Source: Bacteroidota bacterium
GTDB lineage: Bacteria; Bacteroidota; Ignavibacteria; UBA10030; UBA8401
Direction of reading: 5' to 3'
Assembly: GCA_021796215.1 (NCBI GenBank)
Contig: JAJYOK010000002.1
Coordinates: 186,001 to 250,000 of the forward strand
DNA: 64,000 nt
A program made the translations under genes and the position numbers. Under the pieces are notes generated by a model, which was not told where the DNA came from, did not search any database, and was given only the letters and a program-made list of their open reading frames with translations. Positions 1 through 64,000 of this stretch are shown in pieces. Position 1 is the first letter of the stretch, and the number at the start of each line of letters is the position of its first letter.

Positions 1-1
1 T

Positions 2-1513
2 ATCCTGCAAGACGCACATCATCTTTCGGAACCGGACTCTTTCCACGAAGCAATTCAATTGCTCACTGCTGCATCGGCACTCAATGAACATCAAGATCGT
101 TATGCACCCGAAGTGCTTGAACATGTAAAAAAAGATCATGAACATTTGGATATTCTCGGCATCGATCGGCAATCTGTGTTTATCGAATCGCGCTATGAGT
201 GGATCAAGCATGTCTGTGAAATATCCCGCCAAATGAAACCGCAGGCACTCGAAACAACAAGCGATAAAATTGACAAGGTGCTGACACACAAAATCTTCGG
301 GTTTATGATTTTCATTGCACTTATGGCGATGATGTTTCAGGCAATTTTCTCGTGGGCAAATGCACCAATGGAATGGATTGGGGAAGGATTCACCGCACTC
401 GGAGCAAGGGTTACAGCAGTTATGCCAGCCGGCGATTTACGTGATCTGATTGTCAACGGCGCATTGGCAGGTGTTGGTGCAGTAGTAACATTCCTGCCTC
501 AAATCTTTTTTCTCTTTCTTTTCCTCGGTATTTTAGAAGACACAGGTTATATGGCGCGGGCTGCATTTATTATGGATCGAATGATGAGTAAAGTCGGCTT
601 GCACGGAAAATCATTTATCCCGATGCTCAGCTCGTTTGCATGTGCAATCCCCGGCATCATGGCAACACGCACTATTGAAAACCGCAAGGACAGGCTGGTA
701 ACTATGCTTGTGTCGCCACTGATAAGTTGCAGCGCTCGTTTGCCGGTTTATGCTCTAATGATTGCAGCATTTATTCCCCAGAAAAAATTGCTCGGCTTCT
801 TTTCCCTTCCCGGGTTAACTCTTGTTTCGATGTACCTGTTGGGACTTGTGGCGGCATTAACATTTGCGTGGATATTCAAAAAGACTCTTCTCAAAGGAGA
901 AACGCCCGCCTTTATCATGGAACTTCCACCGTATAAACTGCCGTCGTTGAAATCCGTTGTGATGCATACATGGGAGCGCTCGTATTTATTTTTGAAACGT
1001 GCCGGAACATTTATTCTCGGTGTTTCAATTGTCTTATGGTTTCTCGCAACATATCCTAAAATCGAAAATGCAACTCCGGCTCAACAATTGCAGCAGAGCT
1101 TTGCCGGCCAAGCCGGGCATCTCATTGAGCCTGTTATCAAACCCTTGGGCTTCAATTGGAAAATTGGAATAGGATTGATCGGTTCCATTTTGCAGCGCGA
1201 GGTGTTTGTCAGTACGATGGGCACAATTTACAATATCAAAGATGCGAAGACAGGAGAGGCAAATCTTTCCTTGCGTCAAAAAATGCACAACGATGTTGAC
1301 CCGCTCACCGGTGCGCCAACATTTACTATCCTCACGGCAATTTGTTTGATGGTGTACTACGTGCTGGCAATGCAGTGCATGTCAACGGTAGCAGTCGTGC
1401 ATCGTGAAACCAACAGTTGGCGTTGGCCGATTTTCCAAATTGGCTATATGACCGCGCTGGCGTACGGAATGACATTCATCGTCTATCGTGTGGGACTTTT
1501 ATTAATAGCGTGA
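2..1513 (+). CDS. feoB: Ferrous iron transport protein B, C-terminal part (5' truncated)
   Basis: Fe(II) uptake permease of the inner membrane. The reading frame is open from base 2, so the gene starts before the window; about 503 residues are visible. The N-terminal GTPase domain is missing. What remains is the helical spacer (first ~85 residues) and the membrane domain with several hydrophobic segments. Family hallmarks are the first Gate motif around 640-760 (FACAIPG, then SCSARLPVY) and the second Gate half around 1150-1230 (GSILQREVFVST). The gene ends TGA at 1511-1513, just 5 bp before a small cysteine-rich gene, which is the usual feoB arrangement. feoA, if present, lies outside the window. 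Identification is secure from these motifs. Confidence 0.96.
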   Translation: MLQDAHHLSEPDSFHEAIQLLTAASALNEHQDRYAPEVLEHVKKDHEHLDILGIDRQSVFIESRYEWIKHVCEISRQMKPQALETTSDKIDKVLTHKIFGFMIFIALMAMMFQAIFSWANAPMEWIGEGFTALGARVTAVMPAGDLRDLIVNGALAGVGAVVTFLPQIFFLFLFLGILEDTGYMARAAFIMDRMMSKVGLHGKSFIPMLSSFACAIPGIMATRTIENRKDRLVTMLVSPLISCSARLPVYALMIAAFIPQKKLLGFFSLPGLTLVSMYLLGLVAALTFAWIFKKTLLKGETPAFIMELPPYKLPSLKSVVMHTWERSYLFLKRAGTFILGVSIVLWFLATYPKIENATPAQQLQQSFAGQAGHLIEPVIKPLGFNWKIGIGLIGSILQREVFVSTMGTIYNIKDAKTGEANLSLRQKMHNDVDPLTGAPTFTILTAICLMVYYVLAMQCMSTVAVVHRETNSWRWPIFQIGYMTALAYGMTFIVYRVGLLLIA

Positions 1514-1518
1514 AGATT

Positions 1519-1713
1519 ATGATTAACTGGCAGCAAATAGGTTCATTGCTCATTGTCGGAGGAACATTCTTCTGGCTTGTGTGGAGCAAAGTAAGAAAGA
1601 AGAGAACTACCAACGGAGAAGAACGCGGGCACTGCGCTTCGTGCGCTGCCGCTGAGGCGTTCAAACAGAAGAACGCTCTTATCCGATATCACGAAATAGG
1701 AAAATCTCATTAA
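1519..1713 (+). CDS. FeoB-associated Cys-rich membrane protein
   Basis: A 64-residue protein starting at ATG 1519, 5 bp after feoB. It has one N-terminal transmembrane helix (residues ~5-22), a basic patch (KVRKKR), then a CASC cysteine pair (GHCASCAAAE). Small single-span proteins with C-terminal cysteines directly downstream of feoB form a recognised family whose role in iron uptake is not well defined. A longer reading frame extends upstream into feoB, but the ATG at 1519 gives the normal protein. Size, position and cysteine motif all agree. Confidence 0.8.
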   Translation: MINWQQIGSLLIVGGTFFWLVWSKVRKKRTTNGEERGHCASCAAAEAFKQKNALIRYHEIGKSH

Positions 1714-1728
1714 ATAAAAAGTGCATCA

Positions 1729-1765
1729 CCGGTTCCTCGGCAAAGGTTTATCCGGCAATGCACTT
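1729..1765 (+). other. Hairpin after the feo genes
   Basis: AAGTGCAT (1729-1736) and ATGCACTT (1758-1765) are perfect inverted arms enclosing a 21-nt loop that itself has CCGG complements. No T-run follows, so this is not a clear intrinsic terminator. It may protect or end the feoB transcript. Confidence 0.3.
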
Positions 1766-1900
1766 CACAACGCAATGGAGAATCGCAGTACGATTTCCCA
1801 TTGCTGTTTGCAATATACGGAAGAGGCAAACGGCAATCAAGAAGGGTTGTTGACGAGTACTCCATTGTAAAAACAACATATAAACAAAAAGGAGTACATC

Positions 1901-2716
1901 GTGAGTAAACTGACCTCTGTGTTTCTTGCAATACTCGTTATCTCAATCGCGGCGCAAACCGCTTCGGCAAACGAACGAAAGTTTGCATACGCTTATGAAA
2001 CATCTGTTCTACCGCAAGGTGCCCGCGAAATTGAGCTTTGGAATACATACCAAACCGGCAAACCGTATTTTTATCGCCAATTGAATCAGCGTGTGGAATA
2101 CGAATTCGGGCTTGGCGGAAATCTAATGACATCGTTGTATATGAATTATGAATGGAGGATGACAGACTCAAACGGCGAAGCAACGGGTGGTGGTTTATCT
2201 CCATCCTATTCTGTTAGCATCTCCAATGAATGGAAATATAAGTTGTCCGATCGCACTGCCGATCCGATTGGTTTTGCATTGTATGGAGAAGCGACGCTTG
2301 GGCTTGATGAATCCGAGTTGGAAGGGAAGCTGCTTTTCGATAAACAAATTGGTAGAACATTGCTCGCCTTCAATGCTGTCTTTGAACGCGGATGGGAATC
2401 AGCGCTTGAAAATGGTGCCACAGTAACCGAAGGCGAATCGAAATTAGAATTCAATTTCAGCACCTCGTTCGTATTCACACAGAATTTTTCTGCGGGCGTT
2501 GAAGTGTTCAACCAAAATCTCCTTACTGAAAAAGAATGGCCTGGACATTCGGCACTGTTCGCCGGTCCCGTGGCTTCTTATACAGCAGAAAATTGGTGGG
2601 CAACACTCACCTTCATGCCGCAGCTCGCAAGCTTGAAAAACACAACGAACGGAAAGTTAGACCTTGATGAATATCAAAAATATGAAGCACGGCTGCTGTT
2701 CTCATTCCACTTATAA
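1901..2716 (+). CDS. Exported protein, probable outer-membrane beta-barrel
   Basis: A 271-residue protein with GTG start at 1901 preceded by AAAAAGGAG. Residues 1-23 form a signal peptide ending SANA/N-like before ERKF. The mature part is rich in alternating aromatic and polar residues, with few cysteines and a C-terminus (ARLLFSFHL) typical of outer-membrane strands. I do not recognise a functional family. Its 3' end overlaps the start of the next gene, so the two are probably co-transcribed. It could be a receptor or structural barrel; no substrate can be inferred. Confidence 0.7.
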   Translation: MSKLTSVFLAILVISIAAQTASANERKFAYAYETSVLPQGAREIELWNTYQTGKPYFYRQLNQRVEYEFGLGGNLMTSLYMNYEWRMTDSNGEATGGGLSPSYSVSISNEWKYKLSDRTADPIGFALYGEATLGLDESELEGKLLFDKQIGRTLLAFNAVFERGWESALENGATVTEGESKLEFNFSTSFVFTQNFSAGVEVFNQNLLTEKEWPGHSALFAGPVASYTAENWWATLTFMPQLASLKNTTNGKLDLDEYQKYEARLLFSFHL

Positions 2717-3056
2717 GAAAAAAATACTCCTTGCTGTGCTTGTTGCAGGCGCCGTTTCGTCAATAATTTTTTCATGCGCAGGAACGATTCCATCGCCGAC
2801 GGAAATTGATATTCGGCGGATGAAACTAAGATGGCCCGACACACGCAAACAGGATTTAGACGATGGGCGTATTTTTTATATCAATCGTTGTTCCGGATGC
2901 CACAGTCTTCATTCGCCGGAACATTACACTGAGCAGCAGTGGAAAAAGATTTTTCCGGGAATGGCCGTGCGCGCTCACCTTCTGGAAAATGAGTCGAAAT
3001 CGATATTCCGCTATCTTTTAACATTTGCAAAAGACTCATCGTACACAATGAAATAA
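2682..3056 (+). CDS. Monoheme c-type cytochrome-like lipoprotein
   Basis: About 124 residues from ATG 2682 (another ATG lies at 2664). The N-terminus is basic, followed by a hydrophobic segment and a lipobox ending FSCAG, suggesting a lipid-anchored exported protein. One CxxCH haem motif (CSGCH, around 2890-2905) is followed by a short helical domain with a Met (PGMAV) that could be the distal ligand. Its start overlaps the end of the preceding exported-protein gene. Probably a small electron carrier facing the periplasm; the partner is unknown. Confidence 0.7.
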   Translation: MKHGCCSHSTYKKKILLAVLVAGAVSSIIFSCAGTIPSPTEIDIRRMKLRWPDTRKQDLDDGRIFYINRCSGCHSLHSPEHYTEQQWKKIFPGMAVRAHLLENESKSIFRYLLTFAKDSSYTMK

Positions 3057-3112
3057 TTGCGCTTCTACTTTGGAAGAAGTACATTATCAGTAACAATTAA
3101 CCGAGAAAAATT

Positions 3113-3445
3113 ATGAGTGAAGAAAAAAAATCAGAAGCTGTAACACTAACCAAAGAACAAATTTACGAAGCACTGAAAGATGTGTACGATCCGGAAATTC
3201 CGGTGAGCATCGTTGACTTGGGCTTGGTATATGACGTTACTATCGTGGACGACTGGGTCGGCGTGAAAATGACATTGACCGCGCCGGGCTGCGGACTTTC
3301 CGGAATGATTGCCAATATGGTACGGCAGCGGCTAACACAACTTTCCGGAATCCACGACGCCGATGTACGCATCGTGTGGCAGCCGCAATGGAATCCTTCA
3401 ATGATGAGCGAAGAAGCAAAAAAGAAACTAGGGTGGGGAAATTAG
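3113..3445 (+). CDS. MIP18/DUF59 family protein (SufT/PaaD-like, Fe-S assembly)
   Basis: A 110-residue cytosolic protein. Residues 15-60 carry the family core YDPEIPVSIVDLGLVYDV, and TAPGCGLS holds the conserved cysteine seen in iron-sulfur maturation proteins. Members are found in suf operons (SufT), in phenylacetate degradation (PaaD), or alone as Fe-S assembly factors. No suf or paa genes are nearby, so a general Fe-S maturation role is the safest reading. A strong terminator follows directly. Confidence 0.85.
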   Translation: MSEEKKSEAVTLTKEQIYEALKDVYDPEIPVSIVDLGLVYDVTIVDDWVGVKMTLTAPGCGLSGMIANMVRQRLTQLSGIHDADVRIVWQPQWNPSMMSEEAKKKLGWGN

Positions 3446-3453
3446 CGCGTTCA

Positions 3454-3493
3454 ACTGGTAGCGGCAATCTTCAGATTGCGGCTACCAGTTTTT
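3454..3493 (+). terminator. Intrinsic terminator after the DUF59 gene
   Basis: Inverted arms of 15 nt (3454-3468 and 3475-3489) with one mismatch and loop CTTCAG, followed by TTTTT. It ends the rightward transcription unit and faces the leftward ychF gene. Confidence 0.8.
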
Positions 3494-3521
3494 CCGCAGA
3501 AATAAAGTCTGCAGCAACCAT

Positions 3522-4619
3522 TCACACATTAAATCTGAAATGCACGACGTCTCCGTCTTCAATGATATACTCTCTTCCTTCAATATGAAGTAAGCCGGCA
3601 TCTTTCACAGCTTGTTCACTTCCCAAACGAACAAGGTCATCGTACTTTATGATCTCAGCACGGATAAATCCTTTTTCAAAATCCGTGTGAATAACTCCTG
3701 CGGAAATCGGAGCCGTCGCTCCGCGCTTCACAGTCCACGCATGCACTTCTTTTGGCCCAGCCGTGAAAAAAGTAAGAAGATGAAGCAGATCGTACCCTTC
3801 ATGAATCACTTTCTGTAAACCGGATTCTTTTAATCCAAGCTCTTCTAGAAATACAGCACGTTCTTCTTGCGGAAGTTCAGCAACTTCCGCCTCAACCGCC
3901 GCGCTCACAACAACCACTTTTGCATTTTCCTTCGATGCAATTTCTCTCACTTGCGCAACATACGAGTTTTCTTTCGTGATATCTTTCTCATGAACATTAC
4001 AAACATACATCACCGGTTTACCAGTTAAAAGATGCATATCACGAAACCACAGTGACTCATCGTCGTCGTGTAAAGAGATATACCGGGCAAGCCGCCCGCC
4101 GAATAAATGCTCCTTCACGCGCAAATAAAAATCGAACTCCGCTTTGAATTTCTTGTCGCCGGTCTTTGCACGGCGTTCGGCTTCCGAAATTTTCTTTTCT
4201 ATCGTGTCAAGGTCTTTAAAAATCAATTCCGCTTCAACAACTTCAATATCTCTTTTGGGGTTCACACTGCCGTCGACATGCACAACATTAGCATCATCGA
4301 AGCACCGAACGACATGCGCGATCGCATCAACATCCCGAATGTGTGAAAGAAACTGGTTGCCCAATCCTTCCCCCTTGCTCGCCCCTTTCACCAAACCGGC
4401 AATATCAACAAACTCAATCGTCGTTGGAACAATCTTTGGCGGCTGATACATTTTCACAAGTGCATCTATACGAGAATCCGGAACTGCAACAACGCCGACA
4501 TTCGGATCAATCGTGCAGAAAGGATAGTTTGCAGCTTCTGCACCCGCTGCCGTAATTGCATTAAACAATGTTGACTTCCCGACATTTGGCAAGCCGACTA
4601 TTCCGCAATTAAATCCCAT
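3522..4619 (-). CDS. ychF: Redox-regulated ATPase/GTPase YchF (OLA1 family)
   Basis: A translation-associated P-loop NTPase of 365 residues. The start chosen is the ATG at 4619, giving the canonical [18 protein letters not shown]-terminus; the open frame extends 17 codons further upstream without family support. The G1 motif GLPNVGKST and the G3 region (DIAGL) are present. The G4 site reads NVHE rather than NKxD, the family change that favours ATP over GTP. A central coiled coil (~130-200) and a C-terminal TGS domain follow. Transcribed away from the arginine cluster. Confidence 0.96.
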
Positions 4620-4754
4620 GATATTTTGTCTTCCTCTTCGTGATTCACTGATAAAAGAATTGCGATTCAATATACAAACTTCATGCAGGAATTACCACCA
4701 ACATGTCATAACAATTCATTTATGTGGAAATTTGTAATGTTTTTTAAATAGTTC

Positions 4755-4783
4755 TTGCATTTTTATGCACCCCATTGTATATT
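4755..4783 (+). promoter_or_regulatory. Sigma-70-like promoter of the arg operon
   Basis: TTGCAT (4755-4760), a 17-nt spacer and TATATT (4778-4783) give a good match to a -35/-10 promoter ahead of argC. The start of transcription would fall near 4790, leaving a short leader to the ATG at 4813. Both elements are covered by ARG-box-like palindromes. Confidence 0.55.
4756..4769 (+). promoter_or_regulatory. ARG-box-like operator 1
   Basis: TGCAT-TTTT-ATGCA, a perfect palindrome with an A/T centre. It fits the ArgR operator pattern TGnATwwwwATnCA and covers the -35 element of the argC promoter. Confidence 0.6.
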
Positions 4784-4789
4784 TATACA
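4776..4789 (+). promoter_or_regulatory. ARG-box-like operator 2
   Basis: TGTAT-ATTT-ATACA, centred exactly 20 bp from operator 1, the spacing of tandem ARG boxes bound by one ArgR hexamer. It covers the -10 element. The palindrome extends to 4774-4791. Confidence 0.6.
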
Positions 4790-4812
4790 ATCTTCTTTTT
4801 TGAAGGATTAAT

Positions 4813-5826
4813 ATGAAAGTTTCAATCGTCGGAGCGTCCGGTTATTCAGGAGCAGAGCTTCTTAAACTGCTTTTAGGAAGAGAAAAAGTAGAGATAGAAA
4901 AAATTTTTGCAAATTCTTCGGCAGGGAAAAAAGCCGAGGAGCTATATCCTTTTTTTCGAACAAGAACAAATCTTGTTTACGAACAATACTTACCAGAAAA
5001 AATCCGCACGAGCGATGTTGTGTTCATCGCCCTTCCTTCCGGTGAAGCAATGCACATTGTACCGGAATTGTTGAAGGCAGGAAAACGCGTGATTGATCTC
5101 GGCGGAGATTTTCGCCTGAAAGATATTTCATTATACACTCGTTACTACAAACGCGAGCATACCGCGGCAAACATTCTGCCGCAATCTGTTTATGGCTTGC
5201 CTGAATGGAATAAACCGGCAATCGCTTCCGCACAATTGCTTTCGAACCCCGGATGTTACGCAACAAGCGCCATCCTTGCACTAGCTCCGCTATTGAAAGA
5301 TAATCTGATTGAAGCGAACGGAATAGCGGTGAATTCTCTTTCCGGCGTCTCAGGCGCGGGAAGAAGCGCGGCGACCGATTTATCATTTACTGAAGTTAAC
5401 GAGAGTGTCAAGGCGTACAAAGTAGCAGTTCATCAACATACGCCGGAGATTCGATCGGCTTTGGAAAATATTTCGCGACAAAAAATCTCATTGACATTTG
5501 TTCCCCATTTGATTCCTATAACACGTGGGATCTATACAACAATTTATGCCAGACCGAAAAATACGCTAACAAAAGATAATATCATTGCTTCCTTCTCGAA
5601 ATATTATTCAAACGCGCCTTTTGTTCGTTTTATTGGAGAAGCTGTACCGGAAATTAAACATGTCAACTATACAAACTTTTGTGATGTCGGTTTCAAACTT
5701 GATTCCGACAATAATATGCTCATCATCATGAGCGTTTTAGATAATCTTGTTAAAGGCGCAGCAGGCCAGGCAATTCAAAACATGAATCTCATGTTCGACA
5801 TCAACGAAACGGAAGGACTTGTCTAA
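4813..5826 (+). CDS. argC: N-acetyl-gamma-glutamyl-phosphate reductase
   Basis: Third step of arginine synthesis: reduces N-acetylglutamyl-phosphate to the semialdehyde with NADPH. 337 residues, the usual length. The N-terminal nucleotide-binding motif GASGYSGAELL is at residues 7-17, the catalytic cysteine is in SNPGCYATS (~residue 147), and a conserved His lies in VHQHTPEI. First gene of the operon; the ATG at 4813 follows an AAGGA ribosome site. argJ starts 2 bp after the stop, so translation is probably coupled. Likely repressed by ArgR through the two operators upstream. Confidence 0.97.
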   Translation: MKVSIVGASGYSGAELLKLLLGREKVEIEKIFANSSAGKKAEELYPFFRTRTNLVYEQYLPEKIRTSDVVFIALPSGEAMHIVPELLKAGKRVIDLGGDFRLKDISLYTRYYKREHTAANILPQSVYGLPEWNKPAIASAQLLSNPGCYATSAILALAPLLKDNLIEANGIAVNSLSGVSGAGRSAATDLSFTEVNESVKAYKVAVHQHTPEIRSALENISRQKISLTFVPHLIPITRGIYTTIYARPKNTLTKDNIIASFSKYYSNAPFVRFIGEAVPEIKHVNYTNFCDVGFKLDSDNNMLIIMSVLDNLVKGAAGQAIQNMNLMFDINETEGLV

Positions 5827-5828
5827 TA

Positions 5829-7052
5829 TTGAAAAGGGAACAAGCGAAAATTAAAATAATCGAAGGGGGCGTTTCTGCTCCTTCAGGATTTCTTGCGTCG
5901 GGCATTCATGCGGGAATAAAAAGACGCAAGAGGGATATTTCAATAATTGTTTCCGAAACGCCGGCAATCACAGCCGGAGTTTTCACTCAAAGTCTCACGC
6001 GTGCGGCATGTGTGGATGTAGACAAGCAGCAGCTGAAGCAATCGCACTTTGCTTCCGCAATTCTTATCAACAGCGGGAATGCCAATGCATGCACCGGTGC
6101 CCGCGGCTACAAAAATACGCAGCAGACAATTGAGACAACTTCCATCGCACTTGGCATTCCCAAAAAGTACGTGCTCGTTTCTTCAACCGGTGTTATCGGA
6201 CAATTTCTACCAATGGATAAAATGACACTCGGCATTTTTGAAGCCGTCAAGCAGCTTCGTAAAGATGGAAATAAAGATGCCGCTGAAGGTATTTGCACTA
6301 CAGATACTTTCATTAAGGAAACAGCAGTGGAGTTCGAACTGAACGGAGCAACAACCCGCATCGGCGGCGTTGCAAAAGGTTCCGGAATGATTGCGCCGAA
6401 CATGGCAACGATGCTCGCGTTCATCACGACTGATGCAGCGATCTCCCGGCCGCTGCTTAAAAAAGCGCTGAAAAATGCGACCGATATGTCGTTCAATCGT
6501 ATTACCGTGGATGGTGACACAAGCACGAACGATATGGTGCTGGCGCTCGCCAATGGCAAATCGGGCAATGTTCCATTCAGCGAAGAGACGCCGGCCTACC
6601 AAAAATTTTATGCCGCGTTAGAATATGTTCTCATCACACTTTCGAAAATGATTGTGAAGGACGGCGAAGGAGCGACAAAATTCGTTGAGATTACGGTGAA
6701 AGGAGCACGCACTCACTTTGATGCCGAACGCGCCGCAAGAACAATTGCAAACTCAAATTTAGTGAAGACTGCCATTCACGGAGAAGATGCAAATTGGGGA
6801 AGAATTCTCGCCGCGGTCGGGCGGTCTGGAATAAATTTCAAACCGGAAAAGACTGAAATCTACTTCGATAACGTCCGTATTCTCGGCGGCAACTATGATC
6901 TTTCGTTTTCCGAAGCGCGTGCAAAAAAAGTCCTCGAGAAAAAAGAAATTACTATTACCGTTGATCTTCACGGCGGAAAATCTTCCGCCACCTTTTGGAC
7001 ATGCGATCTTTCGAAAGAATACGTTCACATTAATGCAAGTTACAGGAGTTGA
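5829..7052 (+). CDS. argJ: Bifunctional ornithine/glutamate N-acetyltransferase
   Basis: Moves the acetyl group from N-acetylornithine to glutamate, giving the cyclic arginine pathway; bifunctional forms also use acetyl-CoA. 407 residues starting at TTG 5829. The self-cleavage site is in NMATMLAF: Thr194 becomes the nucleophile of the beta chain. KGSGMIAPN just before it is the conserved alpha-chain end. The C-terminus ends in HINASYRS, close to the usual YVxINxxYRS. No argA is seen, consistent with ArgJ supplying acetylglutamate. Whether it is mono- or bifunctional cannot be decided from sequence alone. Confidence 0.96.
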   Translation: MKREQAKIKIIEGGVSAPSGFLASGIHAGIKRRKRDISIIVSETPAITAGVFTQSLTRAACVDVDKQQLKQSHFASAILINSGNANACTGARGYKNTQQTIETTSIALGIPKKYVLVSSTGVIGQFLPMDKMTLGIFEAVKQLRKDGNKDAAEGICTTDTFIKETAVEFELNGATTRIGGVAKGSGMIAPNMATMLAFITTDAAISRPLLKKALKNATDMSFNRITVDGDTSTNDMVLALANGKSGNVPFSEETPAYQKFYAALEYVLITLSKMIVKDGEGATKFVEITVKGARTHFDAERAARTIANSNLVKTAIHGEDANWGRILAAVGRSGINFKPEKTEIYFDNVRILGGNYDLSFSEARAKKVLEKKEITITVDLHGGKSSATFWTCDLSKEYVHINASYRS

Positions 7053-7075
7053 GAGGAAGACTGTTTAGATCTGAA

Positions 7076-7197
7076 CAATTGCCTCGACCTTTAGGTCGTG
7101 GCAGATCAAACGAACTCAAACTGGCTTTATCCAAATTTAACTAAAGCCGAAAAACTTTTTTAACAATTCGCCCACGAGCTAAAGCTCATGGCAATTG
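7076..7197. repeat. REPIN-like element: two inverted palindromic units
   Basis: Lies between argJ and argB. The ends are CAATTGCC (7076-7083) and GGCAATTG (7190-7197), an exact inverted pair. Next to each end is a palindrome: GCC-T-CGACCT-TT-AGGTCG-T-GGC (7081-7102), and CCACGAGCT-AA-AGCTCATGG (7172-7191). Read on opposite strands the two palindromes are variants of one sequence. This is the architecture of paired extragenic palindromes. No coding sequence inside. Confidence 0.55.
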
Positions 7198-7207
7198 AAC
7201 AATTTAA

Positions 7208-8056
7208 ATGAATCTTTCAAAAGAAGAAGTTCTCATTGAAGCGCTCCCGTACATTCAGAAGTACGAGGGCAAAACATTCGTTATCAAATACGGCGGCGCT
7301 GCTATGACCGAACCGCTTCTGAAAGAAACGTTCGGGAAAGATGTGACGATCCTTCGTAAGATCGGCATCAACATTGTCATCGTGCATGGCGGCGGCAAAG
7401 AAATCACTGAGACAGCAAAAAAACTCGGCATCGAAACACGATTCGTCAACGGTCAGCGTTACACTGACGAACAAATGGTCGAGGTGGTGCAAATGGTGCT
7501 CGCTGGAAAAATCAATAAAGAAATTGTTACACTTATTAACCGCAACAACGGGGATGCGATTGGGTTGAGCGGAGTTGACAACATGCTGCTGCGCGCCGAA
7601 AAACTAATCGAAAACCAAATTGACATCGGCTTTGTCGGGAAAGTAGTGGAAGTCAACACACAACTTATCAATCTTCTTCTCGGAAAAGGAATGATGCCTG
7701 TCATCGCTCCTGTTGGTGTAGACGCAAACGGAATAATCTACAATATCAACGCCGACCTTGCGGCAGGAACAATTGCTTCATCGCTGCAAGCGGAAAAGCT
7801 TGTCTACCTCAGCGACATCGAAGGTATCATCGTCAACAACAGACTTATTTCTTCGCTGACCGAATCTGAAGGCGAGCGGCTCGTTGCCAACGGCTCAATC
7901 TTTGGCGGAATGATTCCAAAAATAAAATCGGCATTTGAAACACTCAACGCCGGCGTCAACAAGGTTCACATTATTGACGGGCGCATCAAGCATTCTCTCC
8001 TTCTCGAAATTTTTACGGATGAGGGAATTGGCACGCAGATGATTCATGAACAATAA
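7208..8056 (+). CDS. argB: Acetylglutamate kinase
   Basis: Second step of arginine synthesis: phosphorylates N-acetylglutamate with ATP. 282 residues. The N-terminus EALPYIQKYEGKTFVIKYGG includes an N-terminal helix, as in arginine-inhibited hexameric enzymes such as that of Thermotoga. HGGGKEI (~59-65) and GLSGVD are substrate and nucleotide sites. The C-terminal stretch HIIDGRIKHSLLLEIFTDEG matches the arginine-binding signature, so feedback inhibition by arginine is likely. A 155-bp gap with a palindromic repeat separates it from argJ. Confidence 0.97.
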   Translation: MNLSKEEVLIEALPYIQKYEGKTFVIKYGGAAMTEPLLKETFGKDVTILRKIGINIVIVHGGGKEITETAKKLGIETRFVNGQRYTDEQMVEVVQMVLAGKINKEIVTLINRNNGDAIGLSGVDNMLLRAEKLIENQIDIGFVGKVVEVNTQLINLLLGKGMMPVIAPVGVDANGIIYNINADLAAGTIASSLQAEKLVYLSDIEGIIVNNRLISSLTESEGERLVANGSIFGGMIPKIKSAFETLNAGVNKVHIIDGRIKHSLLLEIFTDEGIGTQMIHEQ

Positions 8057-8101
8057 AAAACGTATTTTAACATTTCTCCGCAACTCAAAAAATCTGCAAT
8101 C

Positions 8102-9010
8102 ATGAAAAAAGATTTCATTTCACTCGATGACATCACGGCAAAAGAATTGATAGAGCTTTTCGAACTTGCAGACGAACTAAAGTCTTCGCCAGCGCATCTG
8201 CCGCTCGCGGGCAAAACTGTTGCAATGATCTTTCAGAAACCATCGCTGCGCACGCGCGTTTCATTCGAAGTCGGCGTTCACCAGCTCGGCGGACATCCTA
8301 TCGTTCTTTCGCAGGAAGGAATCGGTATCGGAATCCGCGAAAAAGCTTCTGACATTGCACAGCTCCTTTCACGGTATAACAATGCAATTGTCGCACGTTT
8401 GTATGATCACAAAATCCTTTTGGAACTTGCACACTATGCGACTGTTCCTGTCATCAATGCACTCACCGACTTGTCTCACCCGTGCCAGATCATGGCGGAT
8501 GTGTATACACTTCGACAGCATAAAGTGCTTCGCGATGGAATGAAAGTTGCATTCATCGGCGACGGCAACAATGTTGTGAACTCGTGGCTCGAAATGTCGA
8601 AGCTGATTCCGATGCATTTCGTTCTCGCGGCGCCAAAAGGATATGAACCCGACGCGGAAATTCTTAAAAGAGCACAGAACACCCGCATCAGCAGTATCGA
8701 AATTACCCGCTCACCGGAAGATGCTGCACGCAATGCAGATGTTCTGTACACCGATGTCTGGGTCAGCATGGGACAGGAAAACGAGCGGGAAAAGCGAACG
8801 AAGGATTTCCACGGATTCCAAATCAACAGCAAACTTCTTTCGCTTGCAAAACCTAACGCCGTTGTCATGCACTGCTTACCGGCGCACCGCGAAGAAGAAA
8901 TTACAGCGGACGTTCTTGAAGGAACCCGTTCCGTCATTCTCGACGAAGCTGAAAATCGTTTACATATTCAAAAAGCGATTTTGGCAAAGCTTATCGGCAA
9001 CATTAAGTGA
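8102..9010 (+). CDS. argF: Ornithine carbamoyltransferase
   Basis: Makes citrulline from ornithine and carbamoyl phosphate. 302 residues. The carbamoyl-phosphate site reads KPSLRTR, the variant of STRT typical of Aquifex-type enzymes. DLSHPCQ binds both substrates, and HCLPAHR carries the ornithine-site cysteine. DVWVSMGQE is the SMG loop of true ornithine enzymes rather than N-acetyl- or N-succinylornithine transcarbamylases, although Bacteroidetes-type variants exist. Followed 7 bp later by argR. Confidence 0.94.
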   Translation: MKKDFISLDDITAKELIELFELADELKSSPAHLPLAGKTVAMIFQKPSLRTRVSFEVGVHQLGGHPIVLSQEGIGIGIREKASDIAQLLSRYNNAIVARLYDHKILLELAHYATVPVINALTDLSHPCQIMADVYTLRQHKVLRDGMKVAFIGDGNNVVNSWLEMSKLIPMHFVLAAPKGYEPDAEILKRAQNTRISSIEITRSPEDAARNADVLYTDVWVSMGQENEREKRTKDFHGFQINSKLLSLAKPNAVVMHCLPAHREEEITADVLEGTRSVILDEAENRLHIQKAILAKLIGNIK

Positions 9011-9017
9011 AACGCGT

Positions 9018-9470
9018 ATGAATAAAACAAACAGGCTTCTCGCCATTAAAGAAATCATCCAATCGAAACCGATTGCGAGCCAGGACGAGCTTGTCATCGA
9101 ATTGCGCAAACGCAGCTTTGACGTTACTCAGGCAACATTATCGCGCGACTTACGTGAACTCGGCGTTGTACGCATTCATGCTGAAGGCGGTGTACGTTAT
9201 GCACTCAGCGTTGAAAGCGAAGAGCGCAAACTAAAATCGCTCGTCGGTTTTGAAATTATGAGCGTTGATTGCAACGAGGCGATGATCGTCATCCGCACGC
9301 TCCCCGGGCGCGCGCCTGGCGTGGCATCGTTCATTGACTCGCTTCACAGTCCAGAAATTCTCGGCACAGTTGCCGGCGACGATACCGTGCTTGTCCTTCC
9401 TTCGTCAACAAAAAAAACGCAGGCAGTCATGGATTCCATCAAAGAATGGATGGCGGCACGAAACACGTGA
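9018..9470 (+). CDS. argR: Arginine repressor
   Basis: DNA-binding regulator, 150 residues, ATG at 9018. The N-terminal winged helix (residues ~1-70) contains TQATLSRDLRELGVVR, the recognition-helix region of the family. The C-terminal hexamerisation domain has GDDTVLVLP, whose two aspartates bind arginine. An open frame continues upstream over argF but is an overlap in another frame. Being inside the operon it regulates, argR probably makes a negative feedback loop through the paired ARG boxes at 4756-4789. Confidence 0.96.
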   Translation: MNKTNRLLAIKEIIQSKPIASQDELVIELRKRSFDVTQATLSRDLRELGVVRIHAEGGVRYALSVESEERKLKSLVGFEIMSVDCNEAMIVIRTLPGRAPGVASFIDSLHSPEILGTVAGDDTVLVLPSSTKKTQAVMDSIKEWMAARNT

Positions 9471-9531
9471 AGAATTATTTTTTTTGCTTTAAAAAATCAC
9501 ATCGAATCATTATTTAATTATAAAGGGACAT

Positions 9532-10770
9532 ATGAAAAAACAAAAGATCGCAGTTGCATATTCCGGCGGACTCGACACGTCTGTCATTGTGAAATGGCTG
9601 CAGGAAAAATACGATGCTGACGTTATCACTGTCACGGGCAACCTCGGGCAGAAAAAAGAATTAGTCGGCGTAGCAGAAAAAGCATACAAAACCGGCGCGA
9701 AAAAGGTGTACATTCAGGACCTCAGCAAAGAATTTGTTGAAGAGTACATTTTTCCCGCGCTAAAAGCCGGTGCGCTCTACGAACATACCTATCCGATGGC
9801 AACAGCGCTCGGACGTCCGCTGCTTGCAAAAGCCCTCGCGGAAGTTGCAAAGCGTGAGCATTGCACCGCTGTTGCGCATGGATGCACCGGAAAGGGAAAT
9901 GATCAGGTACGATTTGAAGTTTCAATTATGGCGCTCGCGCCGGAGTTGAAAGTGATCGCACCGCTGCGTGAATGGGAATTCAAATCGCGCGAAGAGGAAA
10001 TTGCTTATTGTGAGGACCGCGGAATTCCTGTCGCCGCAACGAAAGCCAGCCCGTATTCTATTGATGAAAATATTTGGGGGACGGCAATCGAATGCGGCGT
10101 TCTCGAAGACCCGATGGTCGAACCGCCGCTCGATGCATATCAACGGACCGTAAATCCCGAAAATGCTCCGAACAAACCGACGTACGTTGCAATTGAATTC
10201 AAAGAAGGCGTGCCGGTCGGATTGAACGGAAAAAAAATGCAAAGCGTTGCGTTGGTCGAAAAATTGAATGCTGTTGCAGGAGCGAATGGCATCGGGCGAT
10301 TGGACTTGGTGGAGAATCGTCTTGTCGGAATTAAATCGCGCGAAGTGTATGAAGCACCCGCGGCAGTAACTCTTCACTTTGCTCACCGCGAATTGGAGCG
10401 GCTGACGCTTGACAAAGAAGTCGCGCATTTCAAAGCGAAAATTGCACACGATTACGCCGATCTTATTTACAACGGCTTATGGTTCTCACCGTTGAAAAAT
10501 GCGCTCGATGGATTCGTGAACGAAACGCAAAAGAACGTTTCCGGCATCGTGAAAGTGCGGATGTACAAAGGCAATCTTACCGTCGGCGGGCGTAATTCAC
10601 TCTATTCATTATACGATAAGAAGCTTGCAACATACACCATCGAAGATCAATATGATCATACGGCTGCTGAAGGCTTCATTAAAATCTATGGATTGCCGTT
10701 GAAAACATTCAATCGCGTGAACAAACCGAAACTGCTGAAAGTAAAAAAAATTCTGAAACGGAAAAAGTAA
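9532..10770 (+). CDS. argG: Argininosuccinate synthase
   Basis: Joins citrulline and aspartate with ATP. 412 residues, the normal length. The ATP pyrophosphatase loop SGGLDTS is at residues 11-17; [15 protein letters not shown] is the second conserved block. The usual acidic GQGEE-like element after strand 2 reads TGNLGQKK. A good AAAGGGA ribosome site precedes the ATG at 9532. A 61-bp A/T-rich gap before the gene includes a weak half-match to an ARG box (9503-9516), so separate regulation is possible. No argH follows; argininosuccinate lyase must be elsewhere. Confidence 0.97.
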
Positions 10771-10785
10771 TTTCGCTATTGAAAA

Positions 10786-10818
10786 ACAAAAAGACCCGGC
10801 ATACTGTCGGGTCTTTTT
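10786..10818 (+). terminator. Intrinsic terminator after argG
   Basis: AAAAAGACCCG (10788-10798), loop GCATACTGT, CGGGTCTTTTT (10808-10818). A-run and T-run on both sides mean it can act in both directions, also ending the leftward gene from 11722. Confidence 0.88.
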
Positions 10819-10855
10819 GTTTTCGCCGGATTTCCGGCACCTGCGGATTATTTTT

Positions 10856-11722
10856 TCAGTCGGTGATGATCACTAAATGATTTTCATGCCAAAAAGCATC
10901 GGGCCGTACGATTTTCAATACGGCTCTTCCATCACCGGATTGTTCTTCCACATAGCTTGATGTATCTCGTTGAGGAATAATTTTTTCAATTTTTCCTTCA
11001 ACCTGAATCGTGTTTTCTGCAGTCTTATCCAACGGCTGGAATTGTCCATCGTCGAAATTTGCAGCAAGCACCGTGGTTGAACCAAGCAGCCCCCACAGAA
11101 ATCCGCCTTCGTCTTGAATGACACCTTTCTTCTCGAGATCGTCGCGTTTGCCGGCAACATAATAAACCGTGTTGATCTGTTTTGTTTGCTCTCCGATTGT
11201 TTGTTCGCGCTGTGCGATGGTGTTTTCGCGGTCGGCAATGATCTGCGTTTTTTGCTGAACGTCGTTCTGCAAACCTTGAACACGAGCGTTCAGATCGGCA
11301 ATGGCTTTCTCGCGGTCATCAAGATTCTGTTTAAGGTCAGCGACCATCTTTTCCAGCCCCGCATATTCCTCTCCGGTCTTCTTCAATTTCCTTTCGAGAG
11401 CAATCACTCGCTTCCGGTTGTCGGAAAGCAAGTCGCGCATCGCGGCAATACGGTCAACAATTTGCCTTTTCACTTCAGCGACGTTCTCGGGCTTTGCTCC
11501 TTCTTTGGCCGTGGTTTGCTGAACAACGCCTTTCTCCATCGCCCACGTGCTTTCAATCGTGTTGTGGATGTCGTTGATCGTCGAAGTGACATCTTCAATG
11601 AATTTGTCCTTCTCCGCCAACTGCTGCTGTAATTCCTTGTTGCGTTGCTCAAGTTCGTTTTGCTTTCCGCATCCTGCGAACAAGAGTAGCAGCGCTGTCG
11701 CCAGCCAGATGTTCCTACGCAT
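10856..11722 (-). CDS. Coiled-coil lipoprotein
   Basis: 288 residues from ATG 11722, chosen because GAGGAGG lies just upstream and the lipoprotein signal (MRRNIWLATALLLLFAGC) then starts at residue 1. A lipobox FAGC is followed by a long charged coiled coil (~25-175) rich in E, Q, K. The last ~100 residues form a compact domain without a motif I recognise. Possibly a periplasmic or outer-membrane scaffold. It shares a bidirectional terminator with argG. Confidence 0.75.
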   Translation of the reverse strand: MRRNIWLATALLLLFAGCGKQNELEQRNKELQQQLAEKDKFIEDVTSTINDIHNTIESTWAMEKGVVQQTTAKEGAKPENVAEVKRQIVDRIAAMRDLLSDNRKRVIALERKLKKTGEEYAGLEKMVADLKQNLDDREKAIADLNARVQGLQNDVQQKTQIIADRENTIAQREQTIGEQTKQINTVYYVAGKRDDLEKKGVIQDEGGFLWGLLGSTTVLAANFDDGQFQPLDKTAENTIQVEGKIEKIIPQRDTSSYVEEQSGDGRAVLKIVRPDAFWHENHLVIITD

Positions 11723-12080
11723 ATAGATATCCTCCTCTCTATGCATTTGTTAAAAAAATATCTCCCCTTGAATTTATATCTTACTCTACATCAACATAGC
11801 TGTACAGCGGGAAGTTCGCACGACGGGAAAAAAATTGTGGGAATAAAATTCTCATCGGAGGAGAGTCCGAAGAATATTCAGTGTAAGAATTATGTAAGTT
11901 GTTGACCAGAAATGAATTATTGAAGACTGCGGGTTGTGAGAAAAAATTATATTTTGTCCTGTGGGGACAAAATATCAATAGAAACGCCGAATCCAACCGG
12001 AACATGGACGCTCCCCATAGCAAAAATCTCTGTTCCGGAAAATAGCGCCAACGCAAATATTTTCAATCAACCTTTAACCG
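11723..12080. other. Intergenic stretch with one strong palindrome
   Basis: Between the coiled-coil lipoprotein and the NlpC/P60 gene, both leftward. It is A/T-rich and no convincing gene is seen. Apart from the 11-bp palindrome at 11949-11975 it should hold the promoter for the lipoprotein gene; I cannot place one with confidence. Confidence 0.4.
11949..11975 (-). terminator. Perfect 11-bp hairpin, terminator-like on the minus strand
   Basis: ATATTTTGTCC (11949-11959), loop TGTGG, GGACAAAATAT (11965-11975). Read leftward it is followed by AATTTTTTC, so it may end the NlpC/P60 transcript 105 bp after its stop. An operator role cannot be excluded. Confidence 0.5.
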
Positions 12081-13280
12081 CTACTTCCCTGCTGTCACTT
12101 CAGCCGCTTGCGGAGAAGAAACCAAGATTCTTCGCGCACGAACGAAACGGTTCAAATCATACGGATCATAAATTGGTGATGCGGGATCGAAGCTGCTGAT
12201 GCGTACCATGCCCGAAGAGTGAATGAACATTTCATCTCCCAAATAAAGACCGACGTGAACAATTTTTTCCGGCTTGGATGCCGTCCCTTTTTTTCCGAAG
12301 AAAAGCAGATCGCCTTTGCGAAGATTCGAAAAATGTTCGCCAACCGGAATATCGAGCCCTTCATCGGCTTGCTGGCTGGCGTCGCGGTTAAGCTGAAGCC
12401 CGTTCATCATAAAAACTGTCTTGGTGAAGCCGGAACAATCAACGGCTTTTGCCGACGTGCCGCCCCACAGGTACGGAATACCAATCATCAGCTTCGCAAA
12501 ATGTTCGATACCTTCCGGAGTCGGCTTGGTGTTTTTTTCCCACGCCTCGTAATCCGCCACTCCGTCGGAAAGAAGACAGCCTGTGCGGTGATCGGGCAGT
12601 TCGACTTTCGTCCACTTGCCGATGCGTCCTTCATCTTTCAGCAATGAACCTGCAACAACATCGCTTACCGGATATGAATTTTGGTCGGGCGTTTGCCACA
12701 CACGTCCCGTAAGATCGGTTACGATCACTTTCTTCGCATTCGTCCATTCTTCCGCATCGGCTTTCGATGCTTTGATGAACGAGTCATTGTCCATCCAGCC
12801 CAAATAACGATCCGGTGTTTGAACGTAACTCCATCCGCGGCGGGCTTTCCAAATTCTGACCACCATACCCATAATCGCTTGCGATGCCAGTTCCGCTTTT
12901 TCTGCGGGACTGGTGCGCATGTTCGCCACGCTGATGCGGACAATTCCCCACTCCGGTTCTCCGCCGGGACCGGCAATAACTTTTACGCTGTCAATGACGC
13001 GAAAAACAAATGACGATAACGAATCAAGAAGCACTTGTTTCGCTTCGGGATTGTTCACTTCGCCGCTCACGACCAACCCGCGATTTGTCCAATGCGGGAC
13101 AACATCAAAAATAGCGACACGGGTATCGGGTGCGAAAACATTCTTCACGCCGGAAATGGTTGAAGCAATTTTCGCATTCTCATCCGAAAGTGAGCTGCAG
13201 CCCGTCAAAAAGAGGGTGGATGAGCCGGAAAGAAGTAACAGCATGGACACTACAAAACTTGATGGGATGAATTTTTTCAT
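12081..13280 (-). CDS. NlpC/P60 peptidoglycan endopeptidase lipoprotein with SH3-like domains
   Basis: 399 residues. A signal peptide ends with lipobox LTGC (~residue 28). Two SH3-like regions (~110-250) include WKARRGWSYVQTPDRYLGWM. The C-terminal NlpC/P60 domain (~255-390) has the catalytic cysteine in VDCSGFT, the histidine in HVGLYLG, and a third polar residue in FIHSSG. Family members cleave gamma-D-glutamyl bonds in peptidoglycan stem peptides in the periplasm. The SH3 domains typically bind cell wall and restrict substrate size. No muropeptide-recycling genes are adjacent. Confidence 0.9.
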   Translation of the reverse strand: MKKFIPSSFVVSMLLLLSGSSTLFLTGCSSLSDENAKIASTISGVKNVFAPDTRVAIFDVVPHWTNRGLVVSGEVNNPEAKQVLLDSLSSFVFRVIDSVKVIAGPGGEPEWGIVRISVANMRTSPAEKAELASQAIMGMVVRIWKARRGWSYVQTPDRYLGWMDNDSFIKASKADAEEWTNAKKVIVTDLTGRVWQTPDQNSYPVSDVVAGSLLKDEGRIGKWTKVELPDHRTGCLLSDGVADYEAWEKNTKPTPEGIEHFAKLMIGIPYLWGGTSAKAVDCSGFTKTVFMMNGLQLNRDASQQADEGLDIPVGEHFSNLRKGDLLFFGKKGTASKPEKIVHVGLYLGDEMFIHSSGMVRISSFDPASPIYDPYDLNRFVRARRILVSSPQAAEVTAGK

Positions 13281-13674
13281 AATTCGAATAATGAAGTGAT
13301 GAGGATGATAGTTAGAAACCGATTTTCCTGCCTTATTCTACTAAGAATTCTTCTCTTGTGCAAGAGCAAACGGACAGGAAGCATTGTGCCGGATTGAAGT
13401 TTTCCCGTAGGACAGCCATGACAAATCGGGACTGTCAAAAACAAGCCAGACAAGTCCCAAAGGAGTAACTTAGGCAAATGTCCGACCTGCACACAACCTC
13501 AACTGAGACACAATCAAAAAGAAGGTTGACTTGACAATTGCAGAAATTTCTTACAAATTAGCGGCAATCCAGATAATATGAGAATTCAAACAGAGCTGAG
13601 ATACAGTATCACACCTATTCACAAACAACATTCAGCCATAAGCGATTCCGCTTGTGGCGGAAAGGAGAATTACC
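13281..13674. other. 394-bp intergenic region with small inverted repeats
   Basis: Between divergent genes. It contains CTCTTG-TG-CAAGAG (13353-13366), a 9-bp stem with one bulge (13428-13436 with 13449-13458), a TTGACA hexamer at 13531, and a hairpin over the next gene's ribosome site. No coding sequence is convincing. It may hide a structured RNA, but I see no known family. Confidence 0.35.
13646..13662 (+). promoter_or_regulatory. Hairpin touching a ribosome binding site
   Basis: TTCCGC-TTGTG-GCGGAA is a perfect 6-bp hairpin whose 3' arm ends inside AAAGGAG (13661-13667), the ribosome site of the ATG at 13675. It may modulate translation, or be a palindromic repeat lodged there. Confidence 0.4.
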
Positions 13675-14235
13675 ATGGTTGGCTTGCATTTGCTTTGGCT
13701 CCCGATTTTGTTATCGTCGGTGTTCGTCTTCATCGTAAGTTCCGTCATTCACATGGCGCCGCTCTGGCACAAAAATGACTATCCGAAGATGCCGAATGAA
13801 GACAAAGTGAGAGATGCACTTCGTCCGCATAACATTCCTCCGGGAGAATACATGGTTCCGCGTCCGGCAAACAATAAAGAGATGAACTCGCCTGAGTTCA
13901 CAAAAAAAATTGAAGAAGGACCGGTGATGATGATGTCAGTGTGGCCCAACAGGCGCTCATCAATGGTTAATAACCTCGTCGGGTGGTTCATTTACTTGCT
14001 CGTCATCGGAGTTTTTGCCGCGTATATTGCAGGACGCGCACTACCAGCAGGTACAGAATATCTTCGCGTGTTCCGGTTTTCGGGGACTGCCGCATTTTTA
14101 GCATACGCCTGCGGAGTCTGGCAGGATAAAATCTGGTATCGCAAACCGTGGAGTGCAACAATTAAAACTACAGTGGATGGATTGATCTACGCACTGCTCA
14201 CTGCCGGCACATTCGGTTGGCTGTGGCCGCAGTGA
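13675..14235 (+). CDS. Membrane protein of unknown function
   Basis: 186 residues from ATG 13675, which follows AAAGGAG; an upstream in-frame ATG at 13654 lacks a site. An N-terminal hydrophobic helix (~5-25) is followed by a polar region with HMAPLWHKNDYPKMP and PPGEYMVPRP, then about three more helices (~100-185). A conserved-looking His-rich start suggests a recurring bacterial family, but I cannot name it. It sits alone between the divergent NlpC/P60 gene and the amidase. Confidence 0.7.
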   Translation: MVGLHLLWLPILLSSVFVFIVSSVIHMAPLWHKNDYPKMPNEDKVRDALRPHNIPPGEYMVPRPANNKEMNSPEFTKKIEEGPVMMMSVWPNRRSSMVNNLVGWFIYLLVIGVFAAYIAGRALPAGTEYLRVFRFSGTAAFLAYACGVWQDKIWYRKPWSATIKTTVDGLIYALLTAGTFGWLWPQ

Positions 14236-14382
14236 CTTCTTGCTCACGCAAAGACGTAGAAAGAAATGGATTATTGGATGATTGAATTATTGCAAATTTT
14301 ATCCATCAATCCATCTATCTAATTCTTCTCCCTTCTCGATTCTTTGCGTGAAGCTTCCTTTTTCAAACTCAGGAGGTAACAA

Positions 14383-16041
14383 ATGCACCAGAGCGAAAAT
14401 TATTCCCGCAGAAAATTTCTTAAAACAACTGTAACCGGAGGCGTTGCTGCTGCCGCGCTTCCTTCGTTTATACGCGCGGAACAGTTGGAAAAAAATACAA
14501 ATGAAATTCCATCTTCTGCCGCAGCGGATTATCCGTCCGAATTGGATGAGATCACTATCAGCGAACTTGCAGACAAAATGAAATCGGGTGAATACACCGC
14601 ACGCTCCATCACCGAAAAATACATCGCCCGCATCGAAGCGATTGATAAAAAAGGTCCTGCGATAAATTCTGTCATTGAACTGAATCCCGACGCGCTTGCA
14701 ATTGCCGGCGCGCTCGACAAAGAGCGGAAAGAAAAAGGCGCGCGCGGTCCGTTGCATGGAATTCCCGTTCTCATCAAAGACAACATTGACACGGCAGACC
14801 GCATGGCAACAACTGCCGGTTCGCTTGCACTTGTCGGCTCGAAACCGCCGAAAGATTCGTTCCTCGTACAGCAGCTTCGCGCCGCCGGTGCGATCATTCT
14901 CGGAAAAACAAACCTCAGCGAGTGGGCAAATATCCGCTCAAGCCATTCTACCAGCGGGTGGAGCGGCCGCGGCGGCTTGACGAAAAATCCGTACGCACTC
15001 GACCGCAACACGTCCGGCTCAAGCTCCGGTTCGGGTGCGGGAACTTCGGCAAATCTTTGTGCCGCCGCTGTGGGAACAGAAACCGACGGCTCTGTTGTCA
15101 GCCCTTCTTCGATCAACGGCATTGTTGGAATCAAACCAACTGTCGGACTCATAAGCCGCGCAGGCGTGATTCCGATTTCACACTCGCAGGATACTGCCGG
15201 TCCGATGGCGCGAACCGTCCGCGACGCCGCAATTATGCTGGGCGCGTTAGCGGGAGTTGATCCGGAAGATAAAACAACAAGTGCAGAAGGAAGAAAATCT
15301 TTTTCAGATTACACACAGTTCCTCGAATCAAACGGATTAAAAGGCGCGCGCATCGGTGTTGTGCGGAAATATTTCGGCTTCCTTCCGCAAGTTGATGCTG
15401 TGATGGAAGAAGCACTCGGCGCTCTGAAAAAAAACGGCGCAATCATTATTGATCCTGTAGATATTGAAACGCTCGGCAAATTCGACAGCACTGAGAACAC
15501 CGTTCTTCTTTATGAACTGAAAGCCGACATGAAAGCCTATCTCGACCGCGTCGGCACAAACGCACCGGTGCATTCGCTGAAAGATATTATTGAGTTTAAC
15601 GAGAAGAACGCAAAAGCTGAAATGCCGTACTTCGGTCAGGAAACATTTCTGAAAGCCGAAGCGAAAGGTCCATTGACAGACAAAGAATATCTCGATGCGC
15701 TGGAAGCAAATCACAAGCTTACGCGCACAGAAGGAATTGATGCGGTGATGGACAAGTTTTCGCTCGATGCGCTCGTCGCACCAACCGACAGCCCTGCGTG
15801 GATGACAGACTTAATTGACGGCGATCATTTCTTGGGCGGAAGCTCACAACTTGCGGCAGTTGCCGGTTACCCAAGCATCACACTTCCCGCAGGATTTGTC
15901 TTCGGTCTGCCAATAGGAATTTCATTTTTCGGCCGCGCGTGGAGCGAACCGACGCTTCTCAAGCTTGCGTATGCATTTGAGCAGATAACGAAGGTGCGCA
16001 AGCCGCCAAAGTTTTTGCCGACAGCCGATGTGAGAGTGTAG
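14383..16041 (+). CDS. Tat-exported amidase (amidase signature family)
   Basis: 552 residues. The N-terminus has SRRKFLK, a twin-arginine signal, then a hydrophobic stretch ending ALPSFIRA, so it is exported folded. The amidase signature triad is visible: Lys in PVLIKDN (~residue 129), and the cis-Ser and nucleophile Ser in the GSSSGSGAG and TETDGSVVSP blocks (~210-245). It hydrolyses amides, but the substrate cannot be read from sequence. It is not GatA: it is exported, alone, and has no GatB/C neighbours. A good AGGAGG site precedes the ATG. Confidence 0.9.
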   Translation: MHQSENYSRRKFLKTTVTGGVAAAALPSFIRAEQLEKNTNEIPSSAAADYPSELDEITISELADKMKSGEYTARSITEKYIARIEAIDKKGPAINSVIELNPDALAIAGALDKERKEKGARGPLHGIPVLIKDNIDTADRMATTAGSLALVGSKPPKDSFLVQQLRAAGAIILGKTNLSEWANIRSSHSTSGWSGRGGLTKNPYALDRNTSGSSSGSGAGTSANLCAAAVGTETDGSVVSPSSINGIVGIKPTVGLISRAGVIPISHSQDTAGPMARTVRDAAIMLGALAGVDPEDKTTSAEGRKSFSDYTQFLESNGLKGARIGVVRKYFGFLPQVDAVMEEALGALKKNGAIIIDPVDIETLGKFDSTENTVLLYELKADMKAYLDRVGTNAPVHSLKDIIEFNEKNAKAEMPYFGQETFLKAEAKGPLTDKEYLDALEANHKLTRTEGIDAVMDKFSLDALVAPTDSPAWMTDLIDGDHFLGGSSQLAAVAGYPSITLPAGFVFGLPIGISFFGRAWSEPTLLKLAYAFEQITKVRKPPKFLPTADVRV

Positions 16042-16337
16042 AGGAATAACGTTTAGGCAAACCGCTGTTGCGAGTTGCTGATATCGAACTGATTATCCGT
16101 AGCTTCGGTAACGAGCAATGGAGCGAGCACTTTACATTTAGCCAATCTCTGATTCACATGCGCCTATCCAACGTGCGACCTGTCCCGGTTTTCTGCGGAG
16201 CGCCGTGTTGCCGCTTGTTAGCCGCAGGCGCAGTTCTATATCGATCACGTTTTTGCGGCACAGGGCGTTCGTGGTTTATGTAAGTACCTTTAAGGCATCA
16301 ACTTTGTTCGTTTGATATCAGGAGCATTGCTGCCTGC
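16042..16337. other. Noncoding stretch of atypical composition
   Basis: Lacks a credible gene. It is richer in CpG-type words than the flanks and contains GCCGCTTGTTAGCCGCAGGC (16210-16229), resembling part of an integron recombination site read on the minus strand after the lone membrane gene. No complete paired core sites were found. Confidence 0.3.
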
Positions 16338-16919
16338 CTACTCAACGACTACGGCAGGCCGTCGTGCGGCAAAGACCGCAATGCTGAGGTTTAGTAGAAA
16401 GAGATAGACCACGAAAGCGCTATTGTCATACGTCCATTCAGGAACTGCCAACACAGCGAGCAGGAATCCAAACGCTGAGACAGCGTAAGCCTGCCAATTT
16501 TCTGTCTCAGGAAATTGATAGGTCTTCATTATCGTTGGCAGTGCAACTAGGAAATCAGCAAGTAGCGAAAATGTAAATGCAATATCCGGGACACCTGTTA
16601 GCTGCCAGGCGACTACACTTAAGGATCCAGCGACAGCGAACCAGTAATCGAGGCGCCTTGTCTCCCAGTATGCGTTCTTATTTAATAGTGAGCCGATCAG
16701 CACCAAAATCGGCGGCGCTCCCGCAACGAACGTCGCCCAAGCAACTAGGCCAACTCCTTGGGAAAGCTGTGCTACAAACGCGATCATGGGAAAACCCGCC
16801 CAAAAAAGCCAAGTGACCCTATTGGGTTTTACCTGACCCTTGAACGTGAGGTACGCGTAGTAGATACCGCCTGCTGAAGCAATAACAGAACCTACCACAG
16901 CGAAATATTCGGGAAGCAT
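16338..16919 (-). CDS. Multi-pass membrane protein of unknown function
   Basis: 193 residues with about seven hydrophobic helices spanning nearly the whole length. The loop motif KPNRVTWLFWA near residue 31 stands out. I do not recognise a characterised family. The gene is isolated in a poorly coding, atypical stretch (16042-17425) and is not part of an obvious operon, which suggests acquisition by transfer. The ATG at 16919 has no strong ribosome site in front of it. Confidence 0.65.
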   Translation of the reverse strand: MLPEYFAVVGSVIASAGGIYYAYLTFKGQVKPNRVTWLFWAGFPMIAFVAQLSQGVGLVAWATFVAGAPPILVLIGSLLNKNAYWETRRLDYWFAVAGSLSVVAWQLTGVPDIAFTFSLLADFLVALPTIMKTYQFPETENWQAYAVSAFGFLLAVLAVPEWTYDNSAFVVYLFLLNLSIAVFAARRPAVVVE

Positions 16920-17425
16920 ACGATGTCACCTTCTCATCAGGCCTATCGGCCAACTGTGCCTCAAAACGTATTCAAAAAAGTGGCTGCGCTTGCTGCTAAC
17001 TATTTGAATTATGCCATATTGCGTTTTTACAACCAAAGTGGTGTGCTAAACGAATTGCGTTTATTTTCTTTTTGATTGCTCATCTTTGGTGTGAACTTTC
17101 TTAGCCCTCGGTGTTAGCGGGCGCCGCCCTTTCCACAACAACTCAACTCGCGGCACGTCAATATAAAAATCTCCGCGCCGAACATCAAGCGCTGCCGGGC
17201 AGTAGCGAATTTGAAATTAGCGCGGGTTTGCATCCGCGACTACATTAAATTCTAGGCGTAAGAACGATCGTTGTGCAACACACATCGGGCTTCGTGTAAC
17301 ACAGACCGGGCGTCGTGCAGGTTCAAACAGTCATTGTAGCGAACAAAGGATCAGGCGGCTTTCGTGTGCGGTATGTCTCCTAATGTCGGGCATGAAAGAA
17401 ACGCCGTCAGCCGTTCGTGAACGCT
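16920..17425. other. 506-bp region without a gene; short tandem repeat
   Basis: No convincing reading frame. Contains two imperfect 21-bp tandem units (17279-17299 and 17300-17320) sharing CACAnaCGGGCnTCGTGnA-like sequence. Composition differs from the neighbouring genes. It may be decayed or mobile DNA. Confidence 0.35.
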
Positions 17426-18205
17426 TTACTTTGACTCTTTCTTCATCTGTAGAATAATCTGCCCCATCTCATCAGCCCGTTGCTTTGCCGGCTGATAGCC
17501 GCTTAATTCTGTGAACGCTTTCTGGTAAATTGCACGCGCATTTTCATACATTGCCAGCGCATCGGATTGATTCCCGATCTTTGACAACGCGCTCGCAGAG
17601 TCTTCCATATTCACTCCCTGCGCGTATGTTACATAGCCATCAAACTTTCGATTTGCAGCAATGTTTAAACGCATTTCATCAGCCGTGCTCAGCCTTATTT
17701 CAAGGTCTCTTGCAACATCGCGCACAAGAGCATTCATTAAAGAAGAAAATTCAGCCAGCGCACCGGTTTCTTCCTCTGCTTTCAACGTGATGCCGGTTTC
17801 AGTTGAAACAACCCGCGTATCAATCCGCAATTTGTCTCCAAACAAATTCGAGAAACCGCCGAAGAGAAGTACCTTTGCACCAAGCAGCCGCCCCAGTTTT
17901 TGCGACGTGCTTTTATCAACAACATCCAGGTCGGTGATGTTCAATTCATCTGCAACAGATTGGATTTGTCGCCGCTCGATAACTTTCAGTCCGTTGATCT
18001 CCGACATTTCCGTAATAAGCATATCAGCCAGGCCTTTTTTCAACGGATCGAGTTTCTCACGGTCAACAACACTGTTGTTTTCAAAATTCATTACTGCGAT
18101 GGATGTTGTGCTGCCGGTTTGTGCACTGCTGCGATCAGTAATTATTCCCCACAAGACCACACAAACGATAGTCCACGAGATAGTACAGTGGTAACACTGT
18201 TTCAT
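17426..18205 (-). CDS. CsgG/FlgO-family exported protein
   Basis: 259 residues. An N-terminal signal peptide (to ~28) is followed by a CsgG/FlgO-like domain: SIAVMNFENNS, GLADMLITEMSEI, LKVIERRQIQSVADEL, GRLLGAKVLLFGGF. Such domains form periplasm-facing assemblies linked to outer-membrane secretion or lipoprotein complexes. No lipobox is obvious, and there are no curli (csg) or flagellar genes nearby, so a curli role is not supported. A C-terminal helical region (~200-259) may be TPR-like. Confidence 0.82.
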   Translation of the reverse strand: MKQCYHCTISWTIVCVVLWGIITDRSSAQTGSTTSIAVMNFENNSVVDREKLDPLKKGLADMLITEMSEINGLKVIERRQIQSVADELNITDLDVVDKSTSQKLGRLLGAKVLLFGGFSNLFGDKLRIDTRVVSTETGITLKAEEETGALAEFSSLMNALVRDVARDLEIRLSTADEMRLNIAANRKFDGYVTYAQGVNMEDSASALSKIGNQSDALAMYENARAIYQKAFTELSGYQPAKQRADEMGQIILQMKKESK

Positions 18206-18449
18206 ACGCTTGCCCGTCCTTCCACCAAAAAGGTAAAGTCACGCTGTGCGGATGCTGCGTAGCTGTACACAGCGGATTTCTATATTGCTCAAGAATGAAC
18301 AACGCCCCTTGCCAAAATTAAATCTTCTCCGGCTGCGAACCGGATTTACAGTCGGCAATATTGCATAATTCCGTTTCGTAGTCAAGAACGGTAGCAACAA
18401 AAATGAATTGGCTATCCCCCGTTTTTATCGAAAGTTAAATTTCCCTTTA

Positions 18450-18839
18450 TTATTGCGGAATAGGTCTCCCCATTTGCTGGTAAATGCTTTCAATCATCGT
18501 GATATTTTGTTTCGCTTGCTGATTGGAAGGATCAAGCGAAGCAACGATTCGGTATTGCTTCAATGCACCGGGATATTTTTGATGCGGCGGCAATGGGCTA
18601 TCGTACATCAGGTAGTCGCCGTATTTCATGTGAGCGTTCGCGCGCGCTTGTTTCAGAGCATCATCATTCGGGCTTTCTTTGGCAAGCGAATCGAGAACAG
18701 CAACTCCGTTTTCAAAATCACCTTTTGCAACAGCCTCATTTGCTTTTTGAATTTGTGTCGGATCGGCTTTTTTTCCGCCGCAGCCAACGACAGCAACCAG
18801 CAACAAAGCAATAACCATAGACGTACATTTCCGAACCAT
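18450..18839 (-). CDS. Small TPR-like lipoprotein
   Basis: 129 residues. A lipoprotein signal with VVGCGGKK is followed by helix-pair repeats (KANEAVAKGDFENGVAVLD; LKQARANAHMKYGDYLMYD). Probably an anchored periplasmic adaptor. It is transcribed with msrA upstream (25 bp gap) but has no functional link I can see. Confidence 0.75.
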   Translation of the reverse strand: MVRKCTSMVIALLLVAVVGCGGKKADPTQIQKANEAVAKGDFENGVAVLDSLAKESPNDDALKQARANAHMKYGDYLMYDSPLPPHQKYPGALKQYRIVASLDPSNQQAKQNITMIESIYQQMGRPIPQ

Positions 18840-18864
18840 AAATCCTCCAAGTTGTCGTGTTAGT

Positions 18865-19386
18865 TTATTTTTGACCCACTTCTATCTTTTCTAATTTCGG
18901 ACGTATTACCATCATGCAATACGGCGCGTGCGGGTTGTTCCGGTAATAATCCTGATGATAATCCTCCGCTTCATAAAACTTCTTTAACCGCTCAATAGAA
19001 GTTACGATCGGCTGCGAAAAATCTTTTTGTGCTTCCGCTTTCGATTTTTCAGCCGCATTCTTTTGTTTCTCGTCATGATAAAAAATTATGGAACGGTATT
19101 GCGTTCCTTCATCCGCACCCTGCCGATTCAATGTCGTCGGATCGTGCGCATGCCAAAAGACATTCAACAATTCTTCATAGCTGATCTTTGCAGGATCGAA
19201 TGTTATCTGGGCGACTTCTGCATGTCCTGTCGTACCGCTGCACACTTCTTTATATGTAGGGTTAGCTTTTGTTCCGCCCGAGTATCCGGCAACCACGGAA
19301 TGAACGCCGTCGAGCCGCTCAAATACCGCTTCCGTGCACCAGAAACATCCTGCGCCAAATGTAGCATAGTGAAGTTGTGGGGCCAT
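18865..19386 (-). CDS. msrA: Peptide methionine-(S)-S-oxide reductase
   Basis: Repairs oxidised methionine in proteins. 173 residues. The catalytic motif GCFWC is at residues 13-17, and HAEVAQITFDP and NRQGADEGTQYRS are family blocks. The C-terminal recycling cysteine is probably in HAPYCMMVIRP. MsrB is not fused or adjacent. It lies in a leftward run of genes that includes sulfur transport and homoserine sulfhydrylase genes. Confidence 0.96.
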   Translation of the reverse strand: MAPQLHYATFGAGCFWCTEAVFERLDGVHSVVAGYSGGTKANPTYKEVCSGTTGHAEVAQITFDPAKISYEELLNVFWHAHDPTTLNRQGADEGTQYRSIIFYHDEKQKNAAEKSKAEAQKDFSQPIVTSIERLKKFYEAEDYHQDYYRNNPHAPYCMMVIRPKLEKIEVGQK

Positions 19387-19458
19387 AGTTATGTTTTTTA
19401 ACGTCTGAACAACGCTCCGCGTTCCCGATAAATATAGAGAAAAAGCAATTATTTTCCA

Positions 19459-20040
19459 CTAAATCTTTGCAGCGATCGTCTTTTCAATGCGGCGATCCGG
19501 CACGAGCCACATAATTGCGACCAAAATGTATAGTGCACAGGCAAGCCACGCGTTCACAAATGAAAGCGGTATCGCCGAAACATAGAACACAACAGAGATC
19601 TTACCCTTGAAGTCGCTTCCCACTGCCGTTGCTAAAACGGAATCTTTTCCATGTACAAAAATAAGAACCCGTGTAAGAATAAAATATGCAATCGCCGAAA
19701 ACAGCAGTACAACTCCGTACAGTGCAACAGGCAGAGGAGCAAATTGATTTTCCCCCATCCAGCCGGTTACGAACGGCGTAAGCGACAACCAAAAAAGCAA
19801 ATGCAGATTTGCCCAGAGCACGCGGCCGTCAACTTGTTTGATCGCTTGAAGCAAGTGGTGATGATTGCTCCAGTAGATTCCGAGAAAAATAAAACTGAGC
19901 ACGTAGCTCAAAAAGACCGGTACCAGCGGAAACAACGCGGACAAATTCGCTCCGTGCGGTATGCGCAGTTCAAGAACCATAACGGTAATGATGATGGCGA
20001 TAACGCCATCGCTGAACGCTTCCATTCGTGTCTTCGACAT
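19459..20040 (-). CDS. TMEM175-family potassium channel-like protein
   Basis: 193 residues, about six transmembrane helices. The first helix carries the family motif MEAFSDGVIAIIITV, whose FSD residues shape the ion pore in bacterial TMEM175 channels. WSNHHHLLQAI and LFWLSLTPF are further conserved blocks. Bacterial members are tetrameric K+-permeable channels. Neighbours are unrelated, so physiological role is open. Confidence 0.85.
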   Translation of the reverse strand: MSKTRMEAFSDGVIAIIITVMVLELRIPHGANLSALFPLVPVFLSYVLSFIFLGIYWSNHHHLLQAIKQVDGRVLWANLHLLFWLSLTPFVTGWMGENQFAPLPVALYGVVLLFSAIAYFILTRVLIFVHGKDSVLATAVGSDFKGKISVVFYVSAIPLSFVNAWLACALYILVAIMWLVPDRRIEKTIAAKI

Positions 20041-20076
20041 TGTATTCTCCGCTGCGTTGTTAAAATTATGAAAGCA

Positions 20077-20487
20077 TTAATGCGGCAATTTCGTTTTAAC
20101 GGAATGATACACAAACGCACCGGTCAGTGCGCCTGCCAAGGTGAACAACGCCGGATATTCTCCCGCTCCGATCTGCGCGAAAATAGGACCCGGGCACGCT
20201 CCTGTAATTGCCCAGCCCAAGCCGAAAATCAGCCCGCCGATAACAAATCCTTTGTTGAACGGTTTTCCTGAGTATGTGATTTCTTCTCCACGCAATGTTT
20301 TTACCTGAAATCGTTTTATCAATTGCACAGAAAGCGCACCGACAGCCACCGCGGAACCGATGATCAAATACATGTGTGCTTCCTTGAATAAAAACATATT
20401 CTGAATACGGAACCAACTGATCACTTCGGACTTCGTCAGCACAATGCCGAACGCGATTCCATAAAGAATGCAGCCGATGTTTTTCAT
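20077..20487 (-). CDS. YeeE/YedE family transporter, C-terminal-type half
   Basis: 136 residues, four hydrophobic segments. The motif GLGWAITGACPGP carries the conserved cysteine of the sulfur-transport (thiosulfate) family. It pairs with the adjacent upstream gene (13 bp gap), which has the NGCTSGH-type motif, so the two form a split transporter. Pairs of this kind are thought to import thiosulfate or related sulfur species. Confidence 0.88.
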   Translation of the reverse strand: MKNIGCILYGIAFGIVLTKSEVISWFRIQNMFLFKEAHMYLIIGSAVAVGALSVQLIKRFQVKTLRGEEITYSGKPFNKGFVIGGLIFGLGWAITGACPGPIFAQIGAGEYPALFTLAGALTGAFVYHSVKTKLPH

Positions 20488-20500
20488 TGCTTCTTCCTCT

Positions 20501-20974
20501 CTAAAAATGATATGCGAAAAATGTGTAAATCAATCCGCCCGCAAAAAAAGCGAGTGTCGCCTTCAGGCTTGAGGATTGAAGCAGCGAGAGTCCGAAAATT
20601 GTATGCCCGGAAGTACATCCATTCGCGTACCGCGTCCCGAAACCGACAAGCATTCCGCCGATAAAGAGCTTAACATATCCTTGCGCCGAATAATATTTGT
20701 CCGGCAAAAAATGGGGTGCGGTCGAAGAAAGAAAGTGCGCAGCAAAAAAAGCGCCGAGCATAATCCCCGCGACGAAAAAAATCTTCCATCCGTTTTCTTC
20801 TTTGTTAAACCGGAAGATTGATCTCTTATCTTCCGGCAGCAGCAGCATGCAAATATGTTCGAACGAAGATGAAATACCGAGCCTTTTGTTCAGACAAATA
20901 AGCAGCGCCGGAACAAAAAGTCCGATGAGCGGGCCGGCAATATACCAATGCCACAGCCCAAAAATACTATCCAT
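20501..20974 (-). CDS. YeeE/YedE family transporter, N-terminal-type half
   Basis: 157 residues from ATG 20974, chosen because GAGGAGG lies 6-12 bp upstream; a TTG 15 bp earlier overlaps that site. Four to five membrane segments. GFGTRYANGCTSGHTIFG contains the conserved cysteine of the family. Partner of the gene at 20077. With the metZ-like gene upstream it suggests a sulfur-acquisition neighbourhood. Confidence 0.88.
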   Translation of the reverse strand: MDSIFGLWHWYIAGPLIGLFVPALLICLNKRLGISSSFEHICMLLLPEDKRSIFRFNKEENGWKIFFVAGIMLGAFFAAHFLSSTAPHFLPDKYYSAQGYVKLFIGGMLVGFGTRYANGCTSGHTIFGLSLLQSSSLKATLAFFAGGLIYTFFAYHF

Positions 20975-21018
20975 AATTTCCCTCCTCAAAAAATGTTAAC
21001 CTGTGATTGATTGTTGAT

Positions 21019-21070
21019 GATTCAGGATTCAAGTTTCAAGATTAATGGACTGAATCATAAATCCTGAATC
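21019..21070. repeat. 11-bp perfect inverted repeat
   Basis: GATTCAGGATT (21019-21029) and AATCCTGAATC (21060-21070) enclose 30 nt. It lies between the metZ-like gene and the YeeE pair, all leftward. Could be a weak terminator or processing site; no T-run on the leftward side. Confidence 0.4.
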
Positions 21071-21124
21071 TTTAATCCTAAACCTTCTTCTGAATCGGCA
21101 AAAAAAAAACTCTGGAGTACTCTC

Positions 21125-22297
21125 TTACTTCGATTTCTTCAACGCTTGTTCGATATCGGCAATAATATCGTCAATATGTTCCAGTCCGACGGAGATCCGA
21201 ATCAATCCCGGCACAATGCCGACATGCCGGCGCTCTTCCTCGGTCAATTTCGCATGTGTCGTCGAAGCGGGATGTGTTACAGTTGTGCGCGTGTCGCCAA
21301 GATTTGCCGTAATCGAAAGAAGCTCAATCGCATCAATGAAACGCTTTGCGCGCTCAAAACCTCCTTCAACAACAAACGTCACAATTCCTCCGCCCCGCTT
21401 CATTTGTTTTTTTGCAAGCACATACTGCGGGTGCGACGGTAAAAACGGATACTTTACTTTTTCGACGGCGGATTGCTTTTCTAAATATTGTGCAAGCGCA
21501 AACGCATTCTCGCAATGGCGCTCCATTCGCACGGCGAGCGTTTCCAGGCTCTTGGAAAGAAGCCACGCATTGAACGGCGACAACGCGGGACCAGTGTGGC
21601 GTGCAAAAAAACGAATCTCTTTCATGAGATCTTTTCTGCCGACAATTACTCCGCCAAGCACTCGCCCTTGACCATCAATGAATTTCGTTGCAGAATGTGT
21701 GATGAGATCAGCACCGAAATCTGCCGGCGTTTGCAAATACGGCGTTGCGAAACAGTTATCCACATTCAGTACGACATTGTGCTTTTTTTTCAGCTTGCCA
21801 AGCCATTCAAGATCAATCAATTCCAATCCGGGATTCGACGGCGTTTCAACAAAAATCATTTTCGTATTTTTTTGAATCGCTTTTTCCCACTCATCCGGCT
21901 TTTCGGCATCTACATACGTGTGAGTAATTCCCCACTTTGCAAGAACTTTCGTCAGCAATTGATGCGTCGAGCCGAAAAGAGAGCGGCATGCAAGAACGTG
22001 GTCGCCGGATTGCAGCAACGCGCCAAACCCACTGAAGATCGCCGCCATTCCTGTTGCAAATGCGAAGCCGTCTTCCGTATGTTCAAGCTGCGCCATCTTT
22101 TCGACAAACTCCGATGTATTGGGATTGGAGAAGCGTGAATAAATATTTCCTTCAACCTCATCGGCAAAAAGCGCGCGCCCCTGTTCCGTGTTTTCAAACG
22201 TAAAGCTTGATGTTAAATAAAGCGGAACAGAATGCTCACGGTTTTCCGTCTGCTTATTCTGGATTCGGATCGAGCGTGTCTCAAAATGTTTTTCCAT
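21125..22297 (-). CDS. metZ: O-succinyl/O-acetylhomoserine sulfhydrylase (MetZ-like)
   Basis: PLP-dependent enzyme making homocysteine from activated homoserine and sulfide. 390 residues. The PLP lysine is in HSATKFIDGQG, and SRFSNPN, ATGMAAI and VETPSNP are family blocks. The sequence around the lysine with GQGRVLGG favours the MetZ-type sulfhydrylase over cystathionine gamma-synthase, but the gamma family is hard to split by eye. The YeeE/YedE pair and msrA lie downstream. Upstream is a palindromic element and a terminator, not a recognisable S-box. Confidence 0.88.
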   Translation of the reverse strand: MEKHFETRSIRIQNKQTENREHSVPLYLTSSFTFENTEQGRALFADEVEGNIYSRFSNPNTSEFVEKMAQLEHTEDGFAFATGMAAIFSGFGALLQSGDHVLACRSLFGSTHQLLTKVLAKWGITHTYVDAEKPDEWEKAIQKNTKMIFVETPSNPGLELIDLEWLGKLKKKHNVVLNVDNCFATPYLQTPADFGADLITHSATKFIDGQGRVLGGVIVGRKDLMKEIRFFARHTGPALSPFNAWLLSKSLETLAVRMERHCENAFALAQYLEKQSAVEKVKYPFLPSHPQYVLAKKQMKRGGGIVTFVVEGGFERAKRFIDAIELLSITANLGDTRTTVTHPASTTHAKLTEEERRHVGIVPGLIRISVGLEHIDDIIADIEQALKKSK

Positions 22298-22312
22298 GAA
22301 AATCTTTCCAAA

Positions 22313-22396
22313 ACATCTGGCAGCGTTTTATACTGTCTGACGTTTCTTAGAAAATTACGATAGATGTCAGACGGCTAAAAAACGCCGCCAGACATC
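22313..22396. repeat. REPIN-like element upstream of metZ
   Basis: Two inverted copies of one ~31-34 bp sequence: 22313-22343 (starts ACATCTGGCAGCG) and 22363-22396 (ends CGCCGCCAGACATC). Each copy is itself an imperfect palindrome. The layout matches the element at 7076-7197. It sits directly in the leader of the metZ-like gene, whose ATG is at 22297. Confidence 0.55.
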
Positions 22397-22427
22397 AAAA
22401 AAAAAGTCTTTCGCACGGAAAGACTTT
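22397..22427 (-). terminator. Intrinsic terminator, leftward
   Basis: AAAGTCTTTC (22403-22412), loop GCACG, GAAAGACTTT (22418-22427), followed on the minus strand by a run of T. It lies 165 bp after the gene at 22592 and upstream of metZ. It could end that gene or a small RNA. Confidence 0.8.
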
Positions 22428-22544
22428 GATAAAAAAAGAGTTTATCGTACAGTCCTTCACGGCGATTCAAAAATCCTTAGACAACCCGCCACAAAACGGC
22501 GAGGTCTGTGACACACCATATTTTGTTTTGCCGCGTAATGCATT
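22400..22544 (-). ncRNA. Candidate small RNA or leader RNA
   Basis: On the minus strand CCGCAA complement TTGCGG (22578-22573), a 16-nt spacer and TATATT (22556-22551) form a promoter-like pair. About 145 nt later is the intrinsic terminator at 22403-22427. The interval has no reading frame but has a GC hairpin (CTCGCC-GTTTTGT-GGCGGG). No known RNA family was recognised. Confidence 0.3.
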
Positions 22545-22591
22545 ACTTCTAATATACAAAGTTGAAGTTTATCCGCAACTGGGGACTGTAT

Positions 22592-23173
22592 TTAAAGAGA
22601 TATTTGAATATTGAGAGTTGGTACTAAAGTAGTTGAGTTCAAAGAAGCCCTCTCATCGTTCAGCTTGACGGGACGCAAACCCATACCTACTTTCACAGAT
22701 TCTTCATTAAGGCGATCTGTTAAATAATACGTGATAACTTCAAATGTCAGCGATGTTATTATAGCAAACCCTGCTGAGAAAGCCGCACCCAAGCCGCCCG
22801 ATGTCATACCGGGAATGAAAGGAATAACTCCCGCTGTCCCGGCGACAAGCACCCACAAAAATTGTCTGCCATCCCTTCCGCCATTACCGACAACGCAAAC
22901 TCCAAACGAAGAGCCAGCAAGCCACCCTGCACCCGCTATAACGGGCTGATGAATAATGTTTACGCCCGCCGCTCCAATGAGCAATCCGAAAAAATATTGC
23001 CCACCCACTTTCAAAGTTACTTTGGTAATCTTCCAGGAAGTGTTGCCAATCTCTTTCAGGAACGAAACAGAATCTTGGCGGCTTACCTCGCTCGTATCCG
23101 ACACAATTTCTTGGCTGGAACGCATTTCTAAAGTGAAGATAACAATGAGTAAAAGTATAATCGATGTTCGCAT
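22592..23173 (-). CDS. Hypothetical membrane protein with Gly-rich helices
   Basis: 193 residues. An N-terminal signal-like helix (1-20) is followed by a polar stretch (~22-45), then four or five glycine-rich hydrophobic segments (GLLIGAAGV; AGAGWLAGSSFGV; GVIPFIPGMTSGGLGAAFSAG). The C-terminal ~45 residues are polar. No family recognised. Ala/Gly-rich helix packing suggests an integral membrane protein, perhaps of the envelope. Confidence 0.6.
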   Translation of the reverse strand: MRTSIILLLIVIFTLEMRSSQEIVSDTSEVSRQDSVSFLKEIGNTSWKITKVTLKVGGQYFFGLLIGAAGVNIIHQPVIAGAGWLAGSSFGVCVVGNGGRDGRQFLWVLVAGTAGVIPFIPGMTSGGLGAAFSAGFAIITSLTFEVITYYLTDRLNEESVKVGMGLRPVKLNDERASLNSTTLVPTLNIQISL

Positions 23174-23567
23174 AGTAAAATTATATCCCTCTGCATTTCA
23201 ATTGGAAAAATTCGAAGATATAAAATGCCAGTGGCTATGGAAAAATAAAGTCCGCAAATAAGTCAACCTTATGGGAAGCTTAAACTCCTTATTGCTTAAA
23301 TGCAGGCGAAAATAAAATCCCGTGTCTTGTGCACTTGGCGTAAGATTAGGAAGTGCCGCTATCGGCCAGGCAGACTCACCTGTTACATTCACAATCTTAC
23401 ATTTTTTTACTCAAGAATCAAGAATTTATCATAAAATTTCAAAATGCAGCAAGTCATTCTACAAATTCCAGCCTGTTCAAAAAAATTGTGCCTTCCACAA
23501 ATCGTGCAAAAAACAAAAAGCCCGGCAATCTTCGTTCGACTATCGGGCTTTCTTTCTTCAAAAAAAT
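23174..23567. other. 394-bp intergenic region
   Basis: Between two leftward genes. Contains the terminator at 23515-23551 near its right end; the rest is A/T-rich and should hold the promoter of the gene at 22592-23173. No gene supported. Confidence 0.4.
23515..23551 (-). terminator. Intrinsic terminator, leftward
   Basis: AAAGCCCG (23517-23524), 19-nt loop, CGGGCTTT (23544-23551); leftward reading gives a T-rich tail. It directly follows the duplicated membrane protein gene ending at 23568. Confidence 0.75.
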
Positions 23568-24344
23568 CTACGCCGCTTCCTCGCTCTTCTCCATTGCTAA
23601 CTGCACCTTTTCGCCGACCCACGCACCAAACAATGTTAGCAGAAATCCTTCGAACATACCGAACGTAATCACTTCTGCCGGCACAGGAAGCGAAATGGCA
23701 AATTGAAGAAAGAGCCATTCAAGAAGCACTGCAATCACTCCTGCCACTGCCGGTTCTCTCAGCGTTACTCCCGGCGATTTCACGCCGACGATATATCCTG
23801 TCACCACAAAACTGATGGAGAACGCAATGTGTGCCATGTTCAAGCTGATATTGAATACCGGCGCGAGCAAAAATACGAACAGCACATTGAGCGCAAAGCC
23901 GAGCGCAAGTCCGACAAAAACCCATTTCCATTGAAATGCTGTTGTCGCACGCGCTTCAGCAGAAGTCGGCTCGCCGCTTCCTTGGAGCTTCTCGCCGATC
24001 CACCCGCCCACCTGCGCAAGCACACCGCCAAGAACGAGCAAAAGGAAGAACACGGTGCCGTGCCCCGATTCGCCCGAACCCATCAGGGCAAACCCGATGG
24101 CAAGAATCACCATCAGTATCAATCCGGCATACAGCGCTTCGCGGATTGTCACGCCCGGAGAATAATATCCGACAACGGCTCCGGTCACAACAAAACCGAC
24201 AAGCAGTACCAGCGATTGGATAGCATCGCTGTGAAATTTCGGCGCGACAATAAAATACGATGCACCGATAATAACAAACCCAACAATAATTCCAATGACG
24301 ACCCACTTCCATTGGATTGGCTGTTTTTGTGTGGCTTCGGGCAT
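23568..24344 (-). CDS. Membrane protein with an internal four-helix duplication
   Basis: 258 residues, about eight transmembrane helices in two homologous halves. Half one starts QWKWVVIGIIVGFV and contains GFVVTGAVVGYYSPGVTIREA and GGWIGEKL. Half two starts QWKWVFVGLALGFA and contains SFVVTGYIVGVKSPGVTLREP and GAWVGEKV. The two halves join at a short hydrophilic linker (~125-138). Function unknown; no transport motif recognised. Starts close to the uridine kinase gene (20 bp). Confidence 0.75.
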   Translation of the reverse strand: MPEATQKQPIQWKWVVIGIIVGFVIIGASYFIVAPKFHSDAIQSLVLLVGFVVTGAVVGYYSPGVTIREALYAGLILMVILAIGFALMGSGESGHGTVFFLLLVLGGVLAQVGGWIGEKLQGSGEPTSAEARATTAFQWKWVFVGLALGFALNVLFVFLLAPVFNISLNMAHIAFSISFVVTGYIVGVKSPGVTLREPAVAGVIAVLLEWLFLQFAISLPVPAEVITFGMFEGFLLTLFGAWVGEKVQLAMEKSEEAA

Positions 24345-24364
24345 GGAACCTCCTTCTTTAATAA

Positions 24365-25003
24365 TTATGAAATTGTGTGTTTGTTTCGAAGCATGCTTTC
24401 AATTTTCGCAACAACCATATCAATAGCGACGGCATTTTCGCCGCCGCGCGGAATAATAATATCCGCCCAATGTTTGCTCGGCTCGACAAATTCCAGGTGC
24501 ATCGGCTTCACGGTAGCAATATACTGGTGCATCACCGATTCAATCGAACGGCCGCGTTCCACTGTATCGCGGCGCAGTCTCCGTAAGACGCGCTCATCGG
24601 CATCGGTGTCGAGAAAGATTTTCACATCCATTAGATCGCGAAGCTGTTTGTCAACCAAAATCAAAATTCCCTCGATGATGATAATGTCTTTCGATTCAAT
24701 ATGTTTGGCTTCCTTCAACCGCGAATGGGTGGTGAAATTATACATCGGCTGTTCAACAGCTTTCCCATTGCGCAACTCTTTAATGTGTTGAACGAGCAAA
24801 GATGTTTCCAACGAGTCGGGATGATCGAAATTGATTTTATCCGGCGTTAATCCGTGATGCGCGGAAATATCTTTGTAATATGAATCATGCTGGATGACAA
24901 CAACTTTATCCTGCTGGACGTGTAGACGATCAAGAATTCTTTGTGTGACGGTGGTTTTTCCGGAACCTGTTCCGCCGGCAAGGCCAATGACAAGATGCTG
25001 CAT
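24365..25003 (-). CDS. udk: Uridine kinase
   Basis: Phosphorylates uridine and cytidine in pyrimidine salvage. 212 residues. P-loop GGTGSGKTTVTQ at residues ~10-21; HDSYYKD is the conserved substrate loop and NFDHPDSLETSLL follows it. RLRRDTVERGRS is the lid region. Length and motif order match the family exactly. Confidence 0.96.
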   Translation of the reverse strand: MQHLVIGLAGGTGSGKTTVTQRILDRLHVQQDKVVVIQHDSYYKDISAHHGLTPDKINFDHPDSLETSLLVQHIKELRNGKAVEQPMYNFTTHSRLKEAKHIESKDIIIIEGILILVDKQLRDLMDVKIFLDTDADERVLRRLRRDTVERGRSIESVMHQYIATVKPMHLEFVEPSKHWADIIIPRGGENAVAIDMVVAKIESMLRNKHTIS

Positions 25004-25128
25004 AAACTCCTTGGCTAAAGTTTGACAAAATATAATCTAAATGCCAAGCATTTGCAAGAAAAAATGACGGGATGCTGCCGCCTGTTTAAACATCAGCATT
25101 TTTGAAAAGGTAGATTGGAAGCACAGCT

Positions 25129-25875
25129 TTAAGAACCGAGCGTCAGTTGGTAGGCAAGATATGCTTGAACGCCGCCGGCATTATTCAGCGCACTTCCCGC
25201 TGAAAGCAAAAGATTCTGCGTCTCGCTGAAATCAATCATCGCGCCGATATTGAACCGCGTTTCTGCATTCGCGCCTTCTTCCTGCGGAGAATTGTGGAAC
25301 ACTTCAACGCCGACGGCAATATTGTCGCGTATCTGATTTTGTATTTCCCAGCCGACAAAAGTCCAATTGCGGTTTCCCGTTCCGGGATTGAGCCAATATC
25401 CGACGCCTCCGTACGTCAGCCACGAGCCGATACTTTTTTGAATCCATAACGGAAGAAAGGTCTGCACACGTCCGCTGCCAAGTCCGCGCGATTCACTCCC
25501 CGTCGGCAATTCAATAAGAGGAAACGAGCCGATCTGCGGAACGCTGTTGGTCTCATCAATAAAGCGATACTTCGCCCCGATCTCCGTATCACCGAAACCA
25601 TACTGGCGCGCGCTGTGCGAAGGGAAAGCATAAGCAAGCGGAAGAATAATGTGCAGCTGAAGGTTTTTAATGGCGCCATAATTTACTTCGAAATGAGGAA
25701 GCGTTCCTGCCCAGCCGCCGGCGTCATGCGCAGACTGCGACGCGAAATAGAATTCCCAATGGTGAAACTCCACAGGCTCCGGGTCATCAGTGATGAACGG
25801 CGGACCGGCAATTGCGGTTTTATTCACAACGAAAAAAAATGCGGCGACAACATAAAAGGCAATCCTGCTACGCAT
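25129..25875 (-). CDS. Outer-membrane beta-barrel protein
   Basis: 248 residues from ATG 25875, whose codon overlaps the stop region of the sirtuin gene (AATGCGTAG), so translation is likely coupled. Signal peptide MRSRIAFYVVAAFFFV...AIA, then GPPFITDDPEPVEFHHWEF, a start seen in putative outer-membrane transport or export barrels of FCB bacteria. Amphipathic strands continue to the C-terminus (AYLAYQLTLGS). Longer in-frame starts exist up to 25914 but run into the sirtuin coding region. Substrate unknown. Confidence 0.7.
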   Translation of the reverse strand: MRSRIAFYVVAAFFFVVNKTAIAGPPFITDDPEPVEFHHWEFYFASQSAHDAGGWAGTLPHFEVNYGAIKNLQLHIILPLAYAFPSHSARQYGFGDTEIGAKYRFIDETNSVPQIGSFPLIELPTGSESRGLGSGRVQTFLPLWIQKSIGSWLTYGGVGYWLNPGTGNRNWTFVGWEIQNQIRDNIAVGVEVFHNSPQEEGANAETRFNIGAMIDFSETQNLLLSAGSALNNAGGVQAYLAYQLTLGS

Positions 25876-26635
25876 TGATTTTGTCATCCGGATTGACGGT
25901 AAATTTTTTTTCACTCTCTGTTAAACGTTTCACCAAAAGCGGAACATGATGTGACGCCGTTCCTTCCAACACCTCAAAACCATCGAGCACATCGTACGCA
26001 GGGCGCGGATCAACAAAATATTTTTCAGGCGTCACCCGAAAAAGCGGAAGCAACCCCGCCGCCGGATACACTTGTGCCGATGTGCCGACGCCAATGAAGA
26101 TTACCGCTTTAGACATCAACATTTGCAAATAATCATGGCGCATATCAACCGCCTCGCCGAACCAGACGACATCCGGGCGGAGTTGACCGCCGCATTTCGG
26201 ACACAAGTCGCCTTGCTTTGTGGGTGAAGAAATTTGCGTGCGGTAATCGCAGTTAAAATCGGCATCGGCAAATATTGAAAAATGATGTTCGCACTTTTGG
26301 AAATCAATTCGCCCGTGAAGATGCCACACATTTTTCGCGCCGGCACGTTCCAGCAGTGTATCAATATTCTGCGTAATGTTCACCACATCAAAATCATCTT
26401 GCAGCGACGCAATGGCAGCGTGTGCCGGATTCGGTGTACATGCCATTGCCTTCGCAAAGCGCCCGGCATAGAAATCAAGAACCAACTTTTTATTTCTTTG
26501 CCATCCTTCCGGCGACGCAACATCTTCAATGCGGTGCTGTTCCCACAATCCGGCGGAATCACGAAATGTGGAAATGCCGCTCTCCGCCGATAGTCCGGCG
26601 CCGCTGAAAATAATTATTGTCTTCTTTGATTTCAT
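25868..26635 (-). CDS. cobB: Sirtuin NAD-dependent protein deacylase, class III signature
   Basis: 255 residues. NAD motif GAGLSAESGISTFR at residues 12-25, TQNIDTLLERAG (~88-99), catalytic His107 in HLHG. Four cysteines (115, 129, 145, 148) form the structural zinc site. Y56 and R59 in FYAGRF give the YxxR pair that binds acidic acyl groups, so it probably removes succinyl or malonyl groups as well as acetyl. It starts 15 bp after the Kgd gene, whose product makes succinyl-CoA, and overlaps the outer-membrane protein gene downstream. Confidence 0.93.
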   Translation of the reverse strand: MKSKKTIIIFSGAGLSAESGISTFRDSAGLWEQHRIEDVASPEGWQRNKKLVLDFYAGRFAKAMACTPNPAHAAIASLQDDFDVVNITQNIDTLLERAGAKNVWHLHGRIDFQKCEHHFSIFADADFNCDYRTQISSPTKQGDLCPKCGGQLRPDVVWFGEAVDMRHDYLQMLMSKAVIFIGVGTSAQVYPAAGLLPLFRVTPEKYFVDPRPAYDVLDGFEVLEGTASHHVPLLVKRLTESEKKFTVNPDDKINA

Positions 26636-26650
26636 TGTGAAGAACTCACT

Positions 26651-29600
26651 CTAACGCTTAAAAGCTTCGGTGAGCAATTGCTCCTGCTCTTCATTATGCC
26701 GTTTCAGCGAACCGGTTGCTGTTGAAGCGCTTGCAGGACGACCTGCGTAGCGAAGCATTTGTGAGGGCAGGATAAGTTCACGCAAACGAGGTTCAAGATA
26801 ATTCCACGCCCCCATATTTTGCGACTCTTCCTGCACCCAGACAACATCACGCACTGAAGAATATCTCTGAAAAATTTCTTCCAATTGCCGCTGCGGATAC
26901 GGATACAATTGTTCGAGGCGAACAATGACAGCGTCACTGATTTTTTCCGTTTGGAGAAATTGTACCGCATCGTAATAGACTTTTCCGCTGCACAAAATTA
27001 TTTTCTCCACTGAGGAATTCACCGTTTCTTTTTCATTCCCAAAAGGATTTCCAACAATCACTTCGCGAAATTTTCCTTCAGAAAATTCTTTTGCCAAAGA
27101 CACCGCCATCGGATGCCGCAGCAGACTTTTCGGCGTCATCAGCACCAGCGGTTTTCGTTTGCTGTCGTGCATTTGACGACGCAGCACATGAAAATATTGT
27201 GCCGGTGTTGAGACGTTGCACACCTGAAGATTATCTTCGGCGCACAACTGCAAGAAACGCTCGAGCCGCGCGCTCGAATGTTCCGGTCCCTGCCCTTCGT
27301 ATCCATGTGGAAGCAGCAGCACAAGATCACACGGCTGCTGCCATTTCGCCTCAGCGCCGGCAATAAACTGGTCAATCATCACTTGCGCGCCGTTCGCAAA
27401 ATCGCCGAATTGCGCTTCCCACATCACAAGAGAAAGCGGGTCGGCAACGCTGTAACCGAATTCAAAGCCGAGCACCGCCGCTTCAGAAAGAAGACTGTCG
27501 AACGCCGTATATTTTGCCTGTCCATTTCGAATATGATTCAACGGAACGTACTCGTCTCCTGTAATTGCATCGAACAAAATTGAATGACGCTGGCTGAAAG
27601 TTCCGCGCGAGCTGTCTTGTCCGCTCAGGCGTACCGGCATTCCTTCAAGCAAAAGCGAACCGAACGCAAGCGATTCAGCAAATGCCCAGTCAATTTTCGT
27701 CGCGTTGGGATCGAATGTTCTGCGATGATCGAGAAACTTCACCAATTTCGGATGAACGTTGAATCCTTTCGGAACAAAGCCGAGCCGATGCGAAATTTCT
27801 TCGAGCAATTCCATACTGACAGCAGTTTCTCCAACCGGTTGAATCTTTTTCAATTCTTCTTCTGAAACCGCCAACGGAACTTCCGCTTTGAAATGCATCT
27901 CCCGTTTTTGCGTCGCTTCAAATGCGCGTTCAAAACGAAGTTTTGTTTGCTCGTCAAGATGTGCAAGCTCGTCCTGCGTAATTTCACCGTTCTTCAACAG
28001 CCGCTCCGCATAAATCTGACGCACGGAAGGATGCTGTTTTATTTTTTTATAGAGCAGCGGCTGCGTGTAACTCGGCTCGTCCCCTTCATTGTGTCCGTAG
28101 CGGCGATAGCAAAACATATCAATGACAACATCTTTTTTGAACTCGCGGCGGTATGCAAGCGCGAGCTTCGCAACACGGGCGGCGGCTTCGGGATTGTCTC
28201 CGTTGACGTGAAAGATCGGCGCCTGCACCATACGCGCAACATCGGTACAATACGGCGTTGAGCGGGCGTCATCCGGCGACGTTGTAAACCCGATTTGATT
28301 ATTGATGATAATATGAATCGTTCCGCCGGTGCGATAACCTTCCAACTGAGAAAGATTCAATGTCTCTGCAACGATGCCCTGTCCGGCAAATGCCGCATCG
28401 CCGTGAATGAGAATCGGGATGAACTGCTCGCGGTTCTCATCGCCGCGGCGTTCCTGCATCGCGCGCACGATCCCTTCCACAACAGGATTAACAGCTTCAA
28501 GATGGCTTGGATTCGGTGCAACTTCAATTTCGATTTTATTTCCGTTGAGTGACGTGTGCTCGCCATGCGCGCCAAGATGATATTTCACATCGCCGGAACC
28601 TTGAATTGAATCCGGATCGTTTCCTTCAAACTCCGAAAGAATTTTTACGAGCGGTTTGCCGATGGTGTTTGCAAGAACATTCAATCTGCCGCGGTGCGCC
28701 ATGCCGATCACCGCACGAGACGTGCCATGATCCGCCATATCATCGAGAAGCACATCGAGAATCGGCATCAACGTTTCGGCGCCTTCGAGCGAGAAACGTT
28801 TGTGTCCAATAAATTTTGTATGAAGAAAATGTTCGAAACCTTCGGCGGAAGAAAGGACAGAGAGAATCCGTTTTTTACGGCGCGGGCTGAGCGGTGCGCG
28901 GTTGCACGTCGGTTCCATTTGCTTTTGCAGCCACTGCTTTTGCACCGGATGCTGAATGTTCATGTACTCTACGCCAATAGAGCCGCAGTAGGTCGCCTGG
29001 AGCATGTCAAGAATTTCCCGAAGTGTGGAGTTGCCGAATCCTTCTGCTTCTGCACTGACGAAATGGCGGTCCAAATCCCACACAGTCAATCCATAATATG
29101 CCGGGTCAAGTTCCGGATGATTGTGCGGTTCGTTCACAAGCGGATCGAGATGTGCAATCAAATGGCCGCGCACGCGGTACGCGTTAATCAACTGCAGAAC
29201 GCGGGCTTGCTTTTCAATAAATTCAGTATTTGTTCCGCCGGCGATATTAGGATTTCGATCCTGCTGCCAACGAACCGGCTCGAACGGAATTTTCAAATCG
29301 GAAAAAAGTGAATCATAAAATTTTTCTACCGATTGGTGATCAGTTCCGAAGGAGTCCTTTGTGACCTCCGGCTGATCCTCGCCAAGAAGAAGCGTGTGAA
29401 TGTACGCAAGAAATTGCCCCGACTCTGCCCCCTGAATAACACGATGATCGTACGTGCAGGTAATATTCATCACCTTGCTCACACCTAACATTGCGATTGT
29501 ATCGGGCGACATTCCTTGATATTCTGCCGGATAGTTAATTGTTCCCGTGGCAATAATTGCTCCCTGCCCCGGCATCAGCCGCGGCATTGATGACACAGTG

Positions 29601-30439
29601 CCGACAGTTCCGGGATTGGTCAGCGTGATTGATGTTCCTTGAAAATCGGACGGATCGAGCGCACTGGTTCGCGCCTTTTGAACGATGAGATCATACTCAT
29701 GAACAAATTGTTCGAACGTCATCGTTGCGGCATCTTTGATGTTCGGAACCAAGAGCGAGCGCGAACCATCCTTCCGCGTCACATCAATCGCCAGGCCGAT
29801 GTTGATCTGTGGCTTCTCGTCGCGGTACGGCTGTCCTTCAATCATCGCAAACGACGCATTGATTGACGGGAATTTTCGGAGCGCTTTTACGATTGCCCAC
29901 GCAACAATATGAGTGTAGGAAATTTTTCCGAGAGAACGCGCCGCAAGATATTGATTCAAAATTCTCCGGTTCTCATCCAGCACTTTCACAGGAATCGTCC
30001 GCAGCGACGTTGCGGTAGGAAGCGCAAGGCTCGCTTCCATGTTTTCAACAATCTTCGCCGCCACACCTTTGATGGCAGTAATTTTTTGAGAAGGCGTTTC
30101 TTCAGATTGTACCGGAGAAATTTTTTGTGTAGAAATCTGTCGGACAGGCCGGGATATTTTTGGCTCTGGCGGAATTTCAATGTCGCCTTTGGCGCCATGT
30201 TCCATTCCATCCACAGCATCGGCAAAAAGTTTGCGCCACGTTTCATTCACAGACTGCGGGTCGGCAAGATATTCCTGAAGAATATCCCACACATACGTCG
30301 TGTTCGGACCGAATGATTCGAGGATTGCTTCTAATTTTTGCGCTACAGGCATATCATCAGCCAAGGGCTGATCAGCCTTTGGCTGAGCCTCTGGTCGCAA
30401 AGGACTCCTTTGGAGCTGAGAGACACCGTTGCTTTTCAT
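26651..30439 (-). CDS. kgd: Multifunctional 2-oxoglutarate decarboxylase/dehydrogenase (E2-E1 fusion)
   Basis: 1262 residues. Residues ~30-75 match the E1 N-terminal helix (FGPNTTYVWDILQEYLADPQ). Residues ~120-350 form an acyltransferase (E2) domain without a lipoyl domain; TCTYDHRVIQGAESG contains the catalytic His332. From ~400 to the end is a complete ThDP-dependent E1o with GDAAFAGQG and NNQIGFTT cofactor sites. This order is that of actinobacterial KGD/OdhA. It oxidises or decarboxylates 2-oxoglutarate in the TCA cycle. The first ~29 residues are encoded by palindromic DNA; translation might instead start at Met30 (30352). Confidence 0.95.
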   Translation of the reverse strand: MKSNGVSQLQRSPLRPEAQPKADQPLADDMPVAQKLEAILESFGPNTTYVWDILQEYLADPQSVNETWRKLFADAVDGMEHGAKGDIEIPPEPKISRPVRQISTQKISPVQSEETPSQKITAIKGVAAKIVENMEASLALPTATSLRTIPVKVLDENRRILNQYLAARSLGKISYTHIVAWAIVKALRKFPSINASFAMIEGQPYRDEKPQINIGLAIDVTRKDGSRSLLVPNIKDAATMTFEQFVHEYDLIVQKARTSALDPSDFQGTSITLTNPGTVGTVSSMPRLMPGQGAIIATGTINYPAEYQGMSPDTIAMLGVSKVMNITCTYDHRVIQGAESGQFLAYIHTLLLGEDQPEVTKDSFGTDHQSVEKFYDSLFSDLKIPFEPVRWQQDRNPNIAGGTNTEFIEKQARVLQLINAYRVRGHLIAHLDPLVNEPHNHPELDPAYYGLTVWDLDRHFVSAEAEGFGNSTLREILDMLQATYCGSIGVEYMNIQHPVQKQWLQKQMEPTCNRAPLSPRRKKRILSVLSSAEGFEHFLHTKFIGHKRFSLEGAETLMPILDVLLDDMADHGTSRAVIGMAHRGRLNVLANTIGKPLVKILSEFEGNDPDSIQGSGDVKYHLGAHGEHTSLNGNKIEIEVAPNPSHLEAVNPVVEGIVRAMQERRGDENREQFIPILIHGDAAFAGQGIVAETLNLSQLEGYRTGGTIHIIINNQIGFTTSPDDARSTPYCTDVARMVQAPIFHVNGDNPEAAARVAKLALAYRREFKKDVVIDMFCYRRYGHNEGDEPSYTQPLLYKKIKQHPSVRQIYAERLLKNGEITQDELAHLDEQTKLRFERAFEATQKREMHFKAEVPLAVSEEELKKIQPVGETAVSMELLEEISHRLGFVPKGFNVHPKLVKFLDHRRTFDPNATKIDWAFAESLAFGSLLLEGMPVRLSGQDSSRGTFSQRHSILFDAITGDEYVPLNHIRNGQAKYTAFDSLLSEAAVLGFEFGYSVADPLSLVMWEAQFGDFANGAQVMIDQFIAGAEAKWQQPCDLVLLLPHGYEGQGPEHSSARLERFLQLCAEDNLQVCNVSTPAQYFHVLRRQMHDSKRKPLVLMTPKSLLRHPMAVSLAKEFSEGKFREVIVGNPFGNEKETVNSSVEKIILCSGKVYYDAVQFLQTEKISDAVIVRLEQLYPYPQRQLEEIFQRYSSVRDVVWVQEESQNMGAWNYLEPRLRELILPSQMLRYAGRPASASTATGSLKRHNEEQEQLLTEAFKR
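30358..30412. repeat. Two palindromes inside the start of kgd
   Basis: CAGCCAAGGGCTGA/TCAGCCTTTGGCTG (30358-30385) is a 28-bp palindrome with one mismatch; CAAAGGA-C-TCCTTTG (30398-30412) is perfect. They encode a proline/glutamine-rich tail (residues ~10-28) absent from the conserved core. Resembles a palindromic element inserted in frame, or a 5' leader if Met30 is the start. Confidence 0.5.
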
Positions 30440-30638
30440 TAAAAATTATCCGTTGAAATCGGCAAATGACAAGATGCAGAACACCTCTAACCTGTCCGCC
30501 ACGTTTTTGGCGGAAACGTCCTACATCTGCTGGAATGATACAATGTACGTAATTTCACCTATTCCAACAATCAGCGGGAAGGCGGTGTTCCGTGTGGGGA
30601 AGAAAGAAGAGAGACAATGACAGAAAGTGGTAGTTCAA

Positions 30639-30668
30639 CTTATTCCCACGCTGGAGCGTGGGAGTAAG
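30639..30668. repeat. Intergenic palindrome
   Basis: CTTA-T-TCCCACGCT-GG-AGCGTGGGA-G-TAAG, arms of 14 nt with one mismatch. It immediately follows the universal stress protein gene (stop 30673) on its leftward transcript, without a T-run. Probably a REP-type repeat or processing hairpin. Confidence 0.55.
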
Positions 30669-30672
30669 ATTA

Positions 30673-31266
30673 TTACACCCTTTCATCCACGAAATCGCGT
30701 TCGTCCGAGCGAACGACGAGCACCGGACACGGCGCTTTGCGGACTATTTTTTCTGCCGTACTGCCGAAGAGAATGTGCTCGACTCCCGTGTGCCCGTGCG
30801 TAGCAAGAATAATTAAATCGATGTTTTCGTCTTTAGCAAAGGAAGCAATTTCTACAAACGGCAAGCCGGTTTTCACCAGCCATTCGGACGCGACAAACCC
30901 TTTAATTTCTTTTTCAACAAGTTCCTTCAACTCTCCTTCCGCTTTTGTCCGAAGTTCAGCTTCCACATTCGGCAACCCGATTTGTCCGAAGCTGAAGTCT
31001 GCCGGATAAATCGTCGGCTCAACAACATACACAAGATACAGCTTCGCTTTGAACTGATGCGCAAACGGAATTGCATACTGCAATGCCTTCCTCGCATGTT
31101 CGGAAAAATCTATCGGAACTAAAATTTTTGTGAGAGCAATGGAAGGGGATTTTTGCGCTGCAGTTTTTGGTGCCGCATTGCGCGCTGTGGTTTTTTTATT
31201 CCGCCATGCTTTTGGCTTGGCTTTCAGCATTTTTTTCTGTGTCGCTTTTTTTGCGCTCGATTTCAT
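30673..31266 (-). CDS. Universal stress protein with Lys/Ala-rich N-terminal tail
   Basis: 197 residues. Residues 1-42 are a basic, low-complexity tail (KKATQKKMLKAKPKAW, AAPKTAAQKS) resembling histone H1-like tails. The UspA domain (~43-188) starts TKILVPIDFSEHARKAL and ends with the ATP-binding motif GHTGVEHILFGSTAEKI, so an ATP-binding member. The tail may bind nucleic acid or acidic partners; that is inference. A cNMP-binding gene lies upstream. Confidence 0.9.
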   Translation of the reverse strand: MKSSAKKATQKKMLKAKPKAWRNKKTTARNAAPKTAAQKSPSIALTKILVPIDFSEHARKALQYAIPFAHQFKAKLYLVYVVEPTIYPADFSFGQIGLPNVEAELRTKAEGELKELVEKEIKGFVASEWLVKTGLPFVEIASFAKDENIDLIILATHGHTGVEHILFGSTAEKIVRKAPCPVLVVRSDERDFVDERV

Positions 31267-31311
31267 GAGACGGCTCCTTTCCCAAAGGATTTTTCAATCT
31301 GTGATAATTCT

Positions 31312-31821
31312 TCAGCCGGAAGCCAATTTGCCCTTAGCTGAAAGAGCATCAAGCTCGGCACGAACTTTGGCAAGTTCCTGATTTGTATTGCGCAGACGTT
31401 CACCGATAATTTCTGCCAACTTCAAAACAATTTTCAATCCGGTTGTAGGAGATTTTTCAATCACTTCAAAAAGATCAGGGCGGAAGAAGCCGATAAGATT
31501 TGCATCCGTACGAACGATAACGGAGGCAGAGCGCGGAGATTCATCGAGCAAAGCAAGCTCGCCGAAAAAATTACCATCCTTTAAAACGGCAAGCTCCTTT
31601 TTGATTTTATCCTTCTCCATCAATGCAACAACGACTTCACCGTCTTCGATCACATACATTCCTAAGCCGGGATCGTCTTGATAAAAAACATACTCCCCCG
31701 CCACATATTGACGGCGATGAACAATGCCGGCAATCGTACGCAGTTCGCGGCGTTTAAGATTTTCAAACACTGGCACTTTGGCGAGGAGGGATTCTATTTC
31801 AGTCGGCTTGCGGTGTATCAT
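31312..31821 (-). CDS. Cyclic nucleotide-binding domain protein
   Basis: 169 residues from ATG 31821; the frame is open up to 31950, but the upstream 43 residues are not domain-like. A cNMP-binding jelly roll (~10-125) begins KVPVFENLKRREL and has the phosphate cassette FFGELALLDESPRSASV, with the Glu and Arg that hold cyclic nucleotide. A C-terminal helix (~130-165) follows. No DNA-binding helix-turn-helix is present, so it is not a Crp-type regulator by itself. Start site is uncertain. Confidence 0.8.
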   Translation of the reverse strand: MIHRKPTEIESLLAKVPVFENLKRRELRTIAGIVHRRQYVAGEYVFYQDDPGLGMYVIEDGEVVVALMEKDKIKKELAVLKDGNFFGELALLDESPRSASVIVRTDANLIGFFRPDLFEVIEKSPTTGLKIVLKLAEIIGERLRNTNQELAKVRAELDALSAKGKLASG

Positions 31822-31953
31822 GGACGTTTCTTCAAAAAGTGGAGACCAGCTTACCGGAACATCATATTGTCTTTCACTCCGGTGAGAGGAATTGTACGCT
31901 TTCCATAAACGAAATTCAACTCCGCCAATACAAACGGCGGACGAGTACACATC

Positions 31954-32871
31954 TTAAACAAAATTTAACCAGCCGTGGGGATCGATTCCTTCTTCAACAA
32001 CCTGCATAAAACGCTTCTGTAATTGCCGTGTTATCGGACCGGGTTTTCCTTCGCCGACTTTGATGCGGTCAATCGAACAAATCGGCGTAATCTCCGCAGC
32101 GGTTCCTGTAAAGAATACTTCATCGGCGATGTAGAGCATTTCGCGGGGAATGTGCGTTTCAACAACGGAAAGTCCGGCTTCGCGCGCAAGCGTCATCACC
32201 GAAAGGCGTGTAATGCCGGGAAGCAGCGCGTCAATGAGCGGCGGCGTAAAAATCGTGTTGTCGCGGACGACAAAAATATTTTCTCCGCTTCCTTCACTGA
32301 TATGTCCGTACACGTCGAGCGCAATACCTTCCGCATATCCATCGGCAATTGCTTCGAGCTTGATCAACTGCGAGTTCATGTAATTTGCGCCGGTCTTTGC
32401 CATTGTGGGAAGTGTATTCGGTGCAGGCCGCGCCCACGAGGAAACGCGAACATCAATTCCTTTATCAAGCGCATCGGCTCCCAAATATTTTCCCCACTCC
32501 CACACAGCAATTGAAATTTCCATCGGACAGCCAAGCGGATTCACTCCGACATCGCCATAACCGCGATAGACAACGGGGCGGATGTAACATGCCTTCAATT
32601 TATTTGCTTTGATCGTTTCTTTGATCGCCGTTTCAAGCTGTTGCTTTGTGTAAGGAATTTCTGCGCGGTACATTTTTGCTGAATCATACAACCGATCAAG
32701 GTGTTTGTCCAAACGGAAAATTGCTGAGCCTCGTTTCGTATTGTAACAGCGAATTCCTTCGAACCAGCTTGAGCCATAGTGAATAACGTGCGACAGTACG
32801 TGAATCTTCGCGTCATCCCAATTGACCAGCGTACCGTTCATCCAGATTTTTTCGACCTTTTTGACAGCCAT
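31954..32871 (-). CDS. ilvE: Branched-chain amino acid aminotransferase
   Basis: Class IV PLP aminotransferase of valine, leucine and isoleucine metabolism. 305 residues from ATG 32871, which has CGGAA 5 bp upstream; an ATG 6 bp earlier is less well placed. VIHYGSSWFEGIRCY, RPVVYRGYGDVGVNP and the PLP lysine in YMNSQLIKLEA are visible; GYAEGIALD and EGSGENIFVV are the later blocks. Length and motifs fit IlvE rather than D-amino-acid transaminase. Confidence 0.95.
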   Translation of the reverse strand: MAVKKVEKIWMNGTLVNWDDAKIHVLSHVIHYGSSWFEGIRCYNTKRGSAIFRLDKHLDRLYDSAKMYRAEIPYTKQQLETAIKETIKANKLKACYIRPVVYRGYGDVGVNPLGCPMEISIAVWEWGKYLGADALDKGIDVRVSSWARPAPNTLPTMAKTGANYMNSQLIKLEAIADGYAEGIALDVYGHISEGSGENIFVVRDNTIFTPPLIDALLPGITRLSVMTLAREAGLSVVETHIPREMLYIADEVFFTGTAAEITPICSIDRIKVGEGKPGPITRQLQKRFMQVVEEGIDPHGWLNFV

Positions 32872-32953
32872 GATCATTCCGTGTTTTTAATATTGAGAAT
32901 AGAGAATTAAATCCTAATATTGAATTTCTAAATTCTAAACAAATCTAAAATTC

Positions 32954-34072
32954 TCAAATATTCATTTCATACAACCGGTATGTTTTATACCTGCTTGCGT
33001 TCATCATTTCAGCGGCGCGATTCATCATTACATTATCTTCCAACACCCAGCTCGCTTCGCCGTATTGGTAACCGAGTTTTTTTGCACGGGCAGCGGTTTC
33101 GTAAAACAAAACGCCCGCCGCTCCGCTTCGCTGATGTTCCGGCACAACACCAAGAACGATGATGCGAACAAGATTGATCTCTTTTTTCTTTGCATACAAA
33201 TAATACAATCCCTTGAGCAATCCGCCTTTCTTGTTGTACTTCAGCGCAATGTTGATATCGGGCAATGACAGCGCAAAACCGATCGTCTTTCCTTTTGCTT
33301 CCGCGATAATAACAAGATCGGGAACGACAAGCGGCTTCAAATCTTTTGCGAGCGCGTCAAACTCCGCGTTCGTCATCGGCACGGCGCCCCAGTTACGCGA
33401 CCACGCTTTATTATAAATTTCTTTAATCCGGTCAACGTCGCCTTTGAAATCTTTCATGTTCAGCGAACGGAACGTCAGCCCCTCGCGCTGTTTCACAATT
33501 TCGTTGAAGCGCGTCAAACGCTCGGAGTACACGGAATCCTGCGAAAGCAGGTACGCATACAAGTCTTTCAGTTTTTTCATTCCGTACTTCTCAAATAAGT
33601 TTGCATAGTACGGGGGATTGTACGTCATCAGCACGACCGGGCTTTTATCGAAAGCGTCAACAAGAAGTCCGTACTCATCATTCACCGATGGGCTTGCAGG
33701 ACCGCGCATTTGTGTCATGCCTTTGGAGCGAAGATAATTCTTTGCCTCGTTGAATAACGCGTCGGCAACTTCCTGATCGTTCACCGATTCATAAAAACCG
33801 AAGAAGCCGACTTTGTCTTCATGTTCTTTGTTGTGATTGTAATTCACAATTGCACCGATGCGCCCGACAACTTCTCCGTTGCGTTCCGCAAGGAACAGTT
33901 CCATCTCGCTGTGTTGGTAGAACGGGTTCTTCTTTTTGTCAATCAGCTTCTTGCGATCCATGATAAGCGGCGGAACCCAATGAGGATCATCTTTATAAAT
34001 CTTCCAGAGAAATTTGATGAACTTCATTTCGTCAGCCGAAGTGCGAACCGGACGAATCGTAACAGCACTCAT
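32954..34072 (-). CDS. GNAT-superfamily acyltransferase, candidate ceramide synthase
   Basis: 372 residues. The N-terminal region (RPVRTSADEMKFIKFLWKIY, PHWVPPLIMDRKKLID) and two GNAT-like modules can be seen; VVGRIGAIVNYNHN and LVRIIVLGVVPEHQRSGAA match the acyl-CoA-binding strand and loop. Proteins of this family stand next to serine-palmitoyltransferase-like genes in sphingolipid-making bacteria, where a GNAT enzyme acts as bacterial ceramide synthase. That role is inferred from context. GGAGGGT precedes the ATG. A terminator lies between it and the SPT gene upstream. Confidence 0.8.
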   Translation of the reverse strand: MSAVTIRPVRTSADEMKFIKFLWKIYKDDPHWVPPLIMDRKKLIDKKKNPFYQHSEMELFLAERNGEVVGRIGAIVNYNHNKEHEDKVGFFGFYESVNDQEVADALFNEAKNYLRSKGMTQMRGPASPSVNDEYGLLVDAFDKSPVVLMTYNPPYYANLFEKYGMKKLKDLYAYLLSQDSVYSERLTRFNEIVKQREGLTFRSLNMKDFKGDVDRIKEIYNKAWSRNWGAVPMTNAEFDALAKDLKPLVVPDLVIIAEAKGKTIGFALSLPDINIALKYNKKGGLLKGLYYLYAKKKEINLVRIIVLGVVPEHQRSGAAGVLFYETAARAKKLGYQYGEASWVLEDNVMMNRAAEMMNASRYKTYRLYEMNI

Positions 34073-34094
34073 ACACCTACACCCTCCTCAAAAA

Positions 34095-34129
34095 GAATCC
34101 CGTCTGGCTATTGCAGCGTGACGGGATTC
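34095..34129 (-). terminator. Intrinsic terminator between SPT and GNAT genes
   Basis: GAATCCCGTC (34095-34104), 15-nt loop, GACGGGATTC (34120-34129), T-run on the leftward side. It lies after the SPT-type gene (stop 34177) and just before the GNAT ATG (34072), so readthrough would set the ratio of the two enzymes. Confidence 0.75.
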
Positions 34130-34176
34130 AATACTGATATTGATTAGAACCGTGGCGCCTGCTGCGCCATTTACAA

Positions 34177-35373
34177 TTAGTTTATCACGCCAAGCTTTTT
34201 AGCAATAACTTCAAAAATTTCCAGAATCTTATCAAGATGCTTCTCTTCATGAGTTGCCATGTAGCTGGTGCGAAGCATCTCCATTCCGGGCGGCACACCG
34301 GGGCGAACAAACGCATTCACAAAAACTCCTGCGTCGTACAGTTCGCGCCAGAAAATCAACGTCTTGTCCGTATCGCCGATAATAACAGGAACAATTGCTG
34401 ACTCGTGCCCGTCAATGACGCGCAAGCCCATTGCTTGGAATCCTTCACGCATTTTCACGGCGTTGTCGTGCAGCCGTTGAATCCGTTCCGGTTCAGCTTC
34501 GAGAATATCCAACGCTGCCAGTGCAGACGCAACGGATGCCGGTGTCGGGCTGGCACTGAAAATCAACGCCGGTGCGTGATGCTTCAGATAATTGATGACC
34601 GAACGCTTGCCGCACACAAATCCGCCGAGCGACGCAAATGTTTTGCTGAATGTTCCCATCGTCAGATCAACATCTTTTTCAAGGTTGTAATGACTTGCCG
34701 TGCCGCGCCCGCCTTTTCCGATCACGCCGGTGGCATGGGCATCGTCAATCAACACCCGCGCGTTATATTTCTTCGCAACCCGAATCAATGCGGGAAGGTC
34801 AACAATTTCGCCGGACGTGCTGAACACTCCGTCTGACACGATCAATTTTCCTGCATCGAGCGGAAGTTTTGAAATCACCGCTTCGAGATGCTTCATGTCG
34901 TTGTGTTTGTAGCGCGCCATTTCGGCTGTCATTCCAAGTGCCATCATGTTTCCGGCAACAATACAGGCGTGGTTATCTTTGTCGGAAATAACATAGTCGC
35001 CGCGCTGAACAAGCGTCGGAATAATTCCCTGCGCCGTTTGATAGCCGGTGCTGTAGAGCAAACAATCCTCACTTCCGATAAACTTTGCCAATCGCGCTTC
35101 GAGCTCAATGTGCAAATCAAGCGTCCCGGTGAGGTAGCGTGAGCCGGAACAGCCTGTGCCGTATTTTTGAATTGCTTTTTGTGCAGCTTCTTTAACTTTG
35201 GGATGAGCAGTAAGACCAAGATAGTTGTTCGACCCTGCCATGATAACTTCTCTCCCCTCCATGAGAACAACCGGTCCCTCGTTTGCTTGAATAGGACGAA
35301 AATAAGGATAAACGCCTTTTGCTTTAACCTCGTCCGCAAGCGTAAAAGCGGAACACTTATCAAATAAATCCAA
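34177..35373 (-). CDS. spt: Serine palmitoyltransferase-type alpha-oxoamine synthase
   Basis: PLP enzyme condensing an amino acid with an acyl-CoA. 398 residues from TTG 35373, chosen because AAGGAG lies 5 bp upstream and the protein then starts MDLFDKC as in the family; the frame stays open to 35496. [30 protein letters not shown] and the PLP lysine in [12 protein letters not shown] are diagnostic of the alpha-oxoamine synthase family. The N-terminus and neighbours favour serine palmitoyltransferase over glycine C-acetyltransferase or BioF. Confidence 0.88.
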
Positions 35374-35550
35374 GATATCTCCTTCGAATATGATGTGATT
35401 CTCCCCGTTTTCAATAACGAGTTCTCGCACTGCAAGCCGACTCTCCGCATCGTCATTCATAAATTGATTCTTACAGGCGTTTTCAATATACTTCATCGTG
35501 AAAATAAAGTCAACTTACGTTTTCTACTTCTTATCTTTCTAAAAAATTCA

Positions 35551-36552
35551 ATGGCCAATCAATCACAGTCAAAAATCGCATTCGTAACCGGCGGAACGGG
35601 TTTCATCGGCAGCCATCTTGTGGAACGATTGCTTTCACGCGGATACACAGTCCGCTGTCTTATTAGAAATCCGAAGAAGTCGGGCTACCTTAAACAGCTT
35701 CCGGTGGAATTATTTCACGGAGATGTATTCTCCAATGATGTTCTTGAGAAAGCAATTACCGGAGCGGATTATGTATATCACGTTGCCGGTGTTGTAGCCG
35801 CAAAACGGAAAGCCGAGTTTTACAAATACAATCGTGATGGAACGCGGAATATTATTGAAATTACTTCGCGCGTTAATCCAACGCTGAAAAAATTCATCTT
35901 CGCCAGCAGTCTTACCGCAGTAGGACCCGGAACGGACGGGAAACCTGTGAACGATTCCACGCCATACCATCCGATCACGACATACGGAAAAAGTAAAATG
36001 GAAGCGGAACTTGAAGTCTTGAAATTTCAGAATAAGCTTCCGGTCACACTTATTCGTTTAGCAGCGGTGTATGGTCCGCGTGACACGGCAACATTTGACT
36101 TCTTCAAAACAATTGGCCGCGGTTTGGAGCCGCTCGTGGGATTCAAAGATAAATTCGTCAATCTCGTTCATTCAACCGATGTCGTTACCGGTCTTGTGCT
36201 GGCTGGCGAAAATGAAAAATCTGCCAATCAAAAATATTTCATTGGAAGCGAAAAACAATATTCATGGCGGGAAATCGGGGCGACTGCCAAGCACGTGATG
36301 GGGAAAAAAGCGCTCCGCATCCGGCTTCCGGAACCGCTTGTGTATGCAGTTGCCGGAACAGTCGGATTCTTCTCTCTCTTCAGCGAAAAACCATCCGTAT
36401 TGAATTTTGAAAAGGGGCGCGACATGGTGCAGGATAACTGGACGGTGGATATTTCAAAAGCAAAGCGGGAGCTTGGCTACTCGCAGCAAATTGACTTAGC
36501 GGATGGAATCCGGGAAACCGTTGCGTGGTACCGCGAAAACGGATGGATGTGA
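35551..36552 (+). CDS. NAD-dependent epimerase/dehydratase, candidate ceramide reductase
   Basis: 333 residues from ATG 35551. Rossmann motif TGGTGFIGSHL (~residues 13-23), YGKSKME holds the catalytic Tyr and Lys, and VNLVHSTDVVTGLVLA is a later family block. An extended short-chain dehydrogenase resembling dihydroflavonol reductases. It is divergent from the SPT gene. In Caulobacter an enzyme of this type (CerR) reduces the ketone during ceramide synthesis, so the same job is plausible here. Other sugar or sterol-type substrates cannot be excluded. Confidence 0.85.
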   Translation: MANQSQSKIAFVTGGTGFIGSHLVERLLSRGYTVRCLIRNPKKSGYLKQLPVELFHGDVFSNDVLEKAITGADYVYHVAGVVAAKRKAEFYKYNRDGTRNIIEITSRVNPTLKKFIFASSLTAVGPGTDGKPVNDSTPYHPITTYGKSKMEAELEVLKFQNKLPVTLIRLAAVYGPRDTATFDFFKTIGRGLEPLVGFKDKFVNLVHSTDVVTGLVLAGENEKSANQKYFIGSEKQYSWREIGATAKHVMGKKALRIRLPEPLVYAVAGTVGFFSLFSEKPSVLNFEKGRDMVQDNWTVDISKAKRELGYSQQIDLADGIRETVAWYRENGWM

Positions 36553-36701
36553 AAAAAATATATTACATCAGAGTAGTGCTTATTAATAATATTTAATTCT
36601 CTATTCCTTCACTGATTTTTCCTGTTATAAAAGACAAAAGCGAAAGCATTTTTTCGGCACTGTTTGCTAATGGACAGTAAAATCGTTGAGAGAAGTTCTT
36701 C

Positions 36702-37865
36702 TTATTTTTTTCGGGCGATCGCCAATATGATTGCCCCTTTCATAGAAGCACTTTCTAGCACATGAAACACTGGAGACAACGAAAGAAGAAAATTCGTGAT
36801 TGCCGGTTGAAAAAAATAGGGCTCAGCTGATGGCTTTCCCCGTGGCGAAAGAAGTGTGTTGCCATACGAATAAATGAGATCATATCGTCCGGAAAGATAT
36901 AGCATAATATCATAGTAACTACTTGACCCTTCTGTTTCCATCAACTCCATCTCAAAACCGTTCTCGGAAAGCATTCTCTCAAGTGTAGAGGGAGTAAACA
37001 TGTTGATATGACCGGCATTGCCAGCGCCGCCAATACAATGAAAACATCGCTCTTTGAGAAGCTTAACCTGAAGATTATCAAAGTTTGGAACCGTAATTGC
37101 AACTAACCCTCCTGGACGGAGCAATTTATTACAAAATTTAAGAGCGCTCGCCGGGTAGAGCATGTGTTCGAGTGTCTCCCAAAAAGTAATAATATCAAAA
37201 AGTTGATGGCGTTGAATCATGCCCGGAGCTACTTCCTCAAAGAAGCCTCTTATCATCTCAATACCGAAGTGCTTGCGTGCTGCCTCGATTGCGTACGGGC
37301 GATACTCAACACCAAGAGGTTGATATCCAAGTTCCCGAGAAAACTTAAGGAAACTTCCGGTGAGACAGCCGACGTCCAACACCGAGCCCTCCGACTTGAA
37401 TTTTCGTAGTAATCTCAAGTAATATGTGAACCTGTCTCTATCTCCTTTGAGAAAATCCTCACTAAAACGAGAATCTATGACTTGCCTGTTCACAAGTTCG
37501 GCGTCTTTACTGAAGTGTTTGAAATAGCTCCTCCACATTTTGTAAGAAACAAAAGGAGTCACATAGACAAAGTCACATTTTCTGCATTGGACGTACCTAT
37601 ATCCGTCCTCAGAATTCCATAGAGGAATATAATCATTGGCTCCGCAGCTTGGGCAGACTCTTAACCGAGCTTTTGGCAAAAACTTGTTTCGATTCTTCTC
37701 CCATATTCCGTACTCGACGGTCCATATTCTCTGAAGCGAATTGACTGACACATATTTATCGTCTATTCTGTCCTTTGCATAGAACAATCCGATCAAAAAT
37801 TCAAAGGCCTTAAGGACTAATCGTGTTACCCGCAACAAAAGAAAGAATACCGACCTCTTACTCAT
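36702..37865 (-). CDS. Zinc-ribbon class I SAM methyltransferase
   Basis: 387 residues. Residues ~50-90 form a zinc ribbon (CPSCGAND...CRKCDF). The methyltransferase core (~150-250) has LDVGCLTGSFLKF (motif I) and FDIITFWETLEHM (motif IV). A C-terminal domain includes VAITVPNFDNL and AGHINMFT. This architecture is common in polysaccharide and natural-product loci for C- or O-methylation of sugars. No glycan genes are adjacent, so the substrate is unknown. Confidence 0.85.
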   Translation of the reverse strand: MSKRSVFFLLLRVTRLVLKAFEFLIGLFYAKDRIDDKYVSVNSLQRIWTVEYGIWEKNRNKFLPKARLRVCPSCGANDYIPLWNSEDGYRYVQCRKCDFVYVTPFVSYKMWRSYFKHFSKDAELVNRQVIDSRFSEDFLKGDRDRFTYYLRLLRKFKSEGSVLDVGCLTGSFLKFSRELGYQPLGVEYRPYAIEAARKHFGIEMIRGFFEEVAPGMIQRHQLFDIITFWETLEHMLYPASALKFCNKLLRPGGLVAITVPNFDNLQVKLLKERCFHCIGGAGNAGHINMFTPSTLERMLSENGFEMELMETEGSSSYYDIMLYLSGRYDLIYSYGNTLLSPRGKPSAEPYFFQPAITNFLLSLSPVFHVLESASMKGAIILAIARKK

Positions 37866-38105
37866 CAGACAGTTCTCCTTAAACGTACCGTAGTTTTAAA
37901 TCCGGTACGCGCCATTTGTATTTTAGCGGTTACTCGGATTCGGGTAATTCCCCCTAGTGATTTTTCCCACAAACTCAAAAAACTAAAATAGTCTTCAACT
38001 CAACCTTTAGATTGCCAGCCACAAGTACTGTTGCAAGCTCTTGAATAATTATTTCAGTATGAGCCGAATTCTGCTTTAGCCCATCGCCGTACGATTTTAG
38101 CGGCG

Positions 38106-40859
38106 TTACTTCACCATCAACATCTGTTTCGTTTGCACATTATTTCCTGCACGCAGTGTGTAGTAATATACGCCGCTTGCAAGCCTGCTTCCGTCAAAGC
38201 TCACTTTGTATGTTCCCGGAGTTTTTTCCTCATCCACCAGTGTTGCTACCTCTCTTCCAAGAGCATCATATACTTTCAGCGAAACGGGGCTGACCGCTGA
38301 AATCTGATATCTGATATCTGTGCTGGGATTGAACGGATTCGGGTAATTCTGTTCCAGCACAAATTGATTCGGAAGCATCGTCGGTGAAGTTTGCACTCCG
38401 GTAATGACATTTGAGCTGTAAACGCCATTGCCATGAGTTGCTGCAACTACCAATCCATCGGTCGCGCGCGCAACCACCATCGTCACCACAACATCCCCGA
38501 TATTTGACGCGCCTTCCTGCGCCCACACAGTTGAAGTCCCGTTCAAACTTTCCGCAGAATATAGTCCCGTGCTCGTTCCAACATAATATTTCGCTCCGCT
38601 GTTCGTCGGCAAAATCGCCGCCCACCGGCACGACGGACCATCGCCGCTGCCGTCGCTGTTTTGTTCCAAATTTCCGGCAATGTCTGTCCAGCTTGTGCCG
38701 CCGTTAGAAGTATAAAACAAGCTCACTACGTTGTAATTGGAAAAAACCACAACAGCATTATCGGCATTCGTCGGATCAACGGCTATGCAGTTCACATATG
38801 GGCCAGTTGCAGGAAAATTGCTTCCCGTAATTTCTGACGGCGTTGGATTTCCGGAGTTCGCGCCGTCTAAGCGGAACACCCTGCCGTCGTCCGTACCGTA
38901 ATAGACTCTGTTCGCAACAGTTGTTGAAGCAGCTACCGCGGAAATATTTGCGCCCACTAAAGTTGTATTTGTCAGTTCAGTCCAGTTGACAGTTGTCGCA
39001 TTTTGAGAACCGGTGGGGATTTGAGTGAGGTCGCTGTTCCGCCACAGCGTTGTGCCCGCCGCAAGATACATCATCTTCGTATTATTCGGATCGAGAATGT
39101 ACGGCGTCACAAAAAGAAACCCGCTGCCGTTGCTCGGTTTCACTCCGGCATAATTAGTATAGTTACCATTCACATCGAGAAGCAGCCGAAGCACGTCGCC
39201 GTTTTGCGTCTCTATATAGTAAGAAGTTTTTCCGCTAGCAATTGCCGTAATTCCACCGTCGCCGCCGGCAGGAAGCTGCTTCCAATTCGTTGTACTGCTG
39301 GTCGAGTTAGTGAAATAGTTTCCATTATCCTGAAGTCCGCCAATTACAACGGCATCGCCATTCGCAGATAAATCAACAGCGACAGAATAAAATTGACTTG
39401 TAAAATAGCCATTGTTAAGAAACGACCACGACACTGTTGACGCTAAACAGTTCGTCGTCTCGGTAATTCCTCCATCATCACCATTGATGAGAACAGAAGA
39501 ATTCGCCGGTGAAAATGCGAGCGAGTGCATGTCACAGTGGCTGTTTTGATATTGCGAAACATCATTTGCTGTAGAGTACCCGCCGATCCATGTTGTATTT
39601 GTTGTAGAAGCAAAGCCGTCAGTCGAGCGATACAGATTCGTTCCTCCGATAAACACGGCATCCGAATTATCCGGTTTCACTTTGATCACAAGATCATACG
39701 ATCCTTGTGAATCAAAATTGCCAACGCTTCCGCCGAACATCGGAATATTGGCGGAACGATCTACCCAAGTTCCCCCTGCACCGGTACCGTCGCCGGAGAC
39801 GTACGTATATTTCCAAATAGAATGTCCGTTCGTTCCGCTGCCTGGGGTTTCAGCAAGAAAATAAACTACATTTTGATTTGACGGTGCAATACCGATTACT
39901 ATTCTATTGTATGAAGATGGCCAGCCGCTCGGAGTAATATTTGTCCACGTCACGCCATCTGTAGAACGATAAATGCCCGCAGACCCGCCTCCATTGCTGA
40001 GTGCTGCATACACAACTCCATTCGAATCAACTGCAACATCCGTATAAGAAGAGTACGGGGAAGATGGAGAAGAAGGAATTACATAGTGCCAACTGGCTCC
40101 GCCGTCGGTGCTTCGATGGATCGCCCCGTACGTTGCAGCATAGACAACATCTTGCGATGTGTTGTGGTGATCCGTCGCAACATTCCATACATAGTCGAAA
40201 AAATTCTCAAAAGTTTGCGGTGTGTTCGTCGCGGTAGAAGAAAGAATGTTCCAGCTCGCGCCGTCATCGGTAGATTTGAAAATTCCGTCTCCCGTGTAAA
40301 ACGCATCGCTCCCTCCACCGCTGGCACTATTTCCCATATACTCACCCGTACCATAGTACCAAACATTTTGCTTTCCCGAACGCGTATCCTGTGCAATGCA
40401 TGTTGCACTTTGCAGCGATGATGATGATGTCGTTTTCGTCCACGATGAGCCGCCATCCGTTGAACGCCACATTCCCCCTGAAACGCCGCCGGCAAGAATG
40501 ATGCTGGAGTTTGCAACATCGAACGCAAGCGCGCGTGTTCTACCGCCTTGATTCACCGGGCCGCGCAATGTCCATGTTGCAACTGCCGTTTTATTCAAGG
40601 CGCGCATCTTCACTAACTTTTCTACCGTGGGAAGAGTTTTTGCAAATTCGCGCTGTCGCTGATAAATGCCGCGCGGAATAGAATTCGTTTTCGGATCGCG
40701 CAACATCATAAACTCAAACTGTTCGCGGCTTTGCAGATCTTCTCTTTCCGATTCATACGCCGCACGGATAGGAGCCGGCGAATTCTTTGCCGGGCGCGAA
40801 AGAAAGAACGAGAGTCCGAAAAAGATTACAACCGCTGTCCACAGTAGTAAACGTTTCAT
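38106..40859 (-). CDS. T9SS-exported beta-propeller protein (BNR/GH74-like)
   Basis: 917 residues from ATG 40859, giving signal peptide MKRLLLWTAVVIFFGLSFF; the frame runs open to 40946. Many repeats of the form IYRSTDGGASW / SxDGGxSW (BNR, sortilin-like blades) span ~90-830, as in GH74-like or exo-sialidase-like propellers. The last ~85 residues are a type IX secretion sorting domain: LEQNYPNPFNPST, then a fibronectin-like fold ending TKQMLMVK. Therefore it is probably secreted or surface-attached. Enzyme activity versus adhesion cannot be decided. Confidence 0.9.
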   Translation of the reverse strand: MKRLLLWTAVVIFFGLSFFLSRPAKNSPAPIRAAYESEREDLQSREQFEFMMLRDPKTNSIPRGIYQRQREFAKTLPTVEKLVKMRALNKTAVATWTLRGPVNQGGRTRALAFDVANSSIILAGGVSGGMWRSTDGGSSWTKTTSSSSLQSATCIAQDTRSGKQNVWYYGTGEYMGNSASGGGSDAFYTGDGIFKSTDDGASWNILSSTATNTPQTFENFFDYVWNVATDHHNTSQDVVYAATYGAIHRSTDGGASWHYVIPSSPSSPYSSYTDVAVDSNGVVYAALSNGGGSAGIYRSTDGVTWTNITPSGWPSSYNRIVIGIAPSNQNVVYFLAETPGSGTNGHSIWKYTYVSGDGTGAGGTWVDRSANIPMFGGSVGNFDSQGSYDLVIKVKPDNSDAVFIGGTNLYRSTDGFASTTNTTWIGGYSTANDVSQYQNSHCDMHSLAFSPANSSVLINGDDGGITETTNCLASTVSWSFLNNGYFTSQFYSVAVDLSANGDAVVIGGLQDNGNYFTNSTSSTTNWKQLPAGGDGGITAIASGKTSYYIETQNGDVLRLLLDVNGNYTNYAGVKPSNGSGFLFVTPYILDPNNTKMMYLAAGTTLWRNSDLTQIPTGSQNATTVNWTELTNTTLVGANISAVAASTTVANRVYYGTDDGRVFRLDGANSGNPTPSEITGSNFPATGPYVNCIAVDPTNADNAVVVFSNYNVVSLFYTSNGGTSWTDIAGNLEQNSDGSGDGPSCRWAAILPTNSGAKYYVGTSTGLYSAESLNGTSTVWAQEGASNIGDVVVTMVVARATDGLVVAATHGNGVYSSNVITGVQTSPTMLPNQFVLEQNYPNPFNPSTDIRYQISAVSPVSLKVYDALGREVATLVDEEKTPGTYKVSFDGSRLASGVYYYTLRAGNNVQTKQMLMVK

Positions 40860-40911
40860 GAAAACCTCATAGATAAATTGATTATATAATGAATAAAAAA
40901 ATTCATAAGCA

Positions 40912-41433
40912 TTAATGCGGCGATTCCGAAAGCCGCGAGTAGCCATAAATTACAAAAACCGGCGCCATAGATTGTGTGGCGCCACGCACACTTTGGCGCT
41001 CTATATCTGCAATGAACGATGAGCCCACTATTAATCCAGGATACACTTCTTTCATCGAAGGAAATAATTCCTTCGATGTCGCGGCAAGCGTAAAAACAAA
41101 ATGCATTCTGTAGATTTTTTCCTGTACAACAGGATTTCCAAATGCTGAGCCGTAGCCGAGAATTGAATCAATGCGGACGTCGGCGTTGCACGGAACTTTT
41201 GTACACGGCGGAACATCCCTATGGGATTGTAAAGAATCCGCCACATCAAGCGTTGAATCAACCGCCACAACTGTTCCGACAATTCGGCAATGGTTCGGCG
41301 AAACAGAATTTCTCACAGGGCTAATAACCGGTTGAAAATTCCCTTCGGATTGACTCATTGCTGTATGTTCCGATGCGCATCCTGCAAAAAACATTACAGT
41401 TGCGGTAAAAATAATTTCTCGACGATGCTTCAT
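40912..41433 (-). CDS. Hypothetical lipoprotein
   Basis: 173 residues from ATG 41433, so that the lipoprotein signal MKHRREIIFTATVMFFAGC starts the protein; longer starts to 41478 exist. The mature part contains CRIVGTVVAVDSTL, a cysteine pair (PPCTKVPC) and a beta-rich domain. No family recognised. It follows the next gene (41483) closely and precedes the propeller protein gene by 52 bp, so one leftward operon is likely. Confidence 0.65.
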   Translation of the reverse strand: MKHRREIIFTATVMFFAGCASEHTAMSQSEGNFQPVISPVRNSVSPNHCRIVGTVVAVDSTLDVADSLQSHRDVPPCTKVPCNADVRIDSILGYGSAFGNPVVQEKIYRMHFVFTLAATSKELFPSMKEVYPGLIVGSSFIADIERQSVRGATQSMAPVFVIYGYSRLSESPH

Positions 41434-41482
41434 TTTTTTATGATGAGCGATGGCCGCCGAGGTGGAGACCATCTTCACTTTT

Positions 41483-42151
41483 TCAATGATATTGAAAGCC
41501 GAGCGTTATTGCAAACCCGGAAGGATTTATGGTAAAATTATATGAGCCGGCCGAATCCTGTTTCTTTGATGCAAAATATAAACGCGGCTCGAGAAAAATT
41601 TGTCCGATGAGAATTCGTGCAAACGCAGTCGCAAACAAGCTGCCGCCATTCTTGGAGTCGTTTTGTGAAGACAGCCCGCCGAGCAGCCCGCCCGAGCCGC
41701 TGCTATATGAAACACTGTAAAAATAAAAATAATAGCCGCCGCCCGCACCGATGTATCCGCGTGTGTCTGCATCCGGAATGTCAAAAATTTTGTAACCGAA
41801 ATTAATGTGAAGCGGAAGGAGAACAATCGCTTGTTGAGAAATATCCGGCTTCGGCTGCTGAAAAATATCTATTGTTTGTTTCTGATAAAAATCAATCGCG
41901 CCGGAAAGAAAAAAATTATAATGAATGAATTCCGTGATTCCATCAATGCCGAGAACAAGCCCGTTATTCAACCCGTCACTCGGTTGATAAAAGCCGACTT
42001 TACCGCTGTAGTATTGCCGTAAATTTCCTGTATCATTTTTTTTCGCGCTGTCACTTTCCGCTGCAGAACAGCTGGACATTGCCGCCATCACTAACACCGC
42101 ACTCATCAACCCAAGACTGATCAGCTTCTGACTGAAAAGAAATTTCCTCAT
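41483..42151 (-). CDS. Hypothetical exported beta-barrel-like protein
   Basis: 222 residues. A signal peptide with a possible lipobox (AAMSSCSA) is followed by strands rich in Tyr and Gly (GGGYYFYFYSVSYSSGSGG) and a C-terminus ending FAITLGFQYH, typical of outer-membrane barrels. A serine-rich loop is at ~155-175. Function not recognised. Part of the leftward group with the lipoprotein and propeller genes. Confidence 0.65.
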   Translation of the reverse strand: MRKFLFSQKLISLGLMSAVLVMAAMSSCSAAESDSAKKNDTGNLRQYYSGKVGFYQPSDGLNNGLVLGIDGITEFIHYNFFLSGAIDFYQKQTIDIFQQPKPDISQQAIVLLPLHINFGYKIFDIPDADTRGYIGAGGGYYFYFYSVSYSSGSGGLLGGLSSQNDSKNGGSLFATAFARILIGQIFLEPRLYFASKKQDSAGSYNFTINPSGFAITLGFQYH

Positions 42152-42201
42152 TGCACTCCTCTCCTCTTCTCCATTATGACCACGTTTTTTTTGACGAACT
42201 A

Positions 42202-42972
42202 TTACTCTCTGCTTCGCAGTTTGGCAAGCAAGCGAAGAATTTCAATATACAGCCACACAAGCGTCACAAGAAGGCCGAACGCCGAATACCATTCCATATA
42301 TTTCGGAGCGCCGTTTGCCGCGCCGCCTTCGATGAAATCAAAATCGAGAACGAGATTCAATGCGGCAATGATCACAATCACCACGCTGATGCCGATACTG
42401 AGAAGGCTGTTGCCGTAGAAAAATGACGTATTTACACCGAAAAAACCAAGAATGATCGTTACAAAATAAAAAAGTGCAATAGCACCAGTTGCAGAAACAA
42501 CACCAAGCTTAAAATTTTCAGACGGACGAATAAGTCCCGATTTGTATGCAACAAGCAGACAAAGCAAAGTACCAAACGTAAGCGCAACTGCTTCAATGAC
42601 AATGCCCGGAAATTGCATTTCAAAAATTGAGGAGATACCTCCGAGCGCAAGACCTTCTGCAAGAGCATAAAACGGTGCGGTAACCGCTGACCAATTTTTC
42701 TTGAATGCCGTGACGAGCCCGAGAACAAATCCGCCGATGGCGCCCACAGCTATCCACGGCATGACAGCCCCAGAATCAAGCGACGCGAAAAATTTATTCC
42801 ACACCCACACCGCGCTGATAATTGTCAGCAGAAGAAGAATTCCGGTTTTGTTCACTGTGCCTTGAAGCGTCATTGTCTCGCCCTGTCCGCCGGCATAATC
42901 AAGCGACGTAAATGTTTTTGAGTTCAGAGCGGGATTTGCAGTTCTCATCAAAGATCCCTTTGGGGTTGCCAT
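42202..42972 (-). CDS. Bax inhibitor-1/YccA family membrane protein
   Basis: 256 residues with seven membrane helices after a ~35-residue soluble start (TANPALNSKTF). The N-terminal pattern and the C-terminal block LVLDFDFIEGG are those of the BaxI_1/YccA-like family. These proteins are related to Ca2+-leak channels; roles in membrane protease control are known for YccA. The family is clear, but cellular function in this lineage is not. Confidence 0.9.
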   Translation of the reverse strand: MATPKGSLMRTANPALNSKTFTSLDYAGGQGETMTLQGTVNKTGILLLLTIISAVWVWNKFFASLDSGAVMPWIAVGAIGGFVLGLVTAFKKNWSAVTAPFYALAEGLALGGISSIFEMQFPGIVIEAVALTFGTLLCLLVAYKSGLIRPSENFKLGVVSATGAIALFYFVTIILGFFGVNTSFFYGNSLLSIGISVVIVIIAALNLVLDFDFIEGGAANGAPKYMEWYSAFGLLVTLVWLYIEILRLLAKLRSRE

Positions 42973-43010
42973 GTCGTTTCCTTATTCGATTGTTATGAGT
43001 GAATGATCTC

Positions 43011-44090
43011 TTATTCCCAGCGACCGGGAATTAATGTTCCACATTGATAACAATGTCCGTCCTTTATTCGTTGCGTAAGAATTCGAAAACCGCTACGCTC
43101 AATCAAGGCTGTGTGACACGATGGACAAAATGTATTTTCAAATTCTCCGGCTTCGCCCGGGCGATTTCCCGCATAGACAAAATGAAGACCGGTATCGTAG
43201 CCGATCTTCGCCGCACGAATCAATGTCTCGGCCGGCGTGTCGTCGGGATCGGTCATCTTGTAATCTTTATGGAATGCTGTAACGTGCCACGGAATATCCG
43301 GTGAAACCGAAACGAGAAATTGTGCAATTTCTTTTAATTCTTCATCTGAATCGTTCAATCCCGGTACAATCAGCGTTACAATTTCGAGCCAGATATTCTT
43401 TTCATGCAAAGTGCGAATCGTTTCCAACACATTCTGTAACACGCCGCCGAACTGCTGGTATTCCTTCTGACGGAATCCTTTCAGATCAACTTTGTACAAA
43501 TCAACCCACGGACTGATATATTCCAGGACTTGCGGTGTTCCGTTTCCATTTGAAACATACGACGTAACAAGTCCGACACGCTTTGCCATTTTGAAAATCT
43601 CCACTGCCCATTCGCTGGTGATCAGCGGCTCGTTGTAGGTGCTTGTAATAATTTTCGCTTTGCGTCGCAGAGCAATGTCTACAAATTTTTCCGGCGTAAT
43701 CTGTTCCGCATCGGCAACGGCATTCGGGTCGCGGATCGCCTGCGACGTTACCCAATTCTGACAATACGCACAATGATAGTCGCAGCCAAGCATTCCAAAA
43801 CTCATTGCCATAGAGCCGGGGTACGCATGAAAGAATGGCTTCTTTTCCACCGGATCTAACTGCAACGCGCCGACATATCCAGCAGGGACATAGAGAACAC
43901 CATCTCGATTAAATCTGACACGGCAAATTCCGTCTTTTCCCGGAGCAATTCTGCAGCGATGCCCGCAGGAATAGCATCGCACCCACTTATTCGGCATCTT
44001 TTCGTAAACTTCCCCTTCTTTCGTGTATTCAGCAAGAAGAGATTTCAAAGCAACTCCGCCGGAAAACGTACGGACAAGTTCTTCTGCCAT
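43011..44090 (-). CDS. amrS: AmmeMemoRadiSam system radical SAM enzyme
   Basis: 359 residues from ATG 44090, chosen because GGAGGTG stands 5 bp upstream; the frame is open to 44153. An N-terminal cysteine cluster (CYSCGHRC, GICRVR) precedes the radical SAM motif CDYHCAYC (~residues 108-115), and the C-terminus has a zinc-ribbon-like CPSC...CYQCG. AmrS is usually linked to AMMECR1 and Memo domain proteins. Neither is in the window. Substrate unknown. Confidence 0.93.
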   Translation of the reverse strand: MAEELVRTFSGGVALKSLLAEYTKEGEVYEKMPNKWVRCYSCGHRCRIAPGKDGICRVRFNRDGVLYVPAGYVGALQLDPVEKKPFFHAYPGSMAMSFGMLGCDYHCAYCQNWVTSQAIRDPNAVADAEQITPEKFVDIALRRKAKIITSTYNEPLITSEWAVEIFKMAKRVGLVTSYVSNGNGTPQVLEYISPWVDLYKVDLKGFRQKEYQQFGGVLQNVLETIRTLHEKNIWLEIVTLIVPGLNDSDEELKEIAQFLVSVSPDIPWHVTAFHKDYKMTDPDDTPAETLIRAAKIGYDTGLHFVYAGNRPGEAGEFENTFCPSCHTALIERSGFRILTQRIKDGHCYQCGTLIPGRWE

Positions 44091-44152
44091 AAGTGCACCT
44101 CCGGTTAAAATATACATCAATGCCGAAAAGTTTGCAACTCGTGAAATTTTCA

Positions 44153-44181
44153 TTGAAAAAGTCGGAAAAATAGTTTATGTT
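44153..44181 (+). promoter_or_regulatory. Candidate promoter of the NSS transporter operon
   Basis: TTGAAA (44153-44158), a 17-nt spacer, TATGTT (44176-44181). The leader of about 115 nt before the ATG at 44301 also holds a TATATAAAAG element near 44243 that could be a second -10. Confidence 0.45.
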
Positions 44182-44300
44182 TAGGCATTTTCACACCCGA
44201 AAAGTCGCGGAAGTCAAATTCGTAGCAGAGCAATTATTTCTATATAAAAGAAGTTCACAGGAAAAAATATTTCTCATCAGGCAACGTAGAAAGGATCATC

Positions 44301-45857
44301 ATGGCTCATGCGAAAGAACACTGGGGAACGCGTATCGGGTTAATTCTTGCTGTCGCAGGAAATGCGATCGGGCTTGGAAATTTTTTGCGCTTCCCGGTTC
44401 AAGCGGCACAGAACGGCGGCGGCGCATTCATGATTCCCTATTTTATCGCTTTCCTTCTCCTCGGTATTCCATTGATGTGGGTAGAATGGGCTATTGGCCG
44501 CCATGGCGGGAAACACGGGCACAACAGCACACCGGGAATGTTCGCTGTAATGTGGGAAAACAAAGCTGCAAAATATCTCGGCGCAATCGGCCTTTTCGTT
44601 TCGGCAGTAATCTTTATCTACTACACATACATCGAATCGTGGACACTTGGCTACAGCGTTTTCTCTTCGATGAAACTCTATTTTGACGAGACAACGTTCG
44701 ACAGCATGAAACAATTTCTCACGTCGTATCAGGGCACTGGGGCAGGCATTCACTTCAGCAGTCTAACAATAGCGTACATCTTCATGGTGATTACGCTCCT
44801 TATCAATTTCTGGATTCTCTACCGCGGATTGAGCAAAGGAATTGAACTCCTCGCAAAAATTGCGATGCCGCTCTTATTTATCTTCGCAATTGTGCTTGTT
44901 GTCCGCGTATTTACTTTAGGTGCACCGGACCCGCTGCATCCTGATTGGAATGTCTGGAGCGGCGTAGCATTCATCTGGAATCCTGACTTCAGTCAGTTAA
45001 GCAATGCGAAAGTATGGCTGGCGGCAGCCGGACAAATTTTCTTTACTCTGAGCGTCGGCATGGGAACAATCCAGGCGTATGCAAGTTACCTCAAAGAAGA
45101 TGACGACATCGCTCTTTCCGGCTTGACGACTGCTTCGACAAATGAATTTGCAGAAGTTATTCTCGGCGGCAGCATTGCTATTCCTGTCGCTGTGGCGTTC
45201 TTCGGTTTGACACAGACGCAGGTTATCGCGCAAGGCGGCGCGTTCAATCTCGGTTTTGTTTCCATGCCGGTTATCTTTACAAAAATACCGTTCGGACAAC
45301 TCTTCGGAACACTCTGGTTTTTACTTCTCTTCTTTGCCGGCATCACTTCTTCCGTAGCAATGGCGCAGCCGGTCATTTCCTTTGTCCGCGACGAATTTAA
45401 ACTCACACATGCAAAAGCAACAATACTGCTTGGCGCAATCGCTTTCATTTGCATTCAGCCGGTCGTCTTTTTCCTTTCGCACGGCTTTCTTGATGAAATG
45501 GATTATTGGGCAGGAACCTTCGGCCTTGCTGTTTTTGCATTGGTAGAGACAATTCTCTTTGCATGGGTTTTTGGAATGGATAAAGGCTGGGCGGAAATTA
45601 CGAAAGGTGCCGATATTAAAGTTCCGAAAATTTTCAAGTTCGTCATTAAGTACATCACTCCGCTGTATCTTGCAGTTATTTTGGCAGTCTGGTCGTACCA
45701 AGACGCAATCAACATTTTCCTCTTGAAAAATGAAGCTGCGGCAGACGTCCCCTACATTTGGGCATCGCGCGGACTTATGTTTTTAATTGCCGTAGCACTT
45801 GTAATTATGATAGCAAAAGCGTGGAAACGAAGACAACAACAATCTGTTGTGCAATAG
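44301..45857 (+). CDS. Sodium-dependent amino acid transporter (NSS/SNF family, MetP-like)
   Basis: 518 residues, twelve membrane helices. GLILAVAGNAIGLGNFLRFP (residues 12-31) carries the Na+ and substrate sites of TM1, and the unwound TM6 region is also recognisable. It is followed 13 bp later by a 41-residue MetS-like gene, so the pair resembles the MetPS methionine/alanine importer. Symport with sodium across the inner membrane. Substrate is inferred from the small partner only. Confidence 0.92.
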   Translation: MAHAKEHWGTRIGLILAVAGNAIGLGNFLRFPVQAAQNGGGAFMIPYFIAFLLLGIPLMWVEWAIGRHGGKHGHNSTPGMFAVMWENKAAKYLGAIGLFVSAVIFIYYTYIESWTLGYSVFSSMKLYFDETTFDSMKQFLTSYQGTGAGIHFSSLTIAYIFMVITLLINFWILYRGLSKGIELLAKIAMPLLFIFAIVLVVRVFTLGAPDPLHPDWNVWSGVAFIWNPDFSQLSNAKVWLAAAGQIFFTLSVGMGTIQAYASYLKEDDDIALSGLTTASTNEFAEVILGGSIAIPVAVAFFGLTQTQVIAQGGAFNLGFVSMPVIFTKIPFGQLFGTLWFLLLFFAGITSSVAMAQPVISFVRDEFKLTHAKATILLGAIAFICIQPVVFFLSHGFLDEMDYWAGTFGLAVFALVETILFAWVFGMDKGWAEITKGADIKVPKIFKFVIKYITPLYLAVILAVWSYQDAINIFLLKNEAAADVPYIWASRGLMFLIAVALVIMIAKAWKRRQQQSVVQ

Positions 45858-45870
45858 AACGGAGTACTTT

Positions 45871-45996
45871 ATGGAACTTACAACAAGCGGCATCATCTTT
45901 ATGATTTTAGGCTGGGGAATCATTGCGTTCCTGACCTTTTTTTCTTTCGGAAAAGTTCTTAAGATTGAAGCAAGAAAAAAGCGTAATCAATCATAA
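45871..45996 (+). CDS. MetS-like small subunit of the NSS transporter
   Basis: 41 residues starting ATG 45871, with GGAG at 45861-45864. One membrane helix (TSGIIFMILGWGIIAFLTFF) and a basic tail (KVLKIEARKKRNQS). Small single-span proteins with this pattern, GWGxI in the helix and a K/R-rich end, accompany MetP-type transporters and are needed for activity. The gap to the transporter is 13 bp and to the APC permease gene 11 bp. Confidence 0.85.
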   Translation: MELTTSGIIFMILGWGIIAFLTFFSFGKVLKIEARKKRNQS

Positions 45997-46007
45997 GGAA
46001 ATTCTGA

Positions 46008-47474
46008 ATGGTTGAAGAAAAAACACCCACGGTTGGATTTCAGCGGCGGTTGAAGCTGTTCGATTCGACAACAATTGTTATCGGTTCGATGATCGGCTCG
46101 GGAATTTTCATCGTCTCTTCCGATATCGCACGCACCGTCAGCTCGCCGGGTTGGCTCTTAATCGTGTGGCTTATCACCGGCATCGTGACGATTATCGGAG
46201 CGCTTAGTTACGGCGAGCTCGCCGCAATGATGCCTCATGCAGGCGGACAATACGTTTATCTGCGCGAATCGTACGGTTCGATGATTGGCTTTCTTTACGG
46301 CTGGACATTGTTCCTCGTCATTCAAACTGGAACCATCGCGGCAGTCGCGGTGGCTTTTGCACGATACACCGGCGTGCTGATTCCATGGTTTTCCGAAAGC
46401 AACAAAATTCTTGCGCTCGGATCCTTTTCCGTCTCGGCAACACAACTCCTCGCCATTGTTTCCATTGCGGTGCTCACATACGTGAACACCCGCGGCATTA
46501 CAACCGGAAAAACCGTTCAGAATATTTTTACAATCACGAAAACTCTGGCATTGCTCGGCTTGATCGCGCTCGGATTTCTTATCGGAAAAAACGCGGACGC
46601 AGTCGCAGCAAACTTTTCCAACTTCTGGAATGCCGCATGGACGCAATTCACGAATGGTAATTTTCAAATTCATCCGCTCGCGGGAATCGCCTTGGTCGGC
46701 GCAATCGGTGCCGCAATGGTCGGCTCGCTCTTCTCTTCCGACGCGTGGAACAACATCACGTTCACCGCAGGCGAAGTCGTAAACCCAAAGCGGACAATTC
46801 CGTTGAGTTTGTTTTTCGGAACTGCCATCGTGACGATTCTTTACATCTCTGCAAATATTTCTTATCTCAATGTTCTCCCGCTGCACGGCTTGCCGGGCGG
46901 AGCGACAGTGGCAGAGCGCGGAATTCAATTCGCCACCGATGACCGCGTTGGAACAGCCGCCGCACAAATGATGTTCGGTGATGCCGGAGCAATTGTAATG
47001 GCTGTGCTGATCATGATCTCCACATTCGGCTGTAACAATGGATTGATTCTTGCCGGTGCCCGCGTTTATTATGCAATGTCGAAAGATGGATTGTTTTTTA
47101 AAAAAGCCGGCGCGCTTAACAAATACAGCGTTCCGGCATTCGCACTTATCACACAAGGAATTTGGGCAAGCGCACTTTGTCTTTCCGGAACATACAGCGA
47201 CTTGCTCGATTATGTTATCTTCGCTGTGCTCATTTTTTACATTTTCACAATCACCGGATTATTTATTCTTCGCAAAAAGCGTCCCGACGCTGAACGTCCG
47301 TATAAAGCATTCGGTTATCCGGCAATTCCGGCATTGTATATTTTCATCGCAGCATTCATTTCTATTGACCTTCTTTTTGTAAAACCGGCATACACATGGC
47401 CCGGCCTTATCATCGTGCTGATGGGCATTCCTGTCCATTGGTACTGGCGGCACAGAAAAATTCCCGACACTTAA
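46008..47474 (+). CDS. APC-family amino acid permease
   Basis: 488 residues, twelve membrane helices. The TM1 motif GSMIGSGIFIVSS (~residues 26-38) and the GALSYGELAAMMPHAGGQYVYLRE block typical of the family are visible. Closest by eye to LAT-like exchangers. Starts 11 bp after the MetS-like gene, so amino acid uptake genes here are probably one operon. Substrate unknown. Confidence 0.9.
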   Translation: MVEEKTPTVGFQRRLKLFDSTTIVIGSMIGSGIFIVSSDIARTVSSPGWLLIVWLITGIVTIIGALSYGELAAMMPHAGGQYVYLRESYGSMIGFLYGWTLFLVIQTGTIAAVAVAFARYTGVLIPWFSESNKILALGSFSVSATQLLAIVSIAVLTYVNTRGITTGKTVQNIFTITKTLALLGLIALGFLIGKNADAVAANFSNFWNAAWTQFTNGNFQIHPLAGIALVGAIGAAMVGSLFSSDAWNNITFTAGEVVNPKRTIPLSLFFGTAIVTILYISANISYLNVLPLHGLPGGATVAERGIQFATDDRVGTAAAQMMFGDAGAIVMAVLIMISTFGCNNGLILAGARVYYAMSKDGLFFKKAGALNKYSVPAFALITQGIWASALCLSGTYSDLLDYVIFAVLIFYIFTITGLFILRKKRPDAERPYKAFGYPAIPALYIFIAAFISIDLLFVKPAYTWPGLIIVLMGIPVHWYWRHRKIPDT

Positions 47475-47646
47475 CTTTCGCTCAAACTCCGAGAGAGTAG
47501 AATTAAAAACTCACGGCGTGTTGGAATTTTAATCATTAATTTGTATTTTAATTCAAATTTTACCGCGGCAGAGGAAGTTCTCTTCTCAACGCTAATAAAT
47601 TCATCATTATTATCAACGTAAAACCAGAAAGGACTTACAAATCAGT

Positions 47647-49815
47647 ATGGAACTCTCTCTCGTACTGGGCATCAGTGTTCTCGGACTTTTGTTCGCCCTT
47701 TATTTGGTGCGCGACGTACTACGACGCGACACCGGCAACGACAAAATGAGGGAAATTTCAAGTGCCATCAAAACCGGCGCTGAAGCATTCCTGCGAAGAC
47801 AAAATCGCACGATCGCGTATCTTGCTGTTGCACTCGCGGCGCTTATTTATATTTTGTACGCGTTCGTTCGCGCACACAATGAGCACGACCCGGCCAGCAC
47901 TTCAAACCTTGCATTGTGGACCACATTGTCATTTCTCTTAGGAGCGGCATGTTCAGTTGCCGCCGGCTATATGGGCATGTGGGTCGCAATCCGCTCCAAC
48001 ATCCGCACTGCAGCTGGCGCGACGAAAAACATGAACAGCGCTCTTCAAACGGCATTACGCGGCGGTGCGGTATCAGGATTCTTCGTCGTGGCAATGAGCT
48101 TGCTTGGTGTTGCCGGACTTTTTACACTGGTAGATAAATTGGGCGTGACAAATGATATCACCAAAATTCCTCTTCTCATTGTCGGCTATGGATTCGGCGC
48201 GAGCTTCGTTGCACTCTTTGCTCAGCTAGGAGGCGGAATCTATACGAAAGCCGCCGATGTCGGTGCCGATCTTGTTGGAAAAGTTGAAGCAGGAATTCCC
48301 GAAGACGATCCCCGTAACCCCGCGGTGATTGCAGACCTCGTCGGCGACAATGTCGGCGATTGTGCGGGGCGCGGCGCGGATTTATTCGAATCAACTGCCG
48401 CTGAAAATATCGGCGCGATGATTCTTGCTGCGGGATTGTATGCTGCAAATGCTCAGGTTTTTGAACAGCAAGGCTTACCTTTGCTTGGCGTTCTTCTCTT
48501 CCCGCTCGTTGCCCGCGCATTCGGCATCATTGCATCGGCAATCGGAATTCTTTCTGTAAAAACCAACGACAAAGAAGATCCGATGCATGCGCTTAACCGC
48601 GGATTCTACATCACCGCTTTTTTTGTCATCGTTGGATTCTTCATTGCGTCACGGTGGCTTCTCGGACCAGAATATTATTTCAATTTCTTCTTGTGCGGCG
48701 TTGTCGGCGTATTGACATCGCTCGCATTTGTCTTTCTCACACAATACTATACCGAATACCGTTACCGTCCTGTGAAATCAATTGCTGAAGCTTCACAAAC
48801 AGGACCCGCAACAAACATCATTGCCGGTGTTGCAGTCGGAATGGAATCAACCGGTTATCCTGTGTTTGTCATCGGCGCGGCAATCATCGGCGCATACTTG
48901 TTAGGTGAACATTCGGGATTGCAGCACGCCGGACTTTTCGGAACGGCTGTAGCGACAATGGGAATGCTCGGCGCAGCAGCATACATTCTTGCAATGGATA
49001 CGTTCGGGCCGATCACCGACAATGCGGGCGGTATCGTTGAAATGAGCCATCAGCCGCAGGAAATCCGTGATAGAACCGATCGTCTCGATGCCGTAGGCAA
49101 TACAACGAAAGCGTTGACGAAAGGATATGCAGTCGGATCAGCGGCACTGGCGGCGTTCCTTCTCTTCGGTGCGTACATGGACGAAGTACATAATTATATG
49201 CCGTCGTTCGCTCCAGTTATCAATCTGAATAAACCGGAAGTTTTTGTCGGCGCGATTCTTGGCGCAGTGCTTGTCTTTTTGTTCTCGTCACTGGCAATCA
49301 AAGCAGTCGGCAAAGCGGCGTACGCGATCATTAATAATGTGCGGGAACAGTTTAAAAATAATCCCGGAATCATGGCTGGAACATCGAAGCCGGACTACGG
49401 GCAGTGCGTTGACATTGCAGCGAAAGCCGCATTGCAAAAAATGATTGCACCCGGATTGCTTGTTGTCGGAATGACTGTCGGTGTCGGCGTGGTATTCCGC
49501 TGGCTCTATTATGCGGGCGGACAATCACCGGTAAATGCAAGCGGCGCGGAAGTTGTCGGCGGCTATTTAATGGTCGGCACGATCACAGGAATTTTGATGG
49601 CGCTCTTTCTCAACAACGGCGGCGGCGCGTGGGATAACGCCAAGAAGTTCATCGAAACCGGCGCTTACGGCGGAAAGAAATCCGAACCGCATAAAGCATC
49701 CGTTGTCGGCGACACAGTCGGCGATCCGTTCAAGGATACTGCCGGTCCGTCACTTCACGTGCTGATCAAATTGCTTTCGACGATTACCCTGGTGCTGGCT
49801 CCACTGTTCATTTAG
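47647..49815 (+). CDS. hppA: Membrane-bound pyrophosphatase, K+-independent H+ type
   Basis: 722 residues, about 16 membrane helices. It couples hydrolysis of pyrophosphate to ion pumping. Substrate loops: GGGIYTKAADVGADLVGK, EDDPRNPAVIADLVGDNVGD, DNAGGI, and SVVGDTVGDPFKDTAGPSLH. The segment GNTTKALTKGYAVGSAAL has Lys after GNTT, where K+-dependent enzymes have Ala (GNTTAA), so this is the K+-independent class that pumps protons. A long hairpin follows the stop. Confidence 0.95.
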   Translation: MELSLVLGISVLGLLFALYLVRDVLRRDTGNDKMREISSAIKTGAEAFLRRQNRTIAYLAVALAALIYILYAFVRAHNEHDPASTSNLALWTTLSFLLGAACSVAAGYMGMWVAIRSNIRTAAGATKNMNSALQTALRGGAVSGFFVVAMSLLGVAGLFTLVDKLGVTNDITKIPLLIVGYGFGASFVALFAQLGGGIYTKAADVGADLVGKVEAGIPEDDPRNPAVIADLVGDNVGDCAGRGADLFESTAAENIGAMILAAGLYAANAQVFEQQGLPLLGVLLFPLVARAFGIIASAIGILSVKTNDKEDPMHALNRGFYITAFFVIVGFFIASRWLLGPEYYFNFFLCGVVGVLTSLAFVFLTQYYTEYRYRPVKSIAEASQTGPATNIIAGVAVGMESTGYPVFVIGAAIIGAYLLGEHSGLQHAGLFGTAVATMGMLGAAAYILAMDTFGPITDNAGGIVEMSHQPQEIRDRTDRLDAVGNTTKALTKGYAVGSAALAAFLLFGAYMDEVHNYMPSFAPVINLNKPEVFVGAILGAVLVFLFSSLAIKAVGKAAYAIINNVREQFKNNPGIMAGTSKPDYGQCVDIAAKAALQKMIAPGLLVVGMTVGVGVVFRWLYYAGGQSPVNASGAEVVGGYLMVGTITGILMALFLNNGGGAWDNAKKFIETGAYGGKKSEPHKASVVGDTVGDPFKDTAGPSLHVLIKLLSTITLVLAPLFI

Positions 49816-50067
49816 TGCATCAGATGTCCGACACCTCAAAGGTGTCGGACATCTCAAGTTTTTGGAAAACCGGAAAAATTTTTATATATTTTTACCGCTT
49901 TTCCGCTCCCGCTGAAAAGCGAGACTGAAAATTTGACGGGCGGGCAGATATTCATGTCTGTCTAAAATTTGAAATCTTTTTCGGACCACCGCCGATGGCG
50001 GGATCCTGAATTTTTCATGAACTTAGCTGCACTCGCTTCGCACGTTTGCTAAGGTTCAGAAAAGTTC
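49816..50067. other. Intergenic region between hppA and tRNA-Phe
   Basis: Contains the hairpin at 49822-49854 and otherwise no gene. The promoter of the tRNA should lie in 49980-50060, but no clear -35/-10 pair stands out. Confidence 0.4.
49822..49854 (+). terminator. 15-bp perfect hairpin after hppA
   Basis: AGATGTCCGACACCT (49822-49836), loop CAA, AGGTGTCGGACATCT (49840-49854), then CAAGTTTTTGG. Acts as terminator of hppA; the very long perfect stem also fits a REP-type palindrome. Confidence 0.65.
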
Positions 50068-50140
50068 GGACAGGTAGCTCAGTCGGTAGAGCAACGGCCT
50101 GAAAAGCCGTGTGTCGCCAGTTCGATTCTGGCCCTGTCCA
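50068..50140 (+). tRNA. tRNA-Phe (GAA)
   Basis: 73 nt. Acceptor GGACAGG pairs with CCTGTCC, discriminator A at 50140. D arm GCTC...GAGC; anticodon stem ACGGC/GCCGT with loop CTGAAAA, anticodon GAA; T arm GCCAG-TTCGATT-CTGGC. All three cloverleaf arms are complementary. CCA is not encoded. Confidence 0.96.
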
Positions 50141-50142
50141 CA

Positions 50143-50175
50143 AAAAAAATCCCGCACCAAGCGGGATTTTTTTTG
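50143..50175 (+). terminator. Intrinsic terminator after tRNA-Phe
   Basis: AAAATCCCGC (50146-50155), loop ACCAA, GCGGGATTTT (50161-50170) followed by more T. It directly follows the tRNA and can also act on the leftward gene. Confidence 0.9.
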
Positions 50176-50212
50176 TTATAGTGCGAAAGTCCTCGATGTA
50201 AATTTCTAATGC

Positions 50213-50941
50213 TCAATTCCCATAATAAAACCACTTTCCTTGATATGGCTCATTGCTGGTCAATGAATATTCATAGCTGTAAACTGTTTTATTTGAATCT
50301 TTGAACACATCTTGAGCTACATACAATTTAATTTGTTGATTCCATCCTCGCTGGTAAGTCGCGTTGTAATGATAAGTCTCCTCAATCTCGGTTGTATCAT
50401 TACCTGCATAAATTCTCGCTTTGACCGTTCCGTTTAATTTCACATCTTTTGTGGCGTAGATATAAGTAACATCAAAGTCACCGGGCTGTGAAATCCGTTG
50501 ATTAAAATCATAACTTGTTCTCGCAATCCATCCGCAATATCCCTGAGAAGAACAGTTGCCCATCACTTCAAACTGTCCCCAAATAAACTTTGCTGAAGAA
50601 TCAGTACAGGTAAAAGAGTTATCAATAAATTTCACGTACTCACTCTCAGAAGGATAAACAGTTGTTCCTTGTGATGATTCCGGTAGCGAACCAAGATTTT
50701 CCAAGAAGAATCTGCCGACAGAGTCTATTTGCGATGTTGCAGTTGTGTGCGGAAAAAACTGGCTATCTCTGTACATCAAAACGACATAGCGATTGCCACC
50801 GTAATGCCAATCGTTAATTCGCCCTTCAATGGAAATAAGAGGTATAGAGTTACCTCCGTCTTCAGAAATAGGATTATTATTCTTCTCACACCCCACAAAC
50901 ATCGTTAATACTAAAGTCAAAAAATAAAAGGCTTTTTTCAT
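50213..50941 (-). CDS. Hypothetical lipoprotein
   Basis: 242 residues from ATG 50941, which has AAGGA upstream and gives lipobox FVGCEKNNN; the frame stays open to 50962, overlapping the gene before it. Mature part about 225 residues, beta-rich (VEVMGNCSSQGYCGW; PGDFDVTYIYATKDV) with few conserved motifs. No family recognised. Ends in KWFYYGN. Confidence 0.65.
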   Translation of the reverse strand: MKKAFYFLTLVLTMFVGCEKNNNPISEDGGNSIPLISIEGRINDWHYGGNRYVVLMYRDSQFFPHTTATSQIDSVGRFFLENLGSLPESSQGTTVYPSESEYVKFIDNSFTCTDSSAKFIWGQFEVMGNCSSQGYCGWIARTSYDFNQRISQPGDFDVTYIYATKDVKLNGTVKARIYAGNDTTEIEETYHYNATYQRGWNQQIKLYVAQDVFKDSNKTVYSYEYSLTSNEPYQGKWFYYGN

Positions 50942-50958
50942 ATTTAGAATCCTTTGAT

Positions 50959-51606
50959 TCAATCCGCGTCACACGCATACGGCGTGTCGCTTTTTGCTTT
51001 CACAAAACATTCTCTCCCCTCTTTTAATGACAAATAAGCTAGCGCAAGTGAGCCGGCAAGATCGGCATAGGGAATTTTCGTCAACTCGTAGAGACCGCTC
51101 GCCGCGAGCAATACCAGCGACATATAAATGCAGATCTGCGTGCATTCGGCATCCGCAAGAATAGCTGCAGAATCCAACGCTTTACCAATGTTGTTTTTCG
51201 CCCGCTTCAGCACAATCATAATCGAAATTGAAACTACCGACACGATGATGCCCGCGAGCGTCGTTTCGGGCTTCTGTCCGACAACGAGATTGTAAATGCC
51301 TGTTGCCACGAGTCCTAAAGCAAGTCCATAAAACGAAGAGCCTGTAATTTTTAATGCGCGTCTTTCAAAACGGTAGTTTTCATCGCTTAGATTGCGCTGC
51401 ATTTGAATAACCATGTGCGCGATGCCAAGTGCAGATATGACTTCAATAAAGCTGTCAACACCGAACCCGAACAATGTGAGACTTTCGTCCTTGTAACCAA
51501 AAAAGATTGATACAAGTCCTTCAGCAATGTTAAAAATGATCGTGAAGAGCGAAAGTTTGAAGGCTGTTCGATAAAGAGTCTGAATATTTTCTGTTCTGGG
51601 TGTCAT
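50959..51606 (-). CDS. CDF-like (cation efflux-related) membrane protein
   Basis: 215 residues, about six membrane helices. AFKLSLFTIIFNIAEGLVSIFFG, FGFGVDSFIEVISALG and DSAAILADAECTQICIYMS recall the transmembrane part of cation diffusion facilitators and the TMEM163-like branch. The DSFIE and ADAEC positions replace the usual DxxxD and HxxxD zinc ligands. The cytosolic C-terminal domain of CDF proteins is missing. Metal transport is possible but not proven by these residues. Confidence 0.75.
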   Translation of the reverse strand: MTPRTENIQTLYRTAFKLSLFTIIFNIAEGLVSIFFGYKDESLTLFGFGVDSFIEVISALGIAHMVIQMQRNLSDENYRFERRALKITGSSFYGLALGLVATGIYNLVVGQKPETTLAGIIVSVVSISIMIVLKRAKNNIGKALDSAAILADAECTQICIYMSLVLLAASGLYELTKIPYADLAGSLALAYLSLKEGRECFVKAKSDTPYACDAD

Positions 51607-51657
51607 TGTGAAACGGTCTGTACATCGGTTTGAGTAATAGCCGAAAAAGTAATTACG

Positions 51658-52122
51658 CTAATTCTGAGGAGCAATATCAAGTTTCCAATCTGCAAAAGAA
51701 TTATTCTGAGATATTTCCATCTGCCTTTCGCCAGTTTGAATTGCAAAAGTATCAAGCAGATATAAACTATTATGCCAAAGGGCATCCATTCGCAACCATG
51801 AACCATCGTTCATTATTATTTTCTCTTGGAGCTTAGAATACCGGCCTCTGTCGCCTAATGAATCATAAGCTGCAGTATCAGAAGAATAGTTGACAATAGC
51901 AGAATAAACATAGGCGGAATCGGAGAACGATATTACTATTGTACCTGATTGAGATAATGATACAGAATTATTTTTGTAATTCTTAAATGTTACAGAAAAC
52001 GTACCTCCGTATGCACCTTTGGTAAACGTAATTGGCGCTGTTGGTGAGTCTGATTTTTTGCATCCAAGAATTGATGACAAACCTATTGAACATATTATAC
52101 TGATCATGAAAATCGGCTTCAT
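51658..52122 (-). CDS. Hypothetical lipoprotein
   Basis: 154 residues with lipobox LGCKKS and a beta-rich mature domain (AYGGTFSVTFKNYKNNSV; SGTIVISFSDSAYVYSAIV). Of a kind frequent in Bacteroidota genomes and not assignable by eye. Divergent from the DUF3095 gene. Confidence 0.6.
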   Translation of the reverse strand: MKPIFMISIICSIGLSSILGCKKSDSPTAPITFTKGAYGGTFSVTFKNYKNNSVSLSQSGTIVISFSDSAYVYSAIVNYSSDTAAYDSLGDRGRYSKLQEKIIMNDGSWLRMDALWHNSLYLLDTFAIQTGERQMEISQNNSFADWKLDIAPQN

Positions 52123-52334
52123 ATGCCCTCCGCTTCGTAAGCTTTAATCTGCTGTTGCCCAACCCTTATTTTAGCGCACAAAAAATTCTCTTCATTCGCT
52201 CCATTGTACACAAGATTCAATCTACTTGCAACAAAAAAATCTTGCCGTTCATCGCGCAAATTTCTATATTTTTCCGTGCCTCCAGTAAGCAGCAGGACTC
52301 AGAATTGAAATTAAACGCACACACGCCATTCACA

Positions 52335-53540
52335 ATGAACACAGAATCATTTTACCTTGACTTGCCGGTCATCGAAAATTTCGTAGATATTTCAAATCCG
52401 CGCGTGTACACGCCGCTGCCTGATGATTGGCACATTGCAGTTTCAGATGTGAAAGATTCCACCGGATTGATACGGCGCGGGAAATACAAAGAAGTCAATC
52501 TGCTCGGCGCCTCCTCCATTATTGCCCTTCTCAACTTGAAAAAGTCGTTCTCTCTCCCATTCATTTTCGGCGGCGACGGCGCAACGCTCTGTATTCCTCC
52601 GTCGCTGCTTGAGCAAGCGCGGCAATCGCTCGTTGCCACAAAAATGATGGCGCACGATGCGTACGGAATCGAACTGCGCGTTGGCACCGTTCCGCTCCGG
52701 CTTGCCCGTAAAAAAGGATTTGACGTGCTTGTGGCGCGGTGCCGGATTTCGGAAAATTTCACGCAGGCGGTCTTCAGCGGCGGCGGCTTGCAGTTTGCGG
52801 AAGAGTGCCTCAAAAATCCTGCAACGGAAAAACAATTCAGCCTTACAACGGACGATGCCGAACCGGTTGCGGATTTTTCCGGCTTGGAATGCCGGTGGAA
52901 AAGCGTGCCGAGCGCGCGCGGAGAAATTGTTACGCTGATCGTCCAGGCAATCAGCAAAACGGCAAAAAAGAAAAATGATACCTACCGTGAAGTGATTAGG
53001 AAGATCGGCGAAATTTACGGCACCGACGTTCTTTGTCGTCCGGTGCGGGAAGAGGACCTTTCCATGTCCCTCAGCGAAAAACAATTGTACGGAGAATCGA
53101 GGATTCAATCATACAACAAGGGAAATTTATACAGAATTCTCTACTGGTTTAGAATCCGCTACAATGTTGTATTGGGGAAATATCTGATGAAAGTGCACTA
53201 TAAAACAAAAAATATTGATTGGGGAAAATATAAAAGTGAGCTTGCTGCCAACACCGACTTTAAGAAATTTGACGACAAACTCCGGCAGGTAATTTCCGGA
53301 ACACCGGAGCAGCGAGAGCAATTACGTTCGTACCTTGAAGAAAAATTTGTCGCCCGCGAACTCGTCTACGGCATGCAAGTTGCACCGACAGCAATCATTA
53401 CTTGTTTAATTTTCAATTACAACGGAGCGCACATTCATCTTGTTGATTCCGACAATGGCGGATACGCTGTTGCTGCTGCGCAATTAAAGGAGCAGCTTAA
53501 AAGTCTGCAAGATACGTCTCTTCAACATCAGGCTACGTGA
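52335..53540 (+). CDS. DUF3095 protein with class III nucleotide cyclase-like motifs
   Basis: 401 residues from ATG 52335. Known only as DUF3095. The first strand reads WHIAVSDVKDSTGLI, like the DIxGST strand of class III cyclases with its metal-binding Asp. About 50 residues on, PFIFGGDGATLCIPP matches the second strand pair with a second Asp, followed by a helix and IELRVGTVPL. These three blocks occur in the order of the cyclase palm fold. The ~190 C-terminal residues are helical. Enzymatic activity is inferred. Convergent with the hybrid kinase gene (24-bp gap). Confidence 0.8.
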   Translation: MNTESFYLDLPVIENFVDISNPRVYTPLPDDWHIAVSDVKDSTGLIRRGKYKEVNLLGASSIIALLNLKKSFSLPFIFGGDGATLCIPPSLLEQARQSLVATKMMAHDAYGIELRVGTVPLRLARKKGFDVLVARCRISENFTQAVFSGGGLQFAEECLKNPATEKQFSLTTDDAEPVADFSGLECRWKSVPSARGEIVTLIVQAISKTAKKKNDTYREVIRKIGEIYGTDVLCRPVREEDLSMSLSEKQLYGESRIQSYNKGNLYRILYWFRIRYNVVLGKYLMKVHYKTKNIDWGKYKSELAANTDFKKFDDKLRQVISGTPEQREQLRSYLEEKFVARELVYGMQVAPTAIITCLIFNYNGAHIHLVDSDNGGYAVAAAQLKEQLKSLQDTSLQHQAT

Positions 53541-53564
53541 GTCCTTCTCAGCGTCATTCAACGT

Positions 53565-56500
53565 TTATTTTTTTTGATCGAGCACCAAACGGATCTTCGC
53601 CAATATTTCATGCTGGCGGTACGGCTTCTGAACAAAACCATCCACACCGGCTTTTAACAATCCTGCTTTTAAGTCAGGCTCAAGAAAACCGCTTGCAAGA
53701 ATTACTCTGACAGACGGAGCGATTTTTTTAATCAAGAAAAACACTTTATCGCCCGTCAATTTGGGAAGCCCCACATCGCTGACAACCACCGCAATATCCC
53801 GCTGATGCTGTGAGAATACCTCCACCGCTTCTTCTCCATCGCCGGCAGTGAGAACGTGATATCCTTTTTGTTCCAGCGTTTCCTGAAGAATTATTCTCAG
53901 CATTTCTTCATCTTCAACAACAAGTATAGTTTCCGTTCCGCCGAGCGATTCCTCTTCGCCTACACTCTCTGCGCTGCCTTCCTCAATGCCGACCTCCGCA
54001 GGAAGAAAAATTGTGAATATTGTTCCTTTCCCCAATTCACTTTCAACACTGATAAAACCACGATGACTTTCAACGATGCCATAAACAACCGACATTCCCA
54101 AGCCGGTTCCCTTGCCCAATCCTTTTGTCGTAAAGAACGGTTCGAAGATGCGACGCCGTGTATTCTCATCCATTCCCGTGCCCGTATCGGAAACAGTGAT
54201 GCAGGTATATTCTGCCGAATCGGCGGTCGGAAATTTTTCGCGGACTGTTTCTTTTGAAACAAGCGACGTGGAGAAGATTAACATTCCGCCGTTGGGCATT
54301 GCATCGCGGGCATTGACGCTGAGATTGAGCACTACTTGATGAAGCTGCGACGCATCTCCTCGTGTAGACGGAAGACCGGAAGCAAGTTCTGTGATAACAC
54401 GGATCGACTTGGGGAACGTTTCAGCAATAAGTTTTGCAAGTTCCTGAATGATGTCGTTAATCCGTACAGATTCGACAAACGTCTCGGTCTTTCTGGCAAA
54501 TGTGAGGAGCTGGCGAACAAGTGCTGCGCCGCGTTGTGTTGCCTTCATAATAGATTCAATTGAAGAATGCATGCCGGGTGAATCCTTTGAAACCCGTTCG
54601 AGCAATGAAGCATGTCCAAGAATAATGCCGAGAATATTATTGAAATCGTGCGCGATACCGCTGGCAAGGGTTCCCATGCTTTCAAGTTTCTGCGCCTGGC
54701 GTATTTCTTCTTCCAGCATTTTTCGCCGGGTAACATCGTGAACAAATCCTTCATGATAGATGGCATTCCCGCTGTCATCACTCACAGTATGGCACGTCAA
54801 TGAAATCCAGACCGGAGAGCCGTTCTTTTTCTTCCATTGATACTCGGAGGTTATAACCTGTGATTCTTTACTATGCTGATGGTCTTCAAAATGCATCGCT
54901 CCTTCACGAGAATTGAAATAGATATCTCGTTGCATCGAAAGCCCCAATAATTCATCTGCGCTTTCATATCCGAGAATATGCGCAAGGCTTTCATTGGCTG
55001 TGCGAACCCTCCCTTCAACCGTTGCCTGAAAGATTCCAACAGGAGACCATGTAAAAATGTCACGGTACTTCAATTCGCTCGCACGAACCAATTCCTCTGC
55101 TTGCTTCCGTTCAGTAATATCGTGGCACACAACCATGATACCGGTAATACTCCCCTTCGCATCCAGCACTGCCGACGCCATAAATTCTCCCCAAAACTTC
55201 GACGAGTCGTGCCGAACTAATTTGTATTCTGTCACTCCAATCGTTGTTTTTGTGACAACGAGGTTCCTGATATTTTTTATAACTTTTGCCTGGTCTTCAG
55301 GAGCAATCCATTGTATGATAGACTTTCCAACAACATTTATTTCCGGAGGGAGATTGAAGATTTCATACATCTTCGGAGAAGCGAACTTCAGAATACCATT
55401 GGGGTCAACAATGGCGATACCGTCGGGAGAAGTATTAATGAGCTGGCGATAATATTGTTCAGAAGAGCGAAGCTGCTCTTCTATTCGCTTGCGTTCGGAA
55501 ATATCCGTAAGAACGACGAGGAGATGAGGCTCTTTGCCGGACATGAATGGAGAAAGCCTTCCGGTAAACCACCCTTTTTCCCCAAATGTTGACTCAAGAT
55601 AAAGATCTATTTGCTGAGTGGCGCCGGCAGCAATCGCTCGTTTCGCAGCATCAAGCAGACCGGAGCTTTTCCACGATTCGATCGTGTGAAAATTCTGTGC
55701 TTGTAACTGCTCAACCGTTGCTCCGACCATGTGCGCTGCTGTCTCATTGGCGGTAACGCATTCGCCGGTTGCTTTGTACGTTAAGATGCCAACAGGTGAA
55801 TTGGCAAGAATCGTTTTCGTAAACTTGTGCGCCTCAATAATCGCAAGCTCCGAGTGCTTGCGGTCTTTCTCCAGCTGTATTGATTCAAGTGCAAAGGCAA
55901 CGTCAGCAGCAAGTTCACCAAGAAGTGCGATTTCTCTTTCATTAAAAAAAGCGACATTCGAAGCATAGAAGTTAATATTCCCCACTGGTTTTCCAAAAAC
56001 GAGGAAAGGAAATGAAGCGACCGAGCGATATCCGCGTTTGAGTGCGTTCTCCCGCCACGGCGCCATACGTTCGTCATGTTCAATATCATTACTGACAAAA
56101 TATTTCCCTTCGCGTATACTGGAAGCGCTTGGACCTTTACCGCGCGGCGAATCATCCACAACAATCTGAAGCTGCTCAAGATAACCGTCAGAGCGGCCAT
56201 AATTCGCATCAACAACAACTTGTTGTGTTGTTTCATCAAGCAAGCCGATCCACACAAGAAGAAATTTGCCGTCCTCAACTGCAATCCGGCATATTTCGTT
56301 GAAAAGCTGCTGGCGATCGCGTGTGCGGACGATTGCCTGATTGACATTGCTGAGCACCTGATACACGCGGTTAAGGTTTCCAATATTTTCCTCTGCGCGC
56401 TTACGCTCGGTAATGTCACGCTGAATGGCAAGAAACGCGACAATGTTTCCCTGCTCATCAAGAACAGAATTCACCGAAGCTTCGACAGAAAGAAGGCGGC

Positions 56501-58145
56501 CATCTTTTGTACGATTAACAATTTCCCACCCGACCGGCTGCTTACTGAGGATCGTTCCCCAAAAACTTTTATATTCTTCCGGTGTTAGTCCGCCTCCTTT
56601 AAGAATACGTGGAGTTGTTTTGCCGATGACTTCTTCCGGCGTGTAACCATACATCCGGGTAAAGCCGGGATTAATAAAAGTAAAATTTCCGTCGCGGTCC
56701 GTCATAAAGATCGCCTCGCCCGACGCATCGACAGCTTTGCGGAGTTTGATAAGCGATTCTTCGACATGTTTGCGTTCGCTAATATCGCGGATAATACCTT
56801 GATAATATTTTTCTCCATCAATCGAAATCTGCCGTGCACTGATTTCTACAGGAATCGATGTGCCGTCTTTCCGCACATGCTGTGTTTCAAACACTAAGCC
56901 CTGTTCTGCATCAATCTGTTCAAGCAGGTTTTGAATGTTCTGCCGCAAATATGCTGGACGAAGATCACGGATATTCAATTGAAGGATTTCTTCACGGGCG
57001 TATCCGTATTTCCTGCATGCCTGATCGTTGACCTCGACAATCTTTCCTTTCACATCGCTCAGAACAATTATGTCGTTCGCGTATTTCACGACACTGTTAA
57101 AATGGCTTACCAATGCTTTTCGCTCAACTTCATCTTCATATTGTTTACGATAGAACAGTGCGCGCTGATGTCTCCACCAAAAACCGATGGCCGAGCCGGC
57201 GGTAATAATCATGCCGACAACAAACATCCATAGAAGCCAGGATTCCTGATGGAGCGAGGCATAAACTTCTTCCTGATCAATTTTTGCAATCAGATACCAC
57301 GGAGTGCCCGGTACTTTTTCCAACGCCGCAAGCACCGGTACTCCCCGATAATCAACGCCTTCAACCGTTCCTTCAATGCCGCGGACTGCCATGCTTGCAG
57401 GAAGATTTGATTCCGTGAGCGGCAATCGGAACTTGAATGCAGTATCTTTTCGATAGCGAAGTTCGTTAAGTGAAAGAATATCATTGCTGTCCCGCCGAAC
57501 AAGAACAATTTCAGATGTGCGGCTCGGTATAGGCCATAACTGAAGCAGCGGGTAAAAGAATTTATACGGATCAATTCTCATGACAAGCACGCCGACAAGC
57601 CTGCCGCCATTCTTCCCCGATTGAACAACTGGAACTAACAAATCAAATGTTGCAGCTTGTAACAGAACAGACCGGCGCAAATCGGAAAGAAGAATTTTTC
57701 TCTGTTGAAATACATTCTGAGCCAGTATGCGCTCGTAAATTCCAATCGTGTCGGCGTGAGCACCGACTGACAGCCTGACTTTTCCTTTGCTGTCAAGAAA
57801 CGTTGCACTCGAATATCCGTTGTGCGCTGTGAACGTTTCAATCCATCTTATTATTTCATCTTTGTAAGCTCCTTGGTTCAAATAACTTTGCAGCTGCCGG
57901 GTGATGGCATCATTTTGAATCATCACGCCATCATTCATGCGTTCACGGCGCCATTGTGCAATGGCTCCAACTTTCAGGTCGGCAATAGCAGCAAGGTCCC
58001 TATATTTTTCATTTTTATTATGCCGCACTAAAGCAGAATAATAATAACCGCCGGCTAAGGTCATTCCCACAATCAGGCAAACAAAGACAGCGATGAGAAT
58101 CCACGGAACGCGGCCGAAGAGCTTCGAAGGTTTTATTTCTGACAT
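53565..58145 (-). CDS. Hybrid sensor histidine kinase with Cache-like, PAS, GAF and receiver domains
   Basis: 1526 residues. Two membrane helices (~13-35 and ~303-325) flank a periplasmic sensor domain, likely Cache-type. Then a run of PAS domains (~345, ~465), a GAF domain (~595-740), and PAS domains near 755, 895 and 1020. HisKA follows at 1140-1205 with phospho-acceptor His1166 in GIAHDFNNILG; the ATPase domain has N1278 and DTGTGMD; the receiver domain occupies 1405-1526 with Asp1457 in SDVGLP. A PAS-rich energy/redox-type sensor. No dedicated DNA-binding output; the partner is unknown. Confidence 0.93.
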   Translation of the reverse strand: MSEIKPSKLFGRVPWILIAVFVCLIVGMTLAGGYYYSALVRHNKNEKYRDLAAIADLKVGAIAQWRRERMNDGVMIQNDAITRQLQSYLNQGAYKDEIIRWIETFTAHNGYSSATFLDSKGKVRLSVGAHADTIGIYERILAQNVFQQRKILLSDLRRSVLLQAATFDLLVPVVQSGKNGGRLVGVLVMRIDPYKFFYPLLQLWPIPSRTSEIVLVRRDSNDILSLNELRYRKDTAFKFRLPLTESNLPASMAVRGIEGTVEGVDYRGVPVLAALEKVPGTPWYLIAKIDQEEVYASLHQESWLLWMFVVGMIITAGSAIGFWWRHQRALFYRKQYEDEVERKALVSHFNSVVKYANDIIVLSDVKGKIVEVNDQACRKYGYAREEILQLNIRDLRPAYLRQNIQNLLEQIDAEQGLVFETQHVRKDGTSIPVEISARQISIDGEKYYQGIIRDISERKHVEESLIKLRKAVDASGEAIFMTDRDGNFTFINPGFTRMYGYTPEEVIGKTTPRILKGGGLTPEEYKSFWGTILSKQPVGWEIVNRTKDGRLLSVEASVNSVLDEQGNIVAFLAIQRDITERKRAEENIGNLNRVYQVLSNVNQAIVRTRDRQQLFNEICRIAVEDGKFLLVWIGLLDETTQQVVVDANYGRSDGYLEQLQIVVDDSPRGKGPSASSIREGKYFVSNDIEHDERMAPWRENALKRGYRSVASFPFLVFGKPVGNINFYASNVAFFNEREIALLGELAADVAFALESIQLEKDRKHSELAIIEAHKFTKTILANSPVGILTYKATGECVTANETAAHMVGATVEQLQAQNFHTIESWKSSGLLDAAKRAIAAGATQQIDLYLESTFGEKGWFTGRLSPFMSGKEPHLLVVLTDISERKRIEEQLRSSEQYYRQLINTSPDGIAIVDPNGILKFASPKMYEIFNLPPEINVVGKSIIQWIAPEDQAKVIKNIRNLVVTKTTIGVTEYKLVRHDSSKFWGEFMASAVLDAKGSITGIMVVCHDITERKQAEELVRASELKYRDIFTWSPVGIFQATVEGRVRTANESLAHILGYESADELLGLSMQRDIYFNSREGAMHFEDHQHSKESQVITSEYQWKKKNGSPVWISLTCHTVSDDSGNAIYHEGFVHDVTRRKMLEEEIRQAQKLESMGTLASGIAHDFNNILGIILGHASLLERVSKDSPGMHSSIESIMKATQRGAALVRQLLTFARKTETFVESVRINDIIQELAKLIAETFPKSIRVITELASGLPSTRGDASQLHQVVLNLSVNARDAMPNGGMLIFSTSLVSKETVREKFPTADSAEYTCITVSDTGTGMDENTRRRIFEPFFTTKGLGKGTGLGMSVVYGIVESHRGFISVESELGKGTIFTIFLPAEVGIEEGSAESVGEEESLGGTETILVVEDEEMLRIILQETLEQKGYHVLTAGDGEEAVEVFSQHQRDIAVVVSDVGLPKLTGDKVFFLIKKIAPSVRVILASGFLEPDLKAGLLKAGVDGFVQKPYRQHEILAKIRLVLDQKK

Positions 58146-58423
58146 TTTTATTTTAAATAATTTTTACAATGGGATAAAATTACCGGAGGAGATATACTTT
58201 TTTGAAGAGATAAAAAAGGAATTACGGCGGAAAATTTCCGGTGGAGTGTAAGACGTTTTCCTTGAACTTCCTTCCAAACTGAATGAACTATCCATTCTTA
58301 AAAAATGCAATCTTAATCGCAACTAAAATACGTTATTTGACACTGAGAGGCAATGAGAAACGACAAATGCGTATCGCGTAAGAGCAAACGCGTTGAAATA
58401 GCAGTCAAAAAGGGGAATAGCAC

Positions 58424-60061
58424 TCAGAATCGGATGCCGATTTCGGCAAAACCGCGGTAGCTTTTCATCGAGGAATCCATCACGTCATCAACGCTGACTG
58501 AGAAATACCACAACCGCGACATTCTGTAATATATCGCGGCCGTCGCTGTACGTGTAAGATAAGGCTGGTTGGTGGTGAAAATCGTGTAGTTATAATAATC
58601 ATATCGAAGCGACAGCAGCATGCTCGGAAAGAGCGACTTGCTGCAATCCACAATAATATCATTCCCGTTTGAATAAACGCCGACTATGTTTGTATATCTT
58701 GCGCCGACGTCCAGATCACTCCCCGCAATATCGCTCATGCGGACAGAGCCGCCAAGATTATGGGAAGCGCGGCCATAGCCATTCTTCGTTCGCAATGCCG
58801 CATCAGCAGACAGAGCAATAAAAAAAGGAAGGCGGACGGTAATATCAGCGCGGTACCCTTGCAAAAGATCTTTGTCAAACAATGTGTCGGAAAATGATTT
58901 CATTGTCTCAAATAAATACACGGTACGCGACGCATCGTATCCGACATTTGCCGAGAGCCATTGCAAAGGATAATAGTTAATAGAAAAATATGTGTTGGAA
59001 AGATTGAGAGCAGGATGCCGAACACCGTTGGAAATAGTATTCAATTCTATCTCAGAGGTTTGATAGAAAGACAATTCCGAGCCGAGAGATAACATGTTTT
59101 GCACATACATAAATTCTCTGTCAAGTTTCGCATTCACCATCTGCCTTCCATAGGCAATGGTTCCGTCATAATTATGAAAGAAATCGCGCCCGGAATGGTA
59201 GTTTAGGAAAAAAGCTCCCTTTGTAGCAGAACTGTTCAGCGTTAACGACTGGTCAATTACTTGCGCGCCGCCAAGCATTCCTGTGGTAAAATTGCCATAG
59301 TGATAAAAGAATTGTACGCCGTCAAAAATGCCCAAGCCGGTAACATATCGCGACGTCATCCTGCCGACACCGAAACCAAAATTCGATCCGGGAAGATCGC
59401 GCTGTAATGTCATTTCGTACATCCGGTGCTGCAAACCTCCCGTATTTCCAAACTGCATGGAATTCCCCGCCATATCAAAATAACTTCTTCCATACAACGT
59501 AAACATCATACCTGTACCGAATAAATTTTGTATATCGAGCCTCAAGATTGCATTCGGTTGGCTGAAATTGAAACGCGGATCGCTTGCACGCACGCCGTTA
59601 TATTGCAGTCCCACCCGGCCGGAAACAATATTTTCACTCGAAGCCTGGCTACTGCCAGTAAACATTGAAGCGACAGCAGGCGACGATTTCGGAAACTGCG
59701 CTTGCGTTTGCTGTGAATCGTGCTGCGCTGCCGTATCAATATGGGCAATTTGGTTATGAAGAATTGGTTTCACAATTGCCGCTGCATCGCCAGCAGCAAA
59801 CTGCGACTGCGAATTGAGGGACTGAGCAGCACTCGAGTGAAGTGAAACCGCAATCACCGCCACTCGCCCGACTGGTTTACCGGAGTGAAGAATTGTCATT
59901 GTATCGCCGACGGCAATTTGCTCCTCGCGTCCTGCGTTAACATACACAACCGATGCTGCTACATACGTAATCGCGTAGCGGTATTCCTTCGTTTCCTGCG
60001 CAGCAGCAAAACGAATACCACAAAGAAAAAGCATGAGCGCTAGAACTTTCCTTATCGCCAT
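58424..60061 (-). CDS. Outer-membrane beta-barrel protein of the cytochrome operon
   Basis: 545 residues. Signal peptide (1-21, FAAAQ). Residues ~25-110 form a small beta domain (VYVNAGREEQIAVGDTMTILHSG), then a Ser/Ala/Gln linker, then a long barrel region with repeated aromatic-ended strands to a C-terminal Phe (YRGFAEIGIRF), the outer-membrane insertion signal. Its ATG overlaps the multihaem cytochrome stop (TAAATGG), so the two are coupled. It may be the porin of a porin-cytochrome complex. No haem motif in it. Confidence 0.8.
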   Translation of the reverse strand: MAIRKVLALMLFLCGIRFAAAQETKEYRYAITYVAASVVYVNAGREEQIAVGDTMTILHSGKPVGRVAVIAVSLHSSAAQSLNSQSQFAAGDAAAIVKPILHNQIAHIDTAAQHDSQQTQAQFPKSSPAVASMFTGSSQASSENIVSGRVGLQYNGVRASDPRFNFSQPNAILRLDIQNLFGTGMMFTLYGRSYFDMAGNSMQFGNTGGLQHRMYEMTLQRDLPGSNFGFGVGRMTSRYVTGLGIFDGVQFFYHYGNFTTGMLGGAQVIDQSLTLNSSATKGAFFLNYHSGRDFFHNYDGTIAYGRQMVNAKLDREFMYVQNMLSLGSELSFYQTSEIELNTISNGVRHPALNLSNTYFSINYYPLQWLSANVGYDASRTVYLFETMKSFSDTLFDKDLLQGYRADITVRLPFFIALSADAALRTKNGYGRASHNLGGSVRMSDIAGSDLDVGARYTNIVGVYSNGNDIIVDCSKSLFPSMLLSLRYDYYNYTIFTTNQPYLTRTATAAIYYRMSRLWYFSVSVDDVMDSSMKSYRGFAEIGIRF

Positions 60062-62647
60062 TTAGTCTCCGCTGCCGCTTGGATGACAACTGTAACACGC
60101 AGTGCTGCTATACACATAGTTTCTCACCCCTGTGTGATGCGGGTCCGTCTGCGCTTGTGTATGACAATTTGTGCAAGTAAAAACCTTGTAGTCGGAAGGA
60201 TTAGTATGGCACGTTGCGCAGACTCCATTAGCGTTGCCGTGACTTGTCGGGAACCACGTATGATTAAATGTCGCACCAGCCCATGTCGTCGTTGTGTGGC
60301 ATGTCTCGCATGTTGTCGGGAATCCCGCCGACGCATGATTCGGATTTGTTGTGCCGTTATAATCCGATGAATGGCACGCATAGCATCCGGAATACACGAG
60401 CTGGAAATTTCCGGCAGTATGGCATGACTGGCATTGCAAACTTGTGTGGGCGCCGGTCAACGGGAATTTCGTCGTATTGTGATCAAATGTCGCAGGCTGC
60501 CATGCTGTCGTGTTGTGGCACGTCAAACAATTATGATCGAAATTTCCGGCTTGATGATTCGGATTTGTTGTTCCCGCAAAATCTGTTGAATGGCAGCTCC
60601 AGCAATCCGTTGGCGTTCCCTGGAATTGTCCATTCTTATGACAGAACATACAATCAGTTGTGAGGTGAGCACCTGTAAGCGGAAAACTGGTTTTGCTGTG
60701 ATCGAATGTTGACGGCTGCCATGCTGTCGTTGAATGGCACGTCGTGCAATCGTGGCTGAATTGTCCTGCCACATGATTTGGAGATGCCACATTAGCAAAA
60801 TCTGTTGCATGGCATGAATAACAGTCTGTTGGAAGACTGGTAAACTGTCCGTTCTTATGGCACGAAGCGCAAGCAACAGTTGTGTGTGCACCAACCAACG
60901 GAAATGCTGTCTTCGAATGATCAAATGTTGACGGCTGCCATGCTGTCGTTGAATGGCACGTCGTGCAATCGTGACTGAATTGTCCTGCCACATGATTCGG
61001 AGATGCCACATTGGCAAAATCTGTTGCATGGCATGAATAACAGTCTGTTGGAAGACTGGTAAACTGCCCGTTCTTATGGCACGAAGCGCAAGCAACTGTT
61101 GTGTGCGCACCGACCAATGGGAACGCTGTCTTCGAATGATCAAACGTTGACGGCTGCCATGCTGTCGTTGAATGACACGTCGTGCAATCGTGACTGAATT
61201 GTCCTGCGACATGATTCGGAGACGCTGCGTTTGCAAAATCTGTTGCATGGCACGAATAACAATCCGTCGGAAGACCAGTAAATTGTCCGTTCTTATGGCA
61301 CGAAGCACAAGCAACTGTTGTGTGCGCACCAACCAGCGGAAATGATGTCTTTGAATGATCGAAGGTTGACGGCTGCCATGCTGTCATCGAATGGCACGTC
61401 GTGCAGTCGTGACTGAATTGTCCTGAAACGTGATTCGGAGACGCTGCGTTTGCAAAATCTGTTGCATGGCATGAATAACAATCAGTCGGAAGAGTAGCAA
61501 ATTGCCCGTTTTTATGGCACGAAGCGCAGTCAACTGTTGTGTGTGCACCGACCAATGGGAACGCTGTCTTCGAATGATCAAACGTTGACGGCTGCCACGC
61601 TGTCATCGAATGGCACGTCGTGCAATCGTGACTGAATTGTCCTGAAACGTGATTCGGAGATGAAACTCTGACGAAATCTGTTTGATGACATGAAAAACAA
61701 TCTGTCGAGATCGCCTTAAACTGTCCGTTCTTGTGGCATGATGCGCAAGCCACCGTTGCATGCGCGCCAACCAGTGGAAATGATGTTTTCGAATGATCAA
61801 ATGTTGCCGGCTTCCACGCTGTCATTGTATGGCAGGTCATACAATCGTGAGTAAATTTCCCTGTTTGATGATTCGGGGATTTGGTGCTGGCAAAATCCTG
61901 TTGATGACATGAAAAACAATCTGTCGGCAGAGTAACAAACTGCCCGTTCTTATGACACGAAGCGCAGTCAACAGTAGCGTGTGCACCAACAAGCGGGAAG
62001 TTTGTCTTCGAGTGATCAAATGTTGCCGGTTTCCAAGCAGTCATAGTATGGCACGTCATACAATCATGACTGAATTGTCCTGTTTGATGATTCGGAGATA
62101 CCGTCTGAGCAAAATCTTTCTGATGGCAGGAAAAACAATCATGAGAAAGACCAGCAAACACATTATTGGTATGGCATGATGCACAATCAACGGAGCGGTG
62201 CGCTCCAATAAGAGGGAAATTTGTTTTTGAATGATCGAAAATTGACGGCTGCCATCCATTCATCGTGTGGCATGTGATGCAGTCATGAGAAAATTTCCCA
62301 AGCACGTGATTCGGTGTCAGTGCCCGTACAAAATCTTTCTGATGACATGAAAAGCATGTGGTTGGAGCTCCGGAAAAATTTTTAATTGAGTGACATTGAA
62401 CGCACGCTACAGTTGCATGTTGTCCCTGAAGAGGGAAACCTGTTGTCGCATGATTGAACTTCATCGGCTGGGCAAGTTCTTTCCATGACTCGGTCGTATG
62501 GCAGTTCGCACATGGAATTGACAGCTTTCCGTGCGGAGACTGTTGTGCAACCGTCACCGCAATGAAAGCACACTGAAGGAACAGCACCAGTTTCCACCGT
62601 TTCACTTTCTTTCCCGCTGTCAAAGTATGTCTGTTTATAATGAACAA
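60062..62647 (-). CDS. Multihaem cytochrome with ten tandem repeats (34 CxxCH motifs)
   Basis: 861 residues. A signal peptide-like start is followed by 34 CxxCH haem sites. Ten tandem units of 73 residues (219 bp) hold three haem motifs each, in the order CASCH, CYSCH, CTTCH, plus additional His (PNH, FSHDC, FDHS, GAH) that may be distal ligands. One motif precedes the array and three follow it. Middle units are nearly identical. The frame starts at TTG 62647 with AAAGG 6 nt upstream; GTG 62605 would give a cleaner signal peptide. Likely an exported electron conduit. Frame, repeats and motif count are read directly. Confidence 0.92.
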   Translation of the reverse strand: MFIINRHTLTAGKKVKRWKLVLFLQCAFIAVTVAQQSPHGKLSIPCANCHTTESWKELAQPMKFNHATTGFPLQGQHATVACVQCHSIKNFSGAPTTCFSCHQKDFVRALTPNHVLGKFSHDCITCHTMNGWQPSIFDHSKTNFPLIGAHRSVDCASCHTNNVFAGLSHDCFSCHQKDFAQTVSPNHQTGQFSHDCMTCHTMTAWKPATFDHSKTNFPLVGAHATVDCASCHKNGQFVTLPTDCFSCHQQDFASTKSPNHQTGKFTHDCMTCHTMTAWKPATFDHSKTSFPLVGAHATVACASCHKNGQFKAISTDCFSCHQTDFVRVSSPNHVSGQFSHDCTTCHSMTAWQPSTFDHSKTAFPLVGAHTTVDCASCHKNGQFATLPTDCYSCHATDFANAASPNHVSGQFSHDCTTCHSMTAWQPSTFDHSKTSFPLVGAHTTVACASCHKNGQFTGLPTDCYSCHATDFANAASPNHVAGQFSHDCTTCHSTTAWQPSTFDHSKTAFPLVGAHTTVACASCHKNGQFTSLPTDCYSCHATDFANVASPNHVAGQFSHDCTTCHSTTAWQPSTFDHSKTAFPLVGAHTTVACASCHKNGQFTSLPTDCYSCHATDFANVASPNHVAGQFSHDCTTCHSTTAWQPSTFDHSKTSFPLTGAHLTTDCMFCHKNGQFQGTPTDCWSCHSTDFAGTTNPNHQAGNFDHNCLTCHNTTAWQPATFDHNTTKFPLTGAHTSLQCQSCHTAGNFQLVYSGCYACHSSDYNGTTNPNHASAGFPTTCETCHTTTTWAGATFNHTWFPTSHGNANGVCATCHTNPSDYKVFTCTNCHTQAQTDPHHTGVRNYVYSSTACYSCHPSGSGD
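60690..62330 (-). repeat. 219-bp tandem repeat array inside the cytochrome gene
   Basis: Successive copies can be read at period 219 bp, for example the GACGGCTGCCATGCTGTC block at ~60711, 60930 and 61149. Units in the middle of the array (~60700-61500) are almost identical at DNA level; those at the ends are diverged. This points to recent expansion by unequal crossover. Confidence 0.85.
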
Positions 62648-62660
62648 CAGAAACCTTTCG

Positions 62661-63239
62661 TCAACGATTCCCTAATTGTGTTAATCCTGCCGATGCTTTT
62701 TTTGCGTCATCAGTGCCCGGCGCAAGCGCAATTAACTTTTTCCACCAGCGAGCAGCATCTTCCGTTTTTCCCATTGTCGCGTACAATGCACCTTTGTTAT
62801 AAAGCGCCGAAGGCTGTGACGGATGGTAACGCAAAAGTCGGTTCGTTACATCCATCGCCTGATCGTAACGTCCAGCCTGTGCATAACATACTGAAAGATT
62901 AAGAAGAACCGATTCATCTTTCGGTGCAATTGCATTCGCCCGCTCAAGATAAGGAATTGCTTCAGCATGGCGATTTGCATCTATCAACGCAGCCGCAAGC
63001 ATGGAAAGATGTGCAACGTTCTTTGGATCTTTCTTCACTGCCGATTCCAGCACGGCGATCTGATGAACAACATCGGGATGAACGTTTGAAGTTGAAGACA
63101 TAGATGGATTATGCGGCGATACAACTCCGCTCGCCTGAGTAATCGCATCTCCCTGAGGCGCATTGTACAAGACAAGGGCAAAAACCACCACACCGATTAA
63201 AAGAAAAATGACGCCGAAGGAAATTGCTTTTGATGACAT
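62661..63239 (-). CDS. TPR protein with N-terminal membrane anchor
   Basis: 192 residues from ATG 63239, which has AAGGGA upstream. One membrane helix (~9-27), then about three TPR units (AHLSMLAAALIDANRHAEAI; VLLNLSVCYAQAGRYDQAM; ALYNKGALYATMGKTEDAA). Resembles the TPR part of CcmH/NrfG-like cytochrome maturation factors. It directly precedes the multihaem cytochrome gene (13 bp), so a role in haem attachment or assembly is suggested by context. Confidence 0.85.
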   Translation of the reverse strand: MSSKAISFGVIFLLIGVVVFALVLYNAPQGDAITQASGVVSPHNPSMSSTSNVHPDVVHQIAVLESAVKKDPKNVAHLSMLAAALIDANRHAEAIPYLERANAIAPKDESVLLNLSVCYAQAGRYDQAMDVTNRLLRYHPSQPSALYNKGALYATMGKTEDAARWWKKLIALAPGTDDAKKASAGLTQLGNR

Positions 63240-63248
63240 TATCATCCC

Positions 63249-63365
63249 TTAATTTTTCACAAGATGTACCTGAAGCCGTTCCGAAGAAACAGTGTCAGCA
63301 CTCGGCGCGAGAAAATGCGTGGGTGGAGTTGGAGGTATAAAAAAGAGCAACAATACATACCTCAT
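63249..63365 (-). CDS. Possible 38-residue leader protein of the cytochrome operon
   Basis: ATG 63365 to TAA 63251-63249. It begins MRYVLLLFFIPPTPP, a short hydrophobic start followed by a polar end with no cysteine. Its stop is 9 bp before the TPR start codon, and the AAGGGA ribosome site of that gene overlaps it. Likely translated and coupled, but real function unknown; it could be an artefact of a leader region. Confidence 0.35.
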   Translation of the reverse strand: MRYVLLLFFIPPTPPTHFLAPSADTVSSERLQVHLVKN

Positions 63366-63709
63366 AACGTCTCCGGGCAATAAAAAAAACGAAGAGAAAT
63401 CATTGTGAAAAAGTAGCTTGCCTGCGTCGGTTTATAGGTAACACTTTTTTTTCGCAAACTCAACTATTATACTATAGCTAAGGAATGGCAAGAATTACAA
63501 AAAATTATTTAAGTTCAGTTTTAGAGGCGGCAATGATTATGCCAAAAAATAAATACGCAAATTTCTCTTACTTCTGCCTGAAAATAAATGTAGGCATGCA
63601 ACTCCTGCATACTCAAATGCATGCTTTGCATCGGCAAATTTCTGATTTGATGCGACTGAGTCAACAGAGGTGTTGATATACACACCAGTTTTTGTTTGTA
63701 GAAAAAAAC
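63366..63709. other. Intergenic region between clpB and the cytochrome operon
   Basis: A/T-rich with several GCATGC/TGCAT words (63593-63640). Apart from the promoter candidate nothing else is supported. Confidence 0.4.
63466..63500 (-). promoter_or_regulatory. Candidate promoter of the cytochrome operon
   Basis: Minus strand: TTGTAA (63500-63495), 18-nt spacer, TATAGT (63476-63471), with a perfect TATAAT immediately after it (63471-63466). The transcript would begin near 63459 and read through the small ORF and the TPR, cytochrome and barrel genes. Confidence 0.4.
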
Positions 63710-64000
63710 TTACCCCGCCGCCTTCAGCTTCTTGAATTCAAGAAGCCCTTCGCTTTCCAAAATCATTTCAATTGTGTCTCCTTCAGCAAATTCTCCGGCA
63801 AGAATCCGTTCGGACAGCATATTGACAACGTGCTTTTGAATAACGCGTTTCAAAGGACGAGCGCCATTGCTCGGATCATAACCCAGTTTCGCAAGCCATT
63901 CTTTTGCATCACCGGAAACAACAAGCTTCATTTCTTTCTTTGCGAGTAATTCTTCCACACGATGCAGTTGTAAATCAACGACCTGTTTGATATCGTCCTG
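63710..64000 (-). CDS. clpB: ATP-dependent chaperone ClpB, C-terminal end (partial)
   Basis: About 96 C-terminal residues are visible; the gene continues to the right beyond the window. The segment LGYDPSNGARPLKRVIQKHV is the sensor-2 region (GARPLKR) of the second AAA+ domain, followed by the D2 small domain. The reading frame stays open from 63958 to 64000. ClpB disaggregates proteins after heat stress with DnaK. ClpC-type proteins have a different C-terminus; a close ClpB relative is the best fit. Confidence 0.85.
   Translation of the reverse strand, partial: QDDIKQVVDLQLHRVEELLAKKEMKLVVSGDAKEWLAKLGYDPSNGARPLKRVIQKHVVNMLSERILAGEFAEGDTIEMILESEGLLEFKKLKAAG

Follow-up and report, generated by a model that had tools for sequence, protein, structure and literature searches.

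A predicted tandem ArgR operator before the arginine genes of an Ignavibacteria-type bacterium, and its constant layout among relatives

The window analysed here, a 64,000-nucleotide stretch of a 3.37-Mb genome (the source genome), carries a run of six arginine genes on the plus strand. The run opens with argC (4813-5826), an N-acetyl-gamma-glutamyl-phosphate reductase gene recognized by its semialdehyde dehydrogenase domains (Pfam), and continues with argJ (5829-7052, glutamate N-acetyltransferase), argB (7208-8056, acetylglutamate kinase), argF (8102-9010, carbamoyltransferase), argR (9018-9470, arginine repressor with N-terminal DNA-binding and C-terminal domains) and argG (9532-10770, argininosuccinate synthase). 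The argJ and argG assignments come from Pfam, and for argB and argF Pfam gives the amino acid kinase and Asp/Orn carbamoyltransferase families, with specificity taken from gene order. Upstream, on the minus strand, ychF (3522-4622) is a divergent neighbour that lies outside the predicted regulon, and the intergenic region before argC is 190 bp long with a G+C content of 28%. A plus-strand hairpin read directly after argG (10788-10818; stem AAAAAGACCCG/CGGGTCTTTTT, 9-base loop, T run) is a likely terminator, and is missing from the terminator scan because its loop exceeds that scan's loop limit.

Intergenic gaps within the argC-argG run are at most 61 nt, except for 155 nt between argJ and argB, and argR starts 7 nt after argF. 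The preliminary description of this DNA had placed argR in the same operon as argC. The two indeed belong to one gene run, and argR is likely to be on the same transcript as argC, but a second promoter would fit between argJ and argB, and co-transcription is thus not proven. By eye, the argJ-argB gap (7053-7207) seems to contain two short inverted repeats, for which RNA processing or a second promoter is possible. The gene order argC-J-B-(F)-R-G can be read directly, and it recurs in the family and in most of the named argC loci of relatives that are long enough to show it. In E. coli the arginine genes are distributed over several separate operons, whereas here they form one gene run.

Two 14-bp palindromes stand before argC and are read directly from the DNA: ARG box 1 (TGCATTTTTATGCA, 4756-4769, centre 4762.5) and ARG box 2 (TGTATATTTATACA, 4776-4789, centre 4782.5), neither of which is assigned to a strand. 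Both fit TGNATN4ATNCA with 0 mismatches, and 23 bp lie between the end of box 2 and the argC start at 4813. The distance from centre to centre is exactly 20 bp, leaving 6 bp between the 14-bp palindromes, or 2 bp between the boxes under the 18-bp convention. Direct reading thereby confirms the earlier observation of two palindromes 20 bp apart at argC. The accompanying claim, that this is the geometry used by ArgR, holds in part: the spacing falls within the published range for tandem ARG boxes (18-bp boxes 2-3 bp apart, 20-21 bp between centres) and agrees with the Streptomyces argC and E. coli argR operators, but the norm in E. coli is 21 bp.

Judged by its sequence, the window's site is best fitted by the Streptomyces form among known operators. 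In the portions of the published accounts that we drew on, the S. clavuligerus argCJBDR operator consists of two 18-nt boxes 2 bp apart (PMC3293853) and the Streptomyces ARG box has the consensus AWTGCATRWWYATGCAWT (PMC5291005). The site before our argC shares with Streptomyces argC the 2-bp separation, the box consensus and an arg operon that includes argR (PMC3293853, PMC5291005, as excerpted). Unlike Streptomyces argCJBDR, it lies in a Bacteroidota-type host, its gene run has argF and argG and no argD, and its operator is predicted from sequence.

Excerpts on E. coli describe boxes 3 bp apart, or 2 bp at argR (PMC3293853), with two 18-bp palindromes at artJ, artP and the arginine genes bound by hexameric, arginine-bound ArgR, and with boxes in the arginine biosynthetic operators that partially overlap the -10 and/or -35 elements (PMC6640053). 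Our site resembles these operators in its paired palindromes on promoter elements, which are putative here, and differs from them in its spacing (the E. coli argR operator excepted) and in its consensus, which is TGAAT there and TGCAT here (PMC3293853, PMC5291005, in part). At B. subtilis argC, the part of the account available to us gives two boxes 11 bp apart, against 2 bp here under the 18-bp convention, and an additional one-box operator inside argC (PMC3293853).

AT-rich intergenic DNA such as this can produce palindromes by chance, and the single boxes of the window are only mildly enriched (5 TGNATN4ATNCA sites observed against 1.83 expected, with 5 of 100 shuffles reaching 5). As the genome also holds 92 exact sites, single boxes carry little weight. 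For any one fixed spacing, these 92 sites predict about 0.0025 exact pairs in the whole genome. When the intergenic region was simulated 200,000 times with a first-order Markov model, 2 copies contained an exact pair at a gap anywhere from 4 to 8 bp. Genome-wide pair scans covered centre spacings of 20 and 21 bp. At 20 bp the argC pair was the sole exact match, followed by four sites with 2 mismatches; at 21 bp there was no exact pair, and the best site, with 1 mismatch, lies inside a 381-codon open frame.

Looser scans address whether the same palindromes stand at unrelated genes, a point raised in the preliminary description. At up to 3 mismatches the source genome has 21 near-tandem sites with a 6-bp gap and 32 with a 7-bp gap. 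Twenty of these were examined: 18 are centred in open frames 90 codons or longer, one is the argC site, and one, at hppA, is intergenic and unconserved (see below). A single-box scan with TGYATAWTTATNCA at up to 2 mismatches returned 195 forward and 211 reverse sites; among 23 loci inspected, two are the argC boxes and 21 are centred in a frame that runs for 90 codons or more from stop to stop, which is no proof of a gene, and some of these centres lie at the very edge of the frame.

Conservation was assessed in argC upstream DNA from 13 of the 17 ArgR-bearing family genomes, source genome included. One genome (G016) was left out with its argC cut by a contig end, and three (G008, G009 and G018) with no argC in the examined stretch; in G008, argR-argG is present with no argC within the 12 kb examined. 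All 13 genomes carry the tandem at argC with the same spacing. Invariant columns number 21 of 28 in the boxes and 0 of 57 in the spacer and flanks, and box columns average 1.75 bits against means of 0.55, 0.43 and 0.39 bits for the spacer and flanks, where the alignment anchor TTGCAT..TTAT.CA, present in all 13 genomes, itself fixes some box columns and the base before box 1 is uncounted.

The named argC loci, which represent the best 80 of 344 relatives, extend this comparison. We used 79 of them (L147 has no upstream DNA, and L148 was kept with 89 nt), took the best pair at any gap of 3-10 bp and accepted it at up to 3 mismatches of 16. A tandem pair is found in 70 of these 79 loci, always at gap 6, and since family genomes recur among them (for example, G006 is L111 and G007 is L112) the two sets are not independent. 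Among the 70 box-bearing loci, 37 pairs have 0 mismatches, 26 have 1, 5 have 2 and 2 have 3. This retention at a constant spacing, together with the simulated regions, stands against a chance pair of palindromes in AT-rich DNA, an explanation whose probability we regard as next to negligible.

Nine of the 79 named loci lack a pair, their best candidates having 5-7 mismatches; going by record titles, four are of Chlorobi type (L136, L142, L144 and L146) and five belong to other phyla (L184 and L187-L190). Three of the four Chlorobi-type loci have argR, which indicates that argR and the box are not strictly coupled. As the Chlorobi-type argC has no such operator within 220 nt, any arginine control there would act through another site or motif. 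Downstream of argC, argR is found in 59 of the 70 box-bearing loci, and in 10 of the 11 without it the sequence stops no more than 2.7 kb from argC, which leaves L164 as the one locus with 5 kb and no argR.

A phylum-wide scan of 395 genomes with a stricter pattern matched 26 of them, and a reversed control matched 1. In 23 of the 26 the site for which a locus was retrieved immediately precedes argC, and in G056 a second site does so, bringing the genomes with a site at argC to 24; in the remaining two the site lies before argR (G409) and elsewhere (G152). In G409 (L067:1501-1535; L207:4779) the tandem directly precedes argR-argG and there is no argC match in 14 kb, so that a split operon still keeps the box next to argR. 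The G152 site (L058) is a 2-mismatch pair between the genes for a sodium/hydrogen exchanger and a Cys/Met-metabolism PLP enzyme, and may be due to chance.

The argR product is the only ArgR match in the source genome, and both of its domains score above the Pfam cut-off (Arg_repressor PF01316, E 4.4e-22; Arg_repressor_C PF02863, E 4.1e-24). Its best PDB sequence matches are B. subtilis AhrC and the G. stearothermophilus repressor, and argC, the regulated gene of the AhrC system, is also the predicted target here. Alignment to the 1f9n and 1b4a sequences shows that Ser42-Arg43 and the GDDT motif of the C-terminal domain are retained. According to the excerpted account of the B. subtilis complex, Arg43 touches the palindrome guanines (PMC7248756). 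ArgR is present in 17 of 22 family genomes, the source genome included. Most of the family thus has ArgR, but no match appeared in G010 and G011, two family genomes of about 1.7 Mb that are 95-100% complete.

Palindromes of this AT-rich type suit many regulators, and their abundance as single copies in the genome would agree with binding by a transcription factor other than ArgR. The motif and 2-bp separation nonetheless match the Streptomyces ARG boxes as published in the parts cited above (AWTGCATRWWYATGCAWT; PMC5291005, PMC3293853), and both the frequent presence of argR downstream of argC and the G409 box before argR count against another factor, which we consider very unlikely.

The predicted ArgR boxes also coincide with a possible promoter. 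A putative -35 element, TTGCAT (4755-4760, plus strand), has five of its six bases in common with the left half of box 1, and a putative -10 element, TATATT (4778-4783, plus strand), falls within the left half of box 2, with a 17-bp spacer between them. The earlier statement that the boxes cover these two elements is borne out by the coordinates and the spacer, but the promoter assignment itself stays putative, and a generic promoter scan of the sequence does not have TTGCAT-17-TATATT among its sites because TTGCAT agrees with TTGACA at 3 of 6 positions and the rule needs 4 of 6. The counts of promoter-like and terminator-like sites in the generic scan were no different from those in shuffles.

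The two boxes differ across relatives in a way that bears on promoter use. With kinship ignored, T precedes box 1 in 65 of the 70 box-bearing loci and the equivalent base of box 2 is T in 25, and at base 3 of the left half-site, 64 of the 70 have C in box 1 and 57 have T in box 2. At the mirror position of this base in box 1, all four letters occur across the 70 loci. The most frequent letters at the would-be -10 spell TATA[A/T]T, and its first base is C in 13 of the 70 loci. Such half-site asymmetry is the pattern expected if a -35 TTG and a -10 TATAAT overlie the boxes, and the left half-sites may thus double as promoter elements. If they did, the 20-bp distance between the boxes would be tied to the promoter spacer of 17 bp, and the reverse.

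Placing the transcription start from the putative -10 gives argC a predicted 5' leader of about 23 nt (4790-4812, plus strand), in which GAAGGA is the likely ribosome-binding site. Among relatives, 17 of the 70 box-bearing loci have an in-frame ATG, GTG or TTG at -1 to +3 nt of the box 2 end, and 9 of these 17 have no other in-frame start nearby (L115, L119-L122, L126, L128, L130 and L133). L119 has two adjacent ATGs, the start at the box 2 end in L133 lengthens the protein by some nine residues, and two loci, L130 and L133, have an ATG whose A is also the final base of box 2. Elsewhere among relatives the argC start sits some 10-70 nt from the operator. With the -10 in place, a start codon that abuts or overlaps box 2 implies that argC would be translated from a leaderless mRNA in about 9 of the 70 relatives.

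These start positions also bear on whether the inverted repeats act as RNA structures, in the form of an attenuator or leader hairpin, instead of a protein site. Perfect inverted repeats are able to form hairpins, but the boxes are located at or before the point where transcription is expected to start, the relatives with a start codon at the box 2 end would have no leader to fold, and a 20-bp distance in 70 of 70 box-bearing loci fits the helical phasing of a bound protein. We therefore regard an RNA structure as highly improbable.

We interpret the two boxes as the predicted operator of an argC-J-B-F-R-G operon autoregulated by arginine and ArgR, and assign this reading a probability of about 0.94. 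The identity of ArgR, the gene order, the box geometry, the position before argC and the wide conservation support the ArgR operator proposed in the preliminary description, and arginine-dependent autorepression of the operon is very likely and may be as tight as predicted there. In the proposed mechanism, the operon's own fifth gene, argR, would supply the ArgR hexamer, which would load arginine and bind the two palindromes from the same side of the DNA. These sites are separated by two helical turns, and four of the six DNA-binding domains of the hexamer would be engaged. As the -35 and -10 elements are proposed to lie within the boxes, bound ArgR would then exclude RNA polymerase. When arginine drops, ArgR would be released and the operon, argR included, transcribed.

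A more far-reaching version of this reading can be offered tentatively, and we rate it somewhat short of an even bet. It holds that operator and core promoter are fused and nearly frozen group-wide (TTGCATAATTATNCA-N6-TGTATAATTATGCA in the majority, with the left half-sites as -35 and -10), that several genomes have a leaderless, ArgR-gated argC mRNA in which the operator's last base is the A of the start codon, and that ArgR is a one-operon autoregulator in the source genome.

The regulatory mechanism is a textbook one; what might be fresh is that operator and promoter keep a constant layout and that some variants would be leaderless. Judged by titles and the starts of abstracts, no publication on ArgR in Ignavibacteria was found among the matches listed. 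The site offers a well-supported regulatory prediction for a little-studied, mostly metagenome-derived group, and a clean motif for annotating arginine control in the Ignavibacteria-type group. Additionally, a constant layout with a variable start distance provides a natural series for comparing leadered with leaderless translation of the same operon.

Outside the argC operon, the source genome has no tandem at gaps of 5-8 within 400 nt upstream of argH (C6), carA (C41) or argD (C10), where the best pairs have 7, 5 and 4 mismatches, respectively. Single boxes with 1 mismatch occur at -162 for carA and, once, at -280 for argD. The lack of a tandem at these three genes suggests that ArgR of the source genome may serve mainly the argC operon.

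The intergenic 2-mismatch tandem before hppA, the membrane pyrophosphatase gene (47522-47555), was also weighed as a target of ArgR, but it is not retained in the three relatives compared and we reject it: at gap 6, the 220 nt preceding hppA offer nothing better than 7 mismatches in G004, G005 and G007, and G006 has no hppA match. Some relatives give hints of further targets, the G409 pair before argR-argG among them. In G207 (L205:1505-1538), a 1-mismatch pair at gap 6 precedes a minus-strand proB-like gene with amino acid kinase and PUA domains by 16 nt, which suggests that proline synthesis may be under ArgR control there. In G056 (L069), the gene that follows a 2-mismatch pair at a distance of about 290 nt has a class-II glutamine amidotransferase domain and probably encodes the large subunit of glutamate synthase.

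Follow-up and report, generated by a model that had tools for sequence, protein, structure and literature searches.

A 34-haem-motif cytochrome of ten tandem units encoded beside a porin in an Ignavibacteria genome

PCC3 is a porin-cytochrome complex proposed in Proteobacteria by He et al. in 2017 (PMC5566968). Its components are a porin, an extracellular multihaem cytochrome (MHC) with a median of 34 haems, a periplasmic MHC with a median of 21, and an inner-membrane protein (IMP) (PMC5566968). The IMP has about 300 aa, five transmembrane (TM) helices, the motif WX3HX13H twice, and an SGXXG motif, while the MHCs contain repeats and have a low residue-to-haem ratio of 22–39 (PMC5566968). PCC3 porins are mostly larger than the one described below, with up to 42 transmembrane regions (PMC5566968). 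In a Gallionellaceae pangenome of 2023, such MHCs were modelled as long and mostly linear, and the outer one was variable, with 10–35 haems (PMC10734462). The proteobacterial extracellular PCC3 cytochromes have 10–18 and 26–35 haems and follow no 3n+1 rule (PMC10734462). In Sideroxydans lithotrophicus ES-1 the genes Slit_1446-1449 are ordered IMP, periplasmic cytochrome, extracellular cytochrome, porin.

In bioanode Ignavibacteria, MHCs with 40 and 33 haem motifs were reported, along with porin-cytochrome clusters of the OmbB and MtrB types (PMC7399161); thus, large MHCs were already known in Ignavibacteria. In the papers that we searched, no PCC3-type assignment was made for this lineage. We analysed a stretch of 64,000 nt (the window) that encodes a porin and an MHC side by side, as do MtrAB/MtoAB and OmbB-OmaB-OmcB.

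The cytochrome and its repeat unit

The minus-strand ORF at 60062–62647 encodes a c-type cytochrome of about 847–861 aa, identified by its CXXCH count, a match to Pfam Cytochrome_C7, and a relative in another genome (L005). The start codon is uncertain (TTG at 62647, TTG at 62623, or GTG at 62605), and the motif count is the same under each. We counted 34 CXXCH motifs in the protein, while shuffling it 1000 times gave at most 3, and chance was rejected as the source of the motifs. Elsewhere in the window, CXXCH occurs in only two ORFs, once in each. The spacing between motifs is 36, then 16, 25, and 32 through ten 73-residue units with zero exceptions, then 30, 15, and 26, which divides the motifs into 1 + 30 + 3. 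A 219-base period, detected separately in the DNA, matches the 73-residue unit. Motif count and spacing thus confirmed the sequence-only reading of this DNA, which had described 34 motifs, 30 of them in ten three-motif units of 73 residues.

All parts of the protein lie on the minus strand. Read by eye, a putative signal peptide of SPase I type with no clear lipobox occupies 62546–62605 (VKRWKLVLFLQCAFIAVTVA/QQ, the slash marking the putative cleavage site). An N-terminal cap with one CXXCH and an invariant SPHG histidine follows at 62459–62545. The ten units, defined by motif spacing and the DNA period, span 60269–62458. Sequence comparison showed that the C-terminal cap at 60062–60268, with three CXXCH, is common to a 10-haem paralogue. 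The exported protein is predicted to carry 34 haems, at 25.3 residues per haem.

An assembly artefact was rejected as very unlikely. L005 (JAJYOI010000055), from a separate genome, encodes a full-length protein that is 91% identical and likewise has 34 motifs in ten units, and genomes that each consist of one contig carry other arrays, of 43, 28, and 22 haems (L063, L064, and L066). The neighbours in L005 also match those in the window, with a TPR gene before the cytochrome and a porin after it.

Outside the 34 motifs the protein contains 46 histidines, and a typical unit has four of them (in FDH, GAH, NH, and SHDC). In 128 family units with identical spacing, the FDH, GAH, and NH positions are histidine in 85%, 94%, and 100% of units, and the fourth (SHDC) is conserved in 49%. 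The expectation of conserved extra histidines was therefore borne out, with three per three-haem unit, and these would give each haem a candidate distal ligand of its own. The ligand order in the unit is H-H-CXXCH-CXXCH-H-CXXCH, which differs from the H-H-CXXCH-H-CXXCH-CXXCH of PpcA-type c7.

We searched the unit against multihaem families, as had been proposed. Pfam Cytochrome_C7 (PF14522) matched with 100.6 bits against a gathering cutoff of 24.8, over eight stretches, which places the unit in the Pfam cytochrome c7/c3 superfamily. Three further candidates fell below their cutoffs and were rejected: the TIGR04257 triheme "nanowire" domain (25.2 bits, one stretch, against 40), the MtrA/DmsE decahaem family (TIGR03508, 15 bits against 192.2), and the HmcA family (71 bits against 400). 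The claim that the unit fits no standard family holds insofar as no curated model has the 73-residue period, but it fails in that the unit falls in Pfam c7/c3 and the gene cluster matches PCC3 of 2017. Tandem three-haem units of about 70 residues are common to c7, the GSU1996 polymer, TIGR04257, and the window cytochrome. The GSU1996 dodecahaem polymer has 12 haems versus 34 here, and a porin neighbour is a feature of the window cytochrome. With HmcA the cytochrome has c3-like motifs in common but not the gene neighbourhood.

An AlphaFold model of the cytochrome, made with 25 aligned relatives, was poor (mean pLDDT 55, pTM 0.23). The earlier idea of a linear haem wire thus divides: an electron-wire role is probable, whereas the model gives no support to a linear shape. 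In profile searches against solved structures, the best match was the sixteen-haem cytochrome 1z1n (HmcA; E 4e-10), and the dodecahaem structure 3ov0 matched weakly (E 1e-5). All matches at E ≤ 0.01 were c3/c7-type, HmcA, flavocytochrome, or MtrF-type chains; OmcS, OmcE, and OmcZ were absent from them. This absence argues against a protein that polymerises or is released as an extracellular nanowire of the OmcS/OmcE/OmcZ kind, with the porin as its export or anchoring pore. The many closely spaced haem motifs, the regular array, its variable length among relatives, and the porin partner would all suit such a nanowire, but our data contain no sign of polymerisation and the array is already long in one chain. 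We regard a polymer of this kind as highly improbable.

The gene cluster and its likeness to PCC3

The adjoining minus-strand gene at 58424–60061 encodes an outer-membrane beta-barrel porin of 545 aa, assigned from its AlphaFold barrel, Foldseek, and conserved adjacency. The model (pLDDT 78) has a small N-terminal beta domain and 22 barrel strands. The best Foldseek matches were outer-membrane barrels in general, and the best 50 included no MtrB, which sets the porin apart from that of MtrAB; its sequence profile found zero relatives among solved structures. The first base of the porin gene directly follows the cytochrome stop codon. On the other side, a gene at 62661–63245 (minus strand) encodes a membrane-anchored TPR protein, recognised by TPR models, and ends 13 bases ahead of the furthest possible cytochrome start. 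Because the three genes are closely spaced on the same strand, co-transcription is likely. The TPR protein scored 35.5 bits with Pfam TPR_CcmH_CycH, under the cutoff of 42, and its relatives are located within the cluster at several loci; it is possibly an apocytochrome chaperone. Adjoining the porin, a gene at 53565–58145 (minus strand) encodes a possible regulator, a 1526-aa protein whose sequence suggests a multi-PAS sensor kinase that includes a receiver domain. L005 has a 1522-aa ORF at the equivalent position.

Relatives were found in Ignavibacteria, other Bacteroidota, and Acidobacteria, in a conserved cluster. Most loci with enough flank carry it, ordered either IMP - (TPR) - flavoprotein - 20/23-haem MHC - large MHC - porin or IMP - (TPR) - 20-haem - large - (10-haem) - porin - flavoprotein. 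In most loci the porin is beside the cytochromes. Of the 38 loci in which we counted the haems of the periplasmic-type MHC, 32 have 20 and the other 6 have 23. The IMP profile, run against 296 genomes of the phylum, gave strong matches in about a tenth, with a patchy distribution. Among 20 loci fetched independently by this profile, 19 carry the cytochrome cluster, the exception being L065 with IMP and TPR only.

The cluster has a fifth conserved member, a membrane-anchored Fe-S flavoprotein (for example at L039:12188-13525, L020:5064-6398, and L006:13466-14770). This protein combines 4Fe-4S motifs and an FAD/NAD(P) domain with a hydrophobic helix at the N terminus, and lies outside the four PCC3 components of the published descriptions. 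The whole cluster, with a 40-haem array, is present on plasmid pEMTOL02 of Emticicia oligotrophica DSM 17448 (L055, NC_018749.1 78197-89995), where a ccsA cytochrome-maturation gene stands directly ahead of it.

The window locus has the TPR, 34-haem cytochrome, and porin genes only, without IMP, 20-haem gene, or flavoprotein. The cytochrome has close relatives elsewhere in its own genome only on a second contig, C26, which is ordered IMP (292 aa) - 20-haem MHC - 10-haem MHC - second porin - Fe-S flavoprotein. The C26 porin is 52% identical to the window porin. Both ends of the 34-haem protein have a match in the C26 10-haem protein, which thus resembles a two-unit version of the ten-unit design. 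In the window genus the cluster is split over two loci, and a sister genome (G006) likewise has it on two contigs, while other genera of the family hold both forms in one operon. The C26 IMP contains HX13H twice and SGXXG; the first W is F in the window species and W in many relatives. Its residues H95, H109, H265, H279, S131, G132, and G135 are invariant in 14 of 14 sequences. Simple hydropathy gives it four TM segments, against four to six in close relatives.

With these parts missing from the window locus, the three window genes might be a relic, a partial duplicate kept by chance beside the fuller C26 operon. G007, a genome of the same genus that is rated complete, had zero matches to the 34-haem protein or the IMP. 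G000 and G006 do have the trait, so it was gained or lost within the genus. Against a relic, all 34 motifs are intact, and the two-locus arrangement is conserved in the sister species, where protein identity is 89.7% while 46% of four-fold sites have changed. Such a pattern indicates purifying selection, and we give the relic explanation only the slimmest chance.

In most relatives, the gene set and order of the cluster match PCC3 and equal those of Slit_1446-1449. The IMP signature (HX13H twice, SGXXG) is common to both, and the 34 haems at 25.3 residues per haem fall in the PCC3 range of 22–39. The periplasmic MHC, with a median of 21 haems in PCC3, has 20 at C26 and 20 or 23 in relatives, and in both systems it is the outer cytochrome that varies more. 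The cluster as a whole thus appears, from its sequences, to have the features of the published definition. By gene content, order, and motifs we class it as a PCC3-type system rather than as PCC3 proper, a comparison made with the published descriptions of the proteobacterial proteins. The differences are several. PCC3 was reported in Proteobacteria, whereas the present cluster occurs in Ignavibacteria/Bacteroidota, Acidobacteria, and others. It adds the membrane-anchored Fe-S flavoprotein and, in many loci, the 10-haem paralogue. Its porin is smaller, with 22 predicted strands, its large MHCs mostly have 3n+1 haems, and in the present genus it is split in two loci.

Related genes also occur in other settings. 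Seven loci titled Chloroflexi (L017, L018, L026, L027, L032, L035, and L036) have related MHCs with a 66-residue three-haem period, one or two per locus in the six other than L018. The IMP is shorter in 6 of the 7, L018 beginning too close to the contig end to judge. A search for the porin in the seven loci gave zero matches, and in the two that we checked an NAD(P)H-oxidoreductase-like gene lies ahead of the IMP. Many Anaerolineae have no outer membrane, and the Chloroflexi hosts, if they lack one, would need no porin. On proteobacterial plasmids (L056, L057, and L058), a related IMP has a 2Fe-2S protein on one side and a 7-haem cytochrome on the other, a set that in the Alteromonas plasmid stands beside an NiFe hydrogenase. 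We rejected the plasmid relatives in Qipengyuania, Methylophaga, and Alteromonas as PCC3, since these 2Fe-2S and 7-haem systems have no PCC3 set. In Candidatus Methanoperedens (L038 2163-12728), a 3521-residue ORF with 70 CXXCH is 21% like the query and has no regular spacing.

Evolution of the unit array

The protein sequences of units 7 and 8 are the same, and their DNA is 95.4% identical, with ten silent differences. Units 5–8 are mutually 92–100% alike in protein, and unit 4 is 82% like them. We compared the units with those of L005. For units 1, 2, 3, 9, and 10, the nearest unit was the one at the same position in L005, indicating one-to-one orthology. On the contrary, units 4–8 (60707–61801, minus strand) were mostly nearer to neighbours within their own protein than to their L005 counterparts. 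At four-fold degenerate sites, differences among units 4–8 were 0.35 and 0.32 within species, versus 0.46 at the same position and 0.45 at other positions between species. Between the window and L005, the same sites differed by 0.47 in the end units and 0.48 in the porin. Thus, the inner units 4–8 are under concerted evolution, with unequal crossing-over and gene conversion as the candidate mechanisms. The L005 units pair as 4/6 and 5/7, a pattern that the copying of a two-unit block would produce. The array had been said to be still expanding or being homogenised: the L005 comparison upheld homogenisation of the middle units but not expansion, because both proteins have ten units. A literature search on concerted evolution in multihaem cytochromes found nothing relevant.

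Across the relatives the haem number ranges from 17 to 64, and 30 of the 35 large cytochromes have 3n+1 haems (p about 2e-10 if counts are treated as independent, which those of related loci are not, so that the value is a guide only). The unit array would serve as a length dial that moves in three-haem steps. The fixed end caps would touch the partners, and the inner units would be copied and homogenised through recombination.

This range of lengths bears on whether the 34-haem protein is instead a periplasmic electron store or bridge like Geobacter GSU1996, with the porin doing something else or serving only as an anchor. The SPase I-like signal, with no visible lipobox or surface anchor, the c7/c3-type unit, and the weak profile similarity to 3ov0 and HmcA are consistent with such a role. 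However, a periplasm of fixed width would not easily accommodate arrays of 17–64 haems, the separate 20/23-haem cytochrome of fixed size suits that compartment better, and the porin gene is adjacent and conserved beside the cytochrome in most relatives. We therefore consider a periplasmic store or bridge unlikely, though less so than a polymeric nanowire.

Proposed role of the cytochrome

Taken together, these results point to a likely role for the 34-haem protein as the multihaem cytochrome of variable length in a PCC3-type porin-cytochrome conduit. It would be a variant of the proposed PCC3 kind and no new family. At the inside end of the conduit would stand the membrane-anchored cytoplasmic Fe-S flavoprotein, the quinone pool, or both. 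A dihaem b-type IMP would make the inner-membrane step, the 20-haem cytochrome of nearly fixed size would span the periplasm, and the 22-strand porin would make the outer-membrane step. We infer that the 34-haem protein, with its haems attached, works at or beyond the cell surface in partnership with the porin and uses the IMP and 20-haem parts encoded at C26. There, its bis-histidine haems would conduct electrons like a wire or store charge. The near-constant 20/23-haem partner would fit the span of the periplasm, and the varying large one an outward reach. Electrons could flow either way, reducing a mineral or partner cell or oxidising an outside donor.

A broader proposal is possible but, in our judgement, somewhat doubtful: Bacteroidota, Acidobacteria, and related phyla would share a PCC3-type conduit that connects a membrane-anchored cytoplasmic NAD(P)H/Fe-S flavoprotein directly through the inner membrane, periplasm, and outer membrane, its outer reach would evolve in three-haem steps by recombination of inner units, and Chloroflexi would have a porin-free version.

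Should these clusters prove to be PCC3, the system would extend far beyond Proteobacteria. The flavoprotein is a new candidate for the point at which electrons enter or exit on the inside. Fixed caps and homogenised inner units make up a natural length series, from 17 to 64 haems, for relating chain length to long-range electron transfer, and the cluster on the plasmid of the cultured E. oligotrophica makes a practical test possible.
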